64,000 nt of DNA, taken from positions 234,936 to 298,935 of the forward strand of contig NZ_CM001514.1 of assembly GCF_000263715.2 (NCBI RefSeq), written 5' to 3'. The notes under the pieces were generated by a model, which worked only from the letters and a program-made list of their open reading frames with translations, made no database searches and had not been told where the DNA came from. This stretch comes from Pseudomonas synxantha BG33R. GTDB lineage: Bacteria; Pseudomonadota; Gammaproteobacteria; Pseudomonadales; Pseudomonadaceae. Each line of letters begins with the position of its first letter. The stretch's first letter is position 1. Positions 1 to 64,000 of the stretch are shown here, piece by piece. A program made the translations under genes and the position numbers.

Positions 1-2
1 CG

Positions 3-56
3 TTGACCGGGATTACGCAGATTTCTGCGCAGTATCTGGTGAAGGAGCTCAAGTAG
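3..56 (+). CDS. C-terminal end of an unidentified protein
   Basis: An open frame enters from the left edge and ends at a TAG at 54-56. The last 17 residues read LTGITQISAQYLVKELK. The fragment is too short to assign a family. It is called coding only because the frame is open from the edge and the next 370 bases look like a normal intergenic region. Confidence 0.4.
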   Translation: MTGITQISAQYLVKELK

Positions 57-430
57 GTCTGTGCGAAGGCTGGCGGCTGTTGGTGGGCGGGCTTGGACTA
101 ATGCCAGTCAGGGTTAAGCGCAGTTCCCCTGTGGGAGCGGGCTTGCCCGCGAAGGCGGTGTGTCAGTCGCTGCATCTGTTGCTGCACTACCGCTTTCGCA
201 GGCAAGCCAGCTCCCACATTTGATCTTCGTTGCTTTGAGTATTGCGGTCGGCAGTAGGGTAAGCCCCCCACCTATGGCCGAAACAACTTGAGAACCGCTC
301 TCAACCCCGTAAAATGCCGCAGCCGTTGCATCACCGTCTTTCAGGGAAGAATCCAGGCCAGCGCGCTTTCAGGCTGCCTATCTCCTTGGAAAACCCGGCA
401 ACGCTGTTTTCCTCACCCAAGGAGCACCCT
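57..430. other. Intergenic region with a REPIN, upstream of the csgG-like gene
   Basis: No gene is seen here. The stretch holds an inverted pair of REP sequences (131-218) and then the probable promoter/leader of the lipoprotein operon. The reading frame of the downstream gene is open back to 314, but the signal-peptide lipoprotein start with a ribosome site (AAGGAGC, 418-424) is at 431. Confidence 0.6.
131..218. repeat. REPIN (inverted REP pair)
   Basis: The left arm GTGGGAGCGGGCTTGCCCGC and the right arm GGCAAGCCAGCTCCCAC face each other about 50 bases apart, the classic two-REP hairpin of fluorescent pseudomonads. Such elements are mobilised in trans by RAYT transposases, none of which is in this window. 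Confidence 0.85.
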
Positions 431-1111
431 GTGAAGACACTGTCCAAAATCCTGCTGTCGGGCCTCACCGCCGCGGCGCTGTTGACCGTGGCCGGTTGCG
501 CCACCGAGAGCAACCGCGCGATGCCGGTGGAGCAAGTCGCCAGCGCCCACGTGGCCTATTCCGGCGTGCGTGTGCCGATTGCCGTGGGCAAGTTCGACAA
601 CCGCTCCAGCTACATGCGCGGCATCTTCTCCGATGGCGTCGACCGTCTCGGCGGCCAGGCCAAGACCATCCTCATCACCCACTTGCAGCAGACCAACCGC
701 TTCAGCGTGCTGGACCGCGACAACATGGGCGAGATCTCCCAGGAAGCCAAGATCAAAGGCACCGTGCAGAAGCTCAAGGGCGCTGACTACGTGGTGACCG
801 GCGATGTGACCGAGTTCGGCCGCAAAGAAACCGGCGACCGCCAGCTGTTCGGCATCCTCGGCCGTGGCAAGACCCAAGTGGCCTACGCCAAAGTCGCGTT
901 GAATATCGTCAACATCAACACCTCCGAAGTGGTGTATTCCACCCAGGGCGCCGGTGAGTACGCGCTGTCCAACCGTGAAGTGATCGGCTTCGGCGGCACC
1001 GCCAGCTATGACTCCACCCTCAATGGCAAGGTGCTGGACCTGGCCATGCGCGAAGCGATCAACCGCCTGGTCGACGGCATCAACGCCGGCGCCTGGAACC
1101 CGCGTAACTGA
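431..1111 (+). CDS. CsgG/HfaB-family lipoprotein
   Basis: A 226-residue lipoprotein with a GTG start chosen because AAGGAGC sits just upstream and the product then starts MKTLSKILL with a lipobox (TVAGC, Cys about residue 23). The body matches the CsgG family: the segment with VPIAVGKFDNRS, the central TRFSVLDRDNM, and a C-terminal repeat-like region. CsgG in curli systems is an outer-membrane secretion pore, but no csgA, csgE or csgF is nearby. It heads an operon with a DUF4810 lipoprotein (29 bases on) and a DUF799 lipoprotein. Such trios are likely an envelope assembly of unknown function; the curli role should not be assumed. Confidence 0.85.
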   Translation: MKTLSKILLSGLTAAALLTVAGCATESNRAMPVEQVASAHVAYSGVRVPIAVGKFDNRSSYMRGIFSDGVDRLGGQAKTILITHLQQTNRFSVLDRDNMGEISQEAKIKGTVQKLKGADYVVTGDVTEFGRKETGDRQLFGILGRGKTQVAYAKVALNIVNINTSEVVYSTQGAGEYALSNREVIGFGGTASYDSTLNGKVLDLAMREAINRLVDGINAGAWNPRN

Positions 1112-1140
1112 TCAGCCACACCACAAGGAGCAGTACACGG

Positions 1141-1503
1141 ATGAGCAAGGCAGTGAAGTTGGCGCTGACGCTGGCAGCAATCGCAACGGTAGCCGGGTGC
1201 CAGACGGCGCCCCAGCCCCTGTATCAATGGGAGAGCTACCAGCCGCAGGTTTACGAGTACTTCAAGGGCGAGCCCAAGGAAGCGCAGGTGGAAGCACTGG
1301 AGCGCGATCTGCAGAAGATCAACGCCAGTGGCCGCAAGGCACCGCCGGGTTACCACGCGCACCTGGGCATGCTGTACATGAACATGGGCAAGGATGACCA
1401 GATGGTGCAGGAGTTTCGCACCGAGAAGGCGCTGTTCCCTGAGTCCGCTGCATACATGGACTTTCTGTTGAAAAACGCCAAAGCCGGAGTCGCCACCAAA
1501 TGA
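1141..1503 (+). CDS. DUF4810 lipoprotein
   Basis: A 120-residue lipoprotein: signal MSKAVKLALTLAAIATVAGC with the lipid-accepting Cys at residue 20, then a small helical domain with the QWESYQPQVYEYFKG motif that I recognise as DUF4810. A ribosome site (AAGGAGCAG) precedes the ATG. It is the middle gene of the trio; its TGA overlaps the next gene's ATG by 4 bases, so the two are translationally coupled. Function unknown; the constant company of CsgG-like and DUF799 proteins suggests a shared outer-membrane complex. Confidence 0.85.
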   Translation: MSKAVKLALTLAAIATVAGCQTAPQPLYQWESYQPQVYEYFKGEPKEAQVEALERDLQKINASGRKAPPGYHAHLGMLYMNMGKDDQMVQEFRTEKALFPESAAYMDFLLKNAKAGVATK

Positions 1504-2150
1504 GCCTGTTAAAACTCACCGGCGCCTTGCTGGCCCTGGCGTTGCTCGGCGGTTGCGCCGCGCCCAAGACGGTTGATTATTCGGCGTACAAACAGGCGCG
1601 GCCCAAGTCGATCCTGGTATTGCCGCCGATCAATGAATCGCCGGAAGTGCAGGCGTCCTACAGCCTGGTGTCGCAAGTCACCTACCCGCTGGCCGAAGCC
1701 GGCTACTACGTGTTGCCGATTGCCCTGGTGGACGAGACCTTCCGCCAGAACGGCCTGACCACCGCCAACGATATCCAGGCCGTACAGCCGGCCAAGCTGC
1801 ATGACATCTTTGGTGCGGACGCGGCGCTGTACATCACCATCAGCGAGTACGGCACCCAGTACATGCTGATCTCCAGCGACACCTCGGTGACGGCCTCGGC
1901 CAAACTGGTGGACCTGCGCACCGGCACCACCTTGTGGACCGGTTCGGCGCGGGCGTCGAGCGAGGAGGGCAATAACAACGGTGGCGGCCTGGTGGGCATG
2001 TTGATCACGGCGGCGGTCAAGCAGGTGATCAACAGCTCTACCGATGCGGCGCACCCGATTGCCGGTATCACCAGTGCGCGGTTGCTGTCGGCAGGGCAAC
2101 GTACCGGGATTCTGTATGGCCCGCGTAATCCGAAGTACGGCACGGACTGA
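1500..2150 (+). CDS. DUF799 (GNA1162-like) lipoprotein
   Basis: A 216-residue lipoprotein with lipobox LLGGC (Cys about residue 19) and the DUF799 core (RPKSILVLPPINESPEV, then LYITISEYGTQY). The family includes the neisserial antigen GNA1162 and folds somewhat like TolB/CsgG N-terminal domains. It starts inside the stop of the DUF4810 gene (ATGA overlap) and ends 6 bases before the end of the convergent protease gene. Envelope location is clear; the biochemical role is not known. Confidence 0.85.
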   Translation: MSLLKLTGALLALALLGGCAAPKTVDYSAYKQARPKSILVLPPINESPEVQASYSLVSQVTYPLAEAGYYVLPIALVDETFRQNGLTTANDIQAVQPAKLHDIFGADAALYITISEYGTQYMLISSDTSVTASAKLVDLRTGTTLWTGSARASSEEGNNNGGGLVGMLITAAVKQVINSSTDAAHPIAGITSARLLSAGQRTGILYGPRNPKYGTD

Positions 2151-2156
2151 ACCGCG

Positions 2157-3080
2157 TCACCTCTGACGACGGTGCCGTTGGATCAAGTCGATGCGGGTGG
2201 CTGTGCCCATGGAGTCGCGCTGCCCGCTCACGTGGGCGCCGATGGAACCGTTGTGCAAGGCAACGATTTCGCCCGTATCGACGCTGATCAGCGGTGAGCC
2301 GGAAGTGCCGGGCTTCTTGAAGGCATCATGGTAGACCGTGCCCTGATTACGGCTGTGCTGGTCGTATCCCTTGAGTGTGGTGGGTTGGCCCTTGGTATTT
2401 AGAAATGAAATGCCGAGGGCCTCTTGCCCATGGTTGGGCATAAAGACTCTCTGCCCAGGCGATGCTTGGGGGCCGGAGGCCAACTTGAGCGGCCGGAACT
2501 GCTCGGCCAAGGCTTTTTTCTCGCCGACGGGCAAGTCGACACGCAGCTCGGCGTAGTCCAACCGTGCATCGCCACTGAGCGGGTTGGGGTCCAGCGGCAC
2601 TTTGCGCTCTACCTTCATTCGGCCGGTGCTGTCTTGTTCATACCCCAGCCAAAGTTCGAGCTTGCTGCCTTTGGCCAACGCGTCGCGCACATGTTGGTTG
2701 GTCAGTACGCTGTTGCCATCGTTGATCAGCGAGCCGGTACCCAACGAACGCGTATGCACACGTTCGTAGCCCCATGAGTCCCGCGTGACGCTCACTTCGC
2801 GAATCGTGCCCACGGCCCTGGCCGCGGTATGCATCGGCGTGCCCTTAAGGGATGCGTTGGCGTAGTTCTGCAAGGAGAACGGCGCTTGTTGTGGCACGGC
2901 CATTTGTTCGGGGCGGGGCGTGTACGGTGCTACTTGCCCTGGCGTCGGCGGTTGAGGCCTGACCTGGGCGGGCCAGGTTGGCGCATTGCTTGCGTGTGCC
3001 AGTGCGCTGGCATAACTGGCTCGTTGGCCGACTGCTGGATGCTCATAGCGGTGTGTGAGGTTGTTGCTTACGAAGGTCAT
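2157..3080 (-). CDS. Trypsin-like serine protease domain protein without signal peptide
   Basis: From the ATG at 3080 the product is 307 residues; an upstream in-frame extension to 3284 is less likely because it would run into the divergent promoter region. The N-terminal ~80 residues are rich in Ala, Pro, Ser and Gln and look disordered. The C-terminal ~200 residues carry a chymotrypsin-fold triad: His in LTNQHVRD, Asp in DARLDYAEL, Ser in PGTSGSPLIS. I see no Sec signal or lipobox, which is unusual for this fold in bacteria, where such proteases normally work in the periplasm or outside. The disordered, polar N-terminus resembles leaders of proteins exported by contact-dependent secretion systems, but that is inference. 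Confidence 0.75.
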   Translation of the reverse strand: MTFVSNNLTHRYEHPAVGQRASYASALAHASNAPTWPAQVRPQPPTPGQVAPYTPRPEQMAVPQQAPFSLQNYANASLKGTPMHTAARAVGTIREVSVTRDSWGYERVHTRSLGTGSLINDGNSVLTNQHVRDALAKGSKLELWLGYEQDSTGRMKVERKVPLDPNPLSGDARLDYAELRVDLPVGEKKALAEQFRPLKLASGPQASPGQRVFMPNHGQEALGISFLNTKGQPTTLKGYDQHSRNQGTVYHDAFKKPGTSGSPLISVDTGEIVALHNGSIGAHVSGQRDSMGTATRIDLIQRHRRQR

Positions 3081-3300
3081 CGTGGTTTCTCTGATGTGAA
3101 AAGCCTCCAGGAAGCTCAAGAAACAGACGGTTCTGACTGGGAGGCGAGCTCTCGATATGTGGTTGCTGGTGACGGCCGGTTCAGTCGGTTGTGTCTCCAA
3201 GTGTGAGGCAGCGATCGGAGCGGATAAAGTGTTTAACCCGTATGAGTGCCGCCTCACGTCTGATCTGTTGAACGGATCATTCATTCACGAGGTTCAGCCC

Positions 3301-4929
3301 ATGTCCCGCTCTCTGCTACTGCTGCGTCCTGCTGCCCAAGGCTTTGCCGTTACCCTGCTGGTGGTGCTGGTCGGGTGTGGGCTGTCATCGTCTCCCGAAG
3401 TCGCCAAACCGATTGAACCGGCGCCTCTCGCCGAACTTCACAGCGCGCCGATCCAGAATGCAGTGGTCAAGCGTATGGCGATGCCGGCACCGATGGCGGT
3501 GCGAGAAATGGCGACGATGGACTACCGCAGCGAACCCCGCGAGCAATACGCCAACCTGCCGGATAACCCGGTGCATAGCGTCGCCGAAACCCCGGTTTCC
3601 ACCTTCAGTATCGACGTCGATACCGGCAGCTACGCCAACGTCAGACGTTTCCTCAACCAAGGCCGCCTGCCACCCGAAGGTGCGGTACGACTGGAGGAAA
3701 TGGTCAACTACTTCCCCTACAACTACGCACTGCCCACCGATGGCTCCCCATTTGGCATAACCACCGAGCTGGCCGCCACGCCGTGGAACCCGCGTACAAA
3801 ACTGCTGCGCATCGGTATCAAGGCCTCCGATCAAGCCGTGGCAGAACTGGCGCCCGCCAACCTGGTCTTCCTGGTGGATGTGTCCGGCTCCATGGACCGT
3901 CGCGAAGGCTTGCCGCTGGTCAAAAGCACGCTGAAATTACTGGTCGATCAACTGCGTGATCAGGACCGTGTGTCACTGGTGGTGTACGCCGGTGAATCCC
4001 GCGTGGTGCTCAAGCCCACCTCGGGCGCTGAAAAAGCCAAGATCCGCAACGCCATCGACCAACTTACCGCCGGCGGCTCCACCGCAGGCGCGTCCGGCAT
4101 CGAACTGGCCTACCAGATGGCCCGCGAAGGTTTTATCGACAAGGGTATCAACCGCATCCTGCTGGCCACCGATGGCGACTTCAACGTGGGCATCAGCGAC
4201 TTCGACAGCCTCAAGCAAATGGCGGTGACCCAGCGCAAAAGCGGCGTGTCCCTGACCACCCTTGGCCTCGGTGTGGATAACTACAACGAACACCTGATGG
4301 AACAACTGGCCGACGCGGGCGATGGCAACTACGCCTACATCGACAACCTGCGTGAAGCGCGCAAGGTGCTGGTGGAGCAACTCAGCTCGACCCTGGCCGT
4401 GGTCGCACGGGATGTGAAATTGCAGGTGGAATTCAACCCCGCCCAGGTCAGCGAATACCGCCTGCTGGGCTATGAAAACCGCGCCTTGAAGCGTGAGGAT
4501 TTCAACAACGACAAGGTCGATGCCGGCGAAATTGGCGCAGGGCACACAGTGACGGCGCTGTATGAAATTGTGCCCAAGGGTGAGAAGGGCTGGTTGGAGC
4601 CTTTACGCTATGCCGCCGCGCCTACGACCGAAGGCAAATCCGCCGAGCTGGCGATGCTACGGGTGCGCTACAAGCCCGCTGCGGGCGGCAAGAGCGAATT
4701 GATCGAGCGCCCTATCGCCAACCAGGCCACCCCGGCCAGCGACGACCTGCGCTTCTCCTCTGCCGTTGCCGCGTTCGCCCAACAGCTCAAGGGTGATGGC
4801 CGCTACACTGGCAACATGAGTTTGCAAGACACCGCCAAACTTGCCCGCTCGGCCCGCGGCGATGACCCGTTCGGGCTGCGCCACGAATTCGTGCAACTGG
4901 TGGAACTGGCCCAAAGCCTCAAACCCTGA
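3301..4929 (+). CDS. YfbK-like von Willebrand factor A lipoprotein
   Basis: The start at 3301 gives a 542-residue lipoprotein (signal ending LLVVLVGC). Domains in order: an N-terminal VWF-associated domain (about residues 75-190, with VSTFSIDVDTGSYANVRRFL), a VWA domain with an intact MIDAS (LVFLVDVSGSMD, DxSxS), and a C-terminal DUF3520-type domain (ending FGLRHEFVQLVELA). This matches the YfbK family. It precedes an ECF sigma/anti-sigma pair in the same direction but is separated from it by REP elements. Probably an envelope protein that binds partners through the metal site; substrate unknown. Confidence 0.88.
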   Translation: MSRSLLLLRPAAQGFAVTLLVVLVGCGLSSSPEVAKPIEPAPLAELHSAPIQNAVVKRMAMPAPMAVREMATMDYRSEPREQYANLPDNPVHSVAETPVSTFSIDVDTGSYANVRRFLNQGRLPPEGAVRLEEMVNYFPYNYALPTDGSPFGITTELAATPWNPRTKLLRIGIKASDQAVAELAPANLVFLVDVSGSMDRREGLPLVKSTLKLLVDQLRDQDRVSLVVYAGESRVVLKPTSGAEKAKIRNAIDQLTAGGSTAGASGIELAYQMAREGFIDKGINRILLATDGDFNVGISDFDSLKQMAVTQRKSGVSLTTLGLGVDNYNEHLMEQLADAGDGNYAYIDNLREARKVLVEQLSSTLAVVARDVKLQVEFNPAQVSEYRLLGYENRALKREDFNNDKVDAGEIGAGHTVTALYEIVPKGEKGWLEPLRYAAAPTTEGKSAELAMLRVRYKPAAGGKSELIERPIANQATPASDDLRFSSAVAAFAQQLKGDGRYTGNMSLQDTAKLARSARGDDPFGLRHEFVQLVELAQSLKP

Positions 4930-4950
4930 TCTCGCTCACAACCGAGATCA

Positions 4951-5082
4951 AATGTGGGAGGGGGCTTGCTGCTAAAGCTTTTTGTAGGAGCGAGCTTGCT
5001 CGCGAAAAACTCACAGACACCGCGTTTATCCAGGAAGCACGCGTTATCGTTGACGTTCTTCGCGAGCAAGCTCGCTCCTACA
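4951..5082. repeat. REP cluster (three REP-like units)
   Basis: A GTGGGAGGGGGCTTGCT unit at about 4954 is followed by a facing pair: TGTAGGAGCGAGCTTGCTCGCGAA (4984-5007) and its reverse complement (5059-5082). The TAGGAGCGAGC type differs from the GTGGGAG type seen elsewhere, so two REP families meet here. Confidence 0.8.
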
Positions 5083-5123
5083 GTAATCCTGCTTCGGCTG
5101 ACAAAAAGGAGTTCGCCCATTAC

Positions 5124-5696
5124 ATGGCCGTCCCAGACGATCCACCCAGCGACGAATCGCTGCTGGCCCGCTACCGAACCGGTGATGCTGGCGCATTTGA
5201 AGCCCTCTACGCGCGCCACCGTCAGGGCCTTTACCGCTTCCTCGTGTCCCTGTGCAACAAAGCCGACCTGGCTGAAGAAATCTACCAGGACACCTGGCTC
5301 AGCTTGATCCGCAGCACCACCCAGCCACAAGGCCGGGCGAGTTTTCGTACCTGGCTGTTCCAGATCGCCCGCAACCGCCTGATCGACCACTGGCGCAAGC
5401 ACGGCATCCACAACCCCTTGCACGACAGCTACGATGAACAGCTGCACGCCCAACCCGACGACAGCGCCGGCCCCGAGCAACAACTGAGCCTGAGCCGCGA
5501 CCAGGCGCGCCTCGACGCCGCCCTGCAAGAACTGCCCGAAGACCAGCGCGAGGTGTTTTTGTTACGCCTGCATGGCGACCTCGAAGTGCCGCAAATCGCC
5601 ACCCTCACCGGCGCCCCGCTGGAAACCGTAAAAAGCCGCTTGCGCTACGCCCTACAAAAATTGCGGCGCCTGCTGGCCGAGGAGGTACCTGTATGA
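5124..5696 (+). CDS. ECF-family RNA polymerase sigma factor
   Basis: A 190-residue sigma-70 family protein of ECF type. Region 2 spans about residues 22-88 (EALYARHRQGLYRFL, EEIYQDTWL, FRTWLFQIARNRLIDHWR) and region 4 about 130-185 (LPEDQREVFLLRLHGDLEVPQIA, then the helix-turn-helix ETVKSRLRYALQKLR). The ATG is preceded by AAAAAGGAG. The last codons overlap the next gene (ATGA), pairing it with a probable membrane anti-sigma factor. What signal it answers cannot be read; the VWA lipoprotein upstream is a plausible target or sensor. Confidence 0.9.
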   Translation: MAVPDDPPSDESLLARYRTGDAGAFEALYARHRQGLYRFLVSLCNKADLAEEIYQDTWLSLIRSTTQPQGRASFRTWLFQIARNRLIDHWRKHGIHNPLHDSYDEQLHAQPDDSAGPEQQLSLSRDQARLDAALQELPEDQREVFLLRLHGDLEVPQIATLTGAPLETVKSRLRYALQKLRRLLAEEVPV

Positions 5697-6295
5697 CTGA
5701 CCCCCGACACACCCCTGACGACGCGCTGCTCCAGCACTACCGTCAACACAGCAAGGGCGAACCGCCCGCGTCCCTCGACGCCTTCATCCTCAACGCCGCC
5801 CGCCGCGAAGCCCCGCAGCCGCAACCCAGCTTGTGGCAACGCTGGCTGCAAGCCTGCCAACGCCCGCGCTGGCAAATGGCATTCGCCACCGTCGCCGGGT
5901 TGGCGCTGATGATCGGCGTGGTCATGCGCTCCCCCGTGCCGCAACCCGAGATCTCCACCGCGACATTCTCCGCGCTGCGCCACGAAGAAGCCGCCCACCC
6001 AGCGCCGCAAGCGCTTTCCGCCCCCGCGCCAATGGCCCGCATGGCGATGGCGCCACGGGTTGAAAGTGCTCCAGCCCAGGCTGAAATCGCTGACGTAGTG
6101 GCGGCCCCGCCAGCGGAAAGACTCAGCAAGGCGGCGCCGAATGCATTGCCATCTTTGGAGCAGGAGTTGCAGGCCATCGTGAAGCTGCGTGAGGCCGGGG
6201 AGAGCAAGGCGGCTGATGAAAAGCTGTTGGCGCTGCATAAGCGCTTTCCGAAGGAGGATCTGCCGGCGCGGTTGGAGGTGTTGCAGAAGCGCTGA
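5693..6295 (+). CDS. Probable membrane anti-sigma factor
   Basis: A 200-residue protein that overlaps the sigma factor gene by 4 bases. A cytoplasmic N-terminus of about 60 residues is followed by one membrane helix (MAFATVAGLALMIGVVM) and a periplasmic region that is Ala/Pro-rich and ends in a helical segment (LEQELQAIVKLREAGESKAADEKLL). I see no HxxxCxxC zinc motif, so it is not a classical ZAS-type anti-sigma. The role rests on overlap with the sigma gene and on topology. Confidence 0.65.
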   Translation: MTDPRHTPDDALLQHYRQHSKGEPPASLDAFILNAARREAPQPQPSLWQRWLQACQRPRWQMAFATVAGLALMIGVVMRSPVPQPEISTATFSALRHEEAAHPAPQALSAPAPMARMAMAPRVESAPAQAEIADVVAAPPAERLSKAAPNALPSLEQELQAIVKLREAGESKAADEKLLALHKRFPKEDLPARLEVLQKR

Positions 6296-6307
6296 ACCAG
6301 CACGCAC

Positions 6308-6344
6308 AAAAAAGCCCTGGGTCTCACGACCTGGGACTTTTCCA
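6308..6344 (+). terminator. Probable terminator after the sigma/anti-sigma operon
   Basis: An A-run, then CCCTGGGTC-TCAC-GACCTGGG with one mismatch and one bulge, then ACTTTTCC. It lies 13 bases after the stop of the putative anti-sigma gene and just before the island's left junction. Confidence 0.6.
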
Positions 6345-6353
6345 TTTCATATC

Positions 6354-6375
6354 TGGTGCCCCGGCGTCGTTTGAA
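6354..6375 (-). other. Putative attL: decayed copy of the tRNA-Arg 3' end
   Basis: On the minus strand this reads TTCAAACGACGCCGGGGCACCA. The intact tRNA-Arg (23610-23632) reads TTCGAATCCCGCCGGGTGCACC plus A, so the T-loop, acceptor strand and CCA are recognisable with a few substitutions and a one-base loss. Both copies have the same orientation, as expected when an element integrates into a tRNA 3' end. I infer this is the far attachment site of the island. The decay suggests an old, possibly immobile insertion. Confidence 0.6.
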
Positions 6376-6429
6376 CTGGACAGTAAGAGGCCCGTATTCA
6401 TTGGGTAGGTTTGGTGGTGCTTCGGTTAG

Positions 6430-6451
6430 GCATACACGTGGGCATACACGG
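6430..6451 (+). repeat. 22-bp direct repeat, left copy (arm-type site)
   Basis: GCATACACGTGGGCATACACGG, itself two copies of GCATACACG, is found here and, identical, at 23476-23497. Both copies lie just inside the two proposed island ends, in the same orientation, and the right copy is just upstream of the integrase start. They are likely integrase or excisionase binding sites. Confidence 0.7.
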
Positions 6452-6538
6452 TGCTTGCTTCTGGCCACCTTTCGAAGTGTCTCCGTAGGGTAAAGCAACA
6501 CCAAATAGTTGCTGATGTGTAGCCATCCGGCTGAGTAG

Positions 6539-6760
6539 TTACTTCTTCGTTCGACCCTCTGCCGACAGTGAGGCGAGGGCAAGGGTGATGAATCCTGCAT
6601 TCGCATCCACGGTTTCTAGTGCCCCTCGGATGTTCTGTGCCACTTCTGTGGATCCTCTTTGCTCAACCCAGTTTGACAGCTCCTCGATAGCTGCCCCCAA
6701 GGCCAGTTGGTTTTCATTCATGCGCTTGAGTAATGACGCAAGCAAAGGGGTGTCTTCCAT
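6539..6760 (-). CDS. Small conserved-looking hypothetical protein
   Basis: A 73-residue acidic, helical protein (begins MEDTPLLASLLKRMNENQ, ends EGRTKK). GAGAGAA lies at a suitable distance before the ATG. It is the first gene inside the left end of the island and points toward that end. I do not recognise a family. The amphipathic helices with few charged patches could make a small dimer. Confidence 0.6.
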   Translation of the reverse strand: MEDTPLLASLLKRMNENQLALGAAIEELSNWVEQRGSTEVAQNIRGALETVDANAGFITLALASLSAEGRTKK

Positions 6761-6899
6761 GATGTTCTCTCGTCCTGTTGTCAGGTAGTCAATCTACCTC
6801 GCGCCAGTGGTATTGCATATCAGCTGTCCTTACCACCTGGAGATCAGAAATCACTCCGACCATCTTGATTCACTAGAGGCCAATAGTGTGATGTAGGAG

Positions 6900-7085
6900 T
6901 AATTTTGAAAGGCAGTATGAGACCACACACCCAGACCCCCTCCAAAACCGGTGTAACGGGTGTAACTCGTGTAACGCCCATCGCCAAACGCCCGGTTTCA
7001 TTGGCTTGTAAGCCTGTTACACAATTGAGCAACATAGCGTACACCCGATGTAACGCTACCCATGCGTGTAACGCTAAAGTCAGCA
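6900..7085 (+). repeat. Left arm of a ~180-bp inverted repeat with GTGTAAC iterons
   Basis: This stretch is the near-exact reverse complement of 22046-22226 at the other end of the island. It contains three tandem GTGTAAC units every 9 bases (6951, 6960, 6969), an inverted GTTACAC (7016), ATGTAAC (7048) and GTGTAAC (7066). The outer edge (from about 6900) matches the 3' end of the integrase gene in the right arm. Iteron arrays of this kind are typical of replication-protein binding sites; paired ori/crr iteron regions are known in satellite phage P4. A role in replication is inference. Confidence 0.8.
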
Positions 7086-8010
7086 TCCTGGGTTGTGGGC
7101 AGGTGCTTTGCGCTCCGGACTACGAAGCAAGCTTTCTCGGTTTCGCCTTTCGATGAGACGAAATCACGCTGGGGACCCTGAGAGGTTTCGCTTCACACGG
7201 GGCAAGAAACCCGCGGGATCCAGTTAGTGGGAGGCTTTGAAAGTTACTGAAATTTCAGTCGTTGAAATTGAAAGGATCTTGAAGAAAAAGGCCATCGTTA
7301 CAGTTTTGGTAAAGGTGGCTGTATCTGTTGCTGATAGTGAACACCTGCATGGCGTCAACCATGGTGATGGGTGTCAACCACGTCAACCTGTCAACTAACT
7401 TAAAAAATCCATCCGCTAACACGAACGCGCGGGTTTCCTACCCCGTGTCCCAATGAAAACCTCAGGGGCCCCGGCAAACTGCGGGAGATGCACCTGAAGT
7501 TCGCTGGAGGGATGAGTGCTACAGGGGAGCGGGGTTCGTCTCTAATTAAAATGCGGTGTAACTGATGTGGAAAGCGCATCTATAATATTGTTTTTATTGA
7601 GATTTATTGGCGTTACACCAATCTGAGATACAAATTCTAAAGCGTGTTACTCAACCAAGCCGTGTAACTGTTTCAGATGAAGGCAGGGCACGCCATCTGG
7701 TTGACCGCCCGTTAGTAATGGTTAGCTGTCGGTATTCATCTGGCATCAGGCCGTCAGTTACGTCATCAATTTGCAAGCAGTCGCAAAAGGCTGCTTGCGG
7801 CCAAAAGTGGTCATCCGCCACCGCCAGCTATTAACCCAAGCCGTGTAAAAAAACGTAGACTCCGTTTTGAAGTCCTCGTTTCACATCGCTGGCATACATG
7901 GAGTGGTCGCGGCGCATACGCGTTACCTCAGACGACGCAATGCCATTACCAGCCTACCCTCGCCACCGATAGAATTTGCCAACAAATTGCGCCCCACTGA
8001 GGAGCCACGG
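7086..8010. promoter_or_regulatory. Gene-poor control region of the island with two motif families
   Basis: I find no convincing gene here. Repeated GTCAACC occurs at 7354, 7373 and 7382, with GTCAAC at 7390. Further GTGTAAC sites occur at 7556 (+), 7612 (GTTACAC, inverted) and 7662 (+), and a degenerate GTGTAAA at about 7842. These continue the iteron motif of the inverted repeat toward the first cargo gene. The region may combine an origin, a regulator binding zone and the promoter of the 8011 operon. Confidence 0.5.
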
Positions 8011-9864
8011 ATGATCCTTCCCACCCTCGCAGATGTCGTCGAGCTAGCTAAAAATGGAACGCTGCTAGAGGCCGTTTTCAGCGATCGTTGGCAATGTCGG
8101 TATCAGCACTTCGATGCGATTGCTCAACTACTTGCCGACGCCCACAACGAGGGGGATTTCGATCTACTTGACACTCTCTCAGCCAGCGGGCTTGCCTCTT
8201 TTAGTGGCTTTAAGGGTTATCAAGGGCGAAGGATCTACAGCTTAGCCATAGAGCGCCTAGACACCTCTGCAACAGCTTTACTACCATCACTCAGGATCCT
8301 CGCCGCCCAAGCGGACGGTGAACCTCACGAGGCAACTGAGACCTTTCGAAACTGGTGCAGTGCCTCGCCGAACAGACCGAGGGAGCTAATTGCTCTCGTC
8401 GACTCCGGAGAGCTGGATGTCTGCGACTTCTACAGCTTGCACATTGCCATTCGCAACGGCCTAAAAGCGGATCTGCCCTACTTTACTGAACGGGCGTACG
8501 CGTTGATTGAGAATGGCACGGCTGTTGAGAAGGCTCAGGTTATCCAGGCTTTATCCTCCCCGCCATTTAACGATAACGCCCAATGGCGCCGAGCATTAGA
8601 TGTGATTGGGAAATCAGCTGTAACGGAGTCTGACGATGAGGTTCGTAGTGCACTGGTAAGAACACTATTGAGTTTCACAGAGTCGATTCCACAGCATTTC
8701 GCAATGGAGCTTGAAGATCTGACTGGCCAGGCCTCTCATCCGACCACATCAAAGGTTGCTCACCATCTTGCCTACGCACTCGCTTTCAGTTTCAAGGACA
8801 TTGCACCTTCGTTAAGGGCAATGCTGCTGGCGCAGCTCGGAGCCATCCAGCTGGAAGTCCAAACTCAAAAGCTTGTCGACCTTGGCTTGGCAAACCTCGT
8901 AAAAGCAGGCGGCGCCGATGAAGCTCGCGCTTTCATCACTAACCTGCTTCTGCAACCAGGCTCCAATCTTCGGTTTGAGCTTTTCGATTCAACTATCCGA
9001 AACCTCATTGACGGCCCTGCCCAGGACTTCGAGACCTGGATTGTCGACTGGCTGAGGACAGCACCTAACTCGCTGTGCAGAGAAATGAATGAAGGCTTCT
9101 TCCGTAACAAGGAGGAGTACACGTTCCGGCTGGAATTCACCCTGTTCAATTTTACTGAAAGCGAATATGCGTTCATAGCTCGCAGAGCGACGGCGGTCTT
9201 CTTCATGAACCCTGCAATCGCTGCCAGCTTTCTGGTTAATTTAGGGCGATGCGCTCAGCGTGCGAGCATCGACTCTACGCTCGCACACGTTGATCAGCCC
9301 TCTTCTGAGCAAACTCAAGAGCCGCCAAGCGAATCGCAAGGATCTGAAGATTGGGATACCGAAGTGAGCGATCTACTGTTCGACCCGCTGCTAATCAATT
9401 ACACCAGTGCCCAAAAGCATCTTCAGCCTATTGCCGACGACACCAATGACAAAGCCGCTCCGATGGTAAAGCGCGCGCTCAACAGTCTTAAGCAGTACTG
9501 CGATGAAATTGAGAAGGTTGGGTTTATCGTCGAACTCCGGCCCTCTGAGCGTGAAAAACAGTTAGAGGGTCAGCGTCGTTCTGACGTCATGAATGATGCG
9601 ATGCGGGCGAGTCGGAAAGACTCACCCTTTGCCGGCATTTTTGCCGAGAGCATTCTCCTTTATGGAAACGGGATGGTGACATGGATCGAGGACAGCCTGA
9701 GCTCCAACGATGGCGACGAGCAGAGCGAGAGCCAACCTAGGCGCTTGGAGCATCCACTCGCAAGCATAAGCCACAGCGTTGAGTTGCCGCGCGAAGTGAT
9801 TCTCGAACCCGTCGGTTTGCAGATGAAGTTGCTGAGCCTTCAAAACGTAGGTAAACCAGAATGA
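8011..9864 (+). CDS. Large helical-repeat-like protein, first gene of a candidate two-gene defence pair
   Basis: The start at 8011 is chosen because GAGGAGCC lies just before the ATG; the frame is open further upstream but without a ribosome site. The 617-residue product is almost wholly helical, with repeated two-helix units between about residues 20 and 430 (for example LPSLRILAAQADGE, VRSALVRTLLSF, LVDLGLANLVKAGGADEA), which suggests HEAT/ARM-like repeats. An acidic Ser/Gln-rich linker follows (around 430-460). I recognise no catalytic motif or named family. The stop overlaps the next gene's start (ATGA), so the two proteins are made together and probably act as a complex. Base composition is less GC-rich than the flanking core genes. 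Confidence 0.75.
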   Translation: MILPTLADVVELAKNGTLLEAVFSDRWQCRYQHFDAIAQLLADAHNEGDFDLLDTLSASGLASFSGFKGYQGRRIYSLAIERLDTSATALLPSLRILAAQADGEPHEATETFRNWCSASPNRPRELIALVDSGELDVCDFYSLHIAIRNGLKADLPYFTERAYALIENGTAVEKAQVIQALSSPPFNDNAQWRRALDVIGKSAVTESDDEVRSALVRTLLSFTESIPQHFAMELEDLTGQASHPTTSKVAHHLAYALAFSFKDIAPSLRAMLLAQLGAIQLEVQTQKLVDLGLANLVKAGGADEARAFITNLLLQPGSNLRFELFDSTIRNLIDGPAQDFETWIVDWLRTAPNSLCREMNEGFFRNKEEYTFRLEFTLFNFTESEYAFIARRATAVFFMNPAIAASFLVNLGRCAQRASIDSTLAHVDQPSSEQTQEPPSESQGSEDWDTEVSDLLFDPLLINYTSAQKHLQPIADDTNDKAAPMVKRALNSLKQYCDEIEKVGFIVELRPSEREKQLEGQRRSDVMNDAMRASRKDSPFAGIFAESILLYGNGMVTWIEDSLSSNDGDEQSESQPRRLEHPLASISHSVELPREVILEPVGLQMKLLSLQNVGKPE

Positions 9865-11591
9865 AGCTCGTATTCAGGGAATATCTCGCCTCTCTCCGAG
9901 AGCGCCGCGAGCTTGACGTGGTGCTACCTGACTTACTCAGCGAGTTAGATTTTAACGTGATTTCGCGCCCCTCGGTTGGAACGCGTCAATACGGCGTGGA
10001 CGTCGCTGCTGTGGGGAGTGAACTCGACCCGCAAACCGGTATCTCGGAGGAGAAGCTATTTTTGTTCTCCATCAAGCAGGGTGATCTAACTCGCAACGAT
10101 TGGGACGGTACAACGCAGGCGCTAAGGGGTTCAATCAACGAAATCACGGATTTCTATATTCCCGTTCGGATTGCCGAGCAATACAAGCACATGAAAGTGG
10201 TTATCTGCCTGTGTTTCGGGGGGGAAATACATGAGGCTATCCAGGATATTGTAACGCAGTACATCAAAATAAAGACGAATGAACGCGTTTCCTTTCAGAT
10301 CTGGAACGGGGATTTACTGGCCGGAAAGCTAACCCAGGGTGTGCTACAGCAGCAGTTGGTTGACGAGCGCCTGCGCAGTAGTTTTCAGAAATCGGTCGCG
10401 ATGATCGACGAGCCGGATATTGCCTACCAGCATTTTTGCAACCTGGCGAAGGGGTTGTTGGGCGGTGAAGACCTGAAACCACAGTCACGGCTAACCAGCG
10501 TGAGGCAGGTCTACATTTGCTTGTGGGTACTGTTCGTCTGGGCACGTGCAGCGGGCAATCTGGAGGCCCCATATCGGGCCAGCGAACGCGTCATCCTGTT
10601 AGCCTGGGAACACATCAAGGTGCACATTGATGCGAAGCAGCAAAAGAAAATTGCGGACGACATGGGTGGCACGTTCGCAGCGCTCGTGGATCTTCACTTC
10701 CAAATCTGGGACGAGTTCTTAGGCAAAAAGGTTTTGCCCTACGTTCATGTGCGACATGGCATCTCTGCGGCGGTGAACACTTCGACATCAGTCGACATCA
10801 GTCTCAAACTATTCGAGACATTGGGACGGATCGCCCAGCGCGGCCTCTGGTTGCTTTGGCAGATAAGCGGTGATGACACAGTCCCTCAGCGATGCCTGAA
10901 AACTGAGGCAGGCGACCCATCCAAATTCGACGAGGCCTCCAAGCTGGCCTCACAGATCAGTCATCTGATCAGCAACAATCCGAGCTTACTAAGCCCGATC
11001 GCAGATGAGCAGTCGATCGACATAGGCGTCGCGCTGACCTTCCTCTCCATGATGGAAAAATGGCAGCCGTTTGCAGTCGACTACTGTGACCACCTACTCG
11101 AAAACTACCGATTCACCTACTGGACACATGGTGGTTACCCAACAATCGATGCGAGCTATCGAAACCTGATCAGCCACCCCAGAGAATCCACTGAGACCTA
11201 TCGTGAAGGTCAAACCAAAGGTAGTACTTTGATCCCGCTCTTGATGGCCTGGGCAACATCGCGAGGCGAAACAAAGAGAACCAGAGAATTCGCAGCCTTC
11301 GCTAAGGAGTCTCTCAAGCATTGCACCATGCAGGCCTGGTTGCCAGGGGGGAATAGTGAGGAGATGTTGTATAGAGGTATATCGGGGCATGGCCTAGCGC
11401 TAACCGACATTCCCGTAACTGCGGACGGCGCGGCAGCGATCAAAATGCTCAACTCCGAGGTTTCGAGAGATGGGCATCTAATGACGCTGTCAGCTGTGAA
11501 ACATGGGCACTGGCCAATTCTGGTTATGGCCTGTAGGCACTACCGGTTACCACTGCCGCCTCACCTGTGGTTGCCGCTCCTCACTCCCTAG
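9861..11591 (+). CDS. PD-(D/E)xK-like nuclease-domain protein, second gene of the pair
   Basis: A 576-residue protein. The N-terminal ~150 residues look like a restriction-endonuclease fold: ELDVVLPDLLSELDFNV then QYGVDVAAVG (Asp47) and LFLFSIKQGD (Lys72). The usual Glu/Gln two residues before the lysine is Ser70 here, so the site is a variant and activity is not certain. The rest is helical with no motif I can name. The gene starts within the stop of the 617-residue protein, 4-base overlap. Gene pairing, position in an island next to Abi and Mrr genes, and the nuclease-like domain make a defence role plausible; that is inference. Confidence 0.75.
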   Translation: MKLVFREYLASLRERRELDVVLPDLLSELDFNVISRPSVGTRQYGVDVAAVGSELDPQTGISEEKLFLFSIKQGDLTRNDWDGTTQALRGSINEITDFYIPVRIAEQYKHMKVVICLCFGGEIHEAIQDIVTQYIKIKTNERVSFQIWNGDLLAGKLTQGVLQQQLVDERLRSSFQKSVAMIDEPDIAYQHFCNLAKGLLGGEDLKPQSRLTSVRQVYICLWVLFVWARAAGNLEAPYRASERVILLAWEHIKVHIDAKQQKKIADDMGGTFAALVDLHFQIWDEFLGKKVLPYVHVRHGISAAVNTSTSVDISLKLFETLGRIAQRGLWLLWQISGDDTVPQRCLKTEAGDPSKFDEASKLASQISHLISNNPSLLSPIADEQSIDIGVALTFLSMMEKWQPFAVDYCDHLLENYRFTYWTHGGYPTIDASYRNLISHPRESTETYREGQTKGSTLIPLLMAWATSRGETKRTREFAAFAKESLKHCTMQAWLPGGNSEEMLYRGISGHGLALTDIPVTADGAAAIKMLNSEVSRDGHLMTLSAVKHGHWPILVMACRHYRLPLPPHLWLPLLTP

Positions 11592-11875
11592 ACTCTTAGG
11601 CTACCTGCGGTCCACCAAGAAAGACCGCTATTGGTCGTTTTCTGACTCTCACGACGGGCAGAAAACGGCCATAAACAGACGCCAAACATGTGTCCCGTAC
11701 AGTTGGCCAGTTCAAAATCGTGTGAATGCAAATTGTAATTGATAGAATTTTACAATGGATTTTACGGTTGACATTGACAAAATCTGTGATAAATTTGGTT
11801 CCAACAGCGCTAAGACCTCTCCCGACCTCGAGTCGGTGAAGTTTTGGCCTTTTTTTTGACTAAAAAAATGTCGCT
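11592..11875. other. AT-rich intergenic stretch before the Abi gene
   Basis: No gene seen. It holds a probable promoter (11768-11795), a short hairpin CCGAC-CTCGA-GTCGG at about 11825-11839 and a run of eight T at about 11850. Confidence 0.5.
11768..11795 (+). promoter_or_regulatory. Probable sigma-70 promoter of the Abi gene
   Basis: TTGACA at 11768 (and again immediately at 11774) with a TAAATT-like -10 at about 11790, 16 bases after the first box, in a strongly AT-rich setting some 80 bases before the Abi start. Confidence 0.5.
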
Positions 11876-13027
11876 ATGGATCAGCAAACAAAAGTTGTTA
11901 AGCCGTTTCTTGAGTATGATCAGCTGGTTAAGAAGCTTGCTGAGCGGGGAATGCTCCTTCGCAACCCTCTCAGAGCACAGAGAAAGTTGACCCAAGTGGG
12001 ATATTATAGACTTTCTGGCTATTGGTCGCCCGCTCTGAAATACCGATACATCGCTCAAGGCCAGTACGAAAAGCTTAATGAGTTCAAGGCGAATACAAGC
12101 TTTGAGTCTATTTTTGACCTGTATCTGTTCGATAAAAAACTTAGGTTGGAGCTAATGTGTGCGATCGAGCGCATTGAGGTCTACCTGAGAACAATCATGG
12201 CTCATGAGCTTGGGCGCAATAACCCTTTAGCTTATCTCGACAAAAAGAATTTCTCAAAGTTTGCTTTAATTCCCGATGACGGCCAAAAATTTTCTGATTT
12301 TGAGCAGTGGCAGAATAAGCATGATGCTCTTCTAAGGGATAGCCGTGAAGAAAGTATAAAATCTCATATTGAGGCTAAAAAGCCTATCCCTGTCTGGGTG
12401 GCGTGTGAGGCATGGAATTTTGGCACAATTTCGAAGTTATATAGTATGCTCAATGGTGCGAATCAGAAGCTAATCTGCGATAGGCTAGGTATTGATAATA
12501 GGCAGGTTTTAGATAACTGGCTAATAAACATCAATGGTATCCGAAATAGATGCGCCCATCATAGTCGTGTCTGCAATCGCCCCAATATTCGTACTCTTAT
12601 GCTTCCCAAACTAGGTTTTTTTAATACCTTAAAATTAGGGCCGGCTGAACTTAACAAGCTATACGGCTTCATCTGTGTGTTGTGGTTCCTTGTTTCCAAG
12701 ATTGGCCAAAGCTCTAACTGGATTTGCAGAGTTGCGGATCTTATCGATAAAAAAACTGACGTCAATGGACTTACTTTTAAGTCGATGGGGTTTAGTGAAG
12801 ACGGGTTCCCGAGAAAACTTTTTCCGCAGACCGTCAAAGGGCCCGAGCCGCAACCCCAGCCTGAACCGGCGGAAATGGCGAATCAGCTTCAGGAATTGTT
12901 TGATAAAGTGGACTTGCTTTCAGCTCAAGATCTTTCGAAAGGCCCGCTCAGCGTTACTGACCAGCACATCGAAAAACTTATTGAATTAGCAATGAAACTT
13001 GAAGCTACGAAAAAATCAACCGGATGA
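11876..13027 (+). CDS. Abi_2 (AbiD/AbiF-like) abortive infection protein with HEPN motif
   Basis: A 383-residue protein matching the AbiD/AbiF (Abi_2) family: N-terminal FLEYDQLVKKLAERGM, the YYRLSGYW motif, FDKKLRLELMCAIERIEVYLRT, and a HEPN-type R-x4-H site (Arg223-His228, RNRCAH). Family members are HEPN RNases or toxins linked to abortive phage defence in lactococci and other bacteria. A Pro/Glu-rich linker precedes a short C-terminal helical tail. Codon use and base composition are clearly more AT-rich than surrounding genes, a sign of transfer. No antitoxin gene is adjacent. Confidence 0.88.
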   Translation: MDQQTKVVKPFLEYDQLVKKLAERGMLLRNPLRAQRKLTQVGYYRLSGYWSPALKYRYIAQGQYEKLNEFKANTSFESIFDLYLFDKKLRLELMCAIERIEVYLRTIMAHELGRNNPLAYLDKKNFSKFALIPDDGQKFSDFEQWQNKHDALLRDSREESIKSHIEAKKPIPVWVACEAWNFGTISKLYSMLNGANQKLICDRLGIDNRQVLDNWLININGIRNRCAHHSRVCNRPNIRTLMLPKLGFFNTLKLGPAELNKLYGFICVLWFLVSKIGQSSNWICRVADLIDKKTDVNGLTFKSMGFSEDGFPRKLFPQTVKGPEPQPQPEPAEMANQLQELFDKVDLLSAQDLSKGPLSVTDQHIEKLIELAMKLEATKKSTG

Positions 13028-13463
13028 TATATCCTCAGGCCTTGATAGGCTAAATGCTCAAAAGCTTTTAATTTTTTGTCTGGCAGGGTAAGAGGCGGCA
13101 ATTAATAGCTGCCTCAATTGGGATTACCAAGTGCGCGATTTTAGCGCACACGGTTCCCCCGGCACGCCGGTTCACTTCATCTTCACTCTTGTAGCCTTCG
13201 CTCTGCGATCCTGGCACGCTAGTTGACTGCTGTTATCCGCGACTGAACGCTTTTGACCTGAAGCGGCGCCCTATAAAGTTGCGATCTCCATCTTGATGCA
13301 AGGGTTGGTAGGATGGAGATCACCGTCAAAAAGGTATCTAAAGGTACTGTTCGGACTACAGACTATCGACTGTATCCCGTTCGTGTGATGAGATCAGTCA
13401 ATGGTGGTCGTTCGTGCGACCCAGTAGCCTTCCCCGTCAGCGAAACTCCAACAGGAGAGCAGT
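13028..13463. other. Intergenic region between Abi and Mrr-like genes
   Basis: No credible gene. A hairpin GTGCGC-GATTTTA-GCGCAC lies near 13131-13149 and could terminate or punctuate transcription after the Abi gene. The ribosome site of the next gene (AGGAGAGC) is at the right end. Confidence 0.5.
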
Positions 13464-14300
13464 GTGATCGACGATCCGTTACCAGAAGACTGGCGAGACC
13501 TTCAAAGTGGTGTGCAACGAATATTCCGTAATGTTGGCCTGTCTGCTGAAGTAGAGGTTGATCTCGAAACCCCAAGGGGCTCGGTGAATGTGGACGTCAT
13601 GGCAGTAGACGTCCGGAGCGTAGATAAGATCAGATACATTGTGGAATGCAAAAATTGGGGAAGCACCATCCCCCAGTCCGTGGTGCATTCCTTCACAACG
13701 GTCATGCAAGAAACCGGTGCAAACATAGGGTTTATCATTTCGAAGCATCGACTGCAGCAGGGTGCCAAGCGGTACACGGAGCACACAAACATAACTGGAA
13801 TGACGTATTTAGAGTTCCAGCAGCGATATTTTGAGGCCTGGTGGAAGAGGTATTTTTGCCCACTTGTCGGTGATGCAGCGGACAAACCGCTTCAGTACAC
13901 CGAGCCATGCAACAGCCAGCGGGATCGTGCTTATGAACAGCTTAGCCCTGAAAACCAAGAAAAGTTTGATCGCCTCAGAGCGGAGAGTAGTGGGTCCCTA
14001 ATGGCGTTATCTATGTTCAATTATATGGTCATGATGCCATTTTCCAGCCCCGGCTCGCTGCTGGACGTTCCAACGGATTTGGATGAGTTCAAAGCTAGGG
14101 TTCTGGCAAAAATAACTCCACATATCGAATGGCGCTGCCAAACGTTTCGAGAATTATTGCAGATAATCTTGGAATATCTACGAGATGTGGAAGCTGACTT
14201 TGATCAGATATTTGGAGGATCCATCTTTGAACCAATAGCCTCCATCAGCAGTGTCACTGCTGATGGCCCACCTTTGGACGATAGCATTTATCATCGCTGA
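13464..14300 (+). CDS. Mrr-like restriction endonuclease-fold protein
   Basis: GTG start at 13464, preceded by AGGAGAGC. The 278-residue product has an N-terminal Mrr_cat-type PD-(D/E)xK domain with an intact site: Asp44 (VNVDVMAVD) and Glu61-x-Lys63 (YIVECKNW), then the family helix IPQSVVHSFTTVMQETGAN and the strand NIGFIISK. The C-terminal ~150 residues are helical and unassigned. No methylase or specificity gene is near, so it is either a type IV-like modification-dependent nuclease or part of another defence scheme. It follows the Abi gene within the cargo half of the island. Confidence 0.85.
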   Translation: MIDDPLPEDWRDLQSGVQRIFRNVGLSAEVEVDLETPRGSVNVDVMAVDVRSVDKIRYIVECKNWGSTIPQSVVHSFTTVMQETGANIGFIISKHRLQQGAKRYTEHTNITGMTYLEFQQRYFEAWWKRYFCPLVGDAADKPLQYTEPCNSQRDRAYEQLSPENQEKFDRLRAESSGSLMALSMFNYMVMMPFSSPGSLLDVPTDLDEFKARVLAKITPHIEWRCQTFRELLQIILEYLRDVEADFDQIFGGSIFEPIASISSVTADGPPLDDSIYHR

Positions 14301-14696
14301 GTCATCGGTCAACACCATGTCACGAATACGTGAACTGGCGACACCTCTCCGTAAGCGAGCAGTTAACGAACCACTAGTCCATCAGTGCGTAACGCACTGG
14401 CTCGGATAGTGAACGAGACTCTGACCTTAAGCAATCTTCTGCCAATGTTCGCTTCCGGTCGATTTCTGTCTGTTTCGATTGACTGATTTGGGTCGATAGC
14501 TTCCGCTCACGAACGACGTCTGTGGGCCTAATAGCTGCCCTTCTCAGGGGCGGGCAGCAATCGGCCATAAATGGGCACTGGAACGTCATGTGTAGCGGAC
14601 TAATCCCTGGATTGCGCAAATATGCAGTCAACAATTGACTTCATCTTGCGAGACCGCCATACCTGTTTTTTCAATGTAGCGGAGGGTAATCTGACA
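14301..14696. other. Intergenic region before the barstar remnant
   Basis: No gene is supported. The stretch includes a ribosome site (GGAGGG, about 14681) for the downstream broken barstar gene. Phrases such as GGCCATAAATGGGCA and CAGCAATCGG look like pieces of repeated intergenic debris also seen at about 7790 and 11640. Confidence 0.4.
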
Positions 14697-15022
14697 ATGG
14701 TGCGAGTGGATGCAAACCTGATAACTGACTGGCAAACATTCCACAGTGTTTCGCAGAGAAGTTCGGCTTCCCGAGCTTCTACGGCCGCAATATGGATGCC
14801 TGGGTTGATTGCCTTTCATACCTCGATGACCCCAGTGCAGAAATGTCGTCTATCCATATACAGCGCGGACAACCGCTTTCACTGGTCATCGACAATGCCC
14901 AAGATTTCAAGCGTCGCTGTCCTGAACAATTTGAAGCGCTTGTGGAATGCGCAGCTTTCGTGAACTGGCGAGTGGTCGTTGCTGGCGGCACACCACTCCT
15001 GGCGCTTGCTTTTAATGTTTAA
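14697..15022 (+). pseudogene. Barstar-family (RNase inhibitor) gene broken by a frameshift
   Basis: The first frame from ATG 14697 reads MVRVDANLITDWQTFHSV. The continuation, AEKFGFPSFYGRNMDAWVDCL, is in the next frame and ends at 15020-15022. A single missing T in the run GTTTCG near 14748-14751 would join them into one protein of about 109 residues with the barstar hallmark FP-x-FYGRNMDAW. Barstar family proteins neutralise barnase-type RNases. No barnase gene is visible nearby, so it may be an orphan immunity gene that has decayed, or a sequencing error in a short homopolymer. Confidence 0.8.
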
Positions 15023-15189
15023 GTGCTCGCCCATATCAATCGACAGAGGTGTTATCACCGACTGCGATGAGGTGAGAGTTGACCGTCCTGACAGGCTGCT
15101 TTTGGCCGAAGCGGTCATCAGCCCAGAGCGGCCGCAGATCAGAAACAGGAAAGTCGGTAGCTATGTTTGTAATGAAATGATCTAGGGAA

Positions 15190-15219
15190 GCGGAAGCTGC
15201 TTAAGCTTCCGCGTTTTTT
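15190..15219 (+). terminator. Rho-independent terminator
   Basis: GCGGAAGC-TGCTTA-AGCTTCCGC followed by a run of six T on the plus strand. It closes the rightward cargo block of the island, facing the leftward module that begins at 15221. Confidence 0.85.
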
Positions 15220-15220
15220 A

Positions 15221-15430
15221 TCAGCCACTCTTTCTTTTGAGCTGTAGGTCAATGAAATCAAGCTCTGCCTTGATTGCACCAATCGTGAGCTTCTCAACCT
15301 GGGTGTCTTTGTTTGTTCTTGTGTTGAGCTTTTTCACGCCAGTCAGGACGGTAATTATCCCGTTCAAATGAAGCTTCCGGGTTTTTAGATAATCAGGCAT
15401 ATGAGCACTGTTCTGTGGTGGTTTATTCAT
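15221..15430 (-). CDS. Small hypothetical protein
   Basis: A 69-residue basic, helical protein (begins MNKPPQNSAHMPDYLKTRK). No strong ribosome site precedes the ATG at 15430; the internal Met at residue 11 is an alternative start. It lies downstream of the coiled-coil gene on the same strand. Not recognised. Confidence 0.45.
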   Translation of the reverse strand: MNKPPQNSAHMPDYLKTRKLHLNGIITVLTGVKKLNTRTNKDTQVEKLTIGAIKAELDFIDLQLKRKSG

Positions 15431-15493
15431 GGTTAGACCGATGGTAGGCCCGAAGCAACCGGCCCTCGCCAGTTGCGTCGGGGAAGGTTTAGG

Positions 15494-16336
15494 TTAGGCC
15501 GCCAACAGGTCAAGCAGGCTGTGTTGGTGTGAGCGTTCTGCAAGCTCGCGGTAGGTCCAGCTTCCGAAGTTTTCACCTTGCTCAGGGATTTGCAGCTTCA
15601 GCAGCGAAACCGGTTCTTGACTAATCAGTCTTCGCGCAGCCCACAGCTTGCTGCCGGTCTCCAGCAGTGCTTTCGCCGCCTCATTCCATTGTTCTTCCAG
15701 CACAGTGTTCGCCAGTTGAGCCGCTTTGTTCTCGATCTTGGCGCGTTCTTTTTGTGCCTCCGTGATGTGCAGATCAATCGTCACCAGTTCTTGTTCCAGC
15801 GCGGTGATGATCAGTTGTTGGCGACGGTGATGCTCAGCCGCAGCCGTGAGGTTTTTTGCTGCCTTTTGAGCTTCCGCGTTAGCGGCTTTCTCGCCCTCCA
15901 CATCGCCCCAGGCAACAGCCTGTGCGTAGGCAGTTGCTGCGTCCGTTTCAGCTTGTCGAGCCTTTGCCATGTCTTCCTGATCGCTCTGGCGAACTTGCTG
16001 CAATCTCGTCTCGATGCTGTTGCGCTTTTCGTTAAGCTCCATCTCGTCGGCTTTCCAGTTCGCAATGCCACTGAGGTAACCCGCAGCTAAGCTTTCACGG
16101 TTCGCGAAAGCCTCAAGGCGATCGATTTTTTGATTCAGGCGATAGATCTCATGATTTCGTGAGTCGATGCGTCTTTTGTGATCGTTGATTTCATCTTGCA
16201 CTGCCCGTTGACGGCCCTGCTGGATAACCTCCGGGTTTTCCAGCGCTTCTTCGAACGGCGCCAGGTCGCGCTGAATGCTCTCCATTTCGAGGGTCAGTGT
16301 GTCGCGGCGGTCTTTCAGTTCTTGGATAGTGTTCAT
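15494..16336 (-). CDS. Long coiled-coil protein of the island module
   Basis: The start at 16336 (MNTIQELKDRRD) fits the beginning of the heptad pattern; the open frame upstream overlaps the primase gene antiphase and is not coding. The 280-residue product is nearly all coiled coil between about residues 3 and 220, rich in Glu, Gln, Ala and Arg, then a short tail (GSWTYRELAERSHQHSLLDLL). It follows the primase/helicase gene by 98 bases. The function is unknown; it could be a structural or scaffold partner for the replication protein. Confidence 0.7.
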   Translation of the reverse strand: MNTIQELKDRRDTLTLEMESIQRDLAPFEEALENPEVIQQGRQRAVQDEINDHKRRIDSRNHEIYRLNQKIDRLEAFANRESLAAGYLSGIANWKADEMELNEKRNSIETRLQQVRQSDQEDMAKARQAETDAATAYAQAVAWGDVEGEKAANAEAQKAAKNLTAAAEHHRRQQLIITALEQELVTIDLHITEAQKERAKIENKAAQLANTVLEEQWNEAAKALLETGSKLWAARRLISQEPVSLLKLQIPEQGENFGSWTYRELAERSHQHSLLDLLAA

Positions 16337-16434
16337 CTGTATTGTCTCTGGGTACTGCGGTTGATAGGGATGGTTGTCGAACGGCTGGCGAGGCCCGGAA
16401 TGAGCCGGCACTACCTCGATCAGCAGGGCTGCCG

Positions 16435-19323
16435 TCAGGCAGCCCCGGCCTCGCTCTCTTCCGTGCCTGGAATCGTCTTCACGATGTAGCAGCGTTGCTG
16501 ACCCAGACCGGGTAACCGAACCAGACTCGACGCCTTGCCGTCGCTGGACGGTTCCAGCACATCCCGTTGCAGCAGCTCCTTGTTCACCGCACTGATATTC
16601 ATGCCCTTGAAGATCTCGGCCCTCCAAGCTTCAGGCAGCACGTAGTAGGTGTTGGTGGTGTGCAGGGCATCGCCCATGCCATGTTCCATCGTCTTGCGAA
16701 AGCCCAATCGATCAATTGTGCGTGGACCATGCTCATCGATCTTGGCGGCGGCAGATTCCCACCGGGTGAAGCGGCTTTCTCCGAACCGTTCGATGACTTG
16801 GTGTAACCGCGCCAAGATCGCATCTCCCTCAAAGTTTCCGGCGCCGCCGCGCTCAGCCAGCCATGCATGCAGGCAAACCCGTGCTGCAGTCGTGGCCGTA
16901 CCATCTGGCCAGCCGGTAATACCAAAGGCGGTAGCCAACTCTCCCGCGGCGGCGGCGAGGCCGAAGCGCTGGGCGGCGCGCTGGGCTTGTCCACTGGCCG
17001 AAGCGGGCAGGTTTTGGGTGATGAACAGTTCTACCGTGCGGCGAACGATCACCGACCACCTGAGCATTTCTCCAGGCGCACACAGAGCGTGCAGGAAGGC
17101 GGTGAGGGGCGTGCCGTAGTATTTGGCAACGCGGGCCTTGAGCGCATCGGAGAGGGCAGCAGCATCCTCAAAACCGTTCAGCACATCGAACATGCCGAGG
17201 CCTTTGCTCGCATCCGCTGGCACGGCGAGCATGCGCACCTCCATACCGGCTTTCAGCTCCTTGTTGGCGTCTGCCATGTGCTGCGCCAACGTCTTCTCGC
17301 CGGTCGAAAGAAACAGCAAGCGCCACTCCTGCACCTGTCGGCCCGCTTGTCCTCGATCATTGGCCCGGGCCTTACCGGTGCCATTGCCGAGCATGTAGAC
17401 CGTCTCGCCAATAATGCGCGGGTCGCACATGCCGATTTCATCCAGTACCAGCAGACCGTCTGAGTGTGCAGCAGCGATGGACTCCAGGGCGTTATCTGTC
17501 GAGCGCCACGAACGCACTAGACGCGGTCCGCCATAGACCGAGGCGGCGACTTGCAGGTGGGTGGTCTTGCCCCCGGAGCTGTCGCCGTACAGGTGGAAGC
17601 CGCCCGACTCATACCCCAGCAGGTTAAGCAGAGGCCCTGCAAAGGCGACAGAGACGACAAACGCCAAGCGATGGTTACCAACGCACAGCGCGCCGATTTG
17701 CTGCTGCCACTGCTCCAGAGAGCCCGCCTCGCTGATCGGTGGTAGCTGGGCACCGGCTTCGTAAAAATGCAGGTGTTCGGCGTGCGAGCCGATCTGTTGT
17801 TCGGGCAATAGAAACGCATTGTCGTGCCAGCCCAGACGCGTTACCAAACGTGCGCGCTGGGCGCTGTCGAAGCCACCGAGATAGCTCTGAAGGTCGTTGC
17901 GTGCGTTACGCCCAGATCGACTTCCTGCAAGGCGCAAACCCATGTCTACCAGTGGACCGAGTACGTCTTTGCCGAAGTCACCGGTCATGGTTCGGGCCGG
18001 AATGTTCCAACGTTTTTTAGCGCCGTCCGGGTCATCGAACTCAACCAACAAGCCCCAGTTGTGGCCCTTGTCGTCGCGAGTGCGCGCGATGATTTCAAGA
18101 GGCGAACATACGGGGCGCGCCTCGCCATCGTCGCCGGAATAAAATACCCCTTCGGGCGTCAAGCGAAAGCCGCCCGGCAACAGATCATTTTTAGATTTCG
18201 CAGGGCGTTTGGCGGGCGTCTTGGCCTTCGGTTGTTGAGGCTCGGTGGTCTCACCGACACTGCCGAAAAACTCGCCGTTGCGCACCAGCTCGGCCACGTG
18301 GTCAGCGGTCCAACCTTTGGCTAACGCATCCGCTGCATCGTCACCGTCCGCCCATTTTCCACCCTTGATGAGCGTCGGTTTGCCGCCTTTGCTGCTGGGC
18401 TTGAGCTTGAGCGCGTCGAGCGAGATTCTTTGCACTGATGTGGCGCCCAGCTCAATCACCTTGAGTTCGATGGCGTCCATGCAGGCCTTGCCGCTGGCAT
18501 CGTTATCCGGCCACAGCACCACTGTGCGCCCTTTGAGTGGTGTCAGGTCGGCTTTATGCCAAGAGTTGGAACCGTTCGGCCAGCAGCTGGCGACGTAGTC
18601 CGGCATGAGTTCAGCAGCTGCGTCAGCGGCCTTTTCGCCTTCACACAACACCACAGGCGCATTGGCGCGCTTTGCCAGCTCATCCAGGCGCATCAATGGC
18701 CGAGGCTCCGGCAACCCTTGCCAGCGCCATTGTGTGGTTTGCCCATCGGAGCGCTTGCACCAGGTCAGCGGCGCAAAGACCTTTCGCGGTTTGCCGTCTT
18801 CATCTGGGCCTAGGTCGAAGCGATACAGCGCCATGACCGGCTGGCCCTGTGCATCGCGATAGATCCACACCTTGGAGGGAGCACCGTGTTGCCGGTGCTT
18901 GGTAGGGCACTTATTCATGGCCTCGGCCGGGATCGGTTGAATCGCGATCCAATCCGGGGTTGCGCTCTTGGCTGGTGTGCTTTTGGTGGTTGCAGATCCT
19001 GCGGAAACGCTGAGCAGATCTGCCAGTTTTTTGCAGGCCTCAACGTCCGTACCGCAGTCGATGTAACGCACCAGGTCGATCAGGTCTCCGCCCTTATCGC
19101 CGGTGGCAAAATCCGCCCAGGTGCCTTTGCTCAAATTGACCTTGAGTGAGCCTGCACGTTTGTCCGTGCGCGTGGGGTTCGGTGCTGTGTATTCCTTGCC
19201 GCCGTCGACGCGTTTGCCGTTCGGCAGCCATTGAGCAAGCACGCGGTCGATGTTCTTCAGGGCAGCGATTTTTACGTCGGCAAAGCTGGGACGTTTTGAG
19301 GTGTTGCCGGTGCGTTGAGTCAT
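16435..19323 (-). CDS. TOPRIM + DUF927-type primase/helicase of a P4-like element
   Basis: A 962-residue protein. The N-terminus (about 1-110) includes a region with WADFATGDKGGDLIDLV typical of phage primases. A TOPRIM domain follows (CEGEK, Glu228/Glu230; WPDNDASG, Asp273/Asp275). The C-terminal half is a DUF927-type P-loop ATPase with Walker A GDSSGGKTT (about residue 577) and Walker B LLVLDEIG (about 620). This is the usual replication protein of Pseudomonas P4-like islands, analogous in layout to the P4 alpha protein. It overlaps the upstream DUF3077 gene by 4 bases (ATGA). The GTGTAAC iterons at both island ends are candidate binding sites. Confidence 0.88.
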   Translation of the reverse strand: MTQRTGNTSKRPSFADVKIAALKNIDRVLAQWLPNGKRVDGGKEYTAPNPTRTDKRAGSLKVNLSKGTWADFATGDKGGDLIDLVRYIDCGTDVEACKKLADLLSVSAGSATTKSTPAKSATPDWIAIQPIPAEAMNKCPTKHRQHGAPSKVWIYRDAQGQPVMALYRFDLGPDEDGKPRKVFAPLTWCKRSDGQTTQWRWQGLPEPRPLMRLDELAKRANAPVVLCEGEKAADAAAELMPDYVASCWPNGSNSWHKADLTPLKGRTVVLWPDNDASGKACMDAIELKVIELGATSVQRISLDALKLKPSSKGGKPTLIKGGKWADGDDAADALAKGWTADHVAELVRNGEFFGSVGETTEPQQPKAKTPAKRPAKSKNDLLPGGFRLTPEGVFYSGDDGEARPVCSPLEIIARTRDDKGHNWGLLVEFDDPDGAKKRWNIPARTMTGDFGKDVLGPLVDMGLRLAGSRSGRNARNDLQSYLGGFDSAQRARLVTRLGWHDNAFLLPEQQIGSHAEHLHFYEAGAQLPPISEAGSLEQWQQQIGALCVGNHRLAFVVSVAFAGPLLNLLGYESGGFHLYGDSSGGKTTHLQVAASVYGGPRLVRSWRSTDNALESIAAAHSDGLLVLDEIGMCDPRIIGETVYMLGNGTGKARANDRGQAGRQVQEWRLLFLSTGEKTLAQHMADANKELKAGMEVRMLAVPADASKGLGMFDVLNGFEDAAALSDALKARVAKYYGTPLTAFLHALCAPGEMLRWSVIVRRTVELFITQNLPASASGQAQRAAQRFGLAAAAGELATAFGITGWPDGTATTAARVCLHAWLAERGGAGNFEGDAILARLHQVIERFGESRFTRWESAAAKIDEHGPRTIDRLGFRKTMEHGMGDALHTTNTYYVLPEAWRAEIFKGMNISAVNKELLQRDVLEPSSDGKASSLVRLPGLGQQRCYIVKTIPGTEESEAGAA

Positions 19324-19592
19324 GGCGTTGTCCTCGCTGCATACAGCGCATCGTTGACGTCATCGATCAGTGCTTTTGCCATCTCGCCCAGGTAGAACGC
19401 CGGCCAACTGAAACGCTCGCCCTCGTTACTCATGGCAGCATCGAGGGTCAGTTGATTGGCGTAGTGCTGGAACAGTGAAATTGCTTCAAGCGCATCCTCA
19501 AGCGGCACGCCTGCATTCACCCGGAATAGTTTCTGATGGGGGTCGTTGGCACATGAGAATTCGGCACGCCCGAGAGTCGTGGCAGTATTCAC
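19320..19592 (-). CDS. DUF3077 small protein
   Basis: A 90-residue protein with the DUF3077 signature (KLFRVNAGVPLEDALEAISLF). Family members are common in Pseudomonas prophages and islands, often next to a conserved structured leader like the one at 20055-20266. Overlaps of 4 bases with the genes on both sides place it in a tight leftward operon ending in the primase. Function unknown; possibly regulatory. Confidence 0.8.
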   Translation of the reverse strand: MNTATTLGRAEFSCANDPHQKLFRVNAGVPLEDALEAISLFQHYANQLTLDAAMSNEGERFSWPAFYLGEMAKALIDDVNDALYAARTTP

Positions 19593-19873
19593 AGTGCACC
19601 GCCTTTCTGGCCCATTGGCACAGAGGAGGCGTCACCGTACAAGGCGAGTGTTTTGATCAAGCCCAAGGTGCCGCGTACGTCCCAAATGACGGATGACAGC
19701 ACGCGGTTGGAGAGTACGGGTTTATCGCCGTCTAGATGATCTTCCAGCAGCATGAGAACTGAGTCGGCACGGTCGAGGGCGCAGGTGATGGCATCAATGG
19801 GAATACCGGCTTCGGCGTCCTGGCTGACACAGAGGAGATCCTCAGGTAGTGAAAAGCCTGGGAGCATGCTCAT
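19589..19873 (-). CDS. Hypothetical protein in the island replication operon
   Basis: The start at 19873 (MSMLPGFSLPEDLL) overlaps the stop of the upstream gene (ATGA), giving 94 residues. The composition is mixed helical and acidic, with DAITCALDRADSVLMLLEDHL resembling the DUF3077-neighbour proteins of Pseudomonas islands. Not assigned to a family. Confidence 0.7.
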   Translation of the reverse strand: MSMLPGFSLPEDLLCVSQDAEAGIPIDAITCALDRADSVLMLLEDHLDGDKPVLSNRVLSSVIWDVRGTLGLIKTLALYGDASSVPMGQKGGAL

Positions 19874-20028
19874 TGGGCACCCCCTGCGGCTTCCAGGGCT
19901 CGAGCCTTTGACATATGGGCGTTGTAACGGGAAAGGCGTGTAGCGAGGCTGGAGTTGGCGTGTAAAGCGGCGAGAGCCATTGCTCGATGAGCGGCGGCGC
20001 GAATTTTGGACGGATTGAGGGCGGGCAT
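19870..20028 (-). CDS. Very small protein, first gene of the island replication operon
   Basis: A 52-residue basic, Ala-rich protein (MPALNPSKIRAAAHRAMALAA, ends EAAGGAQ) with a good ribosome site (GGAGTG) before the ATG at 20028. It is the first gene after the structured leader, and its stop overlaps the next start. It may be a nucleic-acid-binding or simply a leader-coupled peptide. Confidence 0.65.
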   Translation of the reverse strand: MPALNPSKIRAAAHRAMALAALHANSSLATRLSRYNAHMSKARALEAAGGAQ

Positions 20029-20054
20029 AGGTGACACTCCAAGTTTGAAGATGG

Positions 20055-20266
20055 AGCTGCCACTGATCGTCGCCAAACGATTTAGGGTGGCAGCTGTGCG
20101 CAGGTTGGCGAACCGGGAACTTGGAACCCGGCAGACCCGAAGGTCTCCCACGCACAGCTGCCATAACACGAAACGGCGGGCACAAAAAAAGCGCCTGCTG
20201 TCGGATGGGGCGCCTGTGCGCCAAGTATCTCGGGTCGCCAAACCCGGTCGCTGAATTTGCAGCGAC
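20055..20266 (-). ncRNA. Structured leader RNA, P4-immunity-like
   Basis: On the minus strand, the region before the 52-residue gene can fold into several hairpins: CAGCGAC/GTCGCTG (20247-20266), CGGGT/ACCCG (20231-20246), a terminator (20184-20213), and a three-way element with outer stem GGCAGCTGTGCG/CGCACAGCTGCC (20089-20100 with 20151-20162) enclosing CCGGG/CCCGG (20113-20131) and AGACC/GGTCT (20133-20146). The outer stem's GTGGCAGCT (20087-20095) can pair instead with AGCTGCCAC (20055-20063) next to the ribosome site. Competing pairings plus an internal terminator recall the P4 CI-RNA immunity region and C4-type antisense RNAs. I recognise similar sequence upstream of DUF3077 genes in pseudomonads, from memory. 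Confidence 0.65.
20184..20213 (-). terminator. Intrinsic terminator inside the leader
   Basis: Minus-strand GCGCC-(13 nt)-GGCGC followed by seven T. It sits within the untranslated leader, about 155 bases before the first gene of the operon, so it should act as an attenuator. Confidence 0.7.
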
Positions 20267-20400
20267 AGCCAGAGAGTAACGCCCGTTTTTTGAAAGTGCA
20301 ACTGTGCAGATCACTTGCAGATTTTTTCGATGCGGCATAAATTGATCAAGCATGTAGATTTACCTCAACGCCTCCGGTTGCCGCCGGGGGCGTTTTCGTT

Positions 20401-20706
20401 TCAGGCATGGATGTCCCAGCGAAGGGAGACAAAGGGCAACAGGTCACCTTCGAGGCAGGCGCGCGCATCCTCGTAGGCGTCGATTTGTTGGCCTTCGTCG
20501 ACGATGATTGCTTGAGGGGCTTGGCAGGGAACTGACAATGCGCACCAGATGCCATCTCTCCATCGCATCACCATGACGTCCCGGTTAAGGCGTTTTTGCT
20601 CCGTGCGGTAACGTTCAAAACGCTGCATACCGCGTGATGAGAAACCCACTTTTCTGAGTACAGAAAAGGGCTGCAAGATGGCCCTGTTAGCAACACGATT
20701 TTTCAT
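20401..20706 (-). CDS. Hypothetical protein downstream of AlpA
   Basis: The start at 20706 (MKNRVANRAILQPF) overlaps the stop of the AlpA gene by 4 bases; 101 residues. It is basic at the N-terminus and acidic at the C-terminus (DEGQQIDAYEDARACLEGD). Translational coupling to the regulator suggests a shared control function. No family recognised. Confidence 0.65.
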   Translation of the reverse strand: MKNRVANRAILQPFSVLRKVGFSSRGMQRFERYRTEQKRLNRDVMVMRWRDGIWCALSVPCQAPQAIIVDEGQQIDAYEDARACLEGDLLPFVSLRWDIHA

Positions 20707-20984
20707 GCGGCCACCTGGTCGCGAGCCTCTATGCGGCTTCGTGCCCATGTTTGGATTTCAGATAGAACCCAAGCTACGGGCGCACCGCGGGCGTTGCTGT
20801 TGCTCAATTTGACGGGCAGGGGAAACCCGCTATCTGTGCGCTGCATGAGTTTGTAGATGGTGGAACGCTTCATGCCCACGATCCGCTCGACCTCAGGCAT
20901 ACGGATCAATGTCGACGACGCGTCAAAGATGGGATTTGGAATGATTGGGTTAAAGCGGGGAAGTTTGGTGATAGACGCTTTCAT
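20703..20984 (-). CDS. AlpA-family transcriptional regulator
   Basis: A 93-residue protein with the MerR-like helix-turn-helix of the AlpA/phage excisionase-activator family: LIRMPEVERIVGMKRSTIYKLM (about residues 26-47), then FPLPVKLS and VAWVLSEIQTWARSRI. AlpA proteins activate integrase genes of P4-type elements and can act as excision factors. It lies between the integrase and the replication module. Confidence 0.88.
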   Translation of the reverse strand: MKASITKLPRFNPIIPNPIFDASSTLIRMPEVERIVGMKRSTIYKLMQRTDSGFPLPVKLSNSNARGAPVAWVLSEIQTWARSRIEARDQVAA

Positions 20985-21084
20985 AGGTCTTGCTCTCGAC
21001 TGGTTAGGACTGAGAGCAATGATCTAGGTGCAGGCCGGAGGTGAGCAGTTCACTTCCAATTGAAATTCGATTGAAATTTCTGGC

Positions 21085-21924
21085 TTACAGCACGAAATAG
21101 CGTTTGAGAATGGCTTCAACTCTTTTGCGGGTGAGGGCTTTTTCGGTCTCAAGCGCAATCCACTCAGGTCGTTGTTTTGGAGGTTTTGCTACCTCGCCTT
21201 GTAGCCAGGCATGCACCTTCGTTGCAACGTTGCGTTTGGACATCCCAGCTGCGCGGTAGTGAAGCCCCTGTTTAACTATCGCGGCATCTCGAACGCTAAT
21301 TTCCTTATTACGCTCCATACCGCTGACTAGGCCGCCTTTTTTGCGGATGGCATTTTTGATCGCTCGGTCGGCGATGTGTCTTAGTTCATCGTCGGTCAGG
21401 CAGGGTAGGGATATAATTGGTTTCAGATAGAGGGCGTAATCATCAAGTGCCTGAATGCGTTCATCCGGATCGACCTGCATCTCGACGAACTGACAGTAGA
21501 GATCCCTGGGCCAGTCGGTGGGACGTTCAGAGGCGTGAGACCAAGCCTCTTGATCGACTGTCTGCATCCAGTTGGCTAACGTCTCCATCGCTTTTACGGC
21601 ACAAGCCATGATGTATGCAGAATGAGCATCGCGCTCTGACGCTGAGTAGCAATTGCTGTACATGCGGACCCAATGCGCGAGGCGTGCCTTGGTATCGGTG
21701 GAGGCATATTGAAAAATCGTCTCCTCATGGATCGTCGTCTGAATGCACATGCTGGCTAAATCTATTTTTATATCGTCACCATGAATGCGCAGACAGCATT
21801 GATCGATCAAGCGGCAGGCGTCAGCGATTTGCTCACGGCAGAGGCCATAGAGCGGTTGCGCGTAGAGATAACTGAAGAGGCCCCGGCTTAGCGCCAAATG
21901 CAAAATGGGATGTTGATCAGTCAT
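21085..21924 (-). CDS. Hypothetical island protein
   Basis: A 279-residue soluble helical protein. The N-terminal half contains many Cys and Trp (ACRLIDQCCLRIHGDD, LAHWVRMYSNCY); the C-terminal part is basic and may bind nucleic acid (GMSKRNVATKVHAWLQGEV, LTRKRVEAILKRYFVL). I do not recognise a family, but the position between AlpA and the integrase is typical of accessory genes of these islands. Confidence 0.65.
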   Translation of the reverse strand: MTDQHPILHLALSRGLFSYLYAQPLYGLCREQIADACRLIDQCCLRIHGDDIKIDLASMCIQTTIHEETIFQYASTDTKARLAHWVRMYSNCYSASERDAHSAYIMACAVKAMETLANWMQTVDQEAWSHASERPTDWPRDLYCQFVEMQVDPDERIQALDDYALYLKPIISLPCLTDDELRHIADRAIKNAIRKKGGLVSGMERNKEISVRDAAIVKQGLHYRAAGMSKRNVATKVHAWLQGEVAKPPKQRPEWIALETEKALTRKRVEAILKRYFVL

Positions 21925-22045
21925 CGCGAAGTGTCATCGGTACCGTGTAACGGAGAGTCCCACGCCCTGGATTCAAAGCGGGTAACCAGCGAAATCGGCT
22001 TTGTAGGCATAGGTGTAGAACGCTTGCCCTCAGCATTCGTGCGCT

Positions 22046-22226
22046 GGCTTTGGCGTTACACGCATGGGCAGCGTTACATCGGATGTACGCTAAGCTGCTG
22101 AACTGTGTAACACACCTGAAAGCCAATGAAACCGGGCGTTTGGCGATGGGCGTTACACGAGTAACACCCGTTACACCGGTTTTAGAGGGGGGTTGGGTAT
22201 GTGCTCTCATACTGCCTTCCCAAATT
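22046..22226 (-). repeat. Right arm of the ~180-bp GTGTAAC inverted repeat
   Basis: The reverse complement of the left arm (6900-7085), with GTTACAC at 22055, 22152 and 22170, GTTACAT at 22073, GTAACAC at 22161 and GTGTAAC at 22105. One of the three tandem iterons here has a T-to-A change (GAGTAACAC). The arm includes the last ~20 bases of the integrase gene. Confidence 0.8.
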
Positions 22227-23442
22227 GCCCCTGCACGACATTTCCATTCACTACAGCATCAAGGTGATCGGCGTACCACTGCATCATCACTCTACGCTGA
22301 GGCAGGTACACCGCTTTGTTATAGACCCCGGCAATACCCTCCTTTGCATGAGAGAGTTGGGCCTCAATGTGATTTTCATCGAAACCCTGCTCATTGAGTA
22401 TTGTGCTAGCGATGTGACGAAAGCCGTGGCCTGTTTGCCGACCGGCATATCCCAGTCTACGAAGCGCCATTAGAAAGACTGTATTGCTACGGGGGACTGT
22501 CCTATCTTTCCTGCCTGGAAATAGGAGAGGGTACGCACCTGTCAGTGTTCGTAACTCAGTGAGCGCTTCAATTGCCTGTCGAGAGAGAGGCACCACATGT
22601 TCGCGACGACGTTTCATTCGCTCGGCCGGGATCGTCCATAGCTTTTTGGAGAGATCGATTTCTGACCAGCGTGCTTCTCGGATCTCGCTCGGACGCGATG
22701 CTAATAAGGACAGCAAGCGAAGCCCTATACGAACGTCCTTTGCGTGAGGGTAGGAGTTGATCGCTCGAAGTAGCGCAGGCAGTTCTTCAATCGAAACGTG
22801 TGCATAGTTTTCAGCGCTACGTGATTGCAGGAATTTGCTGAGACCTTCAAGGGGGTTGTGGACGGCTCGTCCAGTTACGCGGGCCAGGTCATAGATCTCT
22901 TTGCAAAAGGCACGAACTCGGCCCATTTGTTCAATGATCCCCTTCTGCTCCATGCCGCGTAGAAACTCCATCCATTCCAGGGGCAGTATTTCCGTGTATA
23001 CGCGTTTGCCGAACACGGGGAACACGTGAAGCTCCAGTGCGCCAAGCACTCGTCGAGACGTACCTGACTCCCAGCTTGTGCGTCTGGCCTCAAACCACTC
23101 GCGGCCTAATGCTTCAAAGGTGTTGTTGGCAGCCACCTGGTCTGCAACCTTGCGAGCTTGCTTGCTCACCAATGGATTTTTGCCGGTCGATGCGTCATCC
23201 CGCAGTTGAGCTGCTTTCTGTCTCGCCAAAGAGCCACTGATTTCCGGGTAGCCTCCGAGACCCAGCCAAGACCATTTCCCGTCTGGCTTTTTGTAGCGCA
23301 GCTCCCACGATTTTTGACCGTTAGGTTTGACCCGGAAGTACAGGCCATTCCCGTCCTGCTCCCGATATGTAGCGTGCTCAGGCTCCAGGCCTGCAAGCGT
23401 GGTATCTGCTAAGGGGCGGCGTTTGATTTCAGAGCGCTTCAC
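22207..23442 (-). CDS. P4-type tyrosine site-specific integrase
   Basis: A 411-residue integrase with the N-terminal DUF4102 arm-binding domain (ADTTLAGLEPEHATYREQDGN, GLYFRVKPNGQKSWELRY), a core-binding SAM-like domain and a catalytic domain with the full set Arg250 (ASRPSEIREARW), His339-x-x-Arg342 (HGFRH), His365 and Tyr374 (GVYNKA). It starts about 170 bases from the 3' end of tRNA-Arg and reads away from it, the normal arrangement for tRNA-targeting islands. All catalytic residues are present, so the enzyme may be active even though attL looks decayed. Confidence 0.95.
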   Translation of the reverse strand: MKRSEIKRRPLADTTLAGLEPEHATYREQDGNGLYFRVKPNGQKSWELRYKKPDGKWSWLGLGGYPEISGSLARQKAAQLRDDASTGKNPLVSKQARKVADQVAANNTFEALGREWFEARRTSWESGTSRRVLGALELHVFPVFGKRVYTEILPLEWMEFLRGMEQKGIIEQMGRVRAFCKEIYDLARVTGRAVHNPLEGLSKFLQSRSAENYAHVSIEELPALLRAINSYPHAKDVRIGLRLLSLLASRPSEIREARWSEIDLSKKLWTIPAERMKRRREHVVPLSRQAIEALTELRTLTGAYPLLFPGRKDRTVPRSNTVFLMALRRLGYAGRQTGHGFRHIASTILNEQGFDENHIEAQLSHAKEGIAGVYNKAVYLPQRRVMMQWYADHLDAVVNGNVVQGQFGKAV

Positions 23443-23475
23443 TTCCTGTATGCCTCCAGTTATAGGAATCTCAAA

Positions 23476-23497
23476 GCATACACGTGGGCATACACGG
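23476..23497 (+). repeat. 22-bp direct repeat, right copy (arm-type site)
   Basis: Identical to 6430-6451. It lies between the integrase start and the tRNA, where integrase arm sites are expected. Confidence 0.7.
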
Positions 23498-23540
23498 CGG
23501 GAAGTTATAGGGGTGGACAGGGATGGATAGCCAGAAACAA

Positions 23541-23566
23541 GAAAGCCCGCACGGGGCGGGCTTCTT
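23541..23566 (-). terminator. Terminator of the tRNA-Arg transcript
   Basis: On the minus strand AAGCCCGC-CCCGT-GCGGGCTT followed by TCTTGTTTC, 44 bases after the tRNA 3' end. Confidence 0.8.
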
Positions 23567-23609
23567 GGGGTGTTTCGTAGACTGTCTGAGACAGCCCGAG
23601 ACCGCTATA

Positions 23610-23686
23610 TGGTGCACCCGGCGGGATTCGAACCCACGACCCCTGCCTTCGGAGGGCAGTACTCTATCCAGCTGAGCTACGGATGC
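23610..23686 (-). tRNA. tRNA-Arg (anticodon CCG)
   Basis: The 77-base minus-strand gene folds as a full cloverleaf: acceptor GCATCCG/CGGGTGC, anticodon stem-loop CTGCC-CTCCGAA-GGCAG with anticodon CCG, T-arm GTGGG-TTCGAAT-CCCGC, and an encoded CCA end. Its 3' end is the proposed attachment site of the island to the left. Confidence 0.97.
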
Positions 23687-23902
23687 TTGTGCGGGCGACA
23701 TCATACCCATGTCGACCTGATGCGTCCATTCCGGCATTTCCCCCGCTGCCTGTCGTCCATTTCCGACAAAAAATGGCTAATCGCCACCCTCATTCACAAC
23801 TCCCCGCGCCGCACGTCCCTTTGTTTGCTTTGCTCTTGTGGCTTTAACCCGCTTCCACGCCGCAATTCCCCAGGTGAACGCATGCATTCCAAAGGAACCG
23901 TG

Positions 23903-24598
23903 ATGCTCGATCTCCCGCTCAGACAAACCCTGCTGGCTCGCTCCGATTTGTTTCGAGGTATGCCGGAGCACCTCTTGCGCTACGTCGCCACCCATATGGT
24001 GGAGCGCACGCTGGATGATCGTGAGCTGTTGTATTTCAAGGACGACACCCTCGAATTCATTGCGCTGGTGGTGGAGGGCCGGATTTATTCGGTGGTGCAT
24101 GGGCCCGATGGTCGGGAGCAGATCATTGGCAGTACCGGGGCCGGGCAGGTGGTGGGGGAGACGGCGTTGATCAAGGATCATGGGCGCGAGTCTTCCACCT
24201 TCGCTAGTGGCCCTACGCGGTTGTTGCAGTTGGGTAGCCGGCATTTTGCTGTGTTGTTTGAGGAGCCGGTATTTCTGCGGCGTTTGTTGATGTTGATGAT
24301 GCTGCGTTTGCTGCACGCCATCGAGTTGCTGGAGTTGGTGTGCCTGCATCGGCTGGAGTCGCGGTTGGCGCGGTTTCTGTTGGCCAACCTGGGCGAGATC
24401 GACCTGGCGCTGGCTTTGCCCAGTGTGTCGCTGCCCGCCAGCCAGGGGGTGTTGGCGTCGATGCTGAATACCAGCCGCCCCAAGCTTAATGTGCAGCTGC
24501 AAGTGTGGCGCCGCAATGGCGTGATCAGCGGCAATCTGGAGCGCATGGTGATCAACGATCTTGAGCATTTGCGGCGCAAGGCGTTTGCCTTGAATTAG
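23903..24598 (+). CDS. Crp/Fnr-family regulator of the R-body locus
   Basis: The start at 23903 follows AAAGGAA; a Met seven codons upstream is possible. The 231-residue product has a cyclic-nucleotide-binding-like domain (about 15-125, with [23 protein letters not shown]) and a C-terminal winged helix (about 155-220, with [24 protein letters not shown]). No [4Fe-4S] cysteine cluster is present, so it is not a true Fnr. It is the first gene after tRNA-Arg and precedes a sigma factor and Reb genes in the same direction; Crp/Fnr-type regulators accompany other R-body loci, so it likely controls them. Confidence 0.82.
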
Positions 24599-24685
24599 TT
24601 GCCGCAGTGTTCCCCAGGTAACAGCGTACCCCTGTCGAGCCCTCGCAGACTGGCCCTTCATCAAGGATGCACAGGAGTGCTGGCG

Positions 24686-25228
24686 ATGGGGATGACTGTT
24701 GAGTTCAAGGATCAATGGGCTGCCGATGACCGTTTGTTCGAAGCGAGTTGGCGCGCTGTGCAGGGCGAGCTGAAGCGCCGTGCGCTGCGACGGGCCAAGG
24801 GCAATCTGGATCAGGGCCAGGAGTGGCTGTCGGCCACGGCGATCAAGGCCCTGCTGTTTTTTCGGCGTTCGCCGGAGCGCATTCGTGACCCTGAGGGGTT
24901 TCTGTTTCTGGTGCTCGACCATGTGTTTCTCGACAGCTTGCGGCGCAGCAAGCGCGAGGGGCGGTTGTTCGATGATTCGGTGGATCTTGAACACGATCAC
25001 CTGGCCGCGCTCGCCGCGCCCTGCGCCTCGGTGCTGGAGCGGGTGGAGTGTTATGAGCGCCTGGAGCAGATCGAGGCGCACGTCGCACGGTTACCGCTGT
25101 TGCAGCAGCGCTTGTTCGAGATGCGTTTTGTCGACGACCTGCCTTACCCGCAAATCGCCGCCGAGCTGCACGTCAAGCTGCCGCTGGTGCGCAAGCGCGT
25201 GCAACTGCTGCGTAGTGCCTTGCGCTGA
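24686..25228 (+). CDS. ECF-like RNA polymerase sigma factor of the R-body locus
   Basis: The start at 24686 follows CAGGAG; product about 180 residues. Region 2 lies at about 15-90 (DRLFEASWRAVQGELKRRAL, PEGFLFLVLDHVFLDSLRRS) and region 4 at about 115-178 (LPLLQQRLFEMRFVDDLPYPQIAAELH, then LPLVRKRVQLLRSAL). It resembles FecI-type sigma factors but no FecR-like anti-sigma gene is adjacent. It is followed 100 bases on by the first RebB gene. In P. aeruginosa PA14 a FecI-like sigma factor is known to be needed for R-body production, which fits. Confidence 0.82.
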   Translation: MGMTVEFKDQWAADDRLFEASWRAVQGELKRRALRRAKGNLDQGQEWLSATAIKALLFFRRSPERIRDPEGFLFLVLDHVFLDSLRRSKREGRLFDDSVDLEHDHLAALAAPCASVLERVECYERLEQIEAHVARLPLLQQRLFEMRFVDDLPYPQIAAELHVKLPLVRKRVQLLRSALR

Positions 25229-25294
25229 ATGTGATTCACACAGGTTGGCGTGGGGCGTTCTAGAGGTATGAGCGCAGCACGCCGCCGCTATCCA

Positions 25295-25310
25295 CACCCA
25301 AACCTGGGTG
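25295..25310. promoter_or_regulatory. Perfect inverted repeat upstream of the first RebB gene
   Basis: CACCCA-AACC-TGGGTG lies 22 bases before the RebB start and just ahead of its ribosome site (AAGGAGAG). It could be an operator or a small 5'-leader hairpin controlling RebB translation. Confidence 0.4.
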
Positions 25311-25331
25311 AATGCCATCAAGGAGAGATGT

Positions 25332-25559
25332 ATGACAGAGGTCAACAGCCAGATCACCGACGCGGTCACCCAAACCAACGTCAAGGTGGTGGCCGAGGCG
25401 CCGGCCCAGGCCATCGCGTCGCTGTACCAGGTGGCCAGCAGCGCGGCGGGCCTGTCGTTGCAGAACGCGGTCAACAGCCAGCAGGCGATGAACCAGATTT
25501 CCAACGCGGTGATTTCCAAAGCCGTGGCGCTGATCATGCAGATTGGCGAGAAGGGCTGA
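25332..25559 (+). CDS. RebB-family R-body protein, short form
   Basis: A 75-residue protein with the RebB core ITDAVTQTNVKVVAEAPAQAIASLYQV followed by a second amphipathic helix with NAVNSQQAMNQISNAVISKA. RebB-type proteins polymerise into R-bodies, coiled protein ribbons that extend on acidification (known from Caedibacter and other bacteria). It shares its opening 20 residues almost exactly with the two 104-residue paralogues at 27317 and 27682 but is shorter at the C-terminus. Confidence 0.88.
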   Translation: MTEVNSQITDAVTQTNVKVVAEAPAQAIASLYQVASSAAGLSLQNAVNSQQAMNQISNAVISKAVALIMQIGEKG

Positions 25560-25577
25560 GGCCTCGGGAGATCGATT

Positions 25578-26150
25578 ATGTCGTGGTTCAGTCGCAAAAA
25601 ACCCGCCGCCTCCCAAGCAACGCCCGCTGCCGACCCTCCGGCGCCAGCGCCCCCTGCACCGGCTTCGCGCTCGATCATGGCACGCATGAACGAGCACCTG
25701 CTCAACCAGGTGAGCACGCCGTCGCCCGACAGCACGGCGGCGCTCAATAGCCAGATCGTGCAGGCGGTGCAGTTCACCAACTCGCAGAACTTTGCCTATG
25801 CCCCGGCGCAGATCGCGGTGCCGGCCGACATGATGATCAGTCAGGCGGCCGGGTTGGTAGCGCAGGCGGCGGCGGGGTACTTCGACGGGGTCAGCAAGAT
25901 CGCCCTGGCGGCCCAGGCCGTGCTGCTTCAGCAAATGACCGAGAACATCGTCAACGACAACCTGCCAGGCGCTGCCGAAGACGCCTTGGGCGCCTTGGCC
26001 ACCGACCTGCTGGTGGGCGCCGCTGCCGCCGTGGCTGCCGCCGCCGGAGCCATGGAGGCCGAAGCCGCCAGCGTGGCCATCGACAAGATCGACCAGAGCA
26101 TCGCCAAGTACGCGAGCACCCTGGCCAACCGGGCCGCGCCAGCGGCCTGA
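25578..26150 (+). CDS. Long RebB-related protein with Pro-rich N-terminus
   Basis: A 190-residue protein. A short basic start (MSWFSRKKP) leads to a Pro/Ala linker, then a RebB-like repeat (STAALNSQIVQAVQFTNSQNFAYAPAQIAVPADMMISQAAGL) and a long Ala-rich hydrophobic helical region (about 125-165). It begins 18 bases after the short RebB gene. It probably belongs to the R-body structure or anchors or packs it; the Ala-rich segment could also contact a membrane. The RebB match is weaker than for its neighbours. Confidence 0.7.
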   Translation: MSWFSRKKPAASQATPAADPPAPAPPAPASRSIMARMNEHLLNQVSTPSPDSTAALNSQIVQAVQFTNSQNFAYAPAQIAVPADMMISQAAGLVAQAAAGYFDGVSKIALAAQAVLLQQMTENIVNDNLPGAAEDALGALATDLLVGAAAAVAAAAGAMEAEAASVAIDKIDQSIAKYASTLANRAAPAA

Positions 26151-26232
26151 ACCCAGCACAGCGCTCCAGCGTTCAGCTGGAGCGGTGCAACAGCAACTTG
26201 AAAGCAACTTTTCTTGAGTGAGGAGCGACATC

Positions 26233-26871
26233 ATGCAGCCTGGAGATATTGTTTTTTCAGTGGCGCAAGTGGACGACAAAGTGTCCACCAGCATTCCCCG
26301 TGCCTTCATTCGGGCGGGGCAATGGCTTAAAGCCAAGATATTCGGAACCGGCGATCCCAACGTGCCGGTGGTGCACGCGGCCATTGCGGTGGATGCCACG
26401 CGAGTCATCGAAAGTGTCGGTGAGGGTATTCAACTGACGGACCTGACCACCGAAGTACCGCCTCGCGGCGCCATGGTGTTCAGTTGCACTGAAGCGGATT
26501 TGGCGAATGCGGCAGCCTATGCCGCCGGCCAGTTCCTGGGGGATGTAGCCACCAAGGACATCAGCGGTCGCTACAGCAAATGGAACGCCATGTTGTCGAT
26601 CTTCAAAGTTTCAGCTTATGAGCCCGGCATCATGAGCCGCATCAATGAGTCGGTGTCCATCAGCAATGCCGCGTTCTGTTCGCAGTTTGTCGCCAACGCT
26701 TATGAGGTCGGCAACCTGTATAGCAACGCCAACTTGCTGCCTGTGCCGGCACCGATCTTCGATACACGTCCCACTGTGATGACCCCCTGGGAGTTGGCTT
26801 CCAGTTGCGACAACGACGCGGACTTCTATTTCGCGGGCTTCTGGGAAGACGGTAAGGAGGTGCGTCTTTAG
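26233..26871 (+). CDS. Papain-fold (NlpC/P60, YiiX-like) protein in the R-body locus
   Basis: The start at 26233 follows GAGGAGCG; 212 residues. The order of elements, MQPGDIVFSV, then PVVHAAIAVDATRVIESV with a candidate catalytic His, and later AAFCSQFVANAYEVG with a candidate catalytic Cys, fits the circularly permuted NlpC/P60 (YiiX/LRAT-like) fold, in which the His precedes the Cys. There is no signal peptide. Members cleave amide or ester bonds in peptidoglycan or lipids. Sitting between RebB genes, it may help release or be delivered by R-bodies; this is inference. Confidence 0.65.
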   Translation: MQPGDIVFSVAQVDDKVSTSIPRAFIRAGQWLKAKIFGTGDPNVPVVHAAIAVDATRVIESVGEGIQLTDLTTEVPPRGAMVFSCTEADLANAAAYAAGQFLGDVATKDISGRYSKWNAMLSIFKVSAYEPGIMSRINESVSISNAAFCSQFVANAYEVGNLYSNANLLPVPAPIFDTRPTVMTPWELASSCDNDADFYFAGFWEDGKEVRL

Positions 26872-26911
26872 CGGCCCTTTTACCGGTAACCCCGTGCTCG
26901 AGGAGGCCGCC

Positions 26912-27235
26912 ATGGCTCACCCATCCACACCCTCAGTGCTGTCCAGCGATGATCGCCGACGGTTGGAAGCGATGCTGCGCAACCCACAGGTCTTCGCCGG
27001 CACGCCCCAGGCCATCGTCGACGAAACGCTCAAGCGCGCCACCCAGGTGCTTGAGCAGTCCAAGGCTAATGAACAAGCGCTCAAGGCTGCCGCCGAGCAG
27101 CGTGAGGTGGCGCTGCGCCAAGTACTGGACGGCGCGGCCCCGGACAAGGGCGAGCAACACAAGGAAGTGCAGGCACTGGTCCAGGGGTTGATTGCGCAGA
27201 TTGAAGCGGCGCTGGGCCCGTCTGCGAAACCTTGA
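26912..27235 (+). CDS. Small coiled-coil protein of the R-body locus
   Basis: The start at 26912 follows GAGGAGGCC; 107 residues. Mainly one long charged coiled coil (about 45-95, with QSKANEQALKAAAEQREVAL) with a short Pro/Ser-rich start. No named family. Its place between the papain-fold gene and the paired RebB genes suggests a structural or regulatory role in R-body assembly. Confidence 0.7.
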   Translation: MAHPSTPSVLSSDDRRRLEAMLRNPQVFAGTPQAIVDETLKRATQVLEQSKANEQALKAAAEQREVALRQVLDGAAPDKGEQHKEVQALVQGLIAQIEAALGPSAKP

Positions 27236-27316
27236 ACCCCAGGTTTCACAGTGCCTGTTTGGCAACGTTCATTGATGAACACGGAATGCACCGTGTACTA
27301 AATAAGGAAATTGATC

Positions 27317-27631
27317 ATGGCATTTGTTAACGAGCAAATTACCGACGCGGTCACCCAGACCAACGTCAAAGTGGTGGCCGAATCACCAGCGATGGCGATG
27401 AGCACCATCTATCAATCCATGGCGCAGGCCACGGCGATTCTGTTCCAGAACGCCGTGTCGGCCCAACAGCAGCAAAACACCCTGGCCCAGGCGGCCACCA
27501 ACCAGGGCGTGATGCAGATCTACAGCGTCGATACCACCGCAGGTGCGGCGGCCACCGAGAAAGTCGCCCAGGGCGGCGTGTCGGATAACCTCACCAGCCT
27601 GTTGACCGTGCTCAAGTCTTTCCAGCCTTAA
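27317..27631 (+). CDS. RebB-family R-body protein, copy 1 of a tandem pair
   Basis: The start at 27317 follows AAGGAAATTG; 104 residues. The core EQITDAVTQTNVKVVAESP is followed by an Ala/Gln-rich helix (SAQQQQNTLAQAATNQGVM) and a Gly/Thr-rich stretch, ending LTSLLTVLKSFQP. Nearly identical to the next gene, with most differences in the first 8 residues and a few conservative changes elsewhere. Confidence 0.9.
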   Translation: MAFVNEQITDAVTQTNVKVVAESPAMAMSTIYQSMAQATAILFQNAVSAQQQQNTLAQAATNQGVMQIYSVDTTAGAAATEKVAQGGVSDNLTSLLTVLKSFQP

Positions 27632-27681
27632 GCACTGAGCGATAACGGATGTTGTTCTTTCTCAACCCAGGAGTTTCAACC

Positions 27682-27996
27682 ATGAGTACAGTCAGCCCGC
27701 AAATCACCGATGCCGTCACCCAGACCAACGTCAAGGTGGTTGCCGAATCACCCGCGATGGCCATGAGCACCATCTACCAATCCATGGGCCAGGCCACGGC
27801 GATCCTGTTCCAGAACTCGGTCTCGGCCCAACAGCAACAAAACACCCTGGCGCAGGCCGCCACCAACCAGGGCGTGATGCAGATCTACAGTGTCGACACC
27901 ACCGCTGGCGCCGCGGCCACCGAAAAAGTCGCCCAGGGCGGCGTGGCCGACAACTTGACCAGCCTGCTGGCCGTGCTCAAGTCGTTCCAACCTTAA
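27682..27996 (+). CDS. RebB-family R-body protein, copy 2 of a tandem pair
   Basis: The start at 27682 follows CAGGAGTTTC; 104 residues. Differs from copy 1 by the N-terminal MSTVSPQ and a few residues such as M-G-Q for M-A-Q. A recent tandem duplication is likely; two near-identical subunits may be needed in quantity or may co-polymerise. A GC-rich hairpin (28013-28042) follows. Confidence 0.9.
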   Translation: MSTVSPQITDAVTQTNVKVVAESPAMAMSTIYQSMGQATAILFQNSVSAQQQQNTLAQAATNQGVMQIYSVDTTAGAAATEKVAQGGVADNLTSLLAVLKSFQP

Positions 27997-28012
27997 GCTG
28001 CGAGGTCCCCAA

Positions 28013-28042
28013 CGGCCCCGGCGCCCACAAGGCTCCGGGGCT
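28013..28042 (+). terminator. Possible terminator after the RebB genes
   Basis: CGGCCCCGG-(loop)-CCGGGGCTG hairpin 16 bases after the last RebB stop. The T-run is poor (CTGTTGTCG), so it may be a transcript end or a stabilising hairpin. Confidence 0.5.
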
Positions 28043-28142
28043 GTTGTCGTGTGCGCTTGATCTGAAAGATGAGCCGGATGCGCCATATTCGTTCTTTTTT
28101 TCGAACATCCTATTGCCCTGTACCCCCATTGATCCTAGGATT

Positions 28143-28160
28143 CGTTTGAGATTTCAAACG
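28143..28160. promoter_or_regulatory. Palindromic candidate operator upstream of gabD
   Basis: CGTTTGA-GATT-TCAAACG, a perfect inverted repeat in the gabD leader region, about 130 bases before the start codon. A regulator of GABA catabolism could bind here, but I see no gabR-type gene in the window. Confidence 0.45.
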
Positions 28161-28290
28161 CTCTGTCTCCCGTGCGCACTTTTATTTCTTCCGCGCGCTG
28201 GGGCTGATTTCCCTGACGGCAGCCCACAAGGCGCCTTTCAACAACTCTAATTCGCTCCGCGTGCGCGCGGTGCTGTTAAGGAAAGCCGAC

Positions 28291-29733
28291 ATGCAGCTCA
28301 AAGATACCCAATTGTTCCGCCAGCAAGCCTTTATCGATGGCGCTTGGGTCGATGCGGACAACGGTCAGACCATCAAGGTCAACAACCCGGCCACGGGCGA
28401 GATTCTCGGCAGCGTGCCGAAGATGGGCGCCGCGGAAACCCGCCGTGCCATCGAAGCCGCCGACAAGGCCCTGCCGGCCTGGCGTGCACTCACCGCCAAG
28501 GAGCGCGCCAACAAGCTGCGCCGCTGGTTTGAACTGTTGATCGAAAACCAGGACGACCTCGGCCGCCTGATGACCCTCGAACAAGGCAAGCCGCTGGCCG
28601 AAGCCAAGGGCGAAATCGTCTACGCCGCCTCCTTTATCGAGTGGTTCGCCGAAGAAGCCAAGCGCATCTACGGTGACGTGATCCCCGGCCACCAGCCCGA
28701 CAAGCGCCTGATCGTGATCAAGCAGCCGATCGGCGTGACCGCAGCCATCACCCCGTGGAACTTCCCTGCGGCGATGATCACCCGCAAAGCCGGCCCGGCC
28801 CTGGCCGCCGGTTGCACCATGGTGATCAAACCGGCCTCGCAAACGCCGTTCTCGGCCCTGGCCCTGGTTGAGCTGGCGCACCGCGCCGGTATCCCCAAAG
28901 GCGTGCTCAGCGTGGTCACCGGCAGCGCCGGCGACATCGGCGGCGAACTGACCAGCAACCCGATCGTGCGTAAATTGTCCTTCACCGGTTCGACCGAAAT
29001 CGGTCGCCAGTTGATGGCCGAATGCGCCAAAGACATCAAGAAAGTCTCCCTGGAGCTGGGCGGTAACGCACCGTTCATCGTGTTCGACGACGCCGACCTG
29101 GATAAGGCCGTCGAAGGCGCGATCATCTCCAAGTACCGCAACAACGGCCAGACCTGCGTGTGCGCCAACCGCCTGTACATTCAGGATTCGGTGTACGACG
29201 CCTTCGCTGAAAAGCTCAAGGTCGCGGTGACCAAATTGAAGATCGGTAACGGTCTGGAAGAAGGCACCACCACGGGCCCGCTGATCGACGAAAAAGCCGT
29301 GGCCAAGGTTCAGGAACATATCGCGGATGCCCTGAGCAAAGGCGCCACGCTGCTGGCCGGTGGCAAGGCGATGGAAGGCAATTTCTTTGAGCCGACCATC
29401 CTCACCAACGTCTCCAAAGACTCCGCCGTGGCCAAGGAAGAAACCTTCGGCCCTCTGGCGCCGCTGTTCCGCTTCAAAGATGAAGCCGACGTGATCGCGA
29501 TGGCCAACGATACCGAGTTCGGCCTGGCCTCCTACTTCTACGCCCGTGACCTGGGCCGTGTGTTCCGTGTGGCCGAGGCCCTGGAATACGGTATGGTCGG
29601 CGTCAACACCGGGTTGATCTCCAACGAAGTGGCGCCGTTCGGCGGCATCAAGGCTTCGGGCCTGGGCCGTGAAGGTTCCAAGTACGGGATCGAGGATTAC
29701 CTGGAAATCAAATACCTCTGCCTGGGCATCTGA
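28291..29733 (+). CDS. gabD: NADP-dependent succinate-semialdehyde dehydrogenase
   Basis: A 480-residue aldehyde dehydrogenase; the start at 28291 follows AAGGAAAGCC. It oxidises succinate semialdehyde, made by GabT, to succinate. Family marks: the cofactor region ITPWNFPAAMITRK, FTGSTEIGRQL, the general base in SLELGGNAPFIVF (about residue 256) and the nucleophile Cys289 (GQTCVCANR). The high match of all motifs to GabD, and gabT as the next gene (180 bases on), make the assignment firm. Together they turn GABA into succinate for the TCA cycle. Confidence 0.96.
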   Translation: MQLKDTQLFRQQAFIDGAWVDADNGQTIKVNNPATGEILGSVPKMGAAETRRAIEAADKALPAWRALTAKERANKLRRWFELLIENQDDLGRLMTLEQGKPLAEAKGEIVYAASFIEWFAEEAKRIYGDVIPGHQPDKRLIVIKQPIGVTAAITPWNFPAAMITRKAGPALAAGCTMVIKPASQTPFSALALVELAHRAGIPKGVLSVVTGSAGDIGGELTSNPIVRKLSFTGSTEIGRQLMAECAKDIKKVSLELGGNAPFIVFDDADLDKAVEGAIISKYRNNGQTCVCANRLYIQDSVYDAFAEKLKVAVTKLKIGNGLEEGTTTGPLIDEKAVAKVQEHIADALSKGATLLAGGKAMEGNFFEPTILTNVSKDSAVAKEETFGPLAPLFRFKDEADVIAMANDTEFGLASYFYARDLGRVFRVAEALEYGMVGVNTGLISNEVAPFGGIKASGLGREGSKYGIEDYLEIKYLCLGI

Positions 29734-29913
29734 CCGGTAAGAGATTGCAGCAAACGCAGAGGGCACGAGAGCGCTGTCCCTTTGCGTGCTTCACATCGTT
29801 ATTCGTAGTGGCCGGGAAAGCTGGGGCAGTCGATCATCGAATGCTGCCGTAGTTGCCTCCCCGCCACGTATGCCTTGGACCACGCCACCCGATGAGTGGC
29901 GAATGAGGACTTT

Positions 29914-31191
29914 ATGAGCAAGACCAACGCTTCCCTGATGAAACGCCGCGAAGCCGCTGTACCGCGCGGTGTTGGCCAGATTCACCCGATCTTCGCCGAC
30001 TCTGCGAAGAACGCCACCGTGACCGACGTTGAAGGTCGCGAGTTCATCGACTTCGCCGGCGGTATCGCCGTGCTGAACACCGGCCACGTGCACCCGAAAA
30101 TCATCGCGGCCGTGACCGAGCAGTTGAACAAGCTGACCCACACCTGCTTCCAGGTATTGGCCTACGAGCCCTACGTAGAAGTGTGCGAAAAAGTCGCCGC
30201 CAAGGTGCCGGGTGATTTCGCCAAGAAAACCCTGCTGGTCACCACCGGTTCCGAAGCGGTCGAAAACGCCGTGAAGATCGCCCGCGCCGCCACGGGCCGC
30301 GCCGGCGTGATCGCCTTCACTGGCGCTTACCACGGCCGCACCATGATGACCCTCGGCCTGACCGGTAAGGTCGTGCCTTACTCGGCCGGCATGGGCCTGA
30401 TGCCAGGTGGCGTGTTCCGTGCGCTGTACCCGAACGAACTGCACGGCGTGAGCGTCGATGACTCGATCGCCAGCATCGAGCGCATCTTCAAGAACGATGC
30501 CGAGCCGCGTGATATCGCCGCCATCATCATCGAACCGGTGCAGGGCGAGGGCGGTTTCTACGTCGCGCCGAAAGCCTTCATGCAGCGCCTGCGCGAACTG
30601 TGCGACAAGCACGGTATCCTGCTGATTGCCGACGAAGTGCAAACCGGTGCCGGGCGTACCGGTACCTTCTTCGCCATGGAACAGATGGGCGTTGCCGCCG
30701 ACCTGACCACCTTCGCCAAATCCATCGCTGGCGGCTTCCCGCTGGCCGGTGTGTGTGGCAAGGCCGAATACATGGATGCCATCGCCCCAGGCGGCCTGGG
30801 CGGCACCTATGCCGGTAGCCCGATTGCCTGTGCGGCAGCCCTTGCGGTGATGGAAGTGTTCGAAGAAGAGCACCTGCTGGACCGCTGCAAGGCTGTCGGC
30901 GAGCGCCTGGTGACGGGCCTCAAGGCCATCCAGGCCAAGTACCCGGTGATCGGCGAAGTGCGTGCCCTGGGCGCGATGATCGCGGTCGAGCTGTTCGAAG
31001 ACGGCGACACCCACAAGCCAAACGCTGCCGCCGTTGCCTCCGTGGTGGCCAAGGCGCGTGACAAGGGCTTGATCCTGCTGTCTTGTGGTACTTACGGCAA
31101 CGTGTTGCGCGTACTGGTGCCGCTGACCTCGCCGGACGAGCAGTTGGACAAGGGCCTGGCGATTATCGAAGAGTGTTTCTCTGAACTCTGA
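29914..31191 (+). CDS. gabT: 4-aminobutyrate aminotransferase
   Basis: A 425-residue class III PLP aminotransferase; start at 29914 after AATGAGGAC. It moves the amino group of GABA to 2-oxoglutarate. Visible motifs: TTGSEAVENAVKIARA for the phosphate pocket, IADEVQTGAGRTG with the PLP-binding Asp, and the Schiff-base lysine Lys269 in TFAKSIAGGFPLAG. A strong terminator follows at 31215-31241, closing the gabDT unit. Confidence 0.96.
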   Translation: MSKTNASLMKRREAAVPRGVGQIHPIFADSAKNATVTDVEGREFIDFAGGIAVLNTGHVHPKIIAAVTEQLNKLTHTCFQVLAYEPYVEVCEKVAAKVPGDFAKKTLLVTTGSEAVENAVKIARAATGRAGVIAFTGAYHGRTMMTLGLTGKVVPYSAGMGLMPGGVFRALYPNELHGVSVDDSIASIERIFKNDAEPRDIAAIIIEPVQGEGGFYVAPKAFMQRLRELCDKHGILLIADEVQTGAGRTGTFFAMEQMGVAADLTTFAKSIAGGFPLAGVCGKAEYMDAIAPGGLGGTYAGSPIACAAALAVMEVFEEEHLLDRCKAVGERLVTGLKAIQAKYPVIGEVRALGAMIAVELFEDGDTHKPNAAAVASVVAKARDKGLILLSCGTYGNVLRVLVPLTSPDEQLDKGLAIIEECFSEL

Positions 31192-31214
31192 GACGCCCCG
31201 CTCCTACGAAAAGC

Positions 31215-31241
31215 AAAAAAACCGCTTCGGCGGTTTTTTTG
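31215..31241 (+). terminator. Rho-independent terminator after gabT
   Basis: AAAAAA-ACCGC-TTCG-GCGGT-TTTTTT: a stable UUCG-type tetraloop hairpin with flanking A and T runs; active in both directions. Confidence 0.92.
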
Positions 31242-31309
31242 TGCCTGCTTCATTGTACGCACGCGGCGGCATTGTCTAAGGTGCAAGCATTGCCGATGGA
31301 GCGTGCTGG

Positions 31310-32518
31310 ATGACTGCTGTTGATTTACCTGCTGTACCCCGAGTGTTGATTGCCGAGGCGGACCCCTGGTCGCGGGACCTGCTCAAGCAAGTGTTGTTGA
31401 ATGTGCGTTGTGATGCGCGGCTGGATGTGTGCGCAGATGGTGACCACGCTGCTGCGCTGTTGCGTGAGAAAAGCTATGACCTGATCCTGGCGGATTGGGA
31501 GCTTGCAGGCGTCGATGGCCTGAGCCTGCTGCGCAGTGTGCGCCAGCAGCGCCGCTCCCCCGCATTGCCATTTATTCTGCTGAGCAGTCGCAACGACAGC
31601 GCCAGCGTACGCGAAGCCTTGCCCCTGGCGCCCACGGCCTACCTGACCCGCCCGCTGAACATGGAGAGCCTGACCCAGCGCCTGCAAGACCTGCTGCTTA
31701 ACGAAGGCGAAAGCGTGTATTGCGAGATCCCGGCGCTGGCACCGGGAATGACCTTGCCAGCATTCCTGGAGCAGCGCCGAGAGGTCTGCGATGGCGCACC
31801 GTTGCGCGTGGACGTGAAAGCGGCGGTGCATCGCAGCCTGGGCCCCGAGGGCGTGGACCTGCAGCAGCTTGAAGATCAGGTGCGCATGGACCCGCAAATC
31901 ACCGCTGTGCTGATCGCTGCCGCCAACAGTGCCGGGTATCACGGCACGCCGGTGCAGACGCTGCACGCGGCCCTGAACAAGCTGGTCCCCGGGCAAAGCA
32001 TGAACCTCATCCTGGGCCTTGCGCTCAAGCACAACGTGGTGCTGGGTGACCCCGGCCTGGTGGCCTACGCCGAGCGGCACTGGCAGTTGTCCGAGGACAG
32101 CGCCGAGTACGCCCGGCGCCTGGCACGCATGTTGGAACTGGATCACCAGCGCTGCTACAGCGCCTGCATCCTGCATCGGTTGGGCGACCTGGCCTTGTTG
32201 CGCTGCCTGGAAGACTGGCGTCAGGGTGGCGGCGCCCTGGATGACGAAGCGATCGGCGAATCCCTCGACAACTTCGGCGCCGCCTACGGTTCGGCGTTGC
32301 GCACGCGTTGGCGCTTGCCGCTGGAGTTGCGGCAGTTGATCGCAGGGATCTATTCACTTGAAGGCGGGGTGTATTCGCGCGAAGCCCTGGTGGTGAACCT
32401 CGCAGTGCAAATGGCGCGGCTGACTGAGCACGAAGGGCTGGAAGAACTGGCGGGCAGCAAGACCGCGCGGCTGCTCAAGGTCGGCTTGCCGGAACTGACC
32501 CGAGTGCGCAAAACCTGA
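31310..32518 (+). CDS. Response regulator with HDOD output domain
   Basis: A 402-residue protein: receiver domain about 10-125 (LIAEADPW, phosphoacceptor Asp in YDLILADWELAGVDG, the S/T position in FILLSSRND, the lysine position replaced by Arg in YLTRPLN), then an HDOD domain (about 165-370, with DLQQLEDQVRMDPQITAVLIAAANSAGYHG). HDOD proteins link signalling to c-di-GMP or stress control. The conserved receiver lysine being Arg hints at altered phosphorylation. No histidine kinase is adjacent. Confidence 0.85.
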   Translation: MTAVDLPAVPRVLIAEADPWSRDLLKQVLLNVRCDARLDVCADGDHAAALLREKSYDLILADWELAGVDGLSLLRSVRQQRRSPALPFILLSSRNDSASVREALPLAPTAYLTRPLNMESLTQRLQDLLLNEGESVYCEIPALAPGMTLPAFLEQRREVCDGAPLRVDVKAAVHRSLGPEGVDLQQLEDQVRMDPQITAVLIAAANSAGYHGTPVQTLHAALNKLVPGQSMNLILGLALKHNVVLGDPGLVAYAERHWQLSEDSAEYARRLARMLELDHQRCYSACILHRLGDLALLRCLEDWRQGGGALDDEAIGESLDNFGAAYGSALRTRWRLPLELRQLIAGIYSLEGGVYSREALVVNLAVQMARLTEHEGLEELAGSKTARLLKVGLPELTRVRKT

Positions 32519-32529
32519 AACACACACCG

Positions 32530-32613
32530 ATCAATTGTGGGAGCTGGCTTGCCTGCGATAGCGGTGGGTCAGCCAAGACGCCATCGCAGGCAAGCCAGCT
32601 CCCACAGTTGATC
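32530..32613. repeat. REPIN between convergent genes
   Basis: TGTGGGAGCTGGCTTGCCTGCGAT faces ATCGCAGGCAAGCCAGCTCCCACA, with GATCAA/TTGATC flanks extending the stem. It lies between the convergent HDOD and GGDEF genes. Confidence 0.88.
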
Positions 32614-32617
32614 GGTA

Positions 32618-33619
32618 TTAACCGGCTATAACGCGGTTCTTGCCTTGGCGTTTTGCCTCGTACATCGCCGCATCCGCTCGCGCAAACAGGCTGTCGAGGG
32701 TGGAGTCGTCTTCGCGCAGGCCGGCCAGGCCCTGGCTGACAGTCACATTGAATTCATGCCCTTCGTAGCTGAACACCAACGCCTGGATTTCCTTGCCCAA
32801 CCGCTCGGCAACCTGCAGGGCCATCTCCGGTGGGCAACCCGGCAGGACGGCGGCAAACTCTTCGCCGCCAATGCGCCCGAACAGGTCGCCACGGCGCAAT
32901 ACCCCTCGACCACTCTCAGCGATGCGCCGCAGCACCTGGTCGCCCTCCAGGTGGCCGTAGGTGTCGTTGACGTCCTTGAAGTCATCGATGTCCAGCAACA
33001 GGAACGCCAGCGGCGTGCCCTGAACGCAGGCGTTGTCGAACGCCTGGTTGGCGCATTCGAAAAAATACCGGCGGTTGCTGCTTTGGGTCAGCACGTCGGT
33101 GGTGGCCAGACGTTGCAGTTCCAGCTCCAGCAGCTTCTTTTCGGTGATGTCTTCGGCCATGCCAACCACAATCAGCGGTTCACCGGGCACCACCTGCTGG
33201 TTGATGTAGCACTTGTCACTCAGCCAGCGGATTTGCCCGTCGGCGGTGATGATGCGGTACTCGCGGTCTTCCACGGCGCCTTGTTCCAGCACGCGGGCCA
33301 GGCTGTGTTCGGCGTAATCGAGGTCTTCGGGGTGAACGCTGTTGCGCCATTCGCGGTGGTCGGCCAACAGCAAGCCGGCCGAACGGCCGAATATGCGCTC
33401 GTAGGCTGGGCTCACATACAGCACGCGACGGGTAGCCCAATCGATGGCCCAGAGCACGGCGTTCACGCTCACCAACAGCGAACTGAGCAATTGCTCGCGC
33501 TCACTCAGCCGCTCCACTTCGCCCTGGGCATGCATCAGCGCCAACAGGGTCGCCGCCGCGGCCGGACGCGGCGGCTCGGCAGTGGGCACATCGGGCAGGC
33601 AGGGCTTTTCGTGAACCAT
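32618..33619 (-). CDS. PAS-GGDEF diguanylate cyclase
   Basis: A 333-residue protein: N-terminal coiled segment, a PAS_3-type domain (about 50-165, with VLWAIDWATRRVLYVSPAYERIFGR and the PAC segment), then a GGDEF domain (about 175-330). The active-site signature is GGEEF (FGRIGGEEFAAVL), so diguanylate cyclase activity is expected. No membrane helix, so the PAS domain likely reads a cytoplasmic signal. I see no RxxD inhibitory site in the expected place. Confidence 0.9.
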   Translation of the reverse strand: MVHEKPCLPDVPTAEPPRPAAAATLLALMHAQGEVERLSEREQLLSSLLVSVNAVLWAIDWATRRVLYVSPAYERIFGRSAGLLLADHREWRNSVHPEDLDYAEHSLARVLEQGAVEDREYRIITADGQIRWLSDKCYINQQVVPGEPLIVVGMAEDITEKKLLELELQRLATTDVLTQSSNRRYFFECANQAFDNACVQGTPLAFLLLDIDDFKDVNDTYGHLEGDQVLRRIAESGRGVLRRGDLFGRIGGEEFAAVLPGCPPEMALQVAERLGKEIQALVFSYEGHEFNVTVSQGLAGLREDDSTLDSLFARADAAMYEAKRQGKNRVIAG

Positions 33620-33777
33620 CGGTACAACTCTCTCTGGGCGCGCCGCAGGATGGAGCAGCGGTCACTACAAGGGGTCACCATGATGGCGAAGTGTTCTTTG
33701 AGAGAGGGGATTTGCAGTGAAGTTCCGTGATCGGCATGGATTGACGGTGCCCGGAAAATGGCGCCAAAAAGCCAGTG

Positions 33778-33801
33778 TGTGGGAGGGCAAGCCCTCCCAC
33801 A
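33778..33801. terminator. Perfect REP-like hairpin, shared terminator
   Basis: TGTGGGAGGGC-AA-GCCCTCCCACA is a perfect hairpin immediately after the desA stop on the minus strand. It lacks a strong T-run; probably a REP singlet serving as transcript end. Confidence 0.6.
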
Positions 33802-33807
33802 GTACCG

Positions 33808-34992
33808 TCAGACCGCCGCAGGGCGCAGCGAGTAGGTCTTCAACTGGTGGGCAAAGTCGCGCAGGGATTGAATGCCACTGGCCTCGGCTTCGTGCACCCA
33901 TTCCTTGATCGCGGCCAGCATATCGTGGCCATTGGTGCTGGTCTTGAGCCAGATCTGCTGGAGCGCCAGACGCTTCTCATAGATCACGGTCAGCGCATGG
34001 CTGTGCTCCAACATGCTTTGGATGCGCAAGTGGTGACGGTCATCCAGCAAGCTGGTTTCCCGTGACAACAGGCGCTTGGCACGGTGGAACTGGTGACGTA
34101 CCGAATGATCGACCTTCTCCAACTCCTGCTTGACCAGCGGGCCGATCACCAACTTGCGGTATTGGGCCATGATCTGGAAGCGGTTGTTGAGGATCGCCAT
34201 GGCGGTGTCCATATCCAGGCTGCCCTTGCCTTCGACGCGGTGGGCGATGGGGGCAACACGCTGCACCTTGGCCAGGCGCAGGAAGCTGAACACCTTGATC
34301 CAGGCCCAGCCCAGGTCGAACTCCCACTTCTTCACCGACAGCTTGGCCGAGTTGGGGTAGGTGTGGTGGTTGTTATGCAGCTCTTCGCCGCCGACGATGA
34401 TGCCCCACGGCACCAGGTTGGTGGCGGCGTCACGGCATTCGAAGTTGCGATAGCCCACGGCATGGCCCAGGCCATTGATCACGCCGGCGGCCCAGAACGG
34501 AATCCACATCATCTGGATCGCCCAGATGGTGATACCGATGGTGCCGAACAGCAGCAGGTCGATCACGCCCATGAGCGCCACGCCCAACAGCGGGTAGCGC
34601 GTGTAGAGCTTGCGTTCGATCCAGTCGTCCGGGCAGTTCTTGCCGTAGATGCGCAGGGTCTCGGGGTTTTCCGCCTCGGCACGGTACAGCTCGGCGCCTT
34701 TGCGCAGCACCGTGGACAGGCCCTTGATCACCGGGCTGTGCGGGTCATCGACGGTTTCGCATTTGGCGTGGTGCTTGCGGTGGATGGCGGTCCACTCGCG
34801 GGTGTTCTGCGCCGTGGTCAGCCACAGCCAGAAGCGGAAGAAGTGTTTCAGGCCGGCATTGAGCTCAAGGGAGCGATGGGCCGAATAACGGTGCAGATAG
34901 ACAGTGACCCCAATAATGGTCACGTGGGTCATCAACAGCGTGACTGCCACCAGTTGCCAGGCTGACAGGTCAAGAAAACCGTTGTACCACAT
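33808..34992 (-). CDS. desA: Acyl-lipid delta-9 fatty acid desaturase
   Basis: The start at 34992 (MWYNGFLDLSAWQL) gives 394 residues. The three histidine boxes are present: HRYSAH, HRKHH, and HNNHH (EELHNNHHTYPN), with two paired membrane spans between. The sequence and the neighbouring PA0285-like gene match DesA (PA0286) of P. aeruginosa, an oxygen-dependent desaturase acting on membrane phospholipid acyl chains. An AT-rich intergenic region with a TATAAT box at 35102 separates it from the divergent GGDEF-EAL gene. Confidence 0.92.
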   Translation of the reverse strand: MWYNGFLDLSAWQLVAVTLLMTHVTIIGVTVYLHRYSAHRSLELNAGLKHFFRFWLWLTTAQNTREWTAIHRKHHAKCETVDDPHSPVIKGLSTVLRKGAELYRAEAENPETLRIYGKNCPDDWIERKLYTRYPLLGVALMGVIDLLLFGTIGITIWAIQMMWIPFWAAGVINGLGHAVGYRNFECRDAATNLVPWGIIVGGEELHNNHHTYPNSAKLSVKKWEFDLGWAWIKVFSFLRLAKVQRVAPIAHRVEGKGSLDMDTAMAILNNRFQIMAQYRKLVIGPLVKQELEKVDHSVRHQFHRAKRLLSRETSLLDDRHHLRIQSMLEHSHALTVIYEKRLALQQIWLKTSTNGHDMLAAIKEWVHEAEASGIQSLRDFAHQLKTYSLRPAAV

Positions 34993-35158
34993 AGGCTGTA
35001 TGGCCCTCAGATAAAGAAAAGAACAGCTCACGCATTATCACTAAGCCTACAGAGAAAACCAGCCGCTCTTTCAGATAGGAGTGACTGGATGTTTCTTATT
35101 CTATAATCCCCAGCCTTCGTAGGGCGATTCTGTTTTTTTGGTAAGGATTACTGACCAT

Positions 35159-37072
35159 ATGCTGTTTTCATACCGAGGAGCCCTACGTGCGGGGCTGGTA
35201 TACCTGCTGATTTCCGTTGTATGGCTCAGACTCAGCCACCAATTATTGATCAACTTTATTGATGAACCGGGGGCGCTGGCGCATTGGCTGCAACTTCGCG
35301 GCTACGTGTGGGCAGCCCTGAGTGCGCTGGCCATATACCTGATGGGCGCACGTTTCGCCCGCGCCCACCAACTGCAGCTACCCCTGCAAGAAAACCGCGT
35401 ACGCCTGCAACAGGCGGCAGCCGTGTTCGATTGCACCCGCGAAGGTGTATTGGTCACCGATGCCCAGGGCCTGATCGTGCACGTCAACCGGGCATTCATG
35501 GAGATTACCGGCTACCGCCGCGAAGACGTCATGGGCCGACCACCCAGCCTGTTCAAGTCCGGGCGCCATTCGTCGGCTTTCTATCAACAGATGTTTCAGA
35601 CCCTGAAACGCGAAGGCGAATGGAGCGGCGAAATCTGGAACCGCCGCAAAAGCGGCGAGGTGTATCCACAGTGGCAAACCATCCGTGTGATTCGCGATGA
35701 GCGGGGCCATATCAGCCATTACGTCGCGGTGTTCTCGGACATCAGCGCCATCAAGGACTCCGAACACGAACTGGCGCACCTGGCCCATCACGACCCGCTC
35801 ACCGACCTGCCCAACCGCCTTTTATTCACCGATCGTACCGAGCAGGCCCTGGCCTCGGCGCAAGTGCACAAGCGTGGCTGTGCCCTGCTGTTAATGGACC
35901 TGGACCACTTCAAGATCATCAATGACAGCCTTGGCCACAATGTTGGAGACCAGTTGCTCAAGCTGGTGGCTGACCGTCTCAAGGGCCTGTTCGGGCCTGG
36001 GGTCACACTCGCGCGGCTGGGCGGCGACGAGTTCGCGGTGCTGGCGGAAAGTTGTCCACAGGTGATCCAGGCCGCTGCCTTGGCGCAGCGCATGCTCAAT
36101 GCCATGAAAGACCCGTTTGTTTTTGACGGTAATCAATTGTTTATCAGCGCCAGTATCGGCATCAGCCTGTTCCCCAGCGATGCCTTGAGCGCCGAGCAAT
36201 TGCTGCGCAACGCCGACTCCGCGTTGTTCAAGGCCAAGAGCGCCGGCCGCGAGGGCTATGCCCTGTACACCGAAGAGCTGACAGCTCACGCGCAAAACCG
36301 CGTGGAGATCGCCAGCGAACTGCGCCGGGCCCTCGACCAGCAGGAACTGCGCGTCTACTACCAGCCGGTGCATAACCTGCCCGACAGCCGTTTGGTGGGC
36401 GTTGAAGCGCTGGTGCGCTGGCAGCATCCGGAGCGCGGCCTGGTGCCCCCTGGCGAATTCATCCCCATCGCCGAACGCACCGGGTTGATTGCCGATATCG
36501 ACGCGTGGGTGATGGACCAGGCGTGCCGGCAGATGTGCCAATGGCTGGCGGACGGCGCGCCGTTGGGCTTTATCGCCGTCAACGTCTCCAGCCGCCTGTT
36601 TGCCCGGCGTGAACTCTATGAACAAGTGGCTCAGGTGCTGCACGACACGGGCCTGGACCCGGCGTTTCTTGAGCTGGAAGTCACCGAAAGCGCTGTGATG
36701 GACGACCCGGAGGTGGCCCTTGAGCAACTGCACCGTCTGCGCGAACTGGGCTTGCGCCTGGCCATCGACGATTTCGGCACCGGCTACTCGTCGCTGTTGC
36801 GCCTCAAGCGCCTGCCGGTGCAGAAGCTGAAGATCGACCAAGGCTTCGTCGCCGGTCTGCCGTGGGACGAAGACGACGCCGCGATCGTGCGTGTGGTCAT
36901 CGCCCTGGCCAAAAGCATGGGGATGCAGGTACATGCCGAAGGAATCGAGCAGGTGGAACAGGCGCGGTTCCTGTTGGATCAGGAGTGCGATATGGGCCAG
37001 GGATACTGGTTTGGACGGCCGATGCCGGCCGACGCTATCGACTGGACCCGAGCACCCCAAATCCAGACTTGA
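35159..37072 (+). CDS. Membrane PAS-GGDEF-EAL c-di-GMP protein
   Basis: ATG at 35159 (AAGGA 13 bases upstream) gives 637 residues; a TTG seven codons earlier is an alternative. Two N-terminal membrane helices (about 10-30 and 50-68), a PAS domain (about 85-205), a GGDEF domain with an intact RLGGDEF site (about 290) and an EAL domain with intact motifs: EALVRW, VTESAVMDD, AIDDFGTGYSSL and KIDQGF. Both cyclase and phosphodiesterase sites look complete. It is the positional counterpart of PA0285, described as a phosphodiesterase (pipA), so net c-di-GMP breakdown is likely. Confidence 0.92.
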   Translation: MLFSYRGALRAGLVYLLISVVWLRLSHQLLINFIDEPGALAHWLQLRGYVWAALSALAIYLMGARFARAHQLQLPLQENRVRLQQAAAVFDCTREGVLVTDAQGLIVHVNRAFMEITGYRREDVMGRPPSLFKSGRHSSAFYQQMFQTLKREGEWSGEIWNRRKSGEVYPQWQTIRVIRDERGHISHYVAVFSDISAIKDSEHELAHLAHHDPLTDLPNRLLFTDRTEQALASAQVHKRGCALLLMDLDHFKIINDSLGHNVGDQLLKLVADRLKGLFGPGVTLARLGGDEFAVLAESCPQVIQAAALAQRMLNAMKDPFVFDGNQLFISASIGISLFPSDALSAEQLLRNADSALFKAKSAGREGYALYTEELTAHAQNRVEIASELRRALDQQELRVYYQPVHNLPDSRLVGVEALVRWQHPERGLVPPGEFIPIAERTGLIADIDAWVMDQACRQMCQWLADGAPLGFIAVNVSSRLFARRELYEQVAQVLHDTGLDPAFLELEVTESAVMDDPEVALEQLHRLRELGLRLAIDDFGTGYSSLLRLKRLPVQKLKIDQGFVAGLPWDEDDAAIVRVVIALAKSMGMQVHAEGIEQVEQARFLLDQECDMGQGYWFGRPMPADAIDWTRAPQIQT

Positions 37073-37082
37073 AATGCGCTCA

Positions 37083-37112
37083 AAATGTGGGAGGGGGCTT
37101 GCTCCCACATTT
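37083..37112. repeat. REP-like hairpin after the GGDEF-EAL gene
   Basis: AAATGTGGGAG-GGGGCTTG-CTCCCACATTT, ten bases after the stop codon. Confidence 0.75.
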
Positions 37113-37203
37113 GGATCACATCAGGCCTTAACTTCAGCATCTGAGCAGAAAATCCACCCGCAACCCTGCGCCCTATCAGAAAATTCTTTCTGGTTATATA
37201 AAC

Positions 37204-37228
37204 ATTCTTAAATAGTATTTTTAAGAAT
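37204..37228. promoter_or_regulatory. AT-rich inverted repeat in the oscA promoter, possible CysB site
   Basis: ATTCTTAAA-TAGTATT-TTTAAGAAT sits about 80 bases before oscA in an AT-rich stretch that begins with TTCTTTCTGGTTATATAAAC. CysB-type regulators bind AT-rich half sites upstream of sulfur-starvation genes, so CysB is a sensible candidate; that is inference. Confidence 0.5.
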
Positions 37229-37308
37229 ATCCACGCTTATCTACTATCGCCCTCACGCCGCAAGCAGTGTCGTCACTGCCAGGCACTATTCATTTCAGGA
37301 GCGAGACC

Positions 37309-37491
37309 ATGAGCGCATCTCTACGTAGCGTCGACGGCCAGGACGAAGCAGCCATTTTGCGTGAGATCCAGAGCGCCTTGCGCGATCTGCGCTTTGGCGC
37401 GGTGGAAATCACTGTGCACAACGCCCAAGTGGTACAGATCGAGCGCAAGGAAAAATTCCGTCTGCAGAACCCGGGTAACAAACCGAGCTGA
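37309..37491 (+). CDS. oscA: OscA / YezD-type (DUF2292) sulfur-starvation protein
   Basis: The start at 37309 follows CAGGAGCG; 60 residues with the DUF2292 core AILREIQSALRDLRFGAVEITVHNAQVVQIERKEK. In P. corrugata the small OscA protein is needed for use of organosulfur compounds and for chromate tolerance and is induced by sulfur limitation. Here it precedes sbp by 64 bases, the same context. Molecular function is unknown. Confidence 0.85.
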   Translation: MSASLRSVDGQDEAAILREIQSALRDLRFGAVEITVHNAQVVQIERKEKFRLQNPGNKPS

Positions 37492-37555
37492 GCAAGAACG
37501 GCGATAGACCCGCAACTATAAGAAAAGCCAACACTCAAGAATTTCAGGAGCTTCT

Positions 37556-38566
37556 ATGTCGTCGATTCGCCGTTATGCCTTGGCCGCGCTGGCCAGTGCC
37601 GTGTTTGCCGGTTCCGCTGTTGCCAAGGACTACGAGTTGCTCAATGTCTCGTACGACCCGACCCGTGAGCTGTACCAGGACTACAACGCAGAGTTCACCA
37701 ACTTCTGGAAGCAGTCTCACCCCGGCGACAACGTCAAGATCCAGCAGTCCCACGGCGGCTCGGGCAAGCAGGCACGAGCAGTGATCGACGGCCTGCGCGC
37801 CGACGTGGTGACCCTGGCCCTGGCCGGTGACATCGATGAAGTCGCCAAGCTGGGCAAGACCCTGCCGGAAAACTGGCAGACGCGTCTGCCGGACGCCAGC
37901 ACCCCGTACACCTCGACCATCGTGTTCCTGGTGCGCAAGGGCAACCCTAAAGGCATCAAGGATTGGGGCGACCTGATCAAGAAAGACGTGTCGGTGATCA
38001 CGCCCAACCCGAAAACCTCCGGCGGGGCGCGCTGGAACTTCCTTGCTGCCTGGGCCTATGGCCTCAAGGCCGGAGGCAGCGAAGCCAAGGCTCAGGAATA
38101 CGTGAAAGAGCTGTTCAAGCACGTCCCGGTACTGGACACCGGCGCCCGGGGTTCTACCATTACCTTCGTCAACAACGGTCAGGGTGACGTATTGCTGGCC
38201 TGGGAAAACGAGGCGTTCCTGGCCTTGAAAGAAGACGGCGGCGCCGACAAGTTCGACATTGTCGTGCCGTCCCTGTCGATCCTGGCGGAGCCGCCGGTGG
38301 CTGTGGTCGACAAGAACGCCGAGAAAAAAGGCAATACCGAGATCGCCACCGAATACCTCAAACACCTGTACAGCCCGGCCGGCCAGGAGATTGCGGCGAA
38401 AAACTTCTACCGCCCACGCGATGCAAAAGTAGCCGCCAAATACGCCCAGCAGTTCCCGAAACTGGACCTGGTGACTATCGACAAAGATTTCGGCGGCTGG
38501 AAAACTGCCCAACCGAAATTCTTTAACGACGGTGGCGTGTTCGACCAGATCTACACGGCGCAGTAA
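37556..38566 (+). CDS. sbp: Sulfate-binding periplasmic protein
   Basis: A 336-residue binding protein with a signal peptide ending AVFAGSAVA and mature start [17 protein letters not shown], the classic opening of sulfate/thiosulfate-binding proteins, plus [17 protein letters not shown] ligand loop ([12 protein letters not shown]) and the [25 protein letters not shown] signature. CAGGAGC precedes the ATG. It delivers sulfate to the CysTWA importer encoded just downstream. Confidence 0.95.
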
Positions 38567-38612
38567 GCCAAAGTAACTGTAGGGGCCTGACTTTCTGTAG
38601 GAACTGGGCTTG

Positions 38613-38700
38613 TGTGGGAGCTGGCTTGCCTGCGATAGCATCACCGTGGTGTGGCTGATACACCGAGGTGCCTGCATCGCGGGCAAGCCCGGCTCCCACA
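38613..38700. repeat. REPIN inside the sulfate transport operon
   Basis: TGTGGGAGCTGGCTTGCCTGCGAT faces GCATCGCGGGCAAGCCCGGCTCCCACA between sbp and cysT. A stable hairpin here can raise the level of sbp message over the membrane genes. Confidence 0.85.
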
Positions 38701-38765
38701 GAAAAGCCAGCTGCCACAAAAAGTGCGCTCCTACAGTGGTTTCTACCCTTTAACCAAGGACTCTT

Positions 38766-39584
38766 ATGTCGCGTCGTATTTCCCCCGTCATACCCGGCTT
38801 CGGGCTGACGCTGGGCTACACCGTCGTGTACCTCAGCCTGATCGTGCTCATCCCGCTGGCGGCGATGTTTGTACACGCCGCTCAACTCACCTGGGATCAG
38901 TTCTGGAACATCATCTCCGCACCTCGCGTGCTGGCGGCGTTGAAGCTGAGCTTCAGCACCGCGCTGTACGCCGCGCTGATCAACGGCGTGATCGGCACGC
39001 TGCTGGCCTGGGTGTTGGTGCGCTACACCTTCCCTGGCCGCAAGATCATCGATGCGATGATCGACCTGCCGTTCGCCTTACCCACTGCCGTCGCCGGTAT
39101 TGCCTTGACCGCGCTGTATGCGCCTAACGGCCTGGTCGGCCAGTTCGCAACCGACCTGGGCTTCAAAATCGCCTATACCCCCTTGGGCATCACCCTGGCG
39201 CTGACCTTCGTGACCTTGCCCTTCGTGGTGCGCACGGTGCAGCCGGTACTCGCCGACATCCCCCGGGAAGTCGAAGAGGCCGCCGCTTGCCTGGGCGCCA
39301 AGCCACTGCAGGTGTTCCGCCATATCCTCGTGCCGGCATTGTTGCCTGCCTGGCTGACCGGGTTCGCGTTGGCCTTCGCCCGTGGCGTGGGTGAGTACGG
39401 TTCGGTGATCTTCATCGCCGGTAACATGCCGATGAAGACCGAAATCCTGCCGTTGCTGATCATGGTCAAGCTGGACCAATACGACTACCGCGGCGCCACC
39501 TCCATTGGCGTGCTGATGCTGGTGGTTTCCTTTGTCTTGCTGCTGCTGATCAACTTGTTGCAGCGGCGCATCGAACGTCCATAA
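38766..39584 (+). CDS. cysT: Sulfate ABC transporter permease CysT
   Basis: A 272-residue membrane protein with six predicted helices and the EAA loop for ATPase contact ([28 protein letters not shown]). Start after AAGGACTC. The sequence, for example [17 protein letters not shown], is typical of CysT/CysU. It forms the channel with CysW. Confidence 0.94.
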
Positions 39585-39597
39585 GGAGGCGCGGAAC

Positions 39598-40470
39598 ATG
39601 TCCCAATCGTCTATTTCCGCCGCGTCCTCGGCCAACGCTGCCCGCCGTGGCAGCGCGACGTCGCGACGTATCCTGATCGGCCTTGGCTGGCTGGTGTTCG
39701 CCCTGTTCCTGCTGTTGCCGCTGGTGATCGTGGTGTCCCAGGGCCTGAAGAATGGCCTCGGTTCGTTCTTCACTGCGATCCTTGAGCCGGACGCGCTGTC
39801 GGCGCTGAAACTCACGGTGATCGCCGTGTTGATTTCGGTGCCGCTCAACCTGGTGTTCGGCGTCAGCGCGGCCTGGTGCGTAAGCAAGTATTCGTTCCGT
39901 GGCAAAAGCATCCTGGTCACGTTGATCGACCTGCCGTTCTCGGTTTCACCGGTGATTGCGGGCCTGGTCTACGTGCTGATGTTCGGCGCCCAGGGCTTCT
40001 TCGGCCCATGGTTGCAAGAGCATGACATCCAGATCGTGTTCGCCTTGCCCGGCATCGTGCTGGCGACCATCTTCGTTACTGTGCCGTTCGTGGCCCGGGA
40101 ATTGATCCCGCTGATGCAGGAGCAAGGCACCCAGGAAGAAGAGGCCGCGCGCCTGCTGGGCGCCAATGGCTGGCAGATGTTCTGGCATGTCACCGTGCCG
40201 AACATCAAATGGGGCCTGATCTACGGCGTGGTGCTGTGCACGGCGCGGGCCATGGGCGAGTTCGGCGCGGTGTCGGTGGTGTCCGGGCACATTCGCGGCG
40301 TCACCAACACCCTGCCGCTGCACGTCGAGATCCTCTACAACGAATACAACCATGTTGCCGCGTTTGCGGTGGCCAGCCTGTTGCTGATCCTGGCGCTCTT
40401 CATCCTGCTGCTCAAGCAGTGGAGCGAGAACCGAATCAACCGCCTGCGCAACAGCGCCGGTGAGGAATAA
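39598..40470 (+). CDS. cysW: Sulfate ABC transporter permease CysW
   Basis: A 290-residue permease with an extended N-terminus ([18 protein letters not shown]), six helices and the EAA loop [31 protein letters not shown] precedes the ATG, 13 bases after cysT. The segment [30 protein letters not shown] is characteristic when split around its core; identity is secure from context. Confidence 0.94.
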
Positions 40471-40473
40471 GTC

Positions 40474-41454
40474 ATGTCGATCGAAGTCCGTAATGTCAGC
40501 AAAAACTTCAACGCCTTCAAGGCCCTGGACAGCATCAACCTGGATATCCAGAGTGGCGAGCTGGTGGCCTTGCTGGGCCCGTCCGGCTGCGGCAAGACCA
40601 CCTTGCTGCGCATCATCGCCGGCCTGGAAACCCCGGATGCCGGCAGCATCGTGTTCCACGGCGAAGACGTGTCCGGCCACGATGTGCGGGATCGCAATGT
40701 CGGCTTCGTGTTCCAGCACTACGCCTTGTTCCGCCACATGACCGTGTTCGACAACGTCGCCTTCGGCCTGCGCATGAAACCAAAAAACCAGCGCCCGAAT
40801 GAAAGCCAGATCGCGGCCAAGGTCCATGAGCTGCTGAACATGGTGCAACTCGATTGGTTGTCCGACCGCTACCCGGAACAACTCTCCGGTGGTCAGCGCC
40901 AACGTATCGCCCTGGCCCGCGCCCTGGCAGTAGAGCCGAAAGTGTTGCTGCTGGACGAGCCCTTCGGCGCCCTTGATGCCAAGGTGCGTAAAGAGCTGCG
41001 CCGCTGGCTGGCGCGCCTGCACGAAGACATCAACCTGACCTCGGTCTTCGTGACCCACGACCAGGAAGAGGCCATGGAAGTCGCCGACCGCATCGTGGTG
41101 ATGAACAAGGGCGTGATCGAGCAGATCGGCTCACCGGGGGATGTTTACGAAAACCCGGCAAGCGATTTTGTTTATCACTTCCTGGGTGATTCGAACCGCC
41201 TGCATTTGGGCGAAGACAAGCACCTGCTGTTCCGACCCCACGAAGTGTCGTTGTCGCGGCATGAACTGGAAGATCACCATGCGGCCGAGGTACGCGATAT
41301 TCGTCCGTTGGGTGCAACGACTCGCGTGACCTTGAAGGTGGAAGGGCAAAGCGAGTTGATCGAGGCCGAGGTGGTGAAAGACCACGACAGCCTCACCGGG
41401 CTGGCGCGTGGCGAGACCCTGTTCTTCAAACCCAAGGTCTGGCAAAAAGCTTAA
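40474..41454 (+). CDS. cysA: Sulfate ABC transporter ATPase CysA
   Basis: A 326-residue ATPase: Walker [14 protein letters not shown]-loop VFQHYALF, signature [15 protein letters not shown], Walker [13 protein letters not shown], switch His in [11 protein letters not shown], and a C-terminal TOBE-like domain (about 240-320). It starts 3 bases after cysW and completes the sbp-cysTWA importer. Confidence 0.95.
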
Positions 41455-41470
41455 GCTCAATACAGAACCC

Positions 41471-41517
41471 AATGTGGGAGGGGGCAAGTCGAATCGTCGC
41501 ACCGCCCCTCCCACATT
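41471..41517. repeat. REP-type hairpin after cysA
   Basis: AATGTGGGAGGGG...CCCCTCCCACATT with an unrelated loop, between convergent genes. It probably ends both transcripts. Confidence 0.75.
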
Positions 41518-42044
41518 TAGACTTCACTTGGCTTGAGATCGCGGCGTCCCACCGGGCCTGAACGTTGTTCAATCTGCTTTTGCAGGTCCTGCCGCAACCC
41601 CAGCAAAAACGCCAACTCCGCCACCACAAACAACGGCCCCACGATCAGCCCCGACACATCGTCCACAAACGCGGGTTTCTTGCCTTCGTAGTAATGCCCG
41701 ACAAACTGAATCACCCAGCCCACCACAAACATACCCACGCCACTGCTCAGCCATACCATCGTGCTCTGTGCCGCCAATACATGCCCAGCCCATACCGACA
41801 GACCCATCAACACCGTCATCAGCGCGCCCAGGGCCAGTTCCAGGCGCAGGTAGAACCACGCCGAGAACAACGCCAGGATCACCGCTGGCGAGACCCACAG
41901 GCCACCCACCGCCCATTCGGGGCGTGACAGCAGCACGGCCACGGCGACCACGATCAAGGGGATACCGACAAAGTGACTGACAATATTGCGCGGGTCGCGG
42001 TGGTAGGCGGCGTATTGACTGAGGTGGTCGACGAGGCTTTTCAT
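41517..42044 (-). CDS. Mpo1-like (DUF962) membrane protein
   Basis: The start at 42044 gives 175 residues: MKSLVDHLSQYAAYHRDPRNIVSHFVG is the DUF962/Mpo1 opening with the His of H-x-x-P-x-N, followed by four membrane helices and VIQFVGHYYEGKKPAF with the second His set. Yeast Mpo1 is an Fe(II)-dependent dioxygenase of 2-hydroxy fatty acids; bacterial members are presumed similar. Single gene, convergent to cysA, divergent from the Crp-like regulator. Confidence 0.82.
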   Translation of the reverse strand: MKSLVDHLSQYAAYHRDPRNIVSHFVGIPLIVVAVAVLLSRPEWAVGGLWVSPAVILALFSAWFYLRLELALGALMTVLMGLSVWAGHVLAAQSTMVWLSSGVGMFVVGWVIQFVGHYYEGKKPAFVDDVSGLIVGPLFVVAELAFLLGLRQDLQKQIEQRSGPVGRRDLKPSEV

Positions 42045-42127
42045 TGTTGTTCCTCCTGTAGGATGTTTGATCATGCCCTGTCAGTCGGTGCCTAACTGTC
42101 AATTGGGCGACAATCTTCGGAGTTCCC

Positions 42128-42814
42128 ATGGACACAGGCAAATGGCACGCGCAGTTGGTTCGCGGTCAGTGGTTCAGCCACTTGCCGCCAGACTTTCAGC
42201 GTAGCCTGCTGGGCGCAGCGCGGTTGCGCGTGCTGACAGCAGGGCAGTTTCTGTTCAAGCGCGGCGACCCGCCGTGTGGCCTGTATGCGGTGCTGGAAGG
42301 GGCGGTGCGCATCAGTGCTGTCAGCGCCCAAGGCAAGGAAGCGGTGTTGAGCCTGGTGGAAACCCCTCACTGGTTCGGCGAGATCTGCCTGTTCGACAAC
42401 CTGCCACGCACCCACGATGCCCTCGCCACGGGAGCCTGCACGCTGTTGCAGATACCGCAGGCGGCGATACTCAAGATTCTTGAACAACAACCGGTGTTCT
42501 GGCGCGATATGGCGCTGTTGATGAGCCATAAACTGCGCCTGTCTTTGATCAACATTGAGCAGATAAGCCTGATGCCCGCCTCAAAGCGTCTGGCCCATCG
42601 GTTGCTGATGATCGCCCAGGGTTACGGCGAAATAGAGCAGGCGCGCCGCGTGTTGCAACTGCCTCAGGAGGATCTGGCGGCGATGCTGGGCCTGTCGCGC
42701 CAGACCATCAACAGTCTGCTCAAGGCGCTGGAGCAACAGGGCACCATTGGTTTGAGCTACGGCGCCATCGAGATACTGGACCTCGCCGGGCTGCGCCTGG
42801 CCGCGGGCCTATGA
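42128..42814 (+). CDS. Crp/Fnr-family transcriptional regulator
   Basis: A 228-residue protein: cyclic-nucleotide-binding-like domain (about 20-135, with FKRGDPPCGLYAVLEGAVRIS and GEICLFDNLPRTHDALA) and a C-terminal helix-turn-helix (LPQEDLAAMLGLSRQTINSLLKALEQQG). No Fnr cysteines. It is divergent from the Mpo1-like gene and its last codons overlap the convergent hydroxyisourate hydrolase gene by 6 bases. Confidence 0.88.
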   Translation: MDTGKWHAQLVRGQWFSHLPPDFQRSLLGAARLRVLTAGQFLFKRGDPPCGLYAVLEGAVRISAVSAQGKEAVLSLVETPHWFGEICLFDNLPRTHDALATGACTLLQIPQAAILKILEQQPVFWRDMALLMSHKLRLSLINIEQISLMPASKRLAHRLLMIAQGYGEIEQARRVLQLPQEDLAAMLGLSRQTINSLLKALEQQGTIGLSYGAIEILDLAGLRLAAGL

Positions 42815-43219
42815 ACCGCGATAGGTGGAGAAGCCGTAAGGGCTGAGCAACAGCGGGATGTGGTAGTGCTGGTCGACCTGCTTGACCTGGAAAATCACCG
42901 GCACCTCGGGGAAGAACGTCTCGCGGTTGGCCTTCTTGTAGTAATCGCCGGTCTTGAACACCACACGGTACTCGCCCGGCTTCATGCTCTGGTCGGCGGG
43001 GAACAGTTCGGCGATGCGTCCCTGTTGATTGGTCACGCCCTGGGACAGTGATTGCCACTGATCGCCCACATGCTGTTCCAGGGTGACGCTGACACCGGCC
43101 GATGGCAGGCCGTTTTCCAGGTTGAGCACGTGTACGCTCAGCGGGTTGCCGGCGGCCAGGGCCAGGTTGCACAGGCTACTCAGGCTGAGGGCGGCAAGGG
43201 TCATGTTTAGGGTTTTCAT
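42809..43219 (-). CDS. Exported hydroxyisourate hydrolase (transthyretin-like)
   Basis: A 136-residue protein with a signal peptide (to about residue 22, NLALA) and a transthyretin-like domain: LSVHVLNLENGLPSAGVSVTLE at the start and HYHIPLLLSPYGFSTYRGS at the end, with the family's C-terminal YRGS. HIUase converts 5-hydroxyisourate, the urate oxidation product, to OHCU. The periplasmic location is unusual compared with the cytoplasmic enzyme of most purine operons. No other urate genes are adjacent. Confidence 0.9.
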   Translation of the reverse strand: MKTLNMTLAALSLSSLCNLALAAGNPLSVHVLNLENGLPSAGVSVTLEQHVGDQWQSLSQGVTNQQGRIAELFPADQSMKPGEYRVVFKTGDYYKKANRETFFPEVPVIFQVKQVDQHYHIPLLLSPYGFSTYRGS

Positions 43220-43246
43220 CGGGAAGTCCTTTTGGAAGGGGTCAAG

Positions 43247-43720
43247 TCAGGGGGTGATTTTCAAGCCCAGTTGCTCGGCAGCCTGTATGGCGCAGGCTTC
43301 GTCCTGCGCAGCGCCGCCGGCACCGGCGATGCCCAGCGCGCCGACCAGTTCAGCATCAGCGAACAGCGGCACGCCGCCGCCGAGCAACAGCAACTCGGGC
43401 AAGCTGTTAAGGTTGGCAGCCTCGGGGTTGGTGCGGGCTCGCTCGGCGAATAGCCGGGTTGGGGTTTTGCTCGACAGCGCCGTGTACGCCTTGCGCTGGC
43501 TGGCGAGGCTGTTGTGCGGGCCGACACCGTCAGCCCGCAGGCCCAGCAGCAGGTTGCCGCCGCGATCAAGTACCGTCAGCGCAGCCGTGCAATGGGCCAG
43601 GCTGGCGTCGGCCAGTTGGCGTGCGGTGCGCAAATCCAGCTCGGCGTGGCGCGGCAGTTGTGGCGTGGCCTGTGCAGTGGTGGTCACAGCGAGGCTCAAG
43701 AACAAAGCGGTGCGATACAT
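43247..43720 (-). CDS. Exported GlcG/HbpS-like (DUF336) protein
   Basis: The start at 43720 (MYRTALFLSLAVTTTAQA) gives 157 residues with a signal peptide. The DUF336 core is clear: CTAALTVLDRGGNLLLGLRADGVGPHNSLASQRKAYTAL and GGGVPLFADAELVGALGIAGAGGAAQDEACA when read in segments. Family members bind haem or corrinoid-like ligands or have unknown roles. It lies 28 bases upstream of the HIUase gene on the same strand; both are exported, so they are probably one operon. Confidence 0.85.
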   Translation of the reverse strand: MYRTALFLSLAVTTTAQATPQLPRHAELDLRTARQLADASLAHCTAALTVLDRGGNLLLGLRADGVGPHNSLASQRKAYTALSSKTPTRLFAERARTNPEAANLNSLPELLLLGGGVPLFADAELVGALGIAGAGGAAQDEACAIQAAEQLGLKITP

Positions 43721-43820
43721 GTTTGTGGCTCCAGGAGGCAGGTGCTCACGGTAGCCAGTGGACGCGGACAAAAGCCGCACAATTGGATGACAGGTTTGTA
43801 ATCAAACCCAGAGGAAAGAC

Positions 43821-44186
43821 ATGCAGGTGTTGTTAGTGGAAGACCAGCCGCAACTGGCGCAGCTTATGGCCCAGGGTCTGAGCGAGGCCGGCTTCTCTGT
43901 GGAAGTTGCGGCCAACGGCATGGCGGCGCAGCGGTTTGTGGAAAGCTCTGTGTACGAGCTGGTGATTCTGGATGTGATGCTGCCGGGCTTGAACGCCTGG
44001 AAATTGCAGCAGGCGATTCGCCAACGCGGCAAAACGCCGATTTTGTTTTTGACCACGCCGGGCGGCATTGAGGACCGATTGCGGGGGTTGGAGCTGCACG
44101 AGGATGATTACCTGCTCAAGCCGTTTGACGCCAAGGTGTTGGTGGCACGGGTGAGGAAAGTATTGCGCCGGGATCGTGGGCGCTGA
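43821..44186 (+). CDS. Receiver-only response regulator, probably truncated
   Basis: A 121-residue protein with a complete receiver domain: acidic pocket LLVEDQPQ, phosphoacceptor Asp in LVILDVMLPGLN, Thr in LFLTTPGG, Lys in DYLLKPFD. It ends at VARVRKVLRRDRGR, exactly where OmpR-family regulators continue through a linker into a winged helix. No wHTH is found downstream and a REPIN follows within 20 bases. It is either a true single-domain regulator or a relic cut by the repeat's arrival. Confidence 0.8.
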   Translation: MQVLLVEDQPQLAQLMAQGLSEAGFSVEVAANGMAAQRFVESSVYELVILDVMLPGLNAWKLQQAIRQRGKTPILFLTTPGGIEDRLRGLELHEDDYLLKPFDAKVLVARVRKVLRRDRGR

Positions 44187-44202
44187 TTGCCTGGCGACCG
44201 CT

Positions 44203-44272
44203 ATCGGGAGCAAGCCCCCTCCCACATTTGACCGCGTTCACAGTTCAGTGTGGGAGGGGGCTTGCCCCCGAT
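44203..44272. repeat. REPIN after the receiver gene
   Basis: ATCGGGAGCAAGCCCCCTCCCACA faces TGTGGGAGGGGGCTTGCCCCCGAT. Confidence 0.85.
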
Positions 44273-44301
44273 GAGGCCATCACAGCCACTGAAAAATCCT
44301 C

Positions 44302-45306
44302 CTACCGCAACCCCTCCCGAAATTGCCCGGGCGTCATCCCTGTCCAGCGTTTGAACGCCCGGTTGAAACTGCTGGTATCGGCAAACCCGAGCAAATGGCT
44401 GATCTCGGCCAACGAACACTGCGGATCCCTCAGGTGCAGCAACGCCAGGTTCTGCCTGCACTCATTGAGCAGCGCATCAAACCGACAGCCTTCATCCGCC
44501 AGGTGGCGCTGCAAGCTGCGCAAGCTCAGGTGCAAGGCCTGGGCAACGCGTTCGGCACTCGGCTCGCCATCGGGCAATTGCGCCTCGATGACGGCGCGCA
44601 CCTTGCGCTCCCAGGTCAGTGGTTGCAGGTGGGCGAGGGTGCGCTTGAGCACGGTTTCATTGTGTTCGGCCAATTCCGGATTGGCGTCGTCGAGATGGCT
44701 GTCGAAGTCGTGAGCAGCGAACTCCAGGCGGTCTTCGTCGGCGGCAAAAAACACCGGCGAGCGCAAGACCGTATGCCACGGCGTGGGGTCGGCGGGTTCC
44801 GGGCGCCTTAGATAAACGGCCAACGGCGCGTAGTCACGCCCCAGGCGGTTGCGGCAAGTGCGCACATAGATCGCCACGAAGGCGTCGATGGCCTCCGGCG
44901 CCGGCGCGGGGCTGCCTTGGGGTTGGAGCAGGCGAAAGTGGTACGCGTCGCCATGGCGGGTCAGCTCCAGGCTCAGGGCGTCACTGACCACCTGGTGATA
45001 GCGCACGATGCGCTCGAACACCTCGCGCAAGCTGCCGCTGGCCACCAAGGCATAACCGAGGGCGTGAAAGGTGGTGGGGCTGACGAACCGCGACACCCGC
45101 AAGCCAATCGCCGGATCACCGCTGGCCTGCACCGCCAGTTGCCAGAGGCGCGTGGTGGCCGACAACGGATAGCGTGCGTTGGGGTCGTCCATCTGCTGCG
45201 GGTCGAGCCCGGCCTCGGCGCACAGCGCGGCGCTGTTCAGGCCCAGGGCGTCGAGCTGCTTGCGCAGGGCGCGGGTCCAACTGGCGAGGGAAGTGGGTTC
45301 GGTCAT
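44302..45306 (-). CDS. AraC-family regulator (arabinose_bd type)
   Basis: A 334-residue regulator: N-terminal Arabinose_bd-type domain (about 20-205, with GLNSAALCAEAGLDPQQM and FHALGYALVASGSLREVFERIVRYHQVV) and C-terminal AraC DNA-binding domain (about 235-333, with SAERVAQALHLSLRSLQRHL and SLAEISHLLGFADTSSFNRAFKRWTGMTPGQFR). This subfamily often governs lipid or alcohol genes. It is divergent from a fatty acid desaturase (about 100 bases), its likely target. Confidence 0.92.
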   Translation of the reverse strand: MTEPTSLASWTRALRKQLDALGLNSAALCAEAGLDPQQMDDPNARYPLSATTRLWQLAVQASGDPAIGLRVSRFVSPTTFHALGYALVASGSLREVFERIVRYHQVVSDALSLELTRHGDAYHFRLLQPQGSPAPAPEAIDAFVAIYVRTCRNRLGRDYAPLAVYLRRPEPADPTPWHTVLRSPVFFAADEDRLEFAAHDFDSHLDDANPELAEHNETVLKRTLAHLQPLTWERKVRAVIEAQLPDGEPSAERVAQALHLSLRSLQRHLADEGCRFDALLNECRQNLALLHLRDPQCSLAEISHLLGFADTSSFNRAFKRWTGMTPGQFREGLR

Positions 45307-45407
45307 GGCGATTGGCGCTTGCGGTCAACAGGTTGGCGTCCGAGGCTAGCATCCTGCCCGATCGCTTAGGGCAGGATGGACACATCAATGTACAAGAGGA
45401 TGGAAGC

Positions 45408-46478
45408 ATGGACGGTACTTCTGCAAGTCCCCAACAGATGAACGCACAACAACGTTCAGCGCATATCCGTGAGGTGGTGCTGGCCGAGGGCGACCGATTG
45501 CGCCAGCGCCATCCCTGGCTGCTGCATCAGGACGCTCTGGGCGCGAGCATCCTGGGGTTTGCCTTGTTGGGCATGCTCGGCTCGGCGGCGCTCTATATCA
45601 GCGGTCACCTGGCCTGGTGGGCGTGCCTGCTGCTCAATGCGTTCTTTGCTTCACTGACCCACGAGTTGGAGCACGACCTGATCCACAGCATGTACTTTCG
45701 CAAGCAGCGCCTGCCCCACAACCTGATGATGGGCCTGGTGTGGCTGGCACGGCCAAGCACGATCAACCCGTGGATTCGCCGGCATTTACACCTCAACCAT
45801 CACAAGGTCTCCGGCACGGAGGCCGATATGGAAGAGCGCGCCATTACCAACGGCGAGCCCTGGGGGCTTGCGCGCTTGCTGATGGTGGGCGACAACATGA
45901 TGTCGGCCTTGATCCGAATGCTGCGGGCCAAGACCTGGGCGCACAAGCTCAGCATCCTCAAGCGCGTGGTGCTGGTGTATGCCCCGCTGGCACTGCTGCA
46001 TTGGGGCGCCTGGTACGTCTTCCTGGGCTTTCATGCCGCCAACGGCATCGCCAGTCTGTTGGGCGCGCCGATCATGTGGTCGGCCGGCACCTTGCAGATG
46101 ATGCAGGTGATCGACATCGCTGCGGTGGTGATCATCGGCCCCAACGTGTTGCGCACGTTCTGCCTGCACTTTGTCAGCTCCAACATGCACTACTACGGCG
46201 ATGTGGAACCGGGCAACGTGATCCAGCAGACCCAGGTATTGAACCCCTGGTGGCTGTGGCCGTTGCAGGCGTTCTGCTTCAACTTCGGCAGCACCCATGG
46301 CATCCATCACTTTGTGGTGAAGGAGCCGTTCTACATTCGCCAGATGACCGTCAAGGTGGCGCATAAGGTCATGGCTGAGATGGGCGTGCGCTTCAATGAT
46401 GTCGGCACCTTCGCCCGGGCCAATCGGTTTGAGCGCCAGGAGCAGCCGGACGCCAAACTCGCTTTCAGCAAGCAATGA
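45408..46478 (+). CDS. Membrane fatty acid desaturase
   Basis: The start at 45408 follows AGAGGATGG; 356 residues. Three histidine boxes are visible: HELEHDLIH, HLHLNHHK and HGIHHF, with membrane helices at about 45-90 and 205-255. It is a distinct type from desA at 33808. The AraC regulator is divergent. The exact substrate is unknown. The last 14 bases overlap the convergent ABC ATPase gene. Confidence 0.88.
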   Translation: MDGTSASPQQMNAQQRSAHIREVVLAEGDRLRQRHPWLLHQDALGASILGFALLGMLGSAALYISGHLAWWACLLLNAFFASLTHELEHDLIHSMYFRKQRLPHNLMMGLVWLARPSTINPWIRRHLHLNHHKVSGTEADMEERAITNGEPWGLARLLMVGDNMMSALIRMLRAKTWAHKLSILKRVVLVYAPLALLHWGAWYVFLGFHAANGIASLLGAPIMWSAGTLQMMQVIDIAAVVIIGPNVLRTFCLHFVSSNMHYYGDVEPGNVIQQTQVLNPWWLWPLQAFCFNFGSTHGIHHFVVKEPFYIRQMTVKVAHKVMAEMGVRFNDVGTFARANRFERQEQPDAKLAFSKQ

Positions 46479-47280
46479 ACGCCAGGGGCAGGTCGCGGAT
46501 CTGTTCGTGCACCGGCGGCTGGTAGTGGTCATCACTGATCAATTCATGCAGCAGTTCTTCGCGCAGTTGGTGGAATTCAAAGCTGCTGCGCTGGCGCGGG
46601 TGGGGCAGGGTGATGTCCACCACCTGCTTGATGCGCCCCGGCCGGGGCTCCATCACCACCACGCGGTCGGCGAGGAAAATCGCCTCTTCCACATCATGGG
46701 TGACCAGCACCGTAGTGATCCTGGCGCGGGCACGAATCGCCAGGAGTTCGTCCTGCATCTGCTGGCGAGTCAGTGCATCCAGGGCGCCGAACGGTTCGTC
46801 CAGCAACAGGATGCGTGGGCTGGCCACCAGGCCACGGGCAATTGCCACTCGTTGGGCCATGCCGCCGGAGAGTTGGTGGGGGTAGGCGCGGGTGAAATCA
46901 GTCAGGCCCACCAGCTCGATAAAATCGCTGATGCGTCGGTTGCGCTCGGCCTCATTCAGCGGCTCGTTGACCAGGCCCAGGCCGATGTTCTGCGCCACGG
47001 TCAGCCAGGGAAACAGGCGGTGCTCCTGGAACACGATGCCGCGTTCGCCGCCGATACCGCTGACGGCCTTGCCATCGACCTGGATCTGGCCGCGAAACTG
47101 CGTATCGAGCCCCACCAGCAGACGCAGCAGGGTGGACTTGCCGCAACCGCTGGCGCCGACAATCGCGACGAATTCACCTTCGGCAATCTGCAGGTTGAAT
47201 TCGCGGATGGCTTCCAGTTCGAAGCCGTCGACATCGAAGCTTTTGCCCACATGGTTGAAGCTGACAATCGGTGCGTTCAT
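46465..47280 (-). CDS. atsC: ABC transporter ATPase, SsuB/TauB/AtsC type
   Basis: The start at 47280 (MNAPIVSFNHVGKSF) gives 271 residues; the ATG overlaps the permease stop by 4 bases. Motifs: Walker A VGASGCGKSTLL, Q-loop VFQEHRLFPW, signature LSGGMAQRVAIARGL, Walker [13 protein letters not shown], His in LVTHDVEEA. It belongs to the nitrate/sulfonate/taurine family. Neighbouring AtsK-like dioxygenase, sulfatase and double permease indicate sulfate esters as substrate, as in atsRBC of P. putida; the symbol is by analogy. Confidence 0.85.
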   Translation of the reverse strand: MNAPIVSFNHVGKSFDVDGFELEAIREFNLQIAEGEFVAIVGASGCGKSTLLRLLVGLDTQFRGQIQVDGKAVSGIGGERGIVFQEHRLFPWLTVAQNIGLGLVNEPLNEAERNRRISDFIELVGLTDFTRAYPHQLSGGMAQRVAIARGLVASPRILLLDEPFGALDALTRQQMQDELLAIRARARITTVLVTHDVEEAIFLADRVVVMEPRPGRIKQVVDITLPHPRQRSSFEFHQLREELLHELISDDHYQPPVHEQIRDLPLAFIAC

Positions 47281-48875
47281 GCGTGTCTCCAGCGGGTGGC
47301 ACGGGTTTCGATGCGTTGGCCGATCAGGTTGAGGGCGGCGCCGGTGAGGCCGACCAGGAGCATACCGCTCATGATCAGGTCCATGCGCAGCAACTGTTGG
47401 GCGCCGATCATCAGGCTGCCGATGCCGCCGTCCGAGGGCATGAAATATTCCGCGCCGATGGTGCCCATCCAGGCGTAGATCAGGCTCAGGCGCAGGCCGG
47501 CAAAAATCCCCGCCGCGGCCCCCGGCAGTACCAGACGACGCAGGCGTTGCCACAGGCTCAGGCGCAGCACTTGCGCCGCCTCACGCAGTTGCGGCGACAG
47601 GTTGAGCACGCTGCGCTGGGTGGCGATAAACAGCGGGAAGAACGCCGCGAGGGCGATAAACACCCACTTGGCCAGTTCCCCCAGGCCGAACCAGGCAGTG
47701 AGCAGCGGCACCCAGGCGAAAATCGCGATCTGGCGCAGCGCGGCCAGGGTCGGGCCGAGTACCCGCTCACTGCGCCGCGACAGCCCCAGCCACAAGCCCA
47801 TGGCAAAACCCAGGCTGCCGCCGAGCAGCGAGCCACCCACGGCCCGCCCAAGGCTTTTGCCCAACGCCGTGGTCAGGCTGCCATCCAGCACACCCGCCAC
47901 GGTGGTTTGCAGCACCGCTTGGGGGCTGACCAGAATGTTCGGGTCGACCCAACCCTGTTGCGTCGCCACTTGCCACAACGCCAGCAATAGCAGCGGCAAC
48001 AGCCACGGTTGCAAGCGTTGCCAGCCTTCATAGCGTGGCCCGCGGCGGATCTGCGCTGTAGCCGGATGGGGCCAGTGCACCCACTTGCGATCCAGCCAAC
48101 CAATGCCGCGGTCCATCACCACCCCCAGCACGCCGATGACCACGATGCACACAAAGACAATATCGAGCATGAACAACTGGCGCGCCCACACCATCAGGTA
48201 GCCGATGCCTTCGCTGGAGGCCAGCAACTCCACGGCCAGCAACGACGTCCAGCCCGCCGCCAGGGCCAGGCGTACCCCGGCCATGAACGCCGGTAATGCG
48301 GCGGGCAGGATCAGGCGGCGGATCAGCAAGTGGGTGGGCAGGCGTAACACGCGGGCGGCTTCGCGCAGGTTGGGCTGGGCATCGCGCACGCCCACCAGGG
48401 TGTGCAGGGTTACGGGCACCACAATGGCCTTGACCAGCACCACCAGTTTCAAGGTTTCGCCAATGCCGAAAAACACCATGAACAGCGGAATCCACGCCAG
48501 GGTCGGGACCTGCGACAGCGCGCTGAACGTGGGGAATACCAAACGCTCGGCGCGGGCGCTGAAACCCAGGATTGCGCCGAGTATTGCGCCCACGCCGATA
48601 CCGGCCAGCAGGCCCCAGAACAGGCGCTGCAAGCTGATCGCAAGATGGCTCCATAACTCGCCACCGGCCAGCTCCACTGCACTGCTCCACACCAGGGCGG
48701 GGGCGGGCAGAATCTGTTCGCTCATCCAGTGATTGCGACTGGCCAACCACCATAGGGCAAACAACGTGAGCGGCAGCAGCCACGGCAACAGGCGCTGACC
48801 CAACTGCGGCCAACGCGGCATTCTGCCGTTGGACGGGGCCGGCAGAGGTAGGCTCAAAAGTGAAATCCGGGCCAT
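47277..48875 (-). CDS. atsB: Double ABC permease for sulfate esters (AtsB-like)
   Basis: The start at 48875 follows GGAGGT; 532 residues made of two tandem BPD_transp_1 permease domains, each with an EAA loop: NLREAARVLRLPTHLLIRRLILPAALPA (about 175-205, read in parts) and QLREAAQVLRLSLWQRLRRLVLPGAAAG (about 430-460). Most SsuC/TauC permeases have one domain and dimerise, so this is a fused form about twice the usual length. AtsB of P. putida has the same double size. Operon with the ATPase; divergent from the binding protein. Confidence 0.88.
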   Translation of the reverse strand: MARISLLSLPLPAPSNGRMPRWPQLGQRLLPWLLPLTLFALWWLASRNHWMSEQILPAPALVWSSAVELAGGELWSHLAISLQRLFWGLLAGIGVGAILGAILGFSARAERLVFPTFSALSQVPTLAWIPLFMVFFGIGETLKLVVLVKAIVVPVTLHTLVGVRDAQPNLREAARVLRLPTHLLIRRLILPAALPAFMAGVRLALAAGWTSLLAVELLASSEGIGYLMVWARQLFMLDIVFVCIVVIGVLGVVMDRGIGWLDRKWVHWPHPATAQIRRGPRYEGWQRLQPWLLPLLLLALWQVATQQGWVDPNILVSPQAVLQTTVAGVLDGSLTTALGKSLGRAVGGSLLGGSLGFAMGLWLGLSRRSERVLGPTLAALRQIAIFAWVPLLTAWFGLGELAKWVFIALAAFFPLFIATQRSVLNLSPQLREAAQVLRLSLWQRLRRLVLPGAAAGIFAGLRLSLIYAWMGTIGAEYFMPSDGGIGSLMIGAQQLLRMDLIMSGMLLVGLTGAALNLIGQRIETRATRWRHA

Positions 48876-49162
48876 GGAAGACCTCCGTGTCGCCAAATGC
48901 ATTATGTGATTTCGATCTTATAAAAACGTAATCAAGATGATTGCGAGATAAGAGAAATCATTTAAAGCCTCAGCTCTCCACGCATCCAATGCATTCGAAG
49001 AATATTTTCGATGCTATTCATGCATACCGCTCTGGAGCCTGTGTATTCGCTCGCATAGTCCAAAAAGATATTAAATTGTGCATTTATAGTATTTAAAGTT
49101 TTGTTCATGCTGTGCCTATTTTTTGCTCCCCAGGCGACCGTCGCCCACCAGGAGCTGCGCTT
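48876..49162. promoter_or_regulatory. AT-rich divergent control region of the ats-like genes
   Basis: About 290 AT-rich bases between the divergent permease and binding-protein genes. ATGCAT occurs at about 48897 (AAATGCATTATG), 48988 (CAATGCATTCG) and 49018 (TCATGCATACC); such repeated half sites could bind the LysR regulators at 50269 or 56235. No gene is seen. Confidence 0.5.
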
Positions 49163-50164
49163 ATGAAACTGCCCTTCAAACGTCTGATCAGCCTGTTCGC
49201 CGGTACCGCCCTGGCCGGGCTGGTGCATGCCGCTGACCTCAAGGAAATTCGCATTGCTGTGCCAGACCTCAGTGCCGGCAGCCAGCACAGTGGCGGCGGC
49301 ATCACCGACGTTTTGCGTGAACAGCAAATCTATGAAAAAGCCTTTGCCGACCAAGGCATCAAGATCCAGTGGAATTACTTCAAGGGCGCGGGCCCTGTGA
49401 TCAATGAAGCCTTCGCCAATGGCCAGGTGGACCTTGCCTATCTGGGTGACCTGGCGGCTATCATCGGCCGCTCCAATGGCTTGGATACTCGCCTGCTTAG
49501 CGCCACCGCGCGTGGTGTGAAGCACTACCTCGGCGTGGTGCCGGGCTCTGGCATCAAGACGCTGCAAGACCTCAAGGGCAAACGTGTCGCAGTGTTCCGC
49601 GGCACGGCCAGCCAGTTGTCGTTCGACAGTGCATTGGCCAGCCAGGGCTTGAGTGAAAAGGATTTGAAGGTCATCAACCTGGACTTCAATGCCGCCAGCG
49701 CTGCGCTGGCCGCCAAGCAGATTGACGCAACCTGGGGCGGTTCCACTCTCACGGCGTTGCAGGCCAAAGGCTTGGCAGAAATACCGCTGACCACCAAGGA
49801 CCTGGGTGATGCCGGCAGCATCCAGGCCGTGCTGGTGGGCAGCGCCAAGTTTGTCGACGAACACCCAGATGCTGTGGCCAAGCTGCTCAAGGCCCAGCAG
49901 CAGGCGGTGCAGTGGTTGACCGATGACAACAACAAGCAAGCCTACATCGCGTTGGTTTCCGGGCTGGCCAGCTACCCGCCGGTGATCCTGACCAATGATT
50001 TGAAAGACCAGAAACTCAGTGAGATTTTCCCCTCGACCCTGGACCCGGTGTTCCTGGGCAAATTGCAGGACGCGGTGAATTTGGCCTCGAAGGAGAAGTT
50101 GATTCGCAAGTCGTTTCAGGTGAGTGATTGGGTGGCGCCGGGGTTGGTGGCGGCGGGGCTCTGA
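49163..50164 (+). CDS. atsR: Periplasmic sulfate-ester/sulfonate binding protein (AtsR-like)
   Basis: The start at 49163 follows CAGGAGC; 333 residues with a signal peptide (MKLPFKRLISLFAGTALAGLVHA). The SsuA/TauA fold is evident: IRIAVPDLSAGS, FKGAGPVINEAFANGQVDLAYLGDLAAIIGRSNG, DLKGKRVAVFRGTASQLSF in segments. It should feed the double permease encoded divergently. The symbol is by analogy with atsR. Confidence 0.85.
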   Translation: MKLPFKRLISLFAGTALAGLVHAADLKEIRIAVPDLSAGSQHSGGGITDVLREQQIYEKAFADQGIKIQWNYFKGAGPVINEAFANGQVDLAYLGDLAAIIGRSNGLDTRLLSATARGVKHYLGVVPGSGIKTLQDLKGKRVAVFRGTASQLSFDSALASQGLSEKDLKVINLDFNAASAALAAKQIDATWGGSTLTALQAKGLAEIPLTTKDLGDAGSIQAVLVGSAKFVDEHPDAVAKLLKAQQQAVQWLTDDNNKQAYIALVSGLASYPPVILTNDLKDQKLSEIFPSTLDPVFLGKLQDAVNLASKEKLIRKSFQVSDWVAPGLVAAGL

Positions 50165-50189
50165 GTTTTTCGGTGCTTGGGCTATCGCT

Positions 50190-50261
50190 ATCGCAGGCAA
50201 GCCAGCTCCCACACTTGAATGTGTTCACCGCTCAAATGTGGGAGCTGGCTTGCCTGCGATG
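50190..50261. repeat. REPIN between atsR-like and LysR genes
   Basis: ATCGCAGGCAAGCCAGCTCCCACA faces TGTGGGAGCTGGCTTGCCTGCGAT. Confidence 0.88.
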
Positions 50262-50268
50262 AGGCCCT

Positions 50269-51189
50269 TCAAACCGCCACACTTACCTGCTGGCTATCCA
50301 CTTCCACCAACACCTCAATCATCGCCTTCGCCGCCGGCGACAACCGCGACCCAGTGCGACTGACAATCCCGCAACGCGCACTCATGGTCTCCATGTTCTG
50401 TGGCAGGTTGCGCCAGTGCAGCAGCACCAGCGAACCGCTGGCCACATCCTCGGCGAACGCTTCCTCGGTGCCCACGCCGATGGCGTTGGATTGCAGCACT
50501 ATCTTCACCAGCGCAGGGAAGTGCTCGGTCTGGATGCTCGGGGAAAAATCCATGCGCCCACTCAGGTTCGCCAGCAGTTTGCGAATGCCCTGGGAGATCA
50601 GCGGCGCGGCCAGTGGATAGTCGAACATATCGTTGGTCGACAGGCTGTCCTTGGCCAGCAACGGGTGCCCGGGGCGGCAGAAAAAGACGCCGCGCTTGGG
50701 TGTCAGTGCGCGGGTCTGGAAATTCGGGTCGGCTTCGAACTGGCGGATGTCGGCGATAAAGAATTCGATCTCTTCACGGCTCAGGCTGCGGCTGAGGGTT
50801 TCCCAGTTGTCCACCTGGAAACTCGTGCGGATTTTCGGGTGGGCGTTGATAAATCGCGCCACCGCATCCGGCACCAGTTTCGCGGCGGGCGCCGGGCCGC
50901 AGCCGAAGCGCAGGTCGCCGGCGTCGAGCTTGGTCATGCGCGTCACTTCACTGCTCAGCAGCGCTGCGCCATGCACCAGGCTCAGGGCATGTTGCAGCAC
51001 CACCTGGCCTTCCGGTGTAGGGCGCAGGTCCTTGTGGCCACGGTCCACCAGCACGCAGCCAAACTCCTGTTCCAGCCCCTGGATGCTGCGGCTGAACGCC
51101 GGCTGAGTGATGCCCATGGCGTCTGCGGCACGCACGAAACTGCGGTGTTCGTTGAGGGCGATGAAGTAGCGCAGTTGGCGAAGATCCAT
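50269..51189 (-). CDS. LysR-family regulator next to the dioxygenase gene
   Basis: The start at 51189 (MDLRQLRYFIALNEHRSF) gives 306 residues: winged HTH (AADAMGITQPAFSRSIQGLEQEFG) and a LysR substrate-binding domain (from about residue 90, LRFGCGPAP). It is divergent from the AtsK-like dioxygenase. Close in sequence to the LysR at 56235 (both have LRFGCGPAPA and R-L-SP-A-AM endings), so they are paralogues that may share signals such as sulfate status. Confidence 0.9.
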   Translation of the reverse strand: MDLRQLRYFIALNEHRSFVRAADAMGITQPAFSRSIQGLEQEFGCVLVDRGHKDLRPTPEGQVVLQHALSLVHGAALLSSEVTRMTKLDAGDLRFGCGPAPAAKLVPDAVARFINAHPKIRTSFQVDNWETLSRSLSREEIEFFIADIRQFEADPNFQTRALTPKRGVFFCRPGHPLLAKDSLSTNDMFDYPLAAPLISQGIRKLLANLSGRMDFSPSIQTEHFPALVKIVLQSNAIGVGTEEAFAEDVASGSLVLLHWRNLPQNMETMSARCGIVSRTGSRLSPAAKAMIEVLVEVDSQQVSVAV

Positions 51190-51371
51190 ATGCTTTCCCG
51201 GCATTTTAAAAATAGGTCGAAGGCATTTGCGACTAAGCAAGCTGAGGTTTTAAATGCAAGCTCTTATTCCGTCAACGAAGCATTGATTCATTTGCTAGAT
51301 CTAAAATGCATATGGATAGAGCGTTGCTGGAAAGCATCTCCACCATCAGCAGGCACATGAGGGTCATCACA

Positions 51372-52277
51372 ATGAGCAACGCCGCATTAGCTGTTCAACC
51401 CATCGCCCACGCGCTCGACATCCACCCGGTGGCCGGTCGTATCGGCGCCGAGATCCGTGGCATCAAACTATCCGGTGACCTGGATGCCGCCACCGTCGAG
51501 GCCATCCAGCAGGCACTGGTGCAGTACAAGGTCATTTTCTTCCGCGAGCAAACCCATCTCGATGACCAGAGCCAGGAAGCCTTCGCCCACCTGCTTGGTG
51601 AGCCGATTGCACACCCTACGGTGCCGGTGCGCGACGGTACGCGCTTTCTGATGGAGTTGGATGGCAACCGTGGCCAGCGCGCCAACTCTTGGCATACCGA
51701 CGTGACCTTCGTCGACGCCTACCCAAAGGCCTCGATCCTGCGTTCGGTGCTGGCGCCAGCGTCCGGTGGCGACACCGTCTGGGCCAACACAGCTGCCGCA
51801 TACAACGACCTCAGCGTCGAGCTGCGTGCATTGGCTGATCACCTATGGGCAGTGCACAGCAACGAATACGACTACGCCGCACGCAAGCCGGATGTGGCGG
51901 TGGAGAAGCTGGAGGAATACCGCAAGGTCTTCACTTCCACGGTGTACGAAACCGAACACCCGGTAGTGCGGGTGCACCCGGTCAGCGGTGAGAAAACCTT
52001 GCTGCTGGGGCACTTCGTCAAGCGCCTGAAAGGCTATTCCCAGGCGGAGTCGGCACAGTTGTTCAACCTGTTGCAAGGTCACGTCACCCGCCTGGAAAAC
52101 ACCGTACGCTGGCGCTGGAATACCGGGGACGTGGCGATCTGGGATAACCGCGCCACCCAGCATTACGCGGTGGACGACTATGGCACCCAAGAGCGCATCG
52201 TGCGCCGGGTCACGCTCAAGGGTGATGTGCCGGTGGGTGTGCAGGGGCAGCGCAGTCAGACCACCAAAGGACTCTAA
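51372..52277 (+). CDS. atsK: Fe(II)/2-oxoglutarate-dependent alkylsulfatase (AtsK/TauD family)
   Basis: The start at 51372 gives 301 residues; an ATG at 51306 in frame is too far from a ribosome site. TauD family fold with the iron triad His-x-Asp (SWHTDVTF) and distal His (RATQHYAVDDY), and the 2-oxoglutarate Arg near ERIVRRVTLKG. AtsK of P. putida cleaves alkyl sulfate esters, releasing sulfate and aldehyde. TauD (taurine) is an alternative, but the sulfatase and double permease next door favour AtsK. Confidence 0.88.
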   Translation: MSNAALAVQPIAHALDIHPVAGRIGAEIRGIKLSGDLDAATVEAIQQALVQYKVIFFREQTHLDDQSQEAFAHLLGEPIAHPTVPVRDGTRFLMELDGNRGQRANSWHTDVTFVDAYPKASILRSVLAPASGGDTVWANTAAAYNDLSVELRALADHLWAVHSNEYDYAARKPDVAVEKLEEYRKVFTSTVYETEHPVVRVHPVSGEKTLLLGHFVKRLKGYSQAESAQLFNLLQGHVTRLENTVRWRWNTGDVAIWDNRATQHYAVDDYGTQERIVRRVTLKGDVPVGVQGQRSQTTKGL

Positions 52278-52292
52278 GCCAGTTGGAGATCA

Positions 52293-52326
52293 AAATGTGG
52301 GAGGGAGCAAGCCCCCTCCCACATTT
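52293..52326. repeat. REP-type hairpin between convergent genes
   Basis: AAATGTGGGAGGG-AGCAAGC-CCCCTCCCACATTT, between the dioxygenase and sulfatase ends. Confidence 0.8.
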
Positions 52327-52340
52327 AAACCTGTGTCGTT

Positions 52341-53948
52341 CTACCAGACCCCGATTTGCACGACTTTTTCCGCCTCCGGCTCCCCATAGCGAAACCATTG
52401 CCCGCGCACTTCGATCTCGGTGTGGCTGATGGTGGTACGCCGCTTCAACCCGCGCAGCCATTCGAACAGATAACCCAAGTGAGTCTCGCGCACCTGTGCA
52501 TAGGCGGGATCGCTGCCCAGGTCGTGGATTTCCTGCGGGTCGTTTTCCAGGTCGAACAGCTGCGGGCGAAAGCCGTCATAGGCCAGGTACTTCCAGCGCT
52601 CACTGCGCACCATGGTCATGCGGCAACGGTCGATGGGCTGCGCCAGGCGTGCCCGGGCCGGGGCCTGGAAGGCGTAGTCGTATTCGGCAATGGCGTAGTG
52701 GCGCCAGGTGGGTTGCTCGCCGTGCAGCAGTGGGATCAGCGAGCGGCCTTCGAGGCGATGCTCTGCCGCTGGTAAGCCCAACGCATCGAGAAACGTTGGC
52801 AGGGCGTCGATGGTTTCCACCAGGCGTGCGTCCACGCTGCCACGGCTGACATCGGCACTGGCCCGTGGGTCGCGCACGATCAAGGGAACACCCACCGCAG
52901 GCTCCAGCAAAAACTCTTTTTCACCGAGGTAATGATCGCCGAGGAAGTCGCCATGATCGCTGGTGAACACGATCAGGGTGTCGTCCCAGCGGTCGTTGCT
53001 TTGCAGAAAATCAAACAGCCGCCCGAGTTGATCGTCGATCTGTTTGATCAGGCCCATGTAGGTCGGAATCACCGTGAGGCGCACCTCGTCACGGGAAAAG
53101 TTCAGGCTCTCCTGGTGTTGGCGAAATGCCTGGTACACCGGGTGATCGCTGGTGTGCTCAGGTTGAATCGGCGCCTGCACATGCTCGGTACCGTACAGGG
53201 CGTGATAAGGCGCCGGCGCGATGTAGGGCCAGTGCGGCTTGATATACGACAGGTGCAGGCACCACGGCTGTTCGGCCTGCTCGCGGATAAAGTCGATGGC
53301 GCGGTCGGTGGTGTAGACGGTCTCCGAATGTTCTTCGGCCACTCGTGCGGGTTTGCCGGCGTTGCGCATATGCCAGCCGCTGAGCACTTCGCCGTTTTCA
53401 CCTTCAGCGGCGTTGGCCCATTCATGCCAAGGGTTGCTGCCGTTGTAGCCGTGATCACGCAAGTATTGGGTGTAGGGCGCGGACTCGCGCTTATCCTCGA
53501 ACAGCGGGCTGTCGGGATAGATGCCGTCGTGACGCAGATACGCGTCGAAACCCACCTCATTGAGCGGCTCGGCCTGGGCACTGTCGGGGTCTATCTGCAG
53601 GCGCTGCAACGCCTCAAGGTTCGGCGTGGCGTGGGTCTTGCCCACCAGGGCGGTGCGGATGCCGTGGGGTCGCAGGTAGTCGCCGATCGTCAGCTCTTCG
53701 AGCGGCAGCGGCACTGCATTCCACGCCACCTGATGGCTGCTGACATAGCGCCCGGTGTAGGCCGACATGCGCGACGGGCCGCAGATGGTGCCCTGTGTAT
53801 AGGCCCGACTGAAACGCACGCCAGCGGCGGCCAGGCGGTCGATATTCGGCGTGTGCAGATGGGCATGGCCGTAGCACGACAGGTAATCGCGGCGCAGTTG
53901 GTCGCACATGATGTAGAGCACGTTGCGCACGGGTTTTGGTTCAGACAT
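52341..53948 (-). CDS. Formylglycine-type sulfatase / phosphonate monoester hydrolase family
   Basis: A 535-residue alkaline-phosphatase-superfamily hydrolase without a signal peptide. The cysteine to be turned into formylglycine is Cys56 in ICGPSRMSAYTGR (C-x-P-x-R). Metal ligands: Asp in IMCDQ (about 16) and FTSDHGDFLGDH. Sequences such as LFDLENDPQEIHDLGSD close the fold. Cytoplasmic members cleave aryl/alkyl sulfates or phosphonate monoesters. Context of sulfate-ester transport makes sulfatase likelier. An anaerobic or FGE-type activating enzyme is not in the window. Confidence 0.9.
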   Translation of the reverse strand: MSEPKPVRNVLYIMCDQLRRDYLSCYGHAHLHTPNIDRLAAAGVRFSRAYTQGTICGPSRMSAYTGRYVSSHQVAWNAVPLPLEELTIGDYLRPHGIRTALVGKTHATPNLEALQRLQIDPDSAQAEPLNEVGFDAYLRHDGIYPDSPLFEDKRESAPYTQYLRDHGYNGSNPWHEWANAAEGENGEVLSGWHMRNAGKPARVAEEHSETVYTTDRAIDFIREQAEQPWCLHLSYIKPHWPYIAPAPYHALYGTEHVQAPIQPEHTSDHPVYQAFRQHQESLNFSRDEVRLTVIPTYMGLIKQIDDQLGRLFDFLQSNDRWDDTLIVFTSDHGDFLGDHYLGEKEFLLEPAVGVPLIVRDPRASADVSRGSVDARLVETIDALPTFLDALGLPAAEHRLEGRSLIPLLHGEQPTWRHYAIAEYDYAFQAPARARLAQPIDRCRMTMVRSERWKYLAYDGFRPQLFDLENDPQEIHDLGSDPAYAQVRETHLGYLFEWLRGLKRRTTISHTEIEVRGQWFRYGEPEAEKVVQIGVW

Positions 53949-54060
53949 GGAGGTTCACCGGACGAAGGACAGGAGCGTTTTTTCGCCGTTCGCAGGGGGT
54001 GCTGGCAAGTGCATTTGAGGTCTGGATTTTATGCAGTGAGTGCATGGGTGTGCCTGCTGG

Positions 54061-54186
54061 CGCCATCGCAGGCAAGCCAGCTCCCACAGGGGAATGCATT
54101 TCAAATGTGGAAACCGGCCTGCCAGCCGACGCCCCTCTACCTGACTCCCCGCGATCCAACTGTGGGAGCAGGCTTACCCGGCGAAG
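54061..54186. repeat. Two REP elements, loosely spaced
   Basis: ATCGCAGGCAAGCCAGCTCCCACA at 54065 and TGTGGGAGCAGGCTTACCCGGCGAA at 54161, in facing orientation. The second overlaps the end of the HIT gene (54174). They mark the left edge of the AT-rich insertion. Confidence 0.7.
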
Positions 54187-54635
54187 GACCTGATGTGAGC
54201 AGCCAGCTCTGCCAGCGCTTTATCATCTGCCCTGGCAGCGTCATGGGAGGAGACATAGCCTTCATAACGCTCAAAATATTTGTCCTGGGTCGAACTGATT
54301 TTTTTGAAGGCGCTGTCTTCCCCGGTCCCGTGCATCGGGAATAATTTGGCGTGCAGATGATCGACGCCGTAACCCTCCAGAATCATGCCCGTTCTAGCCA
54401 CACCTTTTAGCGCTTCGTCCAAAAGCTTCGCCGTCTTCTTGGCTGCGATGACCAAGTCACACAGCACGGCGTCCGGTTCGGCAAACGCATAGCTGCCGTG
54501 ATGGGTTTTGGGGATAACCACACTGAACCCCGGCGTATTGGGAAATATGGAGAGAAAGGCCATGTGGGTCTGGTCTTCCCACAGGAGGTGGGAGGTTGCA
54601 GTACCGCGGGCAATGCTGCAAAAGATACACGCCAT
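54174..54635 (-). CDS. HIT-family nucleotide hydrolase, candidate self-immunity protein
   Basis: A 153-residue HIT protein: N-terminal CxxC (MACIFCSIARG), the LSIFPNTPGFSVVIPKTHH strand pair and the histidine triad DHLHAKLFPMH (His93, His95 presumed nucleophile; the third triad position is Lys97). HIT enzymes hydrolyse AMP-phosphoramidates. MccH-type HIT hydrolases detoxify microcin C by cutting its phosphoramide bond. Its ATG overlaps the stop of the MccB-like gene (TAATG), so the two are translationally coupled, which supports a joint role. Not shown by sequence alone. Confidence 0.85.
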   Translation of the reverse strand: MACIFCSIARGTATSHLLWEDQTHMAFLSIFPNTPGFSVVIPKTHHGSYAFAEPDAVLCDLVIAAKKTAKLLDEALKGVARTGMILEGYGVDHLHAKLFPMHGTGEDSAFKKISSTQDKYFERYEGYVSSHDAARADDKALAELAAHIRSFAG

Positions 54636-55624
54636 TAAACACCTGCCTCATTGTCGTCAAAATATCGGGTTGTGTATCCCAAAGGCCACTGGGCGGCATC
54701 CCATTCAATATAGTGCGATCGTTGTTCGCCAAAGAGATTAGACGCGATGGAGGTTATTATTCCGGAGGCCATAAGCGCAGCAATATTGAAATTTAAAGGG
54801 CCAAAACTCGGCATTATTGATTGAGGGAGCCTCAGCCAGTGCGTGCTGCTATCCGGACTGAGTGTCGAATGCTGCCTGTCTTTTCCTGAGAAAAAGTTGG
54901 CGATGCAATGGCTGTGTAGATAACCGCCGCTTACTACAGGTATTCCAGCTGTAACTGCCAAATCACTGGCTCTAGATACCAGAGTAGGAGGGTTGTCTGC
55001 GGTAATTGCGATTGCAGAAAAACACCCGGTGTTTAACAGTTCAACAATGTCGTCATAGTTCATTTCCAATTCTGGAGATTGGATTTTTATATTGTCGAAC
55101 CGGTCGTTTATCTCTCGTTGCAGCGTGGCGACTTTGGTGTTACCAATATCGTTTTTTCTCCAAAATAGCTGCCGATTCAGATTGCTACTTTCAATAATGT
55201 CTGGGTCTACTAACGTTAAGTGTTCAACGCCAGCACCAGCGAGCAGCAACGCGACGCTACTGCCAATTCCTCCACATCCGATGACAAGAACCTTAGAGGA
55301 TTTTATTGCTGCGGTATCGTTAATTAAATCGGCGCACGATTTAGCTTTGCAAAGAAGGAAGCTGGTTGTGCGACTTGTGACTGGATTTTTCAGCAAGTTG
55401 CACACTGTATCCACTTCATCTGCTGCGCCGGGAACTAATGCTGCTGCTTGATGTAGTCCTTGTTCAAGAGCAACTACCGTTTGCTCATTGATCTGATAAG
55501 CACCAGCAGGTCCGTTGATCACGGTATGTCCATCGACTAATGAATGAAAGAGCGAGGGTATAACAACGCCAACGGCATTTCCTGAGTTGTCATAAAAACG
55601 AAAGTCTTGATTGGTGTTGTGCAT
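54635..55624 (-). CDS. MccB-like ThiF/E1-type adenylyltransferase
   Basis: A 329-residue E1-like enzyme. Residues 1-100 form an N-terminal domain without metal motifs, comparable to the peptide clamp of MccB. The adenylation core has VIGCGGIG (116-121), Asp140 for ribose, NLNRQ (Arg151-Gln152), Lys164, and Asp210 (ITADNP), then PSFGPLNFNIAALMASGII. The order and spacing resemble MccB of microcin C, which adenylates the C-terminal Asn of MccA. It lacks the two CxxC zinc pairs of MccB, ThiF and MoeB and ends early. Base composition is AT-rich. Downstream of a 72-residue peptide gene that ends in Asn. Confidence 0.85.
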   Translation of the reverse strand: MHNTNQDFRFYDNSGNAVGVVIPSLFHSLVDGHTVINGPAGAYQINEQTVVALEQGLHQAAALVPGAADEVDTVCNLLKNPVTSRTTSFLLCKAKSCADLINDTAAIKSSKVLVIGCGGIGSSVALLLAGAGVEHLTLVDPDIIESSNLNRQLFWRKNDIGNTKVATLQREINDRFDNIKIQSPELEMNYDDIVELLNTGCFSAIAITADNPPTLVSRASDLAVTAGIPVVSGGYLHSHCIANFFSGKDRQHSTLSPDSSTHWLRLPQSIMPSFGPLNFNIAALMASGIITSIASNLFGEQRSHYIEWDAAQWPLGYTTRYFDDNEAGV

Positions 55625-55652
55625 TTTTGTAGCTCTTTAATTAGTCAGGCGA

Positions 55653-55671
55653 TGGCGCTCGTGAAGCGCCA
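55653..55671 (-). terminator. Hairpin between the precursor and adenylase genes
   Basis: T-GGCGCT-CGTGA-AGCGCC-A between the precursor stop (55687) and the enzyme start (55624). There is no strong T-run. In microcin C operons a hairpin between mccA and mccB keeps the peptide message abundant; a similar role is possible. Confidence 0.55.
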
Positions 55672-55686
55672 CCGCTGTTATGAAGC

Positions 55687-55905
55687 TTAATTGCAGCGTG
55701 GACTATTCCTCGAAATCACTCCGCCGTCGCATCCACCATCAAAAAACTGTACTGCAAGAGGGAAAATGTTTTGTTGAGCGGACTGGGCAATAGGCGGTTG
55801 AGACACCGCACGTGAAGAGTCAGTTATCACATTTGCTTGCACAGCCGCTGAAACGCCCAGAAGTACCGTGGCAATTCCGAAGATACTTGTCTTGCTAGTG
55901 TTCAT
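55687..55905 (-). CDS. Candidate precursor peptide with secretion-like leader and C-terminal Asn
   Basis: A 72-residue protein with a strong ribosome site (AAGGAAA) before the ATG. Residues 1-24 form a hydrophobic leader with a likely cleavage site AVQA/NV. The remaining 48 residues are Ser/Gln/Asn-rich and end in GGCDGGVISRNSPRCN, with Cys59, Cys71 and terminal Asn72. A terminal Asn is the residue modified in MccA-type microcins. It is the first gene of an operon with the adenylyltransferase and HIT genes. A simple secreted small protein is the alternative. Confidence 0.7.
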   Translation of the reverse strand: MNTSKTSIFGIATVLLGVSAAVQANVITDSSRAVSQPPIAQSAQQNIFPLAVQFFDGGCDGGVISRNSPRCN

Positions 55906-55946
55906 TGTATGTTTCCTTTTTTCACTGAAGGATGTGTTGCGTAACT

Positions 55947-55976
55947 AATCTAAGTCCAATACTTGTCCATCGTCAA
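55947..55976 (-). promoter_or_regulatory. Probable sigma-70 promoter of the precursor operon
   Basis: Minus strand TTGACG (55971-55976), 18 bases, then TAGATT (55947-55952), about 42 bases before the precursor start codon. Confidence 0.6.
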
Positions 55977-55984
55977 AAGAAAAA

Positions 55985-56002
55985 GAAATTTTCCGAAATT
56001 TC
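55985..56002. promoter_or_regulatory. Inverted repeat just upstream of the precursor promoter
   Basis: GAAATTT-TCCG-AAATTTC, perfect, 9 bases upstream of the -35 box. It is placed as an activator site or an UP-type element would be. Confidence 0.5.
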
Positions 56003-56125
56003 CTAGGAAGTCTTTTTTTGTGAAGGAAACATCCTGCTTTTGGAAAAAATCATACAGCATAGTTGTTTGGCGTCTTTCAGTTTTAAGGTTCTAGGTGGCT
56101 TTATGTTTTGTGGGGGCGAACAAGT

Positions 56126-56293
56126 ATGAAGAATTTATTGGGTTTTTATTTATTCTTTGTTAAGTTCTTATTGCTGGCATGGATTATATGTTTGCTGAGA
56201 TTTTGGCTAGGGGAAACGAATTCGAATTTTCCGTTTAAATCGCAATATTTTCCAACGCATAAGCATCCTCGTCCCTCTCATCAATCTCCTTGA
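56126..56293 (+). CDS. Possible small membrane peptide
   Basis: From ATG 56126 the frame codes 55 residues: one hydrophobic helix (LLGFYLFFVKFLLLAWIICLL) and a polar His/Pro tail. The 3' part overlaps the end of the LysR gene antisense. GGGGGCGAAC upstream is a fair ribosome site. Divergent from the peptide operon, in the same AT-rich segment. It might be a real small membrane protein or chance. Confidence 0.3.
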   Translation: MKNLLGFYLFFVKFLLLAWIICLLRFWLGETNSNFPFKSQYFPTHKHPRPSHQSP

Positions 56294-57179
56294 TCTGCTC
56301 AATCATCGCCTCCGCCAACGGCGACAAACGATACCCCCCACGGCTGACAATCCCGTAGCGGGTGTAACGCTCCTCCAGGTTTTCATCCAGGCCATCGATC
56401 TTCAAACACACCAGTTCGCCCCGCGCCATGTGCAGCACATCGCTGTTGGCGCTGACGATGCCAATGGCGTCCGAGCGCAGCACCACACCCATCAGGCTAT
56501 AGCCGTTTTCGCACTCCACATTGGGTTGGTAATCGGGCCGGCCGCTGAGGTCGACGATGACCTTGCGCAGGTTCGGCGGGCGAATGGTGACCGCCAGCGG
56601 ATAACTCATCAGTTCATCGGCGCGGATGCTTTCGCGGCCGGCCAGGGGGTGGCCGGCGCGGCAGCAGAAATACCAGCGGCGTGGGCGCAGGCGGTGGGTG
56701 TGGTAGTCGGGGTTGGCTTCGAAGTGGCGAGTGTCGGCGACGAAGAATTCGAACTCTTCGCTGAGCAGGCGTTTGCCCAGGCTTTGCCAGTCATCCACCT
56801 GGAACTGCACGCGGGCCTTGGGGTAGCGCCCGATGAAACTGCCGATGGCGCGCGGGATCAACCCACCTGCCGGGGCCGGGCCGCAGCCGAAGCGCAGTTC
56901 GCCGGCTTCCAGGCCGTTGAACTGGCTGATCTCGTTGGCCAATTGTTGGGCGCCGCTGACCAGGCGCCGGGCATGTTCAAGCAGTACCTGACCTTGCTTG
57001 GTGGGCGCCAGGTCCTTGCGGCCACGGTCTACCAGCTGGCAGCCGGCACTGTGTTCAAGGGCCTGGATGCTGCGACTGAACGCCGACTGCGACAGGTTCA
57101 CGGCCAAGGCTGCCGCGACAAAACTGCGTTGCTCGGCGAGGGCGATGAAGTGGCGAAGCTGGCGCAGATCGATATGCAT
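56235..57179 (-). CDS. LysR-family regulator upstream of the TonB receptor
   Basis: A 314-residue LysR protein: HTH AALAVNLSQSAFSRSIQALEHSAG, effector domain starting LRFGCGPAPAGGLIP, ending LSPLAEAMIEQIKEIDERDEDAY. A paralogue of the regulator at 50269. Divergent from the TonB-dependent receptor at 57335 with 155 bases between, so it probably controls the receptor, perhaps in response to sulfur compounds like its paralogue. Confidence 0.92.
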   Translation of the reverse strand: MHIDLRQLRHFIALAEQRSFVAAALAVNLSQSAFSRSIQALEHSAGCQLVDRGRKDLAPTKQGQVLLEHARRLVSGAQQLANEISQFNGLEAGELRFGCGPAPAGGLIPRAIGSFIGRYPKARVQFQVDDWQSLGKRLLSEEFEFFVADTRHFEANPDYHTHRLRPRRWYFCCRAGHPLAGRESIRADELMSYPLAVTIRPPNLRKVIVDLSGRPDYQPNVECENGYSLMGVVLRSDAIGIVSANSDVLHMARGELVCLKIDGLDENLEERYTRYGIVSRGGYRLSPLAEAMIEQIKEIDERDEDAYALENIAI

Positions 57180-57334
57180 TTTTCACATCAAAAATATCCG
57201 GGAAATGCATTGGCTATGCATTAGGTCGACTCCTTATAAAGGCTATCTCTTATGCAGTAAATGTTCGTAAAAACATAAATAAATAACCTTTAGGAATATC
57301 TGGCGACGGATATCTCCGGGTTCTGGAGCCGCTT

Positions 57335-59650
57335 ATGAGTCTGTTCAAGTCCTTGCCGCTGGCGATGCTGGTGGCCGGTAGCAGCAGTTGGTCGCCTTCC
57401 CAGGCCGCTGAAACACCCGCGCCTGCCGGCAAGGGCGAAAGCGCCAGTGGCCAACTGGAAACCGTCACCGTGACCGCCCGGCGGCGTACCGAAAGTGCCC
57501 AGGCCGTGCCGACGCCCATGAGCGTGGTCGGTGGGCAGGCGCTGGAAACCCAGCGGGTGTACCGCATCCAGGATTTGCAGCAACTGGTGCCCAGCGTCAA
57601 CGTCGCCTACATGCACGCGCGCCAGTCCAGCGTGTCGATTCGCGGCCTGGGCAACAACCCGGCCAGCGATGGCCTGGAAGGCAGCGTGGGGTTGTATATC
57701 GACAACGTCTACCTCGGGCGCCCGGGCATGGCGGTGTTCGACCTGATGGACATCGAGCAGCTTGAAGTACTGCGTGGCCCGCAAGGGACGTTGTTCGGCA
57801 AGAACACCACCGCCGGGGTCATCAACATCAGTACTCGCGCACCGAGCTTTACCCCGGAGCGCAGCATCGAAACCTCTCTGGGCGAGGACGGTTATTTCCA
57901 GACCAAGGGCACGATCTCCGGCCCACTCACCGAGGACCTGGCAGGACGCTTCTCGGCCTATCGCACCCGCAGCGACGGCGACATCAAGAACGAGCACGAC
58001 GGCCATGAGCTTAACGGCGGTTCGCGCCAGGGCTTTCGCGGGCAACTGTTGTACAAGCCCAACGAGGCGTTCAACCTGCGCTGGATCGGTGACTACAACG
58101 AAGAAGATTCCAGCGCCGGCACCCGCGTGTTGTACAGCACCGGGCCGACCATCAATGGCACCAACCTGTATCAATCCCGGGCCAACGCAGCGGGGGCGAC
58201 CCTGGTGGATGGCACCCATCGCAAGGTCAACCTGGACAACGACCAGCATGTCACCGTGTTCCAGGGTGGTACCTCGCTGGAGGCCAACTGGACGCTGCCA
58301 AGCGACTTCACCCTGACGTCGGTGAGTGCCTATCGGTGGTGGAATTTCACCCCACGCAATGATGACGGCCTCAACGTACCGGCGTCGTATAACGCCGGGG
58401 TTTCGGTGGAAGATAAACAGTGGTCCCAGGAGTTCCGCCTGGCATCGCCTACCGGCGGCTTCTTCGATTACGTGCTCGGCGCCTATTACTTCGGCTCCGA
58501 CCTGGACAACAAATCCTTCGCTTATTACGGCCCCAAGGCCGATATCTGGAACGGCACGCCAGCCGGCGCTTTGAGCAATGTGAGCAGCGTCGGCAACGGG
58601 CATATCCGCACCGATAGTTTTGCGTTGTTCGCCCAAGGCACCTGGCACCTCACCGAGCGTCTGGATTTCACTGCCGGCCTGCGCGGCACCTACGAAGAAA
58701 AAAGCGCCTGGGTCACGCGCAATGCCCCGCTGGGCGGCGCTGCGGTGAGCGGTGCGGCTGCCACTGCACGGCGTGGGCGCACCGGGGCGTATGACTCGGG
58801 CGACCTGACGCAGTACAGCGCCACCCCTTCGGGGCTGCTCAACCTCAGTTATCACTTCAATGACAACCTGCTGGGCTACGCGACGCTGTCCCACGGCGAG
58901 AAGTCTGGTGGGGTCAACCTGGCAGTGGGGTCTGCGCCAACGGCCGGGGCCGACTCGTTACTGATCGGCACCGAGCGCGCCAACAACGCCGAGCTGGGTT
59001 TCAAGAGCACGTTGTGGGACCGCCGCCTGCAACTCAACGCCAACCTGTTCTGGACCCAGGTCAACGGCTACCAGACCAACGCCTACGACCAGGACAACCG
59101 CGTGCAGTACCTGACCAACGCCGGTTCCGTGCGTTCGCGGGGCGTGGAAGTGGAAAGCACCCTGGTGCCGATCAAGGGCCTGACCCTGAATATCAACGGC
59201 TCGTTCAACGATGTGAGCTACCTGTCGTACAAGGATGCGCCGTGCCCACCCGAAACCAGCTTGCGCCCTGGTGCACCGGCGTCCTGCGACCTCACGGGCC
59301 ATCAAGTAGTGGGCGCGTCCAAGTGGATCGCCAACGCCAACGGCGAATACAAATGGAACCTGGCTAACGGTTTGGAACCCTACGTCACCGGCAGCTACGC
59401 GTTCCGTTCCAAGGCGGTGGGCACGGTGGAAGATTCCGACTATGGGCAGATCCCGGCGTACGCGGTGGTCAACCTGTCGACCGGCCTGCGCGGCAATTAT
59501 GACCAAGGGCAGTGGGACGTGTCGCTGTGGCTGAAAAACGCCTTCGACAAAACCTACTACACCACCCTGTGGACCGGCGGAAACGGCGGTTACGAGGGCC
59601 TGTTGGGCACGCCGCGCACCCTAGGCGTGACTGGGCGCTACGACTTCTAG
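57335..59650 (+). CDS. TonB-dependent outer-membrane receptor
   Basis: A 771-residue receptor. Signal peptide to about residue 24 (SSWSPSQA). TonB-box-like ETVTVTARRR (about 46), plug domain with IQDLQQLVPSVNV, SIRGLGNNP and EVLRGPQGTLFGKNTTAGVINIST (in segments), then a 22-strand barrel ending with Phe (TGRYDF). Position next to a LysR paralogue of the sulfate-ester cluster suggests an organosulfur or siderophore-like ligand; ligand not determined. The 3' end overlaps the convergent MFS gene by 30 bases. Confidence 0.94.
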   Translation: MSLFKSLPLAMLVAGSSSWSPSQAAETPAPAGKGESASGQLETVTVTARRRTESAQAVPTPMSVVGGQALETQRVYRIQDLQQLVPSVNVAYMHARQSSVSIRGLGNNPASDGLEGSVGLYIDNVYLGRPGMAVFDLMDIEQLEVLRGPQGTLFGKNTTAGVINISTRAPSFTPERSIETSLGEDGYFQTKGTISGPLTEDLAGRFSAYRTRSDGDIKNEHDGHELNGGSRQGFRGQLLYKPNEAFNLRWIGDYNEEDSSAGTRVLYSTGPTINGTNLYQSRANAAGATLVDGTHRKVNLDNDQHVTVFQGGTSLEANWTLPSDFTLTSVSAYRWWNFTPRNDDGLNVPASYNAGVSVEDKQWSQEFRLASPTGGFFDYVLGAYYFGSDLDNKSFAYYGPKADIWNGTPAGALSNVSSVGNGHIRTDSFALFAQGTWHLTERLDFTAGLRGTYEEKSAWVTRNAPLGGAAVSGAAATARRGRTGAYDSGDLTQYSATPSGLLNLSYHFNDNLLGYATLSHGEKSGGVNLAVGSAPTAGADSLLIGTERANNAELGFKSTLWDRRLQLNANLFWTQVNGYQTNAYDQDNRVQYLTNAGSVRSRGVEVESTLVPIKGLTLNINGSFNDVSYLSYKDAPCPPETSLRPGAPASCDLTGHQVVGASKWIANANGEYKWNLANGLEPYVTGSYAFRSKAVGTVEDSDYGQIPAYAVVNLSTGLRGNYDQGQWDVSLWLKNAFDKTYYTTLWTGGNGGYEGLLGTPRTLGVTGRYDF

Positions 59651-60808
59651 GTCAGTGCGATAGGTGGCCGGGCTGAACACCCGCGTCACCAGCAGCATCG
59701 CCACCACGGTCACCGTCAGCACCACCCAGGCGCTGACGAAGTTGCCGGTGAGTTCGCGCAACCAGCCGGTCAGCCACGGCGAAAGTGCATTGATCAGAAA
59801 CCCCACGCCTTGCACGAACGCCGCCAGCTGCCCGGCTTGGCGTGGGTCGCGGTGGTGGTCGAGGGTCAGCAGCAGGCTCAGGGCGAAACATGCGCCCAGG
59901 CCGAAGCCGATCAGCGCCACCCACAGGTGCGGGAATTGCTGTGGCGCCATCAGCAGGCCGAGGTAGCCGACCGTTTGCGCCAGCAGGCTGATGCTCAGCA
60001 ACGGGCGCCGGTCAATGCCGCGCTGTGCCAGCACCGGCATCAGCAATGCGGCGATCACCTGGAAGATGGTCATGAACGCCAGCAACGACCCGCTGGGCAG
60101 CACGCCCCAACCCAGTTGTTGATAGTAGGCGGGCAGCCACGCGACCATGCTCATGTAGCCACAATTGACCAGGCCGAAATACAGCGCCAGCAGCCAGGCA
60201 CGCCGGTTGCGCAACCCTTTGAACGCAGGTGCCTGTTGTGGATTTCGCGCGGCACCCAGCGGCAGCCAGGCCCATAGCAGCAATGCCCCCAGCGCCGGCA
60301 ACAACCACACCCCCAGGCCCGCCTGCCATTGCTGGAAATGCATGGCCACCACAGGGCTAAGCAGCGCCGCCAGCCCACCACCGGCCATCAGCGAGGCCGA
60401 ATACACGCCCATCGCCACCGGCACGCGGTGATGAAATTCGCGCTTGATCATCGCTGGCACCAGCGCCTGGATCAACGCCACGCCCGCGCCACCGAGCAGT
60501 GCGGTAACCAGCAGCGCCGAAGCCTGGCCCATCAGCCAGCGCGTCAGGCACGCCAGCAAAATCATCAACAAGCCCAGGGCGATGCCGCGACGTTCACCCA
60601 AGCGCGCTTCCACGCGCACGCCGACCAGTGCCACCAGCCCCATGCAGATCACCGGCAGGCTGGTGAGCAAGGCGCTGCTCTGGAAGCTCAGCCCGGTGAC
60701 CTGGCGAATCTCGCCGAGCAGCGGGCTGATGGAGCTGAGGATCGGGCGCAGGTTCAGGCCGAGCACCACCAGCAGGCCCCAGCCAGCGAGGGATTTATTC
60801 AGGGTCAT
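59621..60808 (-). CDS. MFS transporter, CynX/NimT type
   Basis: A 395-residue protein with twelve predicted membrane helices and the opening LLVVLGLNLRPILSSISPLLGEI that marks CynX/NimT-like exporters (cyanate, 2-nitroimidazole family). It overlaps the deaminase start region by 14 bases, so it is co-transcribed with the nucleoside deaminase gene upstream on the minus strand. Substrate perhaps a purine or pyrimidine analogue; inferred only from the neighbour. Confidence 0.88.
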   Translation of the reverse strand: MTLNKSLAGWGLLVVLGLNLRPILSSISPLLGEIRQVTGLSFQSSALLTSLPVICMGLVALVGVRVEARLGERRGIALGLLMILLACLTRWLMGQASALLVTALLGGAGVALIQALVPAMIKREFHHRVPVAMGVYSASLMAGGGLAALLSPVVAMHFQQWQAGLGVWLLPALGALLLWAWLPLGAARNPQQAPAFKGLRNRRAWLLALYFGLVNCGYMSMVAWLPAYYQQLGWGVLPSGSLLAFMTIFQVIAALLMPVLAQRGIDRRPLLSISLLAQTVGYLGLLMAPQQFPHLWVALIGFGLGACFALSLLLTLDHHRDPRQAGQLAAFVQGVGFLINALSPWLTGWLRELTGNFVSAWVVLTVTVVAMLLVTRVFSPATYRTDLEVVAPSHA

Positions 60809-61256
60809 GCAGGGTTTTCCACTGGTGATACAACGCTGTCATTGCGCTGTCGGGCAGGTACTGGATGGGCAGGCGTTGCGCACCGATGGGCAAGCCAACC
60901 TGTTGGCTGATGGCTGCGGTCGACAGGCCGAACGGCTCGGCCATTTCGTTACTGGCGGCAAACACCACCCGTTCTACACCGCACAGGTACATGGCGCTCA
61001 GGCACATCGGGCAAGGCTGGCCGCTGGTGTAGATCACGCAGCCGTCCAGGCGTGCACCCAGTTGGCGGCTCGCTGCACGGATCGCCAGCAGCTCGGCGTG
61101 GGCGGTAGGGTCCTGGGTCAGGTGGATCTCATTCACGGCTTCCACCAGCACTTCACCGCTGCGCGTCAGCACCGCGCCGAAGGGTCGGCCGCCTTGGACG
61201 ACGTTGGCGCGGGCCAAGGCGATAGCGCGTTGCAGGTGTGGTTGATCGTTGGTCAT
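60795..61256 (-). CDS. Nucleoside/guanine-type deaminase (CMP/dCMP deaminase fold)
   Basis: The start at 61256 (MTNDQPHLQRAIALA) gives 153 residues. Zinc site: His-Ala-Glu in PTAHAELLAI and Pro-Cys-x-x-Cys in GQPCPMCLSAMYLC. The sequence is closest to guanine/cytosine-type nucleobase deaminases rather than TadA. It forms an operon with the MFS transporter and is divergent from a LysR regulator. Confidence 0.88.
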   Translation of the reverse strand: MTNDQPHLQRAIALARANVVQGGRPFGAVLTRSGEVLVEAVNEIHLTQDPTAHAELLAIRAASRQLGARLDGCVIYTSGQPCPMCLSAMYLCGVERVVFAASNEMAEPFGLSTAAISQQVGLPIGAQRLPIQYLPDSAMTALYHQWKTLHDPE

Positions 61257-61348
61257 ACAAGCCCCCGGGCGCGATGAAAGGTGAAGTATGGTCAGGCAGC
61301 GGGGTATGCTGAAATTAAATATAAACATGCCAATCAGTGGCAAACGCA

Positions 61349-62212
61349 ATGGTGATGACGTTGTTCGATCCCGTGTTGTTGCGCAGTTTTGTCGCCGTGG
61401 TGGACTGCGGCAATTTCACCCGCGCCGCCGAGCGCCTGCATTTGACCCAGTCCACTGTCAGCCAGCAGATCCGCCGGCTTGAAGACGCAGTGGCTTGTCA
61501 GTTACTGGACCGCGACCAGCGCCGCGTGGTGGCTACCGCCGAGGGTGAGCGTCTGCTCGCGTATGCGCGCCGCATTCTCGCACTGCACGAAGAAGCCGCC
61601 GACGTGCTGATCAACCAGCAGAGCGACGGTGTGTTGCGCCTTGGCGTGCCGGAGGACTTTGCCGCCGAGCGCCTGATGCCGCTGCTTTCAGCGTTTGTCG
61701 TGGCCTATCCACGGGTGCGGCTGGAAGTCACCAGCGGTCTGGGCCCTGAATTGCAGCGCCAGTACCGGGGCGGTGAATTCGATGTGTTGCTGGTCAAGCA
61801 GATGGGCGACAGCGACGACTGTGTAGCGTCGTGGCCGGAGCCCTTGTATTGGGTCGACAGCCTGAGCACCCCGGCGCTGGGCCGCGATCCGCTGCCGCTG
61901 GTGGCTTTCCCGGTGGGCGGCTTGTACCGCAACGACATGCTTCACCATCTTGAGCGGGCCGGCTGGCGTTGGCGCATCGGCTACTCCAGTGCCAGCCTGG
62001 CCAGCGTGTGTTCAGCGGTGGCGGCAGGCTTGGGCATCAGCCTGTTGCCGGAGCGGGTGTTGCAACCGGGCCATCGCATACTCGGCCCGGAGAGTGGCTT
62101 GCCGCCTGTTCATGGCGTGCGATTGGCCCTGTATGGCCGCAGTGGTTTGGGCGCAGCGGGCCAGAGTTTGCTGGGAGAATTGCTGGCGTTGTGCAGTGGA
62201 AACCCGCACTGA
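61349..62212 (+). CDS. LysR-family regulator of the deaminase/MFS pair
   Basis: A 287-residue LysR protein from ATG 61349; alternative starts are GTG 61337 and ATG 61355, none with a strong ribosome site. HTH AAERLHLTQSTVSQQIRRLEDAV, effector domain from about residue 90 (GVLRLGVPEDFAAERLMP). Divergent from the deaminase gene by about 90 bases, so it likely regulates that operon. Confidence 0.88.
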   Translation: MVMTLFDPVLLRSFVAVVDCGNFTRAAERLHLTQSTVSQQIRRLEDAVACQLLDRDQRRVVATAEGERLLAYARRILALHEEAADVLINQQSDGVLRLGVPEDFAAERLMPLLSAFVVAYPRVRLEVTSGLGPELQRQYRGGEFDVLLVKQMGDSDDCVASWPEPLYWVDSLSTPALGRDPLPLVAFPVGGLYRNDMLHHLERAGWRWRIGYSSASLASVCSAVAAGLGISLLPERVLQPGHRILGPESGLPPVHGVRLALYGRSGLGAAGQSLLGELLALCSGNPH

Positions 62213-62446
62213 GCCATACCTTTGCTGAATATTTTGTATGCCTTTAAAGCATTGAAAAACAAGGGTTTGGCGCCAGGCCCCGAGCCACGTGGCTTTGACG
62301 TCAGCGACTGTTGTATTTATGCGATTTTGTTCTATCTATAACTTTAAAGATTACTTTAAGAGATAAGTGTCTGGCCCCGATGATTCAGCCCTCGACGGGG
62401 CTGCACGCTGGCCCGTCGGTTTTTCAAAACCGTAGGGAGTGAATCA
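62213..62446. other. Intergenic region upstream of tonB
   Basis: No gene. AT-rich core (TAACTTTAAAGATTACTTTAAGAG, about 62339-62362) that likely holds the tonB promoter; CTTTAA repeats here could be regulator half sites. A clear Fur box is not seen. Confidence 0.45.
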
Positions 62447-63265
62447 ATGGGCAATGTCCAGACCGCCGCCAGTGCACCCGAGGCGCAATGGCGCCAGGCA
62501 CCGAGTGGTGAGTTGGTCGACCTTGGCCGGCCGCATCGCGCGCCGTTGGGGCAATTGCGCCTGCAGAAGACCCCGAAGCGTTTTTCCAGCCACCGCGAAG
62601 GTATTTTGCTCGGGTTGCTGGTGTTGGCGCTGCACGGCGCAGTGATCTATTGGGTGAGCCAGAAACCCACGCCGGTGCTGCCGATTGTGCCGCCGGAAAT
62701 TCCGCCGATGACCATCGAGTTTTCCCAGCCGGCGCCGCCGGTGGTTGAACCGCCACCACCTGTACCGCCACCACCGCCGCCACCTGTAGTCGAGCCACCG
62801 CCGCCGGTGGTGGATGAGTTAGCGGCCAAGCCGGCGCCGCCCAAACCCATTGCGAAACCCAAACCCAAGCCCGCGCCGAAACCTGAGCCCAAGCCGGCCC
62901 CCAAAGCCGTCGAGCAGCCGCCTGCGCCACCGACGCCAGCCCCACCTGCTCCGCCCGCACCTGCGGCGCCAGCGCCAGCGCCGGTGACGCCGGCTTCGGC
63001 CAACGCCGCGTACCTGAAAAACCCGGCACCGGAGTACCCGTCACTGGCTCAGCGTCGCGGTTGGGAAGGCACGGTGCTGTTGCGGGTGCATGTGCTGGCC
63101 AGCGGTAAGCCGGGTGAGATTCAGGTGCAGAAAAGCAGCGGGCGCCAGCAACTCGATGACGCCGCACTGGCCGCCGTAAAGCGCTGGAGCTTCGTACCGG
63201 CCAAGCAGGGTGATGTGGCTCAGGACGGCTGGGTCAGCGTACCGATCGACTTCAAGATTCATTAA
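62447..63265 (+). CDS. tonB: TonB energy transducer
   Basis: A 272-residue TonB: a cytoplasmic N-terminus of about 50 residues (longer than in E. coli), one membrane helix (ILLGLLVLALHGAVIYWV), a long Pro/Lys/Glu-rich periplasmic spacer (about 80-185) and a C-terminal TonB domain (PAPEYPSLAQRRGWEGTVLLRVHV, ALAAVKRWSFVPAK). It drives TonB-dependent receptors such as 57335. exbB follows 52 bases on; exbD is presumably beyond the window. Pseudomonads have several tonB genes, so which copy this is remains open. Confidence 0.92.
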   Translation: MGNVQTAASAPEAQWRQAPSGELVDLGRPHRAPLGQLRLQKTPKRFSSHREGILLGLLVLALHGAVIYWVSQKPTPVLPIVPPEIPPMTIEFSQPAPPVVEPPPPVPPPPPPPVVEPPPPVVDELAAKPAPPKPIAKPKPKPAPKPEPKPAPKAVEQPPAPPTPAPPAPPAPAAPAPAPVTPASANAAYLKNPAPEYPSLAQRRGWEGTVLLRVHVLASGKPGEIQVQKSSGRQQLDDAALAAVKRWSFVPAKQGDVAQDGWVSVPIDFKIH

Positions 63266-63317
63266 TTATTCGGCCGCGGTGTGCACACGCCGCGACCTGC
63301 ACAAGAGGGAAAACATC

Positions 63318-64000
63318 ATGGCATTAGCGTCTCCACTTGAATCCATCGAAAGCGCGGTGATCTGGCTGCTGGTGATCTTTTCGGTCGCCACCTGGGGCCT
63401 GGCGTTGCTCAAGGGTGTGCAGTTCGGTCGCCTCAAGGCGCAGGATCGCAAGTTCCACAAACAGTTCTGGGCGGCATCGAGCCTCGATTCAGCCGCCGAA
63501 CTCGCCGAAACCCAGCCCGGCGCCGCCGCGCGTGTGGCCCAGGCCGGCTATGCCGCAATCCAGGTGGGCGATACCCCTCACGCTGCGGATCTAAGCCAGG
63601 CGATCAATCATCAGGACCGCCTCGAACGCGCCTTGCGCCAGCAAATCGTGCGCGAGCGCCGCTCCCTGGAGACCGGCCTGGCTGTGGTTGCCAGTATCGG
63701 CAGCACCTCGCCGTTTATCGGCCTGTTCGGCACCGTGTGGGGCATCATGGAAGCGCTGAAGGGGATCAGCGCCGCCGGGTCCGCCAGCCTGGAAACCGTG
63801 GCGGGGCCGATTGGTGCGGCGTTGGTCGCGACCGGTGTGGGGATCGCCGTCGCGGTGCCTGCGGTGCTTGTCTACAACTACTTCCTGCGCCGCCTGAAAC
63901 TGACGGCGGCGGACCTGGACGACTTTGCCCACGACTTCTACAGCCTGGCGCAGAAAAATTCGTTCCGTGTGCTGCTGCACCCAACACTGGCCAAGGCCAG
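63318..64000 (+). CDS. exbB: ExbB proton-channel protein (partial at window edge)
   Basis: The start at 63318 follows AAGAGGGA. 227 residues are visible. MotA/TolQ/ExbB family: a first membrane helix (VIWLLVIFSVATWGLALL), a cytoplasmic loop, and the conserved channel helices IGSTSPFIGLFGTVWGIM and AALVATGVGIAVAVPAVLVYNYF (in parts). With TonB and ExbD it couples the proton gradient to outer-membrane uptake. It runs off the right edge near its end. Confidence 0.93.
   Translation, partial: MALASPLESIESAVIWLLVIFSVATWGLALLKGVQFGRLKAQDRKFHKQFWAASSLDSAAELAETQPGAAARVAQAGYAAIQVGDTPHAADLSQAINHQDRLERALRQQIVRERRSLETGLAVVASIGSTSPFIGLFGTVWGIMEALKGISAAGSASLETVAGPIGAALVATGVGIAVAVPAVLVYNYFLRRLKLTAADLDDFAHDFYSLAQKNSFRVLLHPTLAKA

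Follow-up and report, generated by a model that had tools for sequence, protein, structure and literature searches.

The window examined here is a 64-kb stretch of the Pseudomonas synxantha BG33R genome (bases 234936-298935 of 6.30 Mb, single contig), and it contains a cassette of three genes with a LysR gene on one side and a sulfatase gene on the other. The preliminary description of this DNA had placed three leftward genes in an AT-rich patch; all three are confirmed as open reading frames (ORFs), and the GC content across them is 45-47%, against roughly 60-63% on either side. The features, in window coordinates, are as follows.

55905-55687, minus strand: mccA-like precursor, 72 aa (ORF list; two Cys, Sec-signal-like N-terminus, C-terminal Cys-Asn)
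55834..55905, minus strand: predicted signal peptide, residues 1-24 (sequence; AVQA cleavage placed by eye)
55690..55731, minus strand: Cys-bounded loop and terminal Asn, residues 59-72 (Cys pattern; putative site by analogy with MccA)
55625..55686, minus strand: mccA-mccB spacer with a strong hairpin (RNA fold energy against shuffles)
54635..55624, minus strand: MccB-like nucleotidyltransferase, 329 aa (PF00899; sequence and predicted-fold comparison)
54174..54635, minus strand: candidate MccH-type HIT phosphoramidase, 153 aa (PF01230; EGYGVDHLHAKLF motif)

Coupling had already been noted; the last two genes share a TAATG overlap, in which the stop of the ThiF gene runs into the start of the HIT gene.

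Downstream of the HIT gene lie REP-like repeats of about 65 nt (54061-54187), including an inverted pair at 54071-54089/54160-54178; a 4.8-kb query of the locus matched two relatives 109 and 116 times, and of the matches listed most fell inside 54061-54187. Two LysR genes (50269-51240 and 56235-57179) bracket sulfatase/TauD genes, and in relatives the copies of one align to the other with about 70% identity at the DNA level, possibly reflecting a duplication.

The precursor peptide

The 72-residue peptide does end in Asn (...SPRCN), as had been described. Its N-terminus reads MNTSKTSIFGIATVLLGVSAAVQA^NVIT... and resembles a signal peptide, in that a lysine precedes a hydrophobic stretch that leads to an AVQA site, leaving a 48-residue remainder that ends FFDGGCDGGVISRNSPRCN; this predicted signal was absent from the preliminary description and is added here. 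The cleavage position after AVQA was set by eye, and a site four residues earlier was chosen by our signal rule, which is a crude one of our own (K/R, hydrophobic core, AxA-like site) and not a trained predictor. Residues 59-72 read C-DGGVISRNSPR-C-N, that is, a loop between two Cys residues followed by Asn, and by analogy this terminal Asn is the predicted nucleotidylation site. All three database relatives retrieved by similarity alone (E ≤ 1, 75-94% identity) end ...GGCDGGVISRNSPRCN; no Pfam family fitted the peptide, and NCBIfam gave no meaningful match. The spacer between the first two genes folds at -25.5 kcal/mol (z -4.7 against mononucleotide shuffles), and the z of the corresponding spacer was -2 or lower at 16 of the 20 loci folded.

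The nucleotidyltransferase and the HIT protein

The 329-residue enzyme comprises an RRE-like N-terminal part (about residues 1-100) and a ThiF domain (about 104-296; PF00899, E 1.6e-32). MccB ranked first in sequence comparison, and Foldseek with the predicted fold likewise returned MccB as its best matches, the VIA Z for ThiF and MoeB lying within 1 of the MccB value. Equivalog scores in NCBIfam fell below the cut-offs (82 bits versus 275 for ThiF, 59.6 versus 376 for MoeB), as did all of the matches listed (25 of 46). The enzyme lacks the Cys pairs that E. coli MccB has. Its sequence and predicted fold nevertheless bear out the MccB-like assignment made earlier, and the resemblance includes the N-terminal domain. 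A comparison with MccB and other ThiF families, together with a tree, had been recommended, and grouping with MoeB-type enzymes had been named as an outcome that would count against the proposal; the enzyme proved nearest to MccB, and it falls in a separate branch of the tree.

The assignment of the third gene to the HIT family holds (PF01230, E 3.9e-7, past the Pfam cut-off), but the "HIT triad" attributed to it was wrong in detail. The window protein reads H-L-H-A-K, with Lys in place of the third His, and so lacks the classical HinT triad HxHxHxx. This correction strengthens the McC reading: PMC7157772 takes ExxxxxHxHxKxx as the defining mark of the MccH clade, in which Lys replaces the third His and Phe stands where HinT has His39. 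In the window protein the sequence is EGYGVDHLHAKLF, which matches this pattern, and F occupies the His39 position as set by alignment (PNTPGFSVV); judged by motif, it would belong to the MccH clade. The same motif occurs in 15 of the 16 HIT ORFs examined across the related loci, the exception being a second, shorter downstream frame in Cupriavidus (L028, 8320-8664) without the full motif. The His39 position is F in 11 of the 15 and A or V in the other four. Within its own genome, the window HIT had no other close HIT relative (next E 0.16).

Conservation of the precursor

A search of the genus gave nine loci, the window included, among 398 genomes (E ≤ 1e-30), and in a wider search the best 16 of 80 loci belonged to the same family, with 34-56% identity across most of the sequence. 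As three lie on shared contigs, these amount to at least 22 distinct loci, all of which were compared, with flanks of about 6 kb at 17 and only about 1.5 kb at five. The preliminary description had asked whether the ThiF homologues are always next to an Asn-ending peptide and a HIT gene, and had considered that finding them mostly without such peptides would refute it. An Asn-ending ORF lies directly upstream of the ThiF gene at 21 of the 22 loci, and a MccH-type gene is present at 15 of 22.

Because the upstream ORFs were chosen for their Asn ending, control loci were needed. One uniform procedure recovered an Asn-ending upstream ORF at 15/16 named loci versus 5/64 other ThiF loci, and an Asn ending combined with a signal-like start at 14/16 versus 0/64; many control matches begin at the core domain, so that their 500-base upstream window is less exactly placed, and one locus counted among the controls (L029) sits inside the family branch of the tree. 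The crude signal rule was passed by 19 of 21 intact precursors versus 754 of 10500 shuffles (7.2%), and was failed by those of L010, without K/R near its start, and L027. The 19 precursors that pass the rule span 63-84 aa by our choice among predicted start codons; MccA precursors described in PMC6495379 have 7-8 or 17-56 aa. A Cys residue precedes the Asn by one or two positions in 20/21, and at least two Cys are present in 19/21.

At a Xylophilus locus (L024, about 5600-5945), the precursor frame, with its signal-like start, is broken by an internal stop and still ends in Asn; neither the MccB-like gene nor the HIT gene is interrupted.

Alternation of immunity genes

A known kind of McC-immunity gene adjoins the ThiF gene, or is fused to it, at 21 of the 22 loci: MccH-type at 15, S51 (MccG-type) at three, a MccE-like acetyltransferase at one, and MccD with MccE at two. 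The MccH motif is found in the window and at L006, L008, L010, L011, L013, L015, L016, L018, L019, L020, L022, L023, L024 and L028. This count is partly circular, in that neighbouring HITs were first flagged by motif; when neighbours were clustered by blastp alone, 11 of 17 loci still yielded HIT ORFs, which were the motif-bearing ones plus the extra shorter ORF of L028. An S51 peptidase takes the place of the HIT protein at L012 and L025 (PF03575, E 3e-42 and 8e-43) and at L026 (88% identical to L025). S51 proteins named MccG cleave processed McC (PMC9239234), and we regard these three as candidate MccG-type immunity proteins. At a Variovorax locus (L021), the ThiF enzyme is fused to a GNAT domain that shares 37% identity with the acetyltransferase portion of E. 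coli MccE, and L014 and L017 encode full-length homologues of MccE (40-42%) and MccD (49-53%). No MccH-type HIT, S51, MccE or MccD gene was found at L027 (Microbacterium).

Processed McC is also the compound that MccE acetylates, and the aminopropyl group added by MccD/E renders McC resistant to MccH (PMC7157772). MccD/E occurred at none of the 11 MccH loci with flanks of about 6 kb (the other four were covered by about 1.5 kb), and no motif-bearing HIT was found at the two MccD/E loci; this separation agrees with the prediction from MccH chemistry. The alternation of immunity genes is the strongest argument from which we infer an aspartamidyl-nucleotide product.

At L014 (7212-9269) and L017 (6982-9108), the stretch between the MccB-like gene and MccD/MccE also contains genes for a small protein, for a cytochrome c-like protein (scoring over the Pfam cut-off at L014 and just under it at L017) and for a flavoprotein of the flavocytochrome-c-sulfide-dehydrogenase type whose start looks twin-arginine-like by eye. 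These redox proteins possibly tailor the C-terminal Cys in the periplasm.

Export

The preliminary description had found no adjacent MccC exporter, and this absence now extends across the family: a query with E. coli MccC gave nothing at 1e-4 in the 22 loci (five with flanks of about 1.5 kb), the whole 64-kb window included. Among the 17 loci with flanks of about 6 kb, no transporter family was common to three or more; the only families so shared were ThiF, HIT and reverse-strand ORFs inside the ThiF gene. The window cluster has an MFS gene 4 kb away and a TonB receptor nearby, neither common to the other loci. An exporter gene is listed in the minimal three-gene mcc set (PMC9239234), and because none was found at the loci of this family, we regard the family as a variant of mcc systems rather than an ordinary member. 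We hold Sec export of the precursor with moderate confidence, on the predicted signals. According to PMC12452194, Sec signals are rare among RiPPs, and Sec use in the natural host has been demonstrated experimentally only for bufferins; in the literature searched, which covered few subscription papers, we found no description of signal peptides on MccA precursors.

Orphan HIT genes in relatives

A close MccH relative (E ≤ 1e-25) is present in 41 of 396 genus genomes, a sample nearly, though perhaps not wholly, identical to the 398 searched for ThiF; eight of the 41 also carry the ThiF gene and 33 do not. In three genomes (G235, G262, G157), HIT stands alone at the sulfatase-LysR site without the biosynthetic pair, the gap between HIT and LysR being about 80-120 bases versus the 1.6 kb occupied by mccA and mccB in the window. 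In a fourth (G337), HIT is kept and a partial, gapped ThiF match (42% over 139 columns) lies just upstream. The mccA-mccB pair was probably lost while HIT was retained, a direction suggested by these remnants. Putative mcc-like clusters that include MccH homologues were mentioned for Pseudomonas by Yagmurov et al. (2020), who also report that a standalone P. fluorescens MccH homologue gives resistance to McC-like compounds. If the present reading is true, the MccH-like genes without ThiF (33/396 genomes) could be read as immunity retained against neighbours.

Discussion

What might this cassette do? The earlier proposal that its three genes make and detoxify a peptidyl nucleotide gains support from the motifs, the predicted fold, the conservation and the alternating immunity genes, and we consider it very probable that the cassette both produces a peptide-nucleotide antibiotic of the microcin C kind and protects against it. 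Confidence in McC-like chemistry is high on comparative grounds; for the fuller reading, a minimal system of the microcin C kind with a Sec signal built into its precursor, we estimate a probability of roughly three in four.

From gene content, motifs, predicted fold and conservation, we infer the following chemical and transport steps. The 72-residue pre-peptide would be made in excess of the enzyme, aided by the hairpin between the first two genes. The MccB-like enzyme would bind it via the N-terminal domain and activate its C-terminal Asn with ATP, giving an N-P linked AMP. The modified pre-peptide would then pass through Sec and lose some 24 residues to signal peptidase, and a disulfide between its two Cys would close a loop beside the nucleotide. 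The product would exit the periplasm and enter competitors, to be reduced and proteolysed there, and the freed aspartamide-adenylate would inhibit their aspartyl-tRNA synthetase; in the producer, the MccH-type HIT enzyme would cleave the P-N bond of aspartamide-adenylate freed prematurely.

Several other explanations share part of this evidence. The product might be as proposed but exported by an unlinked transporter, with the hydrophobic N-terminus serving only as a leader for MccB. Long MccA precursors can indeed be processed (from 42 to 11 aa in Yersinia), and an MFS gene lies 4 kb from the window cluster; yet that gene is not common to the other 16 loci with flanks of about 6 kb, 19 of 21 N-termini join K/R and a hydrophobic core to an AxA-like site, and the operon of L014 and L017 encodes exported-looking redox proteins, so that we find this unlikely. 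It is more doubtful still that the ThiF enzyme makes a C-terminal macrocycle (a thiolactone or imide formed by attack of Cys or a backbone amide) beside an accidental HIT gene. The related ThiF-RiPP enzymes GrcB, EnfB and IndF do make macrocycles, and the Cys one or two residues ahead of Asn in 20/21 precursors would suit such a reaction, but a macrocycle needs neither the alternating McC-immunity genes beside or within ThiF nor MccD/MccE at two loci, and the best Foldseek matches are MccB.

A role for the nucleotide-tagged peptide in signalling or self-regulation, and not as an antibiotic, would accord with its sparse distribution (9/398 genus genomes, the window included), and antibacterial activity is not known; we give this little credence, since several known types of intracellular immunity accompany the ThiF gene and relatives retain HIT alone. 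An ordinary sulfur-carrier E1 (MoeB/ThiF) next to an unrelated HIT gene would share the PF00899 domain and the close VIA Z values, but is scarcely credible given a partner peptide that ends in Cys-Asn and not Gly-Gly, the separate tree branch, the first rank of MccB by sequence and Foldseek, and the sub-cut-off scores of the 25 NCBIfam matches listed of 46.

The McC-like cassette can be compared with several known systems. Like E. coli microcin C (mccABCDE-F), it pairs an Asn-ending precursor with a MccB-fold nucleotidyltransferase, a hairpin separates the first two genes in both, and two relatives of the cluster carry MccD and MccE homologues. In contrast to the E. coli heptapeptide, however, the window encodes a 72-residue pre-peptide with a signal-like N-terminus and a Cys pair, and it has no MccC match, candidate immunity by HIT, and an enzyme without the E. 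coli MccB Cys pairs. The mcc cluster of Hyalangium minutum (PMC7157772) shares long precursors, MccB and a MccH-clade HIT with ExxxxxHxHxKxx, but encodes an ABC exporter that includes a C39-like peptidase, whereas no exporter was found in the window, which has a Sec-like signal instead. The Nocardia vaccinii cluster with MccG/S51 (PMC9239234) resembles L012, L025 and L026 in its S51 peptidase beside a MccB-like gene, but differs from the window family in its cytidine and carboxymethyl chemistry. Bufferins and oxazolins (MNIO RiPPs, PMC12452194) likewise have Cys-containing precursors with Sec signal peptides (predicted in the window), but employ an MNIO enzyme and function in copper binding. 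In the ThiF RiPPs pantocin, GrcB, EnfB and IndF, a ThiF-like enzyme also acts on a peptide carboxylate; these give macrocycles or bicycles, unlike the window product as proposed, and the available parts of their descriptions do not mention McC-immunity genes.

If the proposed reading is true, such an antibiotic needs no more than its precursor, a single enzyme and a single immunity gene, because the general secretion route takes over export. The system would then be the first Sec-dependent member of the microcin C-like class, as far as the literature searched reaches, and would join the few RiPPs that carry Sec signals; it offers a compact cassette for asking whether a nucleotide-tagged peptide crosses the Sec channel. 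We speculate further, with chances that seem to us about even, that these loci represent a separate proteobacterial peptidyl-nucleotide lineage, in which MccB acts on a Sec pre-peptide, the tagged C-terminus passes through the Sec channel, the product is disulfide-looped and exported without a dedicated pump, several kinds of immunity gene are swapped, and one sub-branch adds periplasmic tailoring by an exported flavoprotein and cytochrome c.

A further cluster, on the Acinetobacter plasmid pXBB1-8 (L097, 3367-7962), contains tandem ThiF genes and an ABC transporter beside BREX genes, and looks like another ThiF-RiPP cluster.
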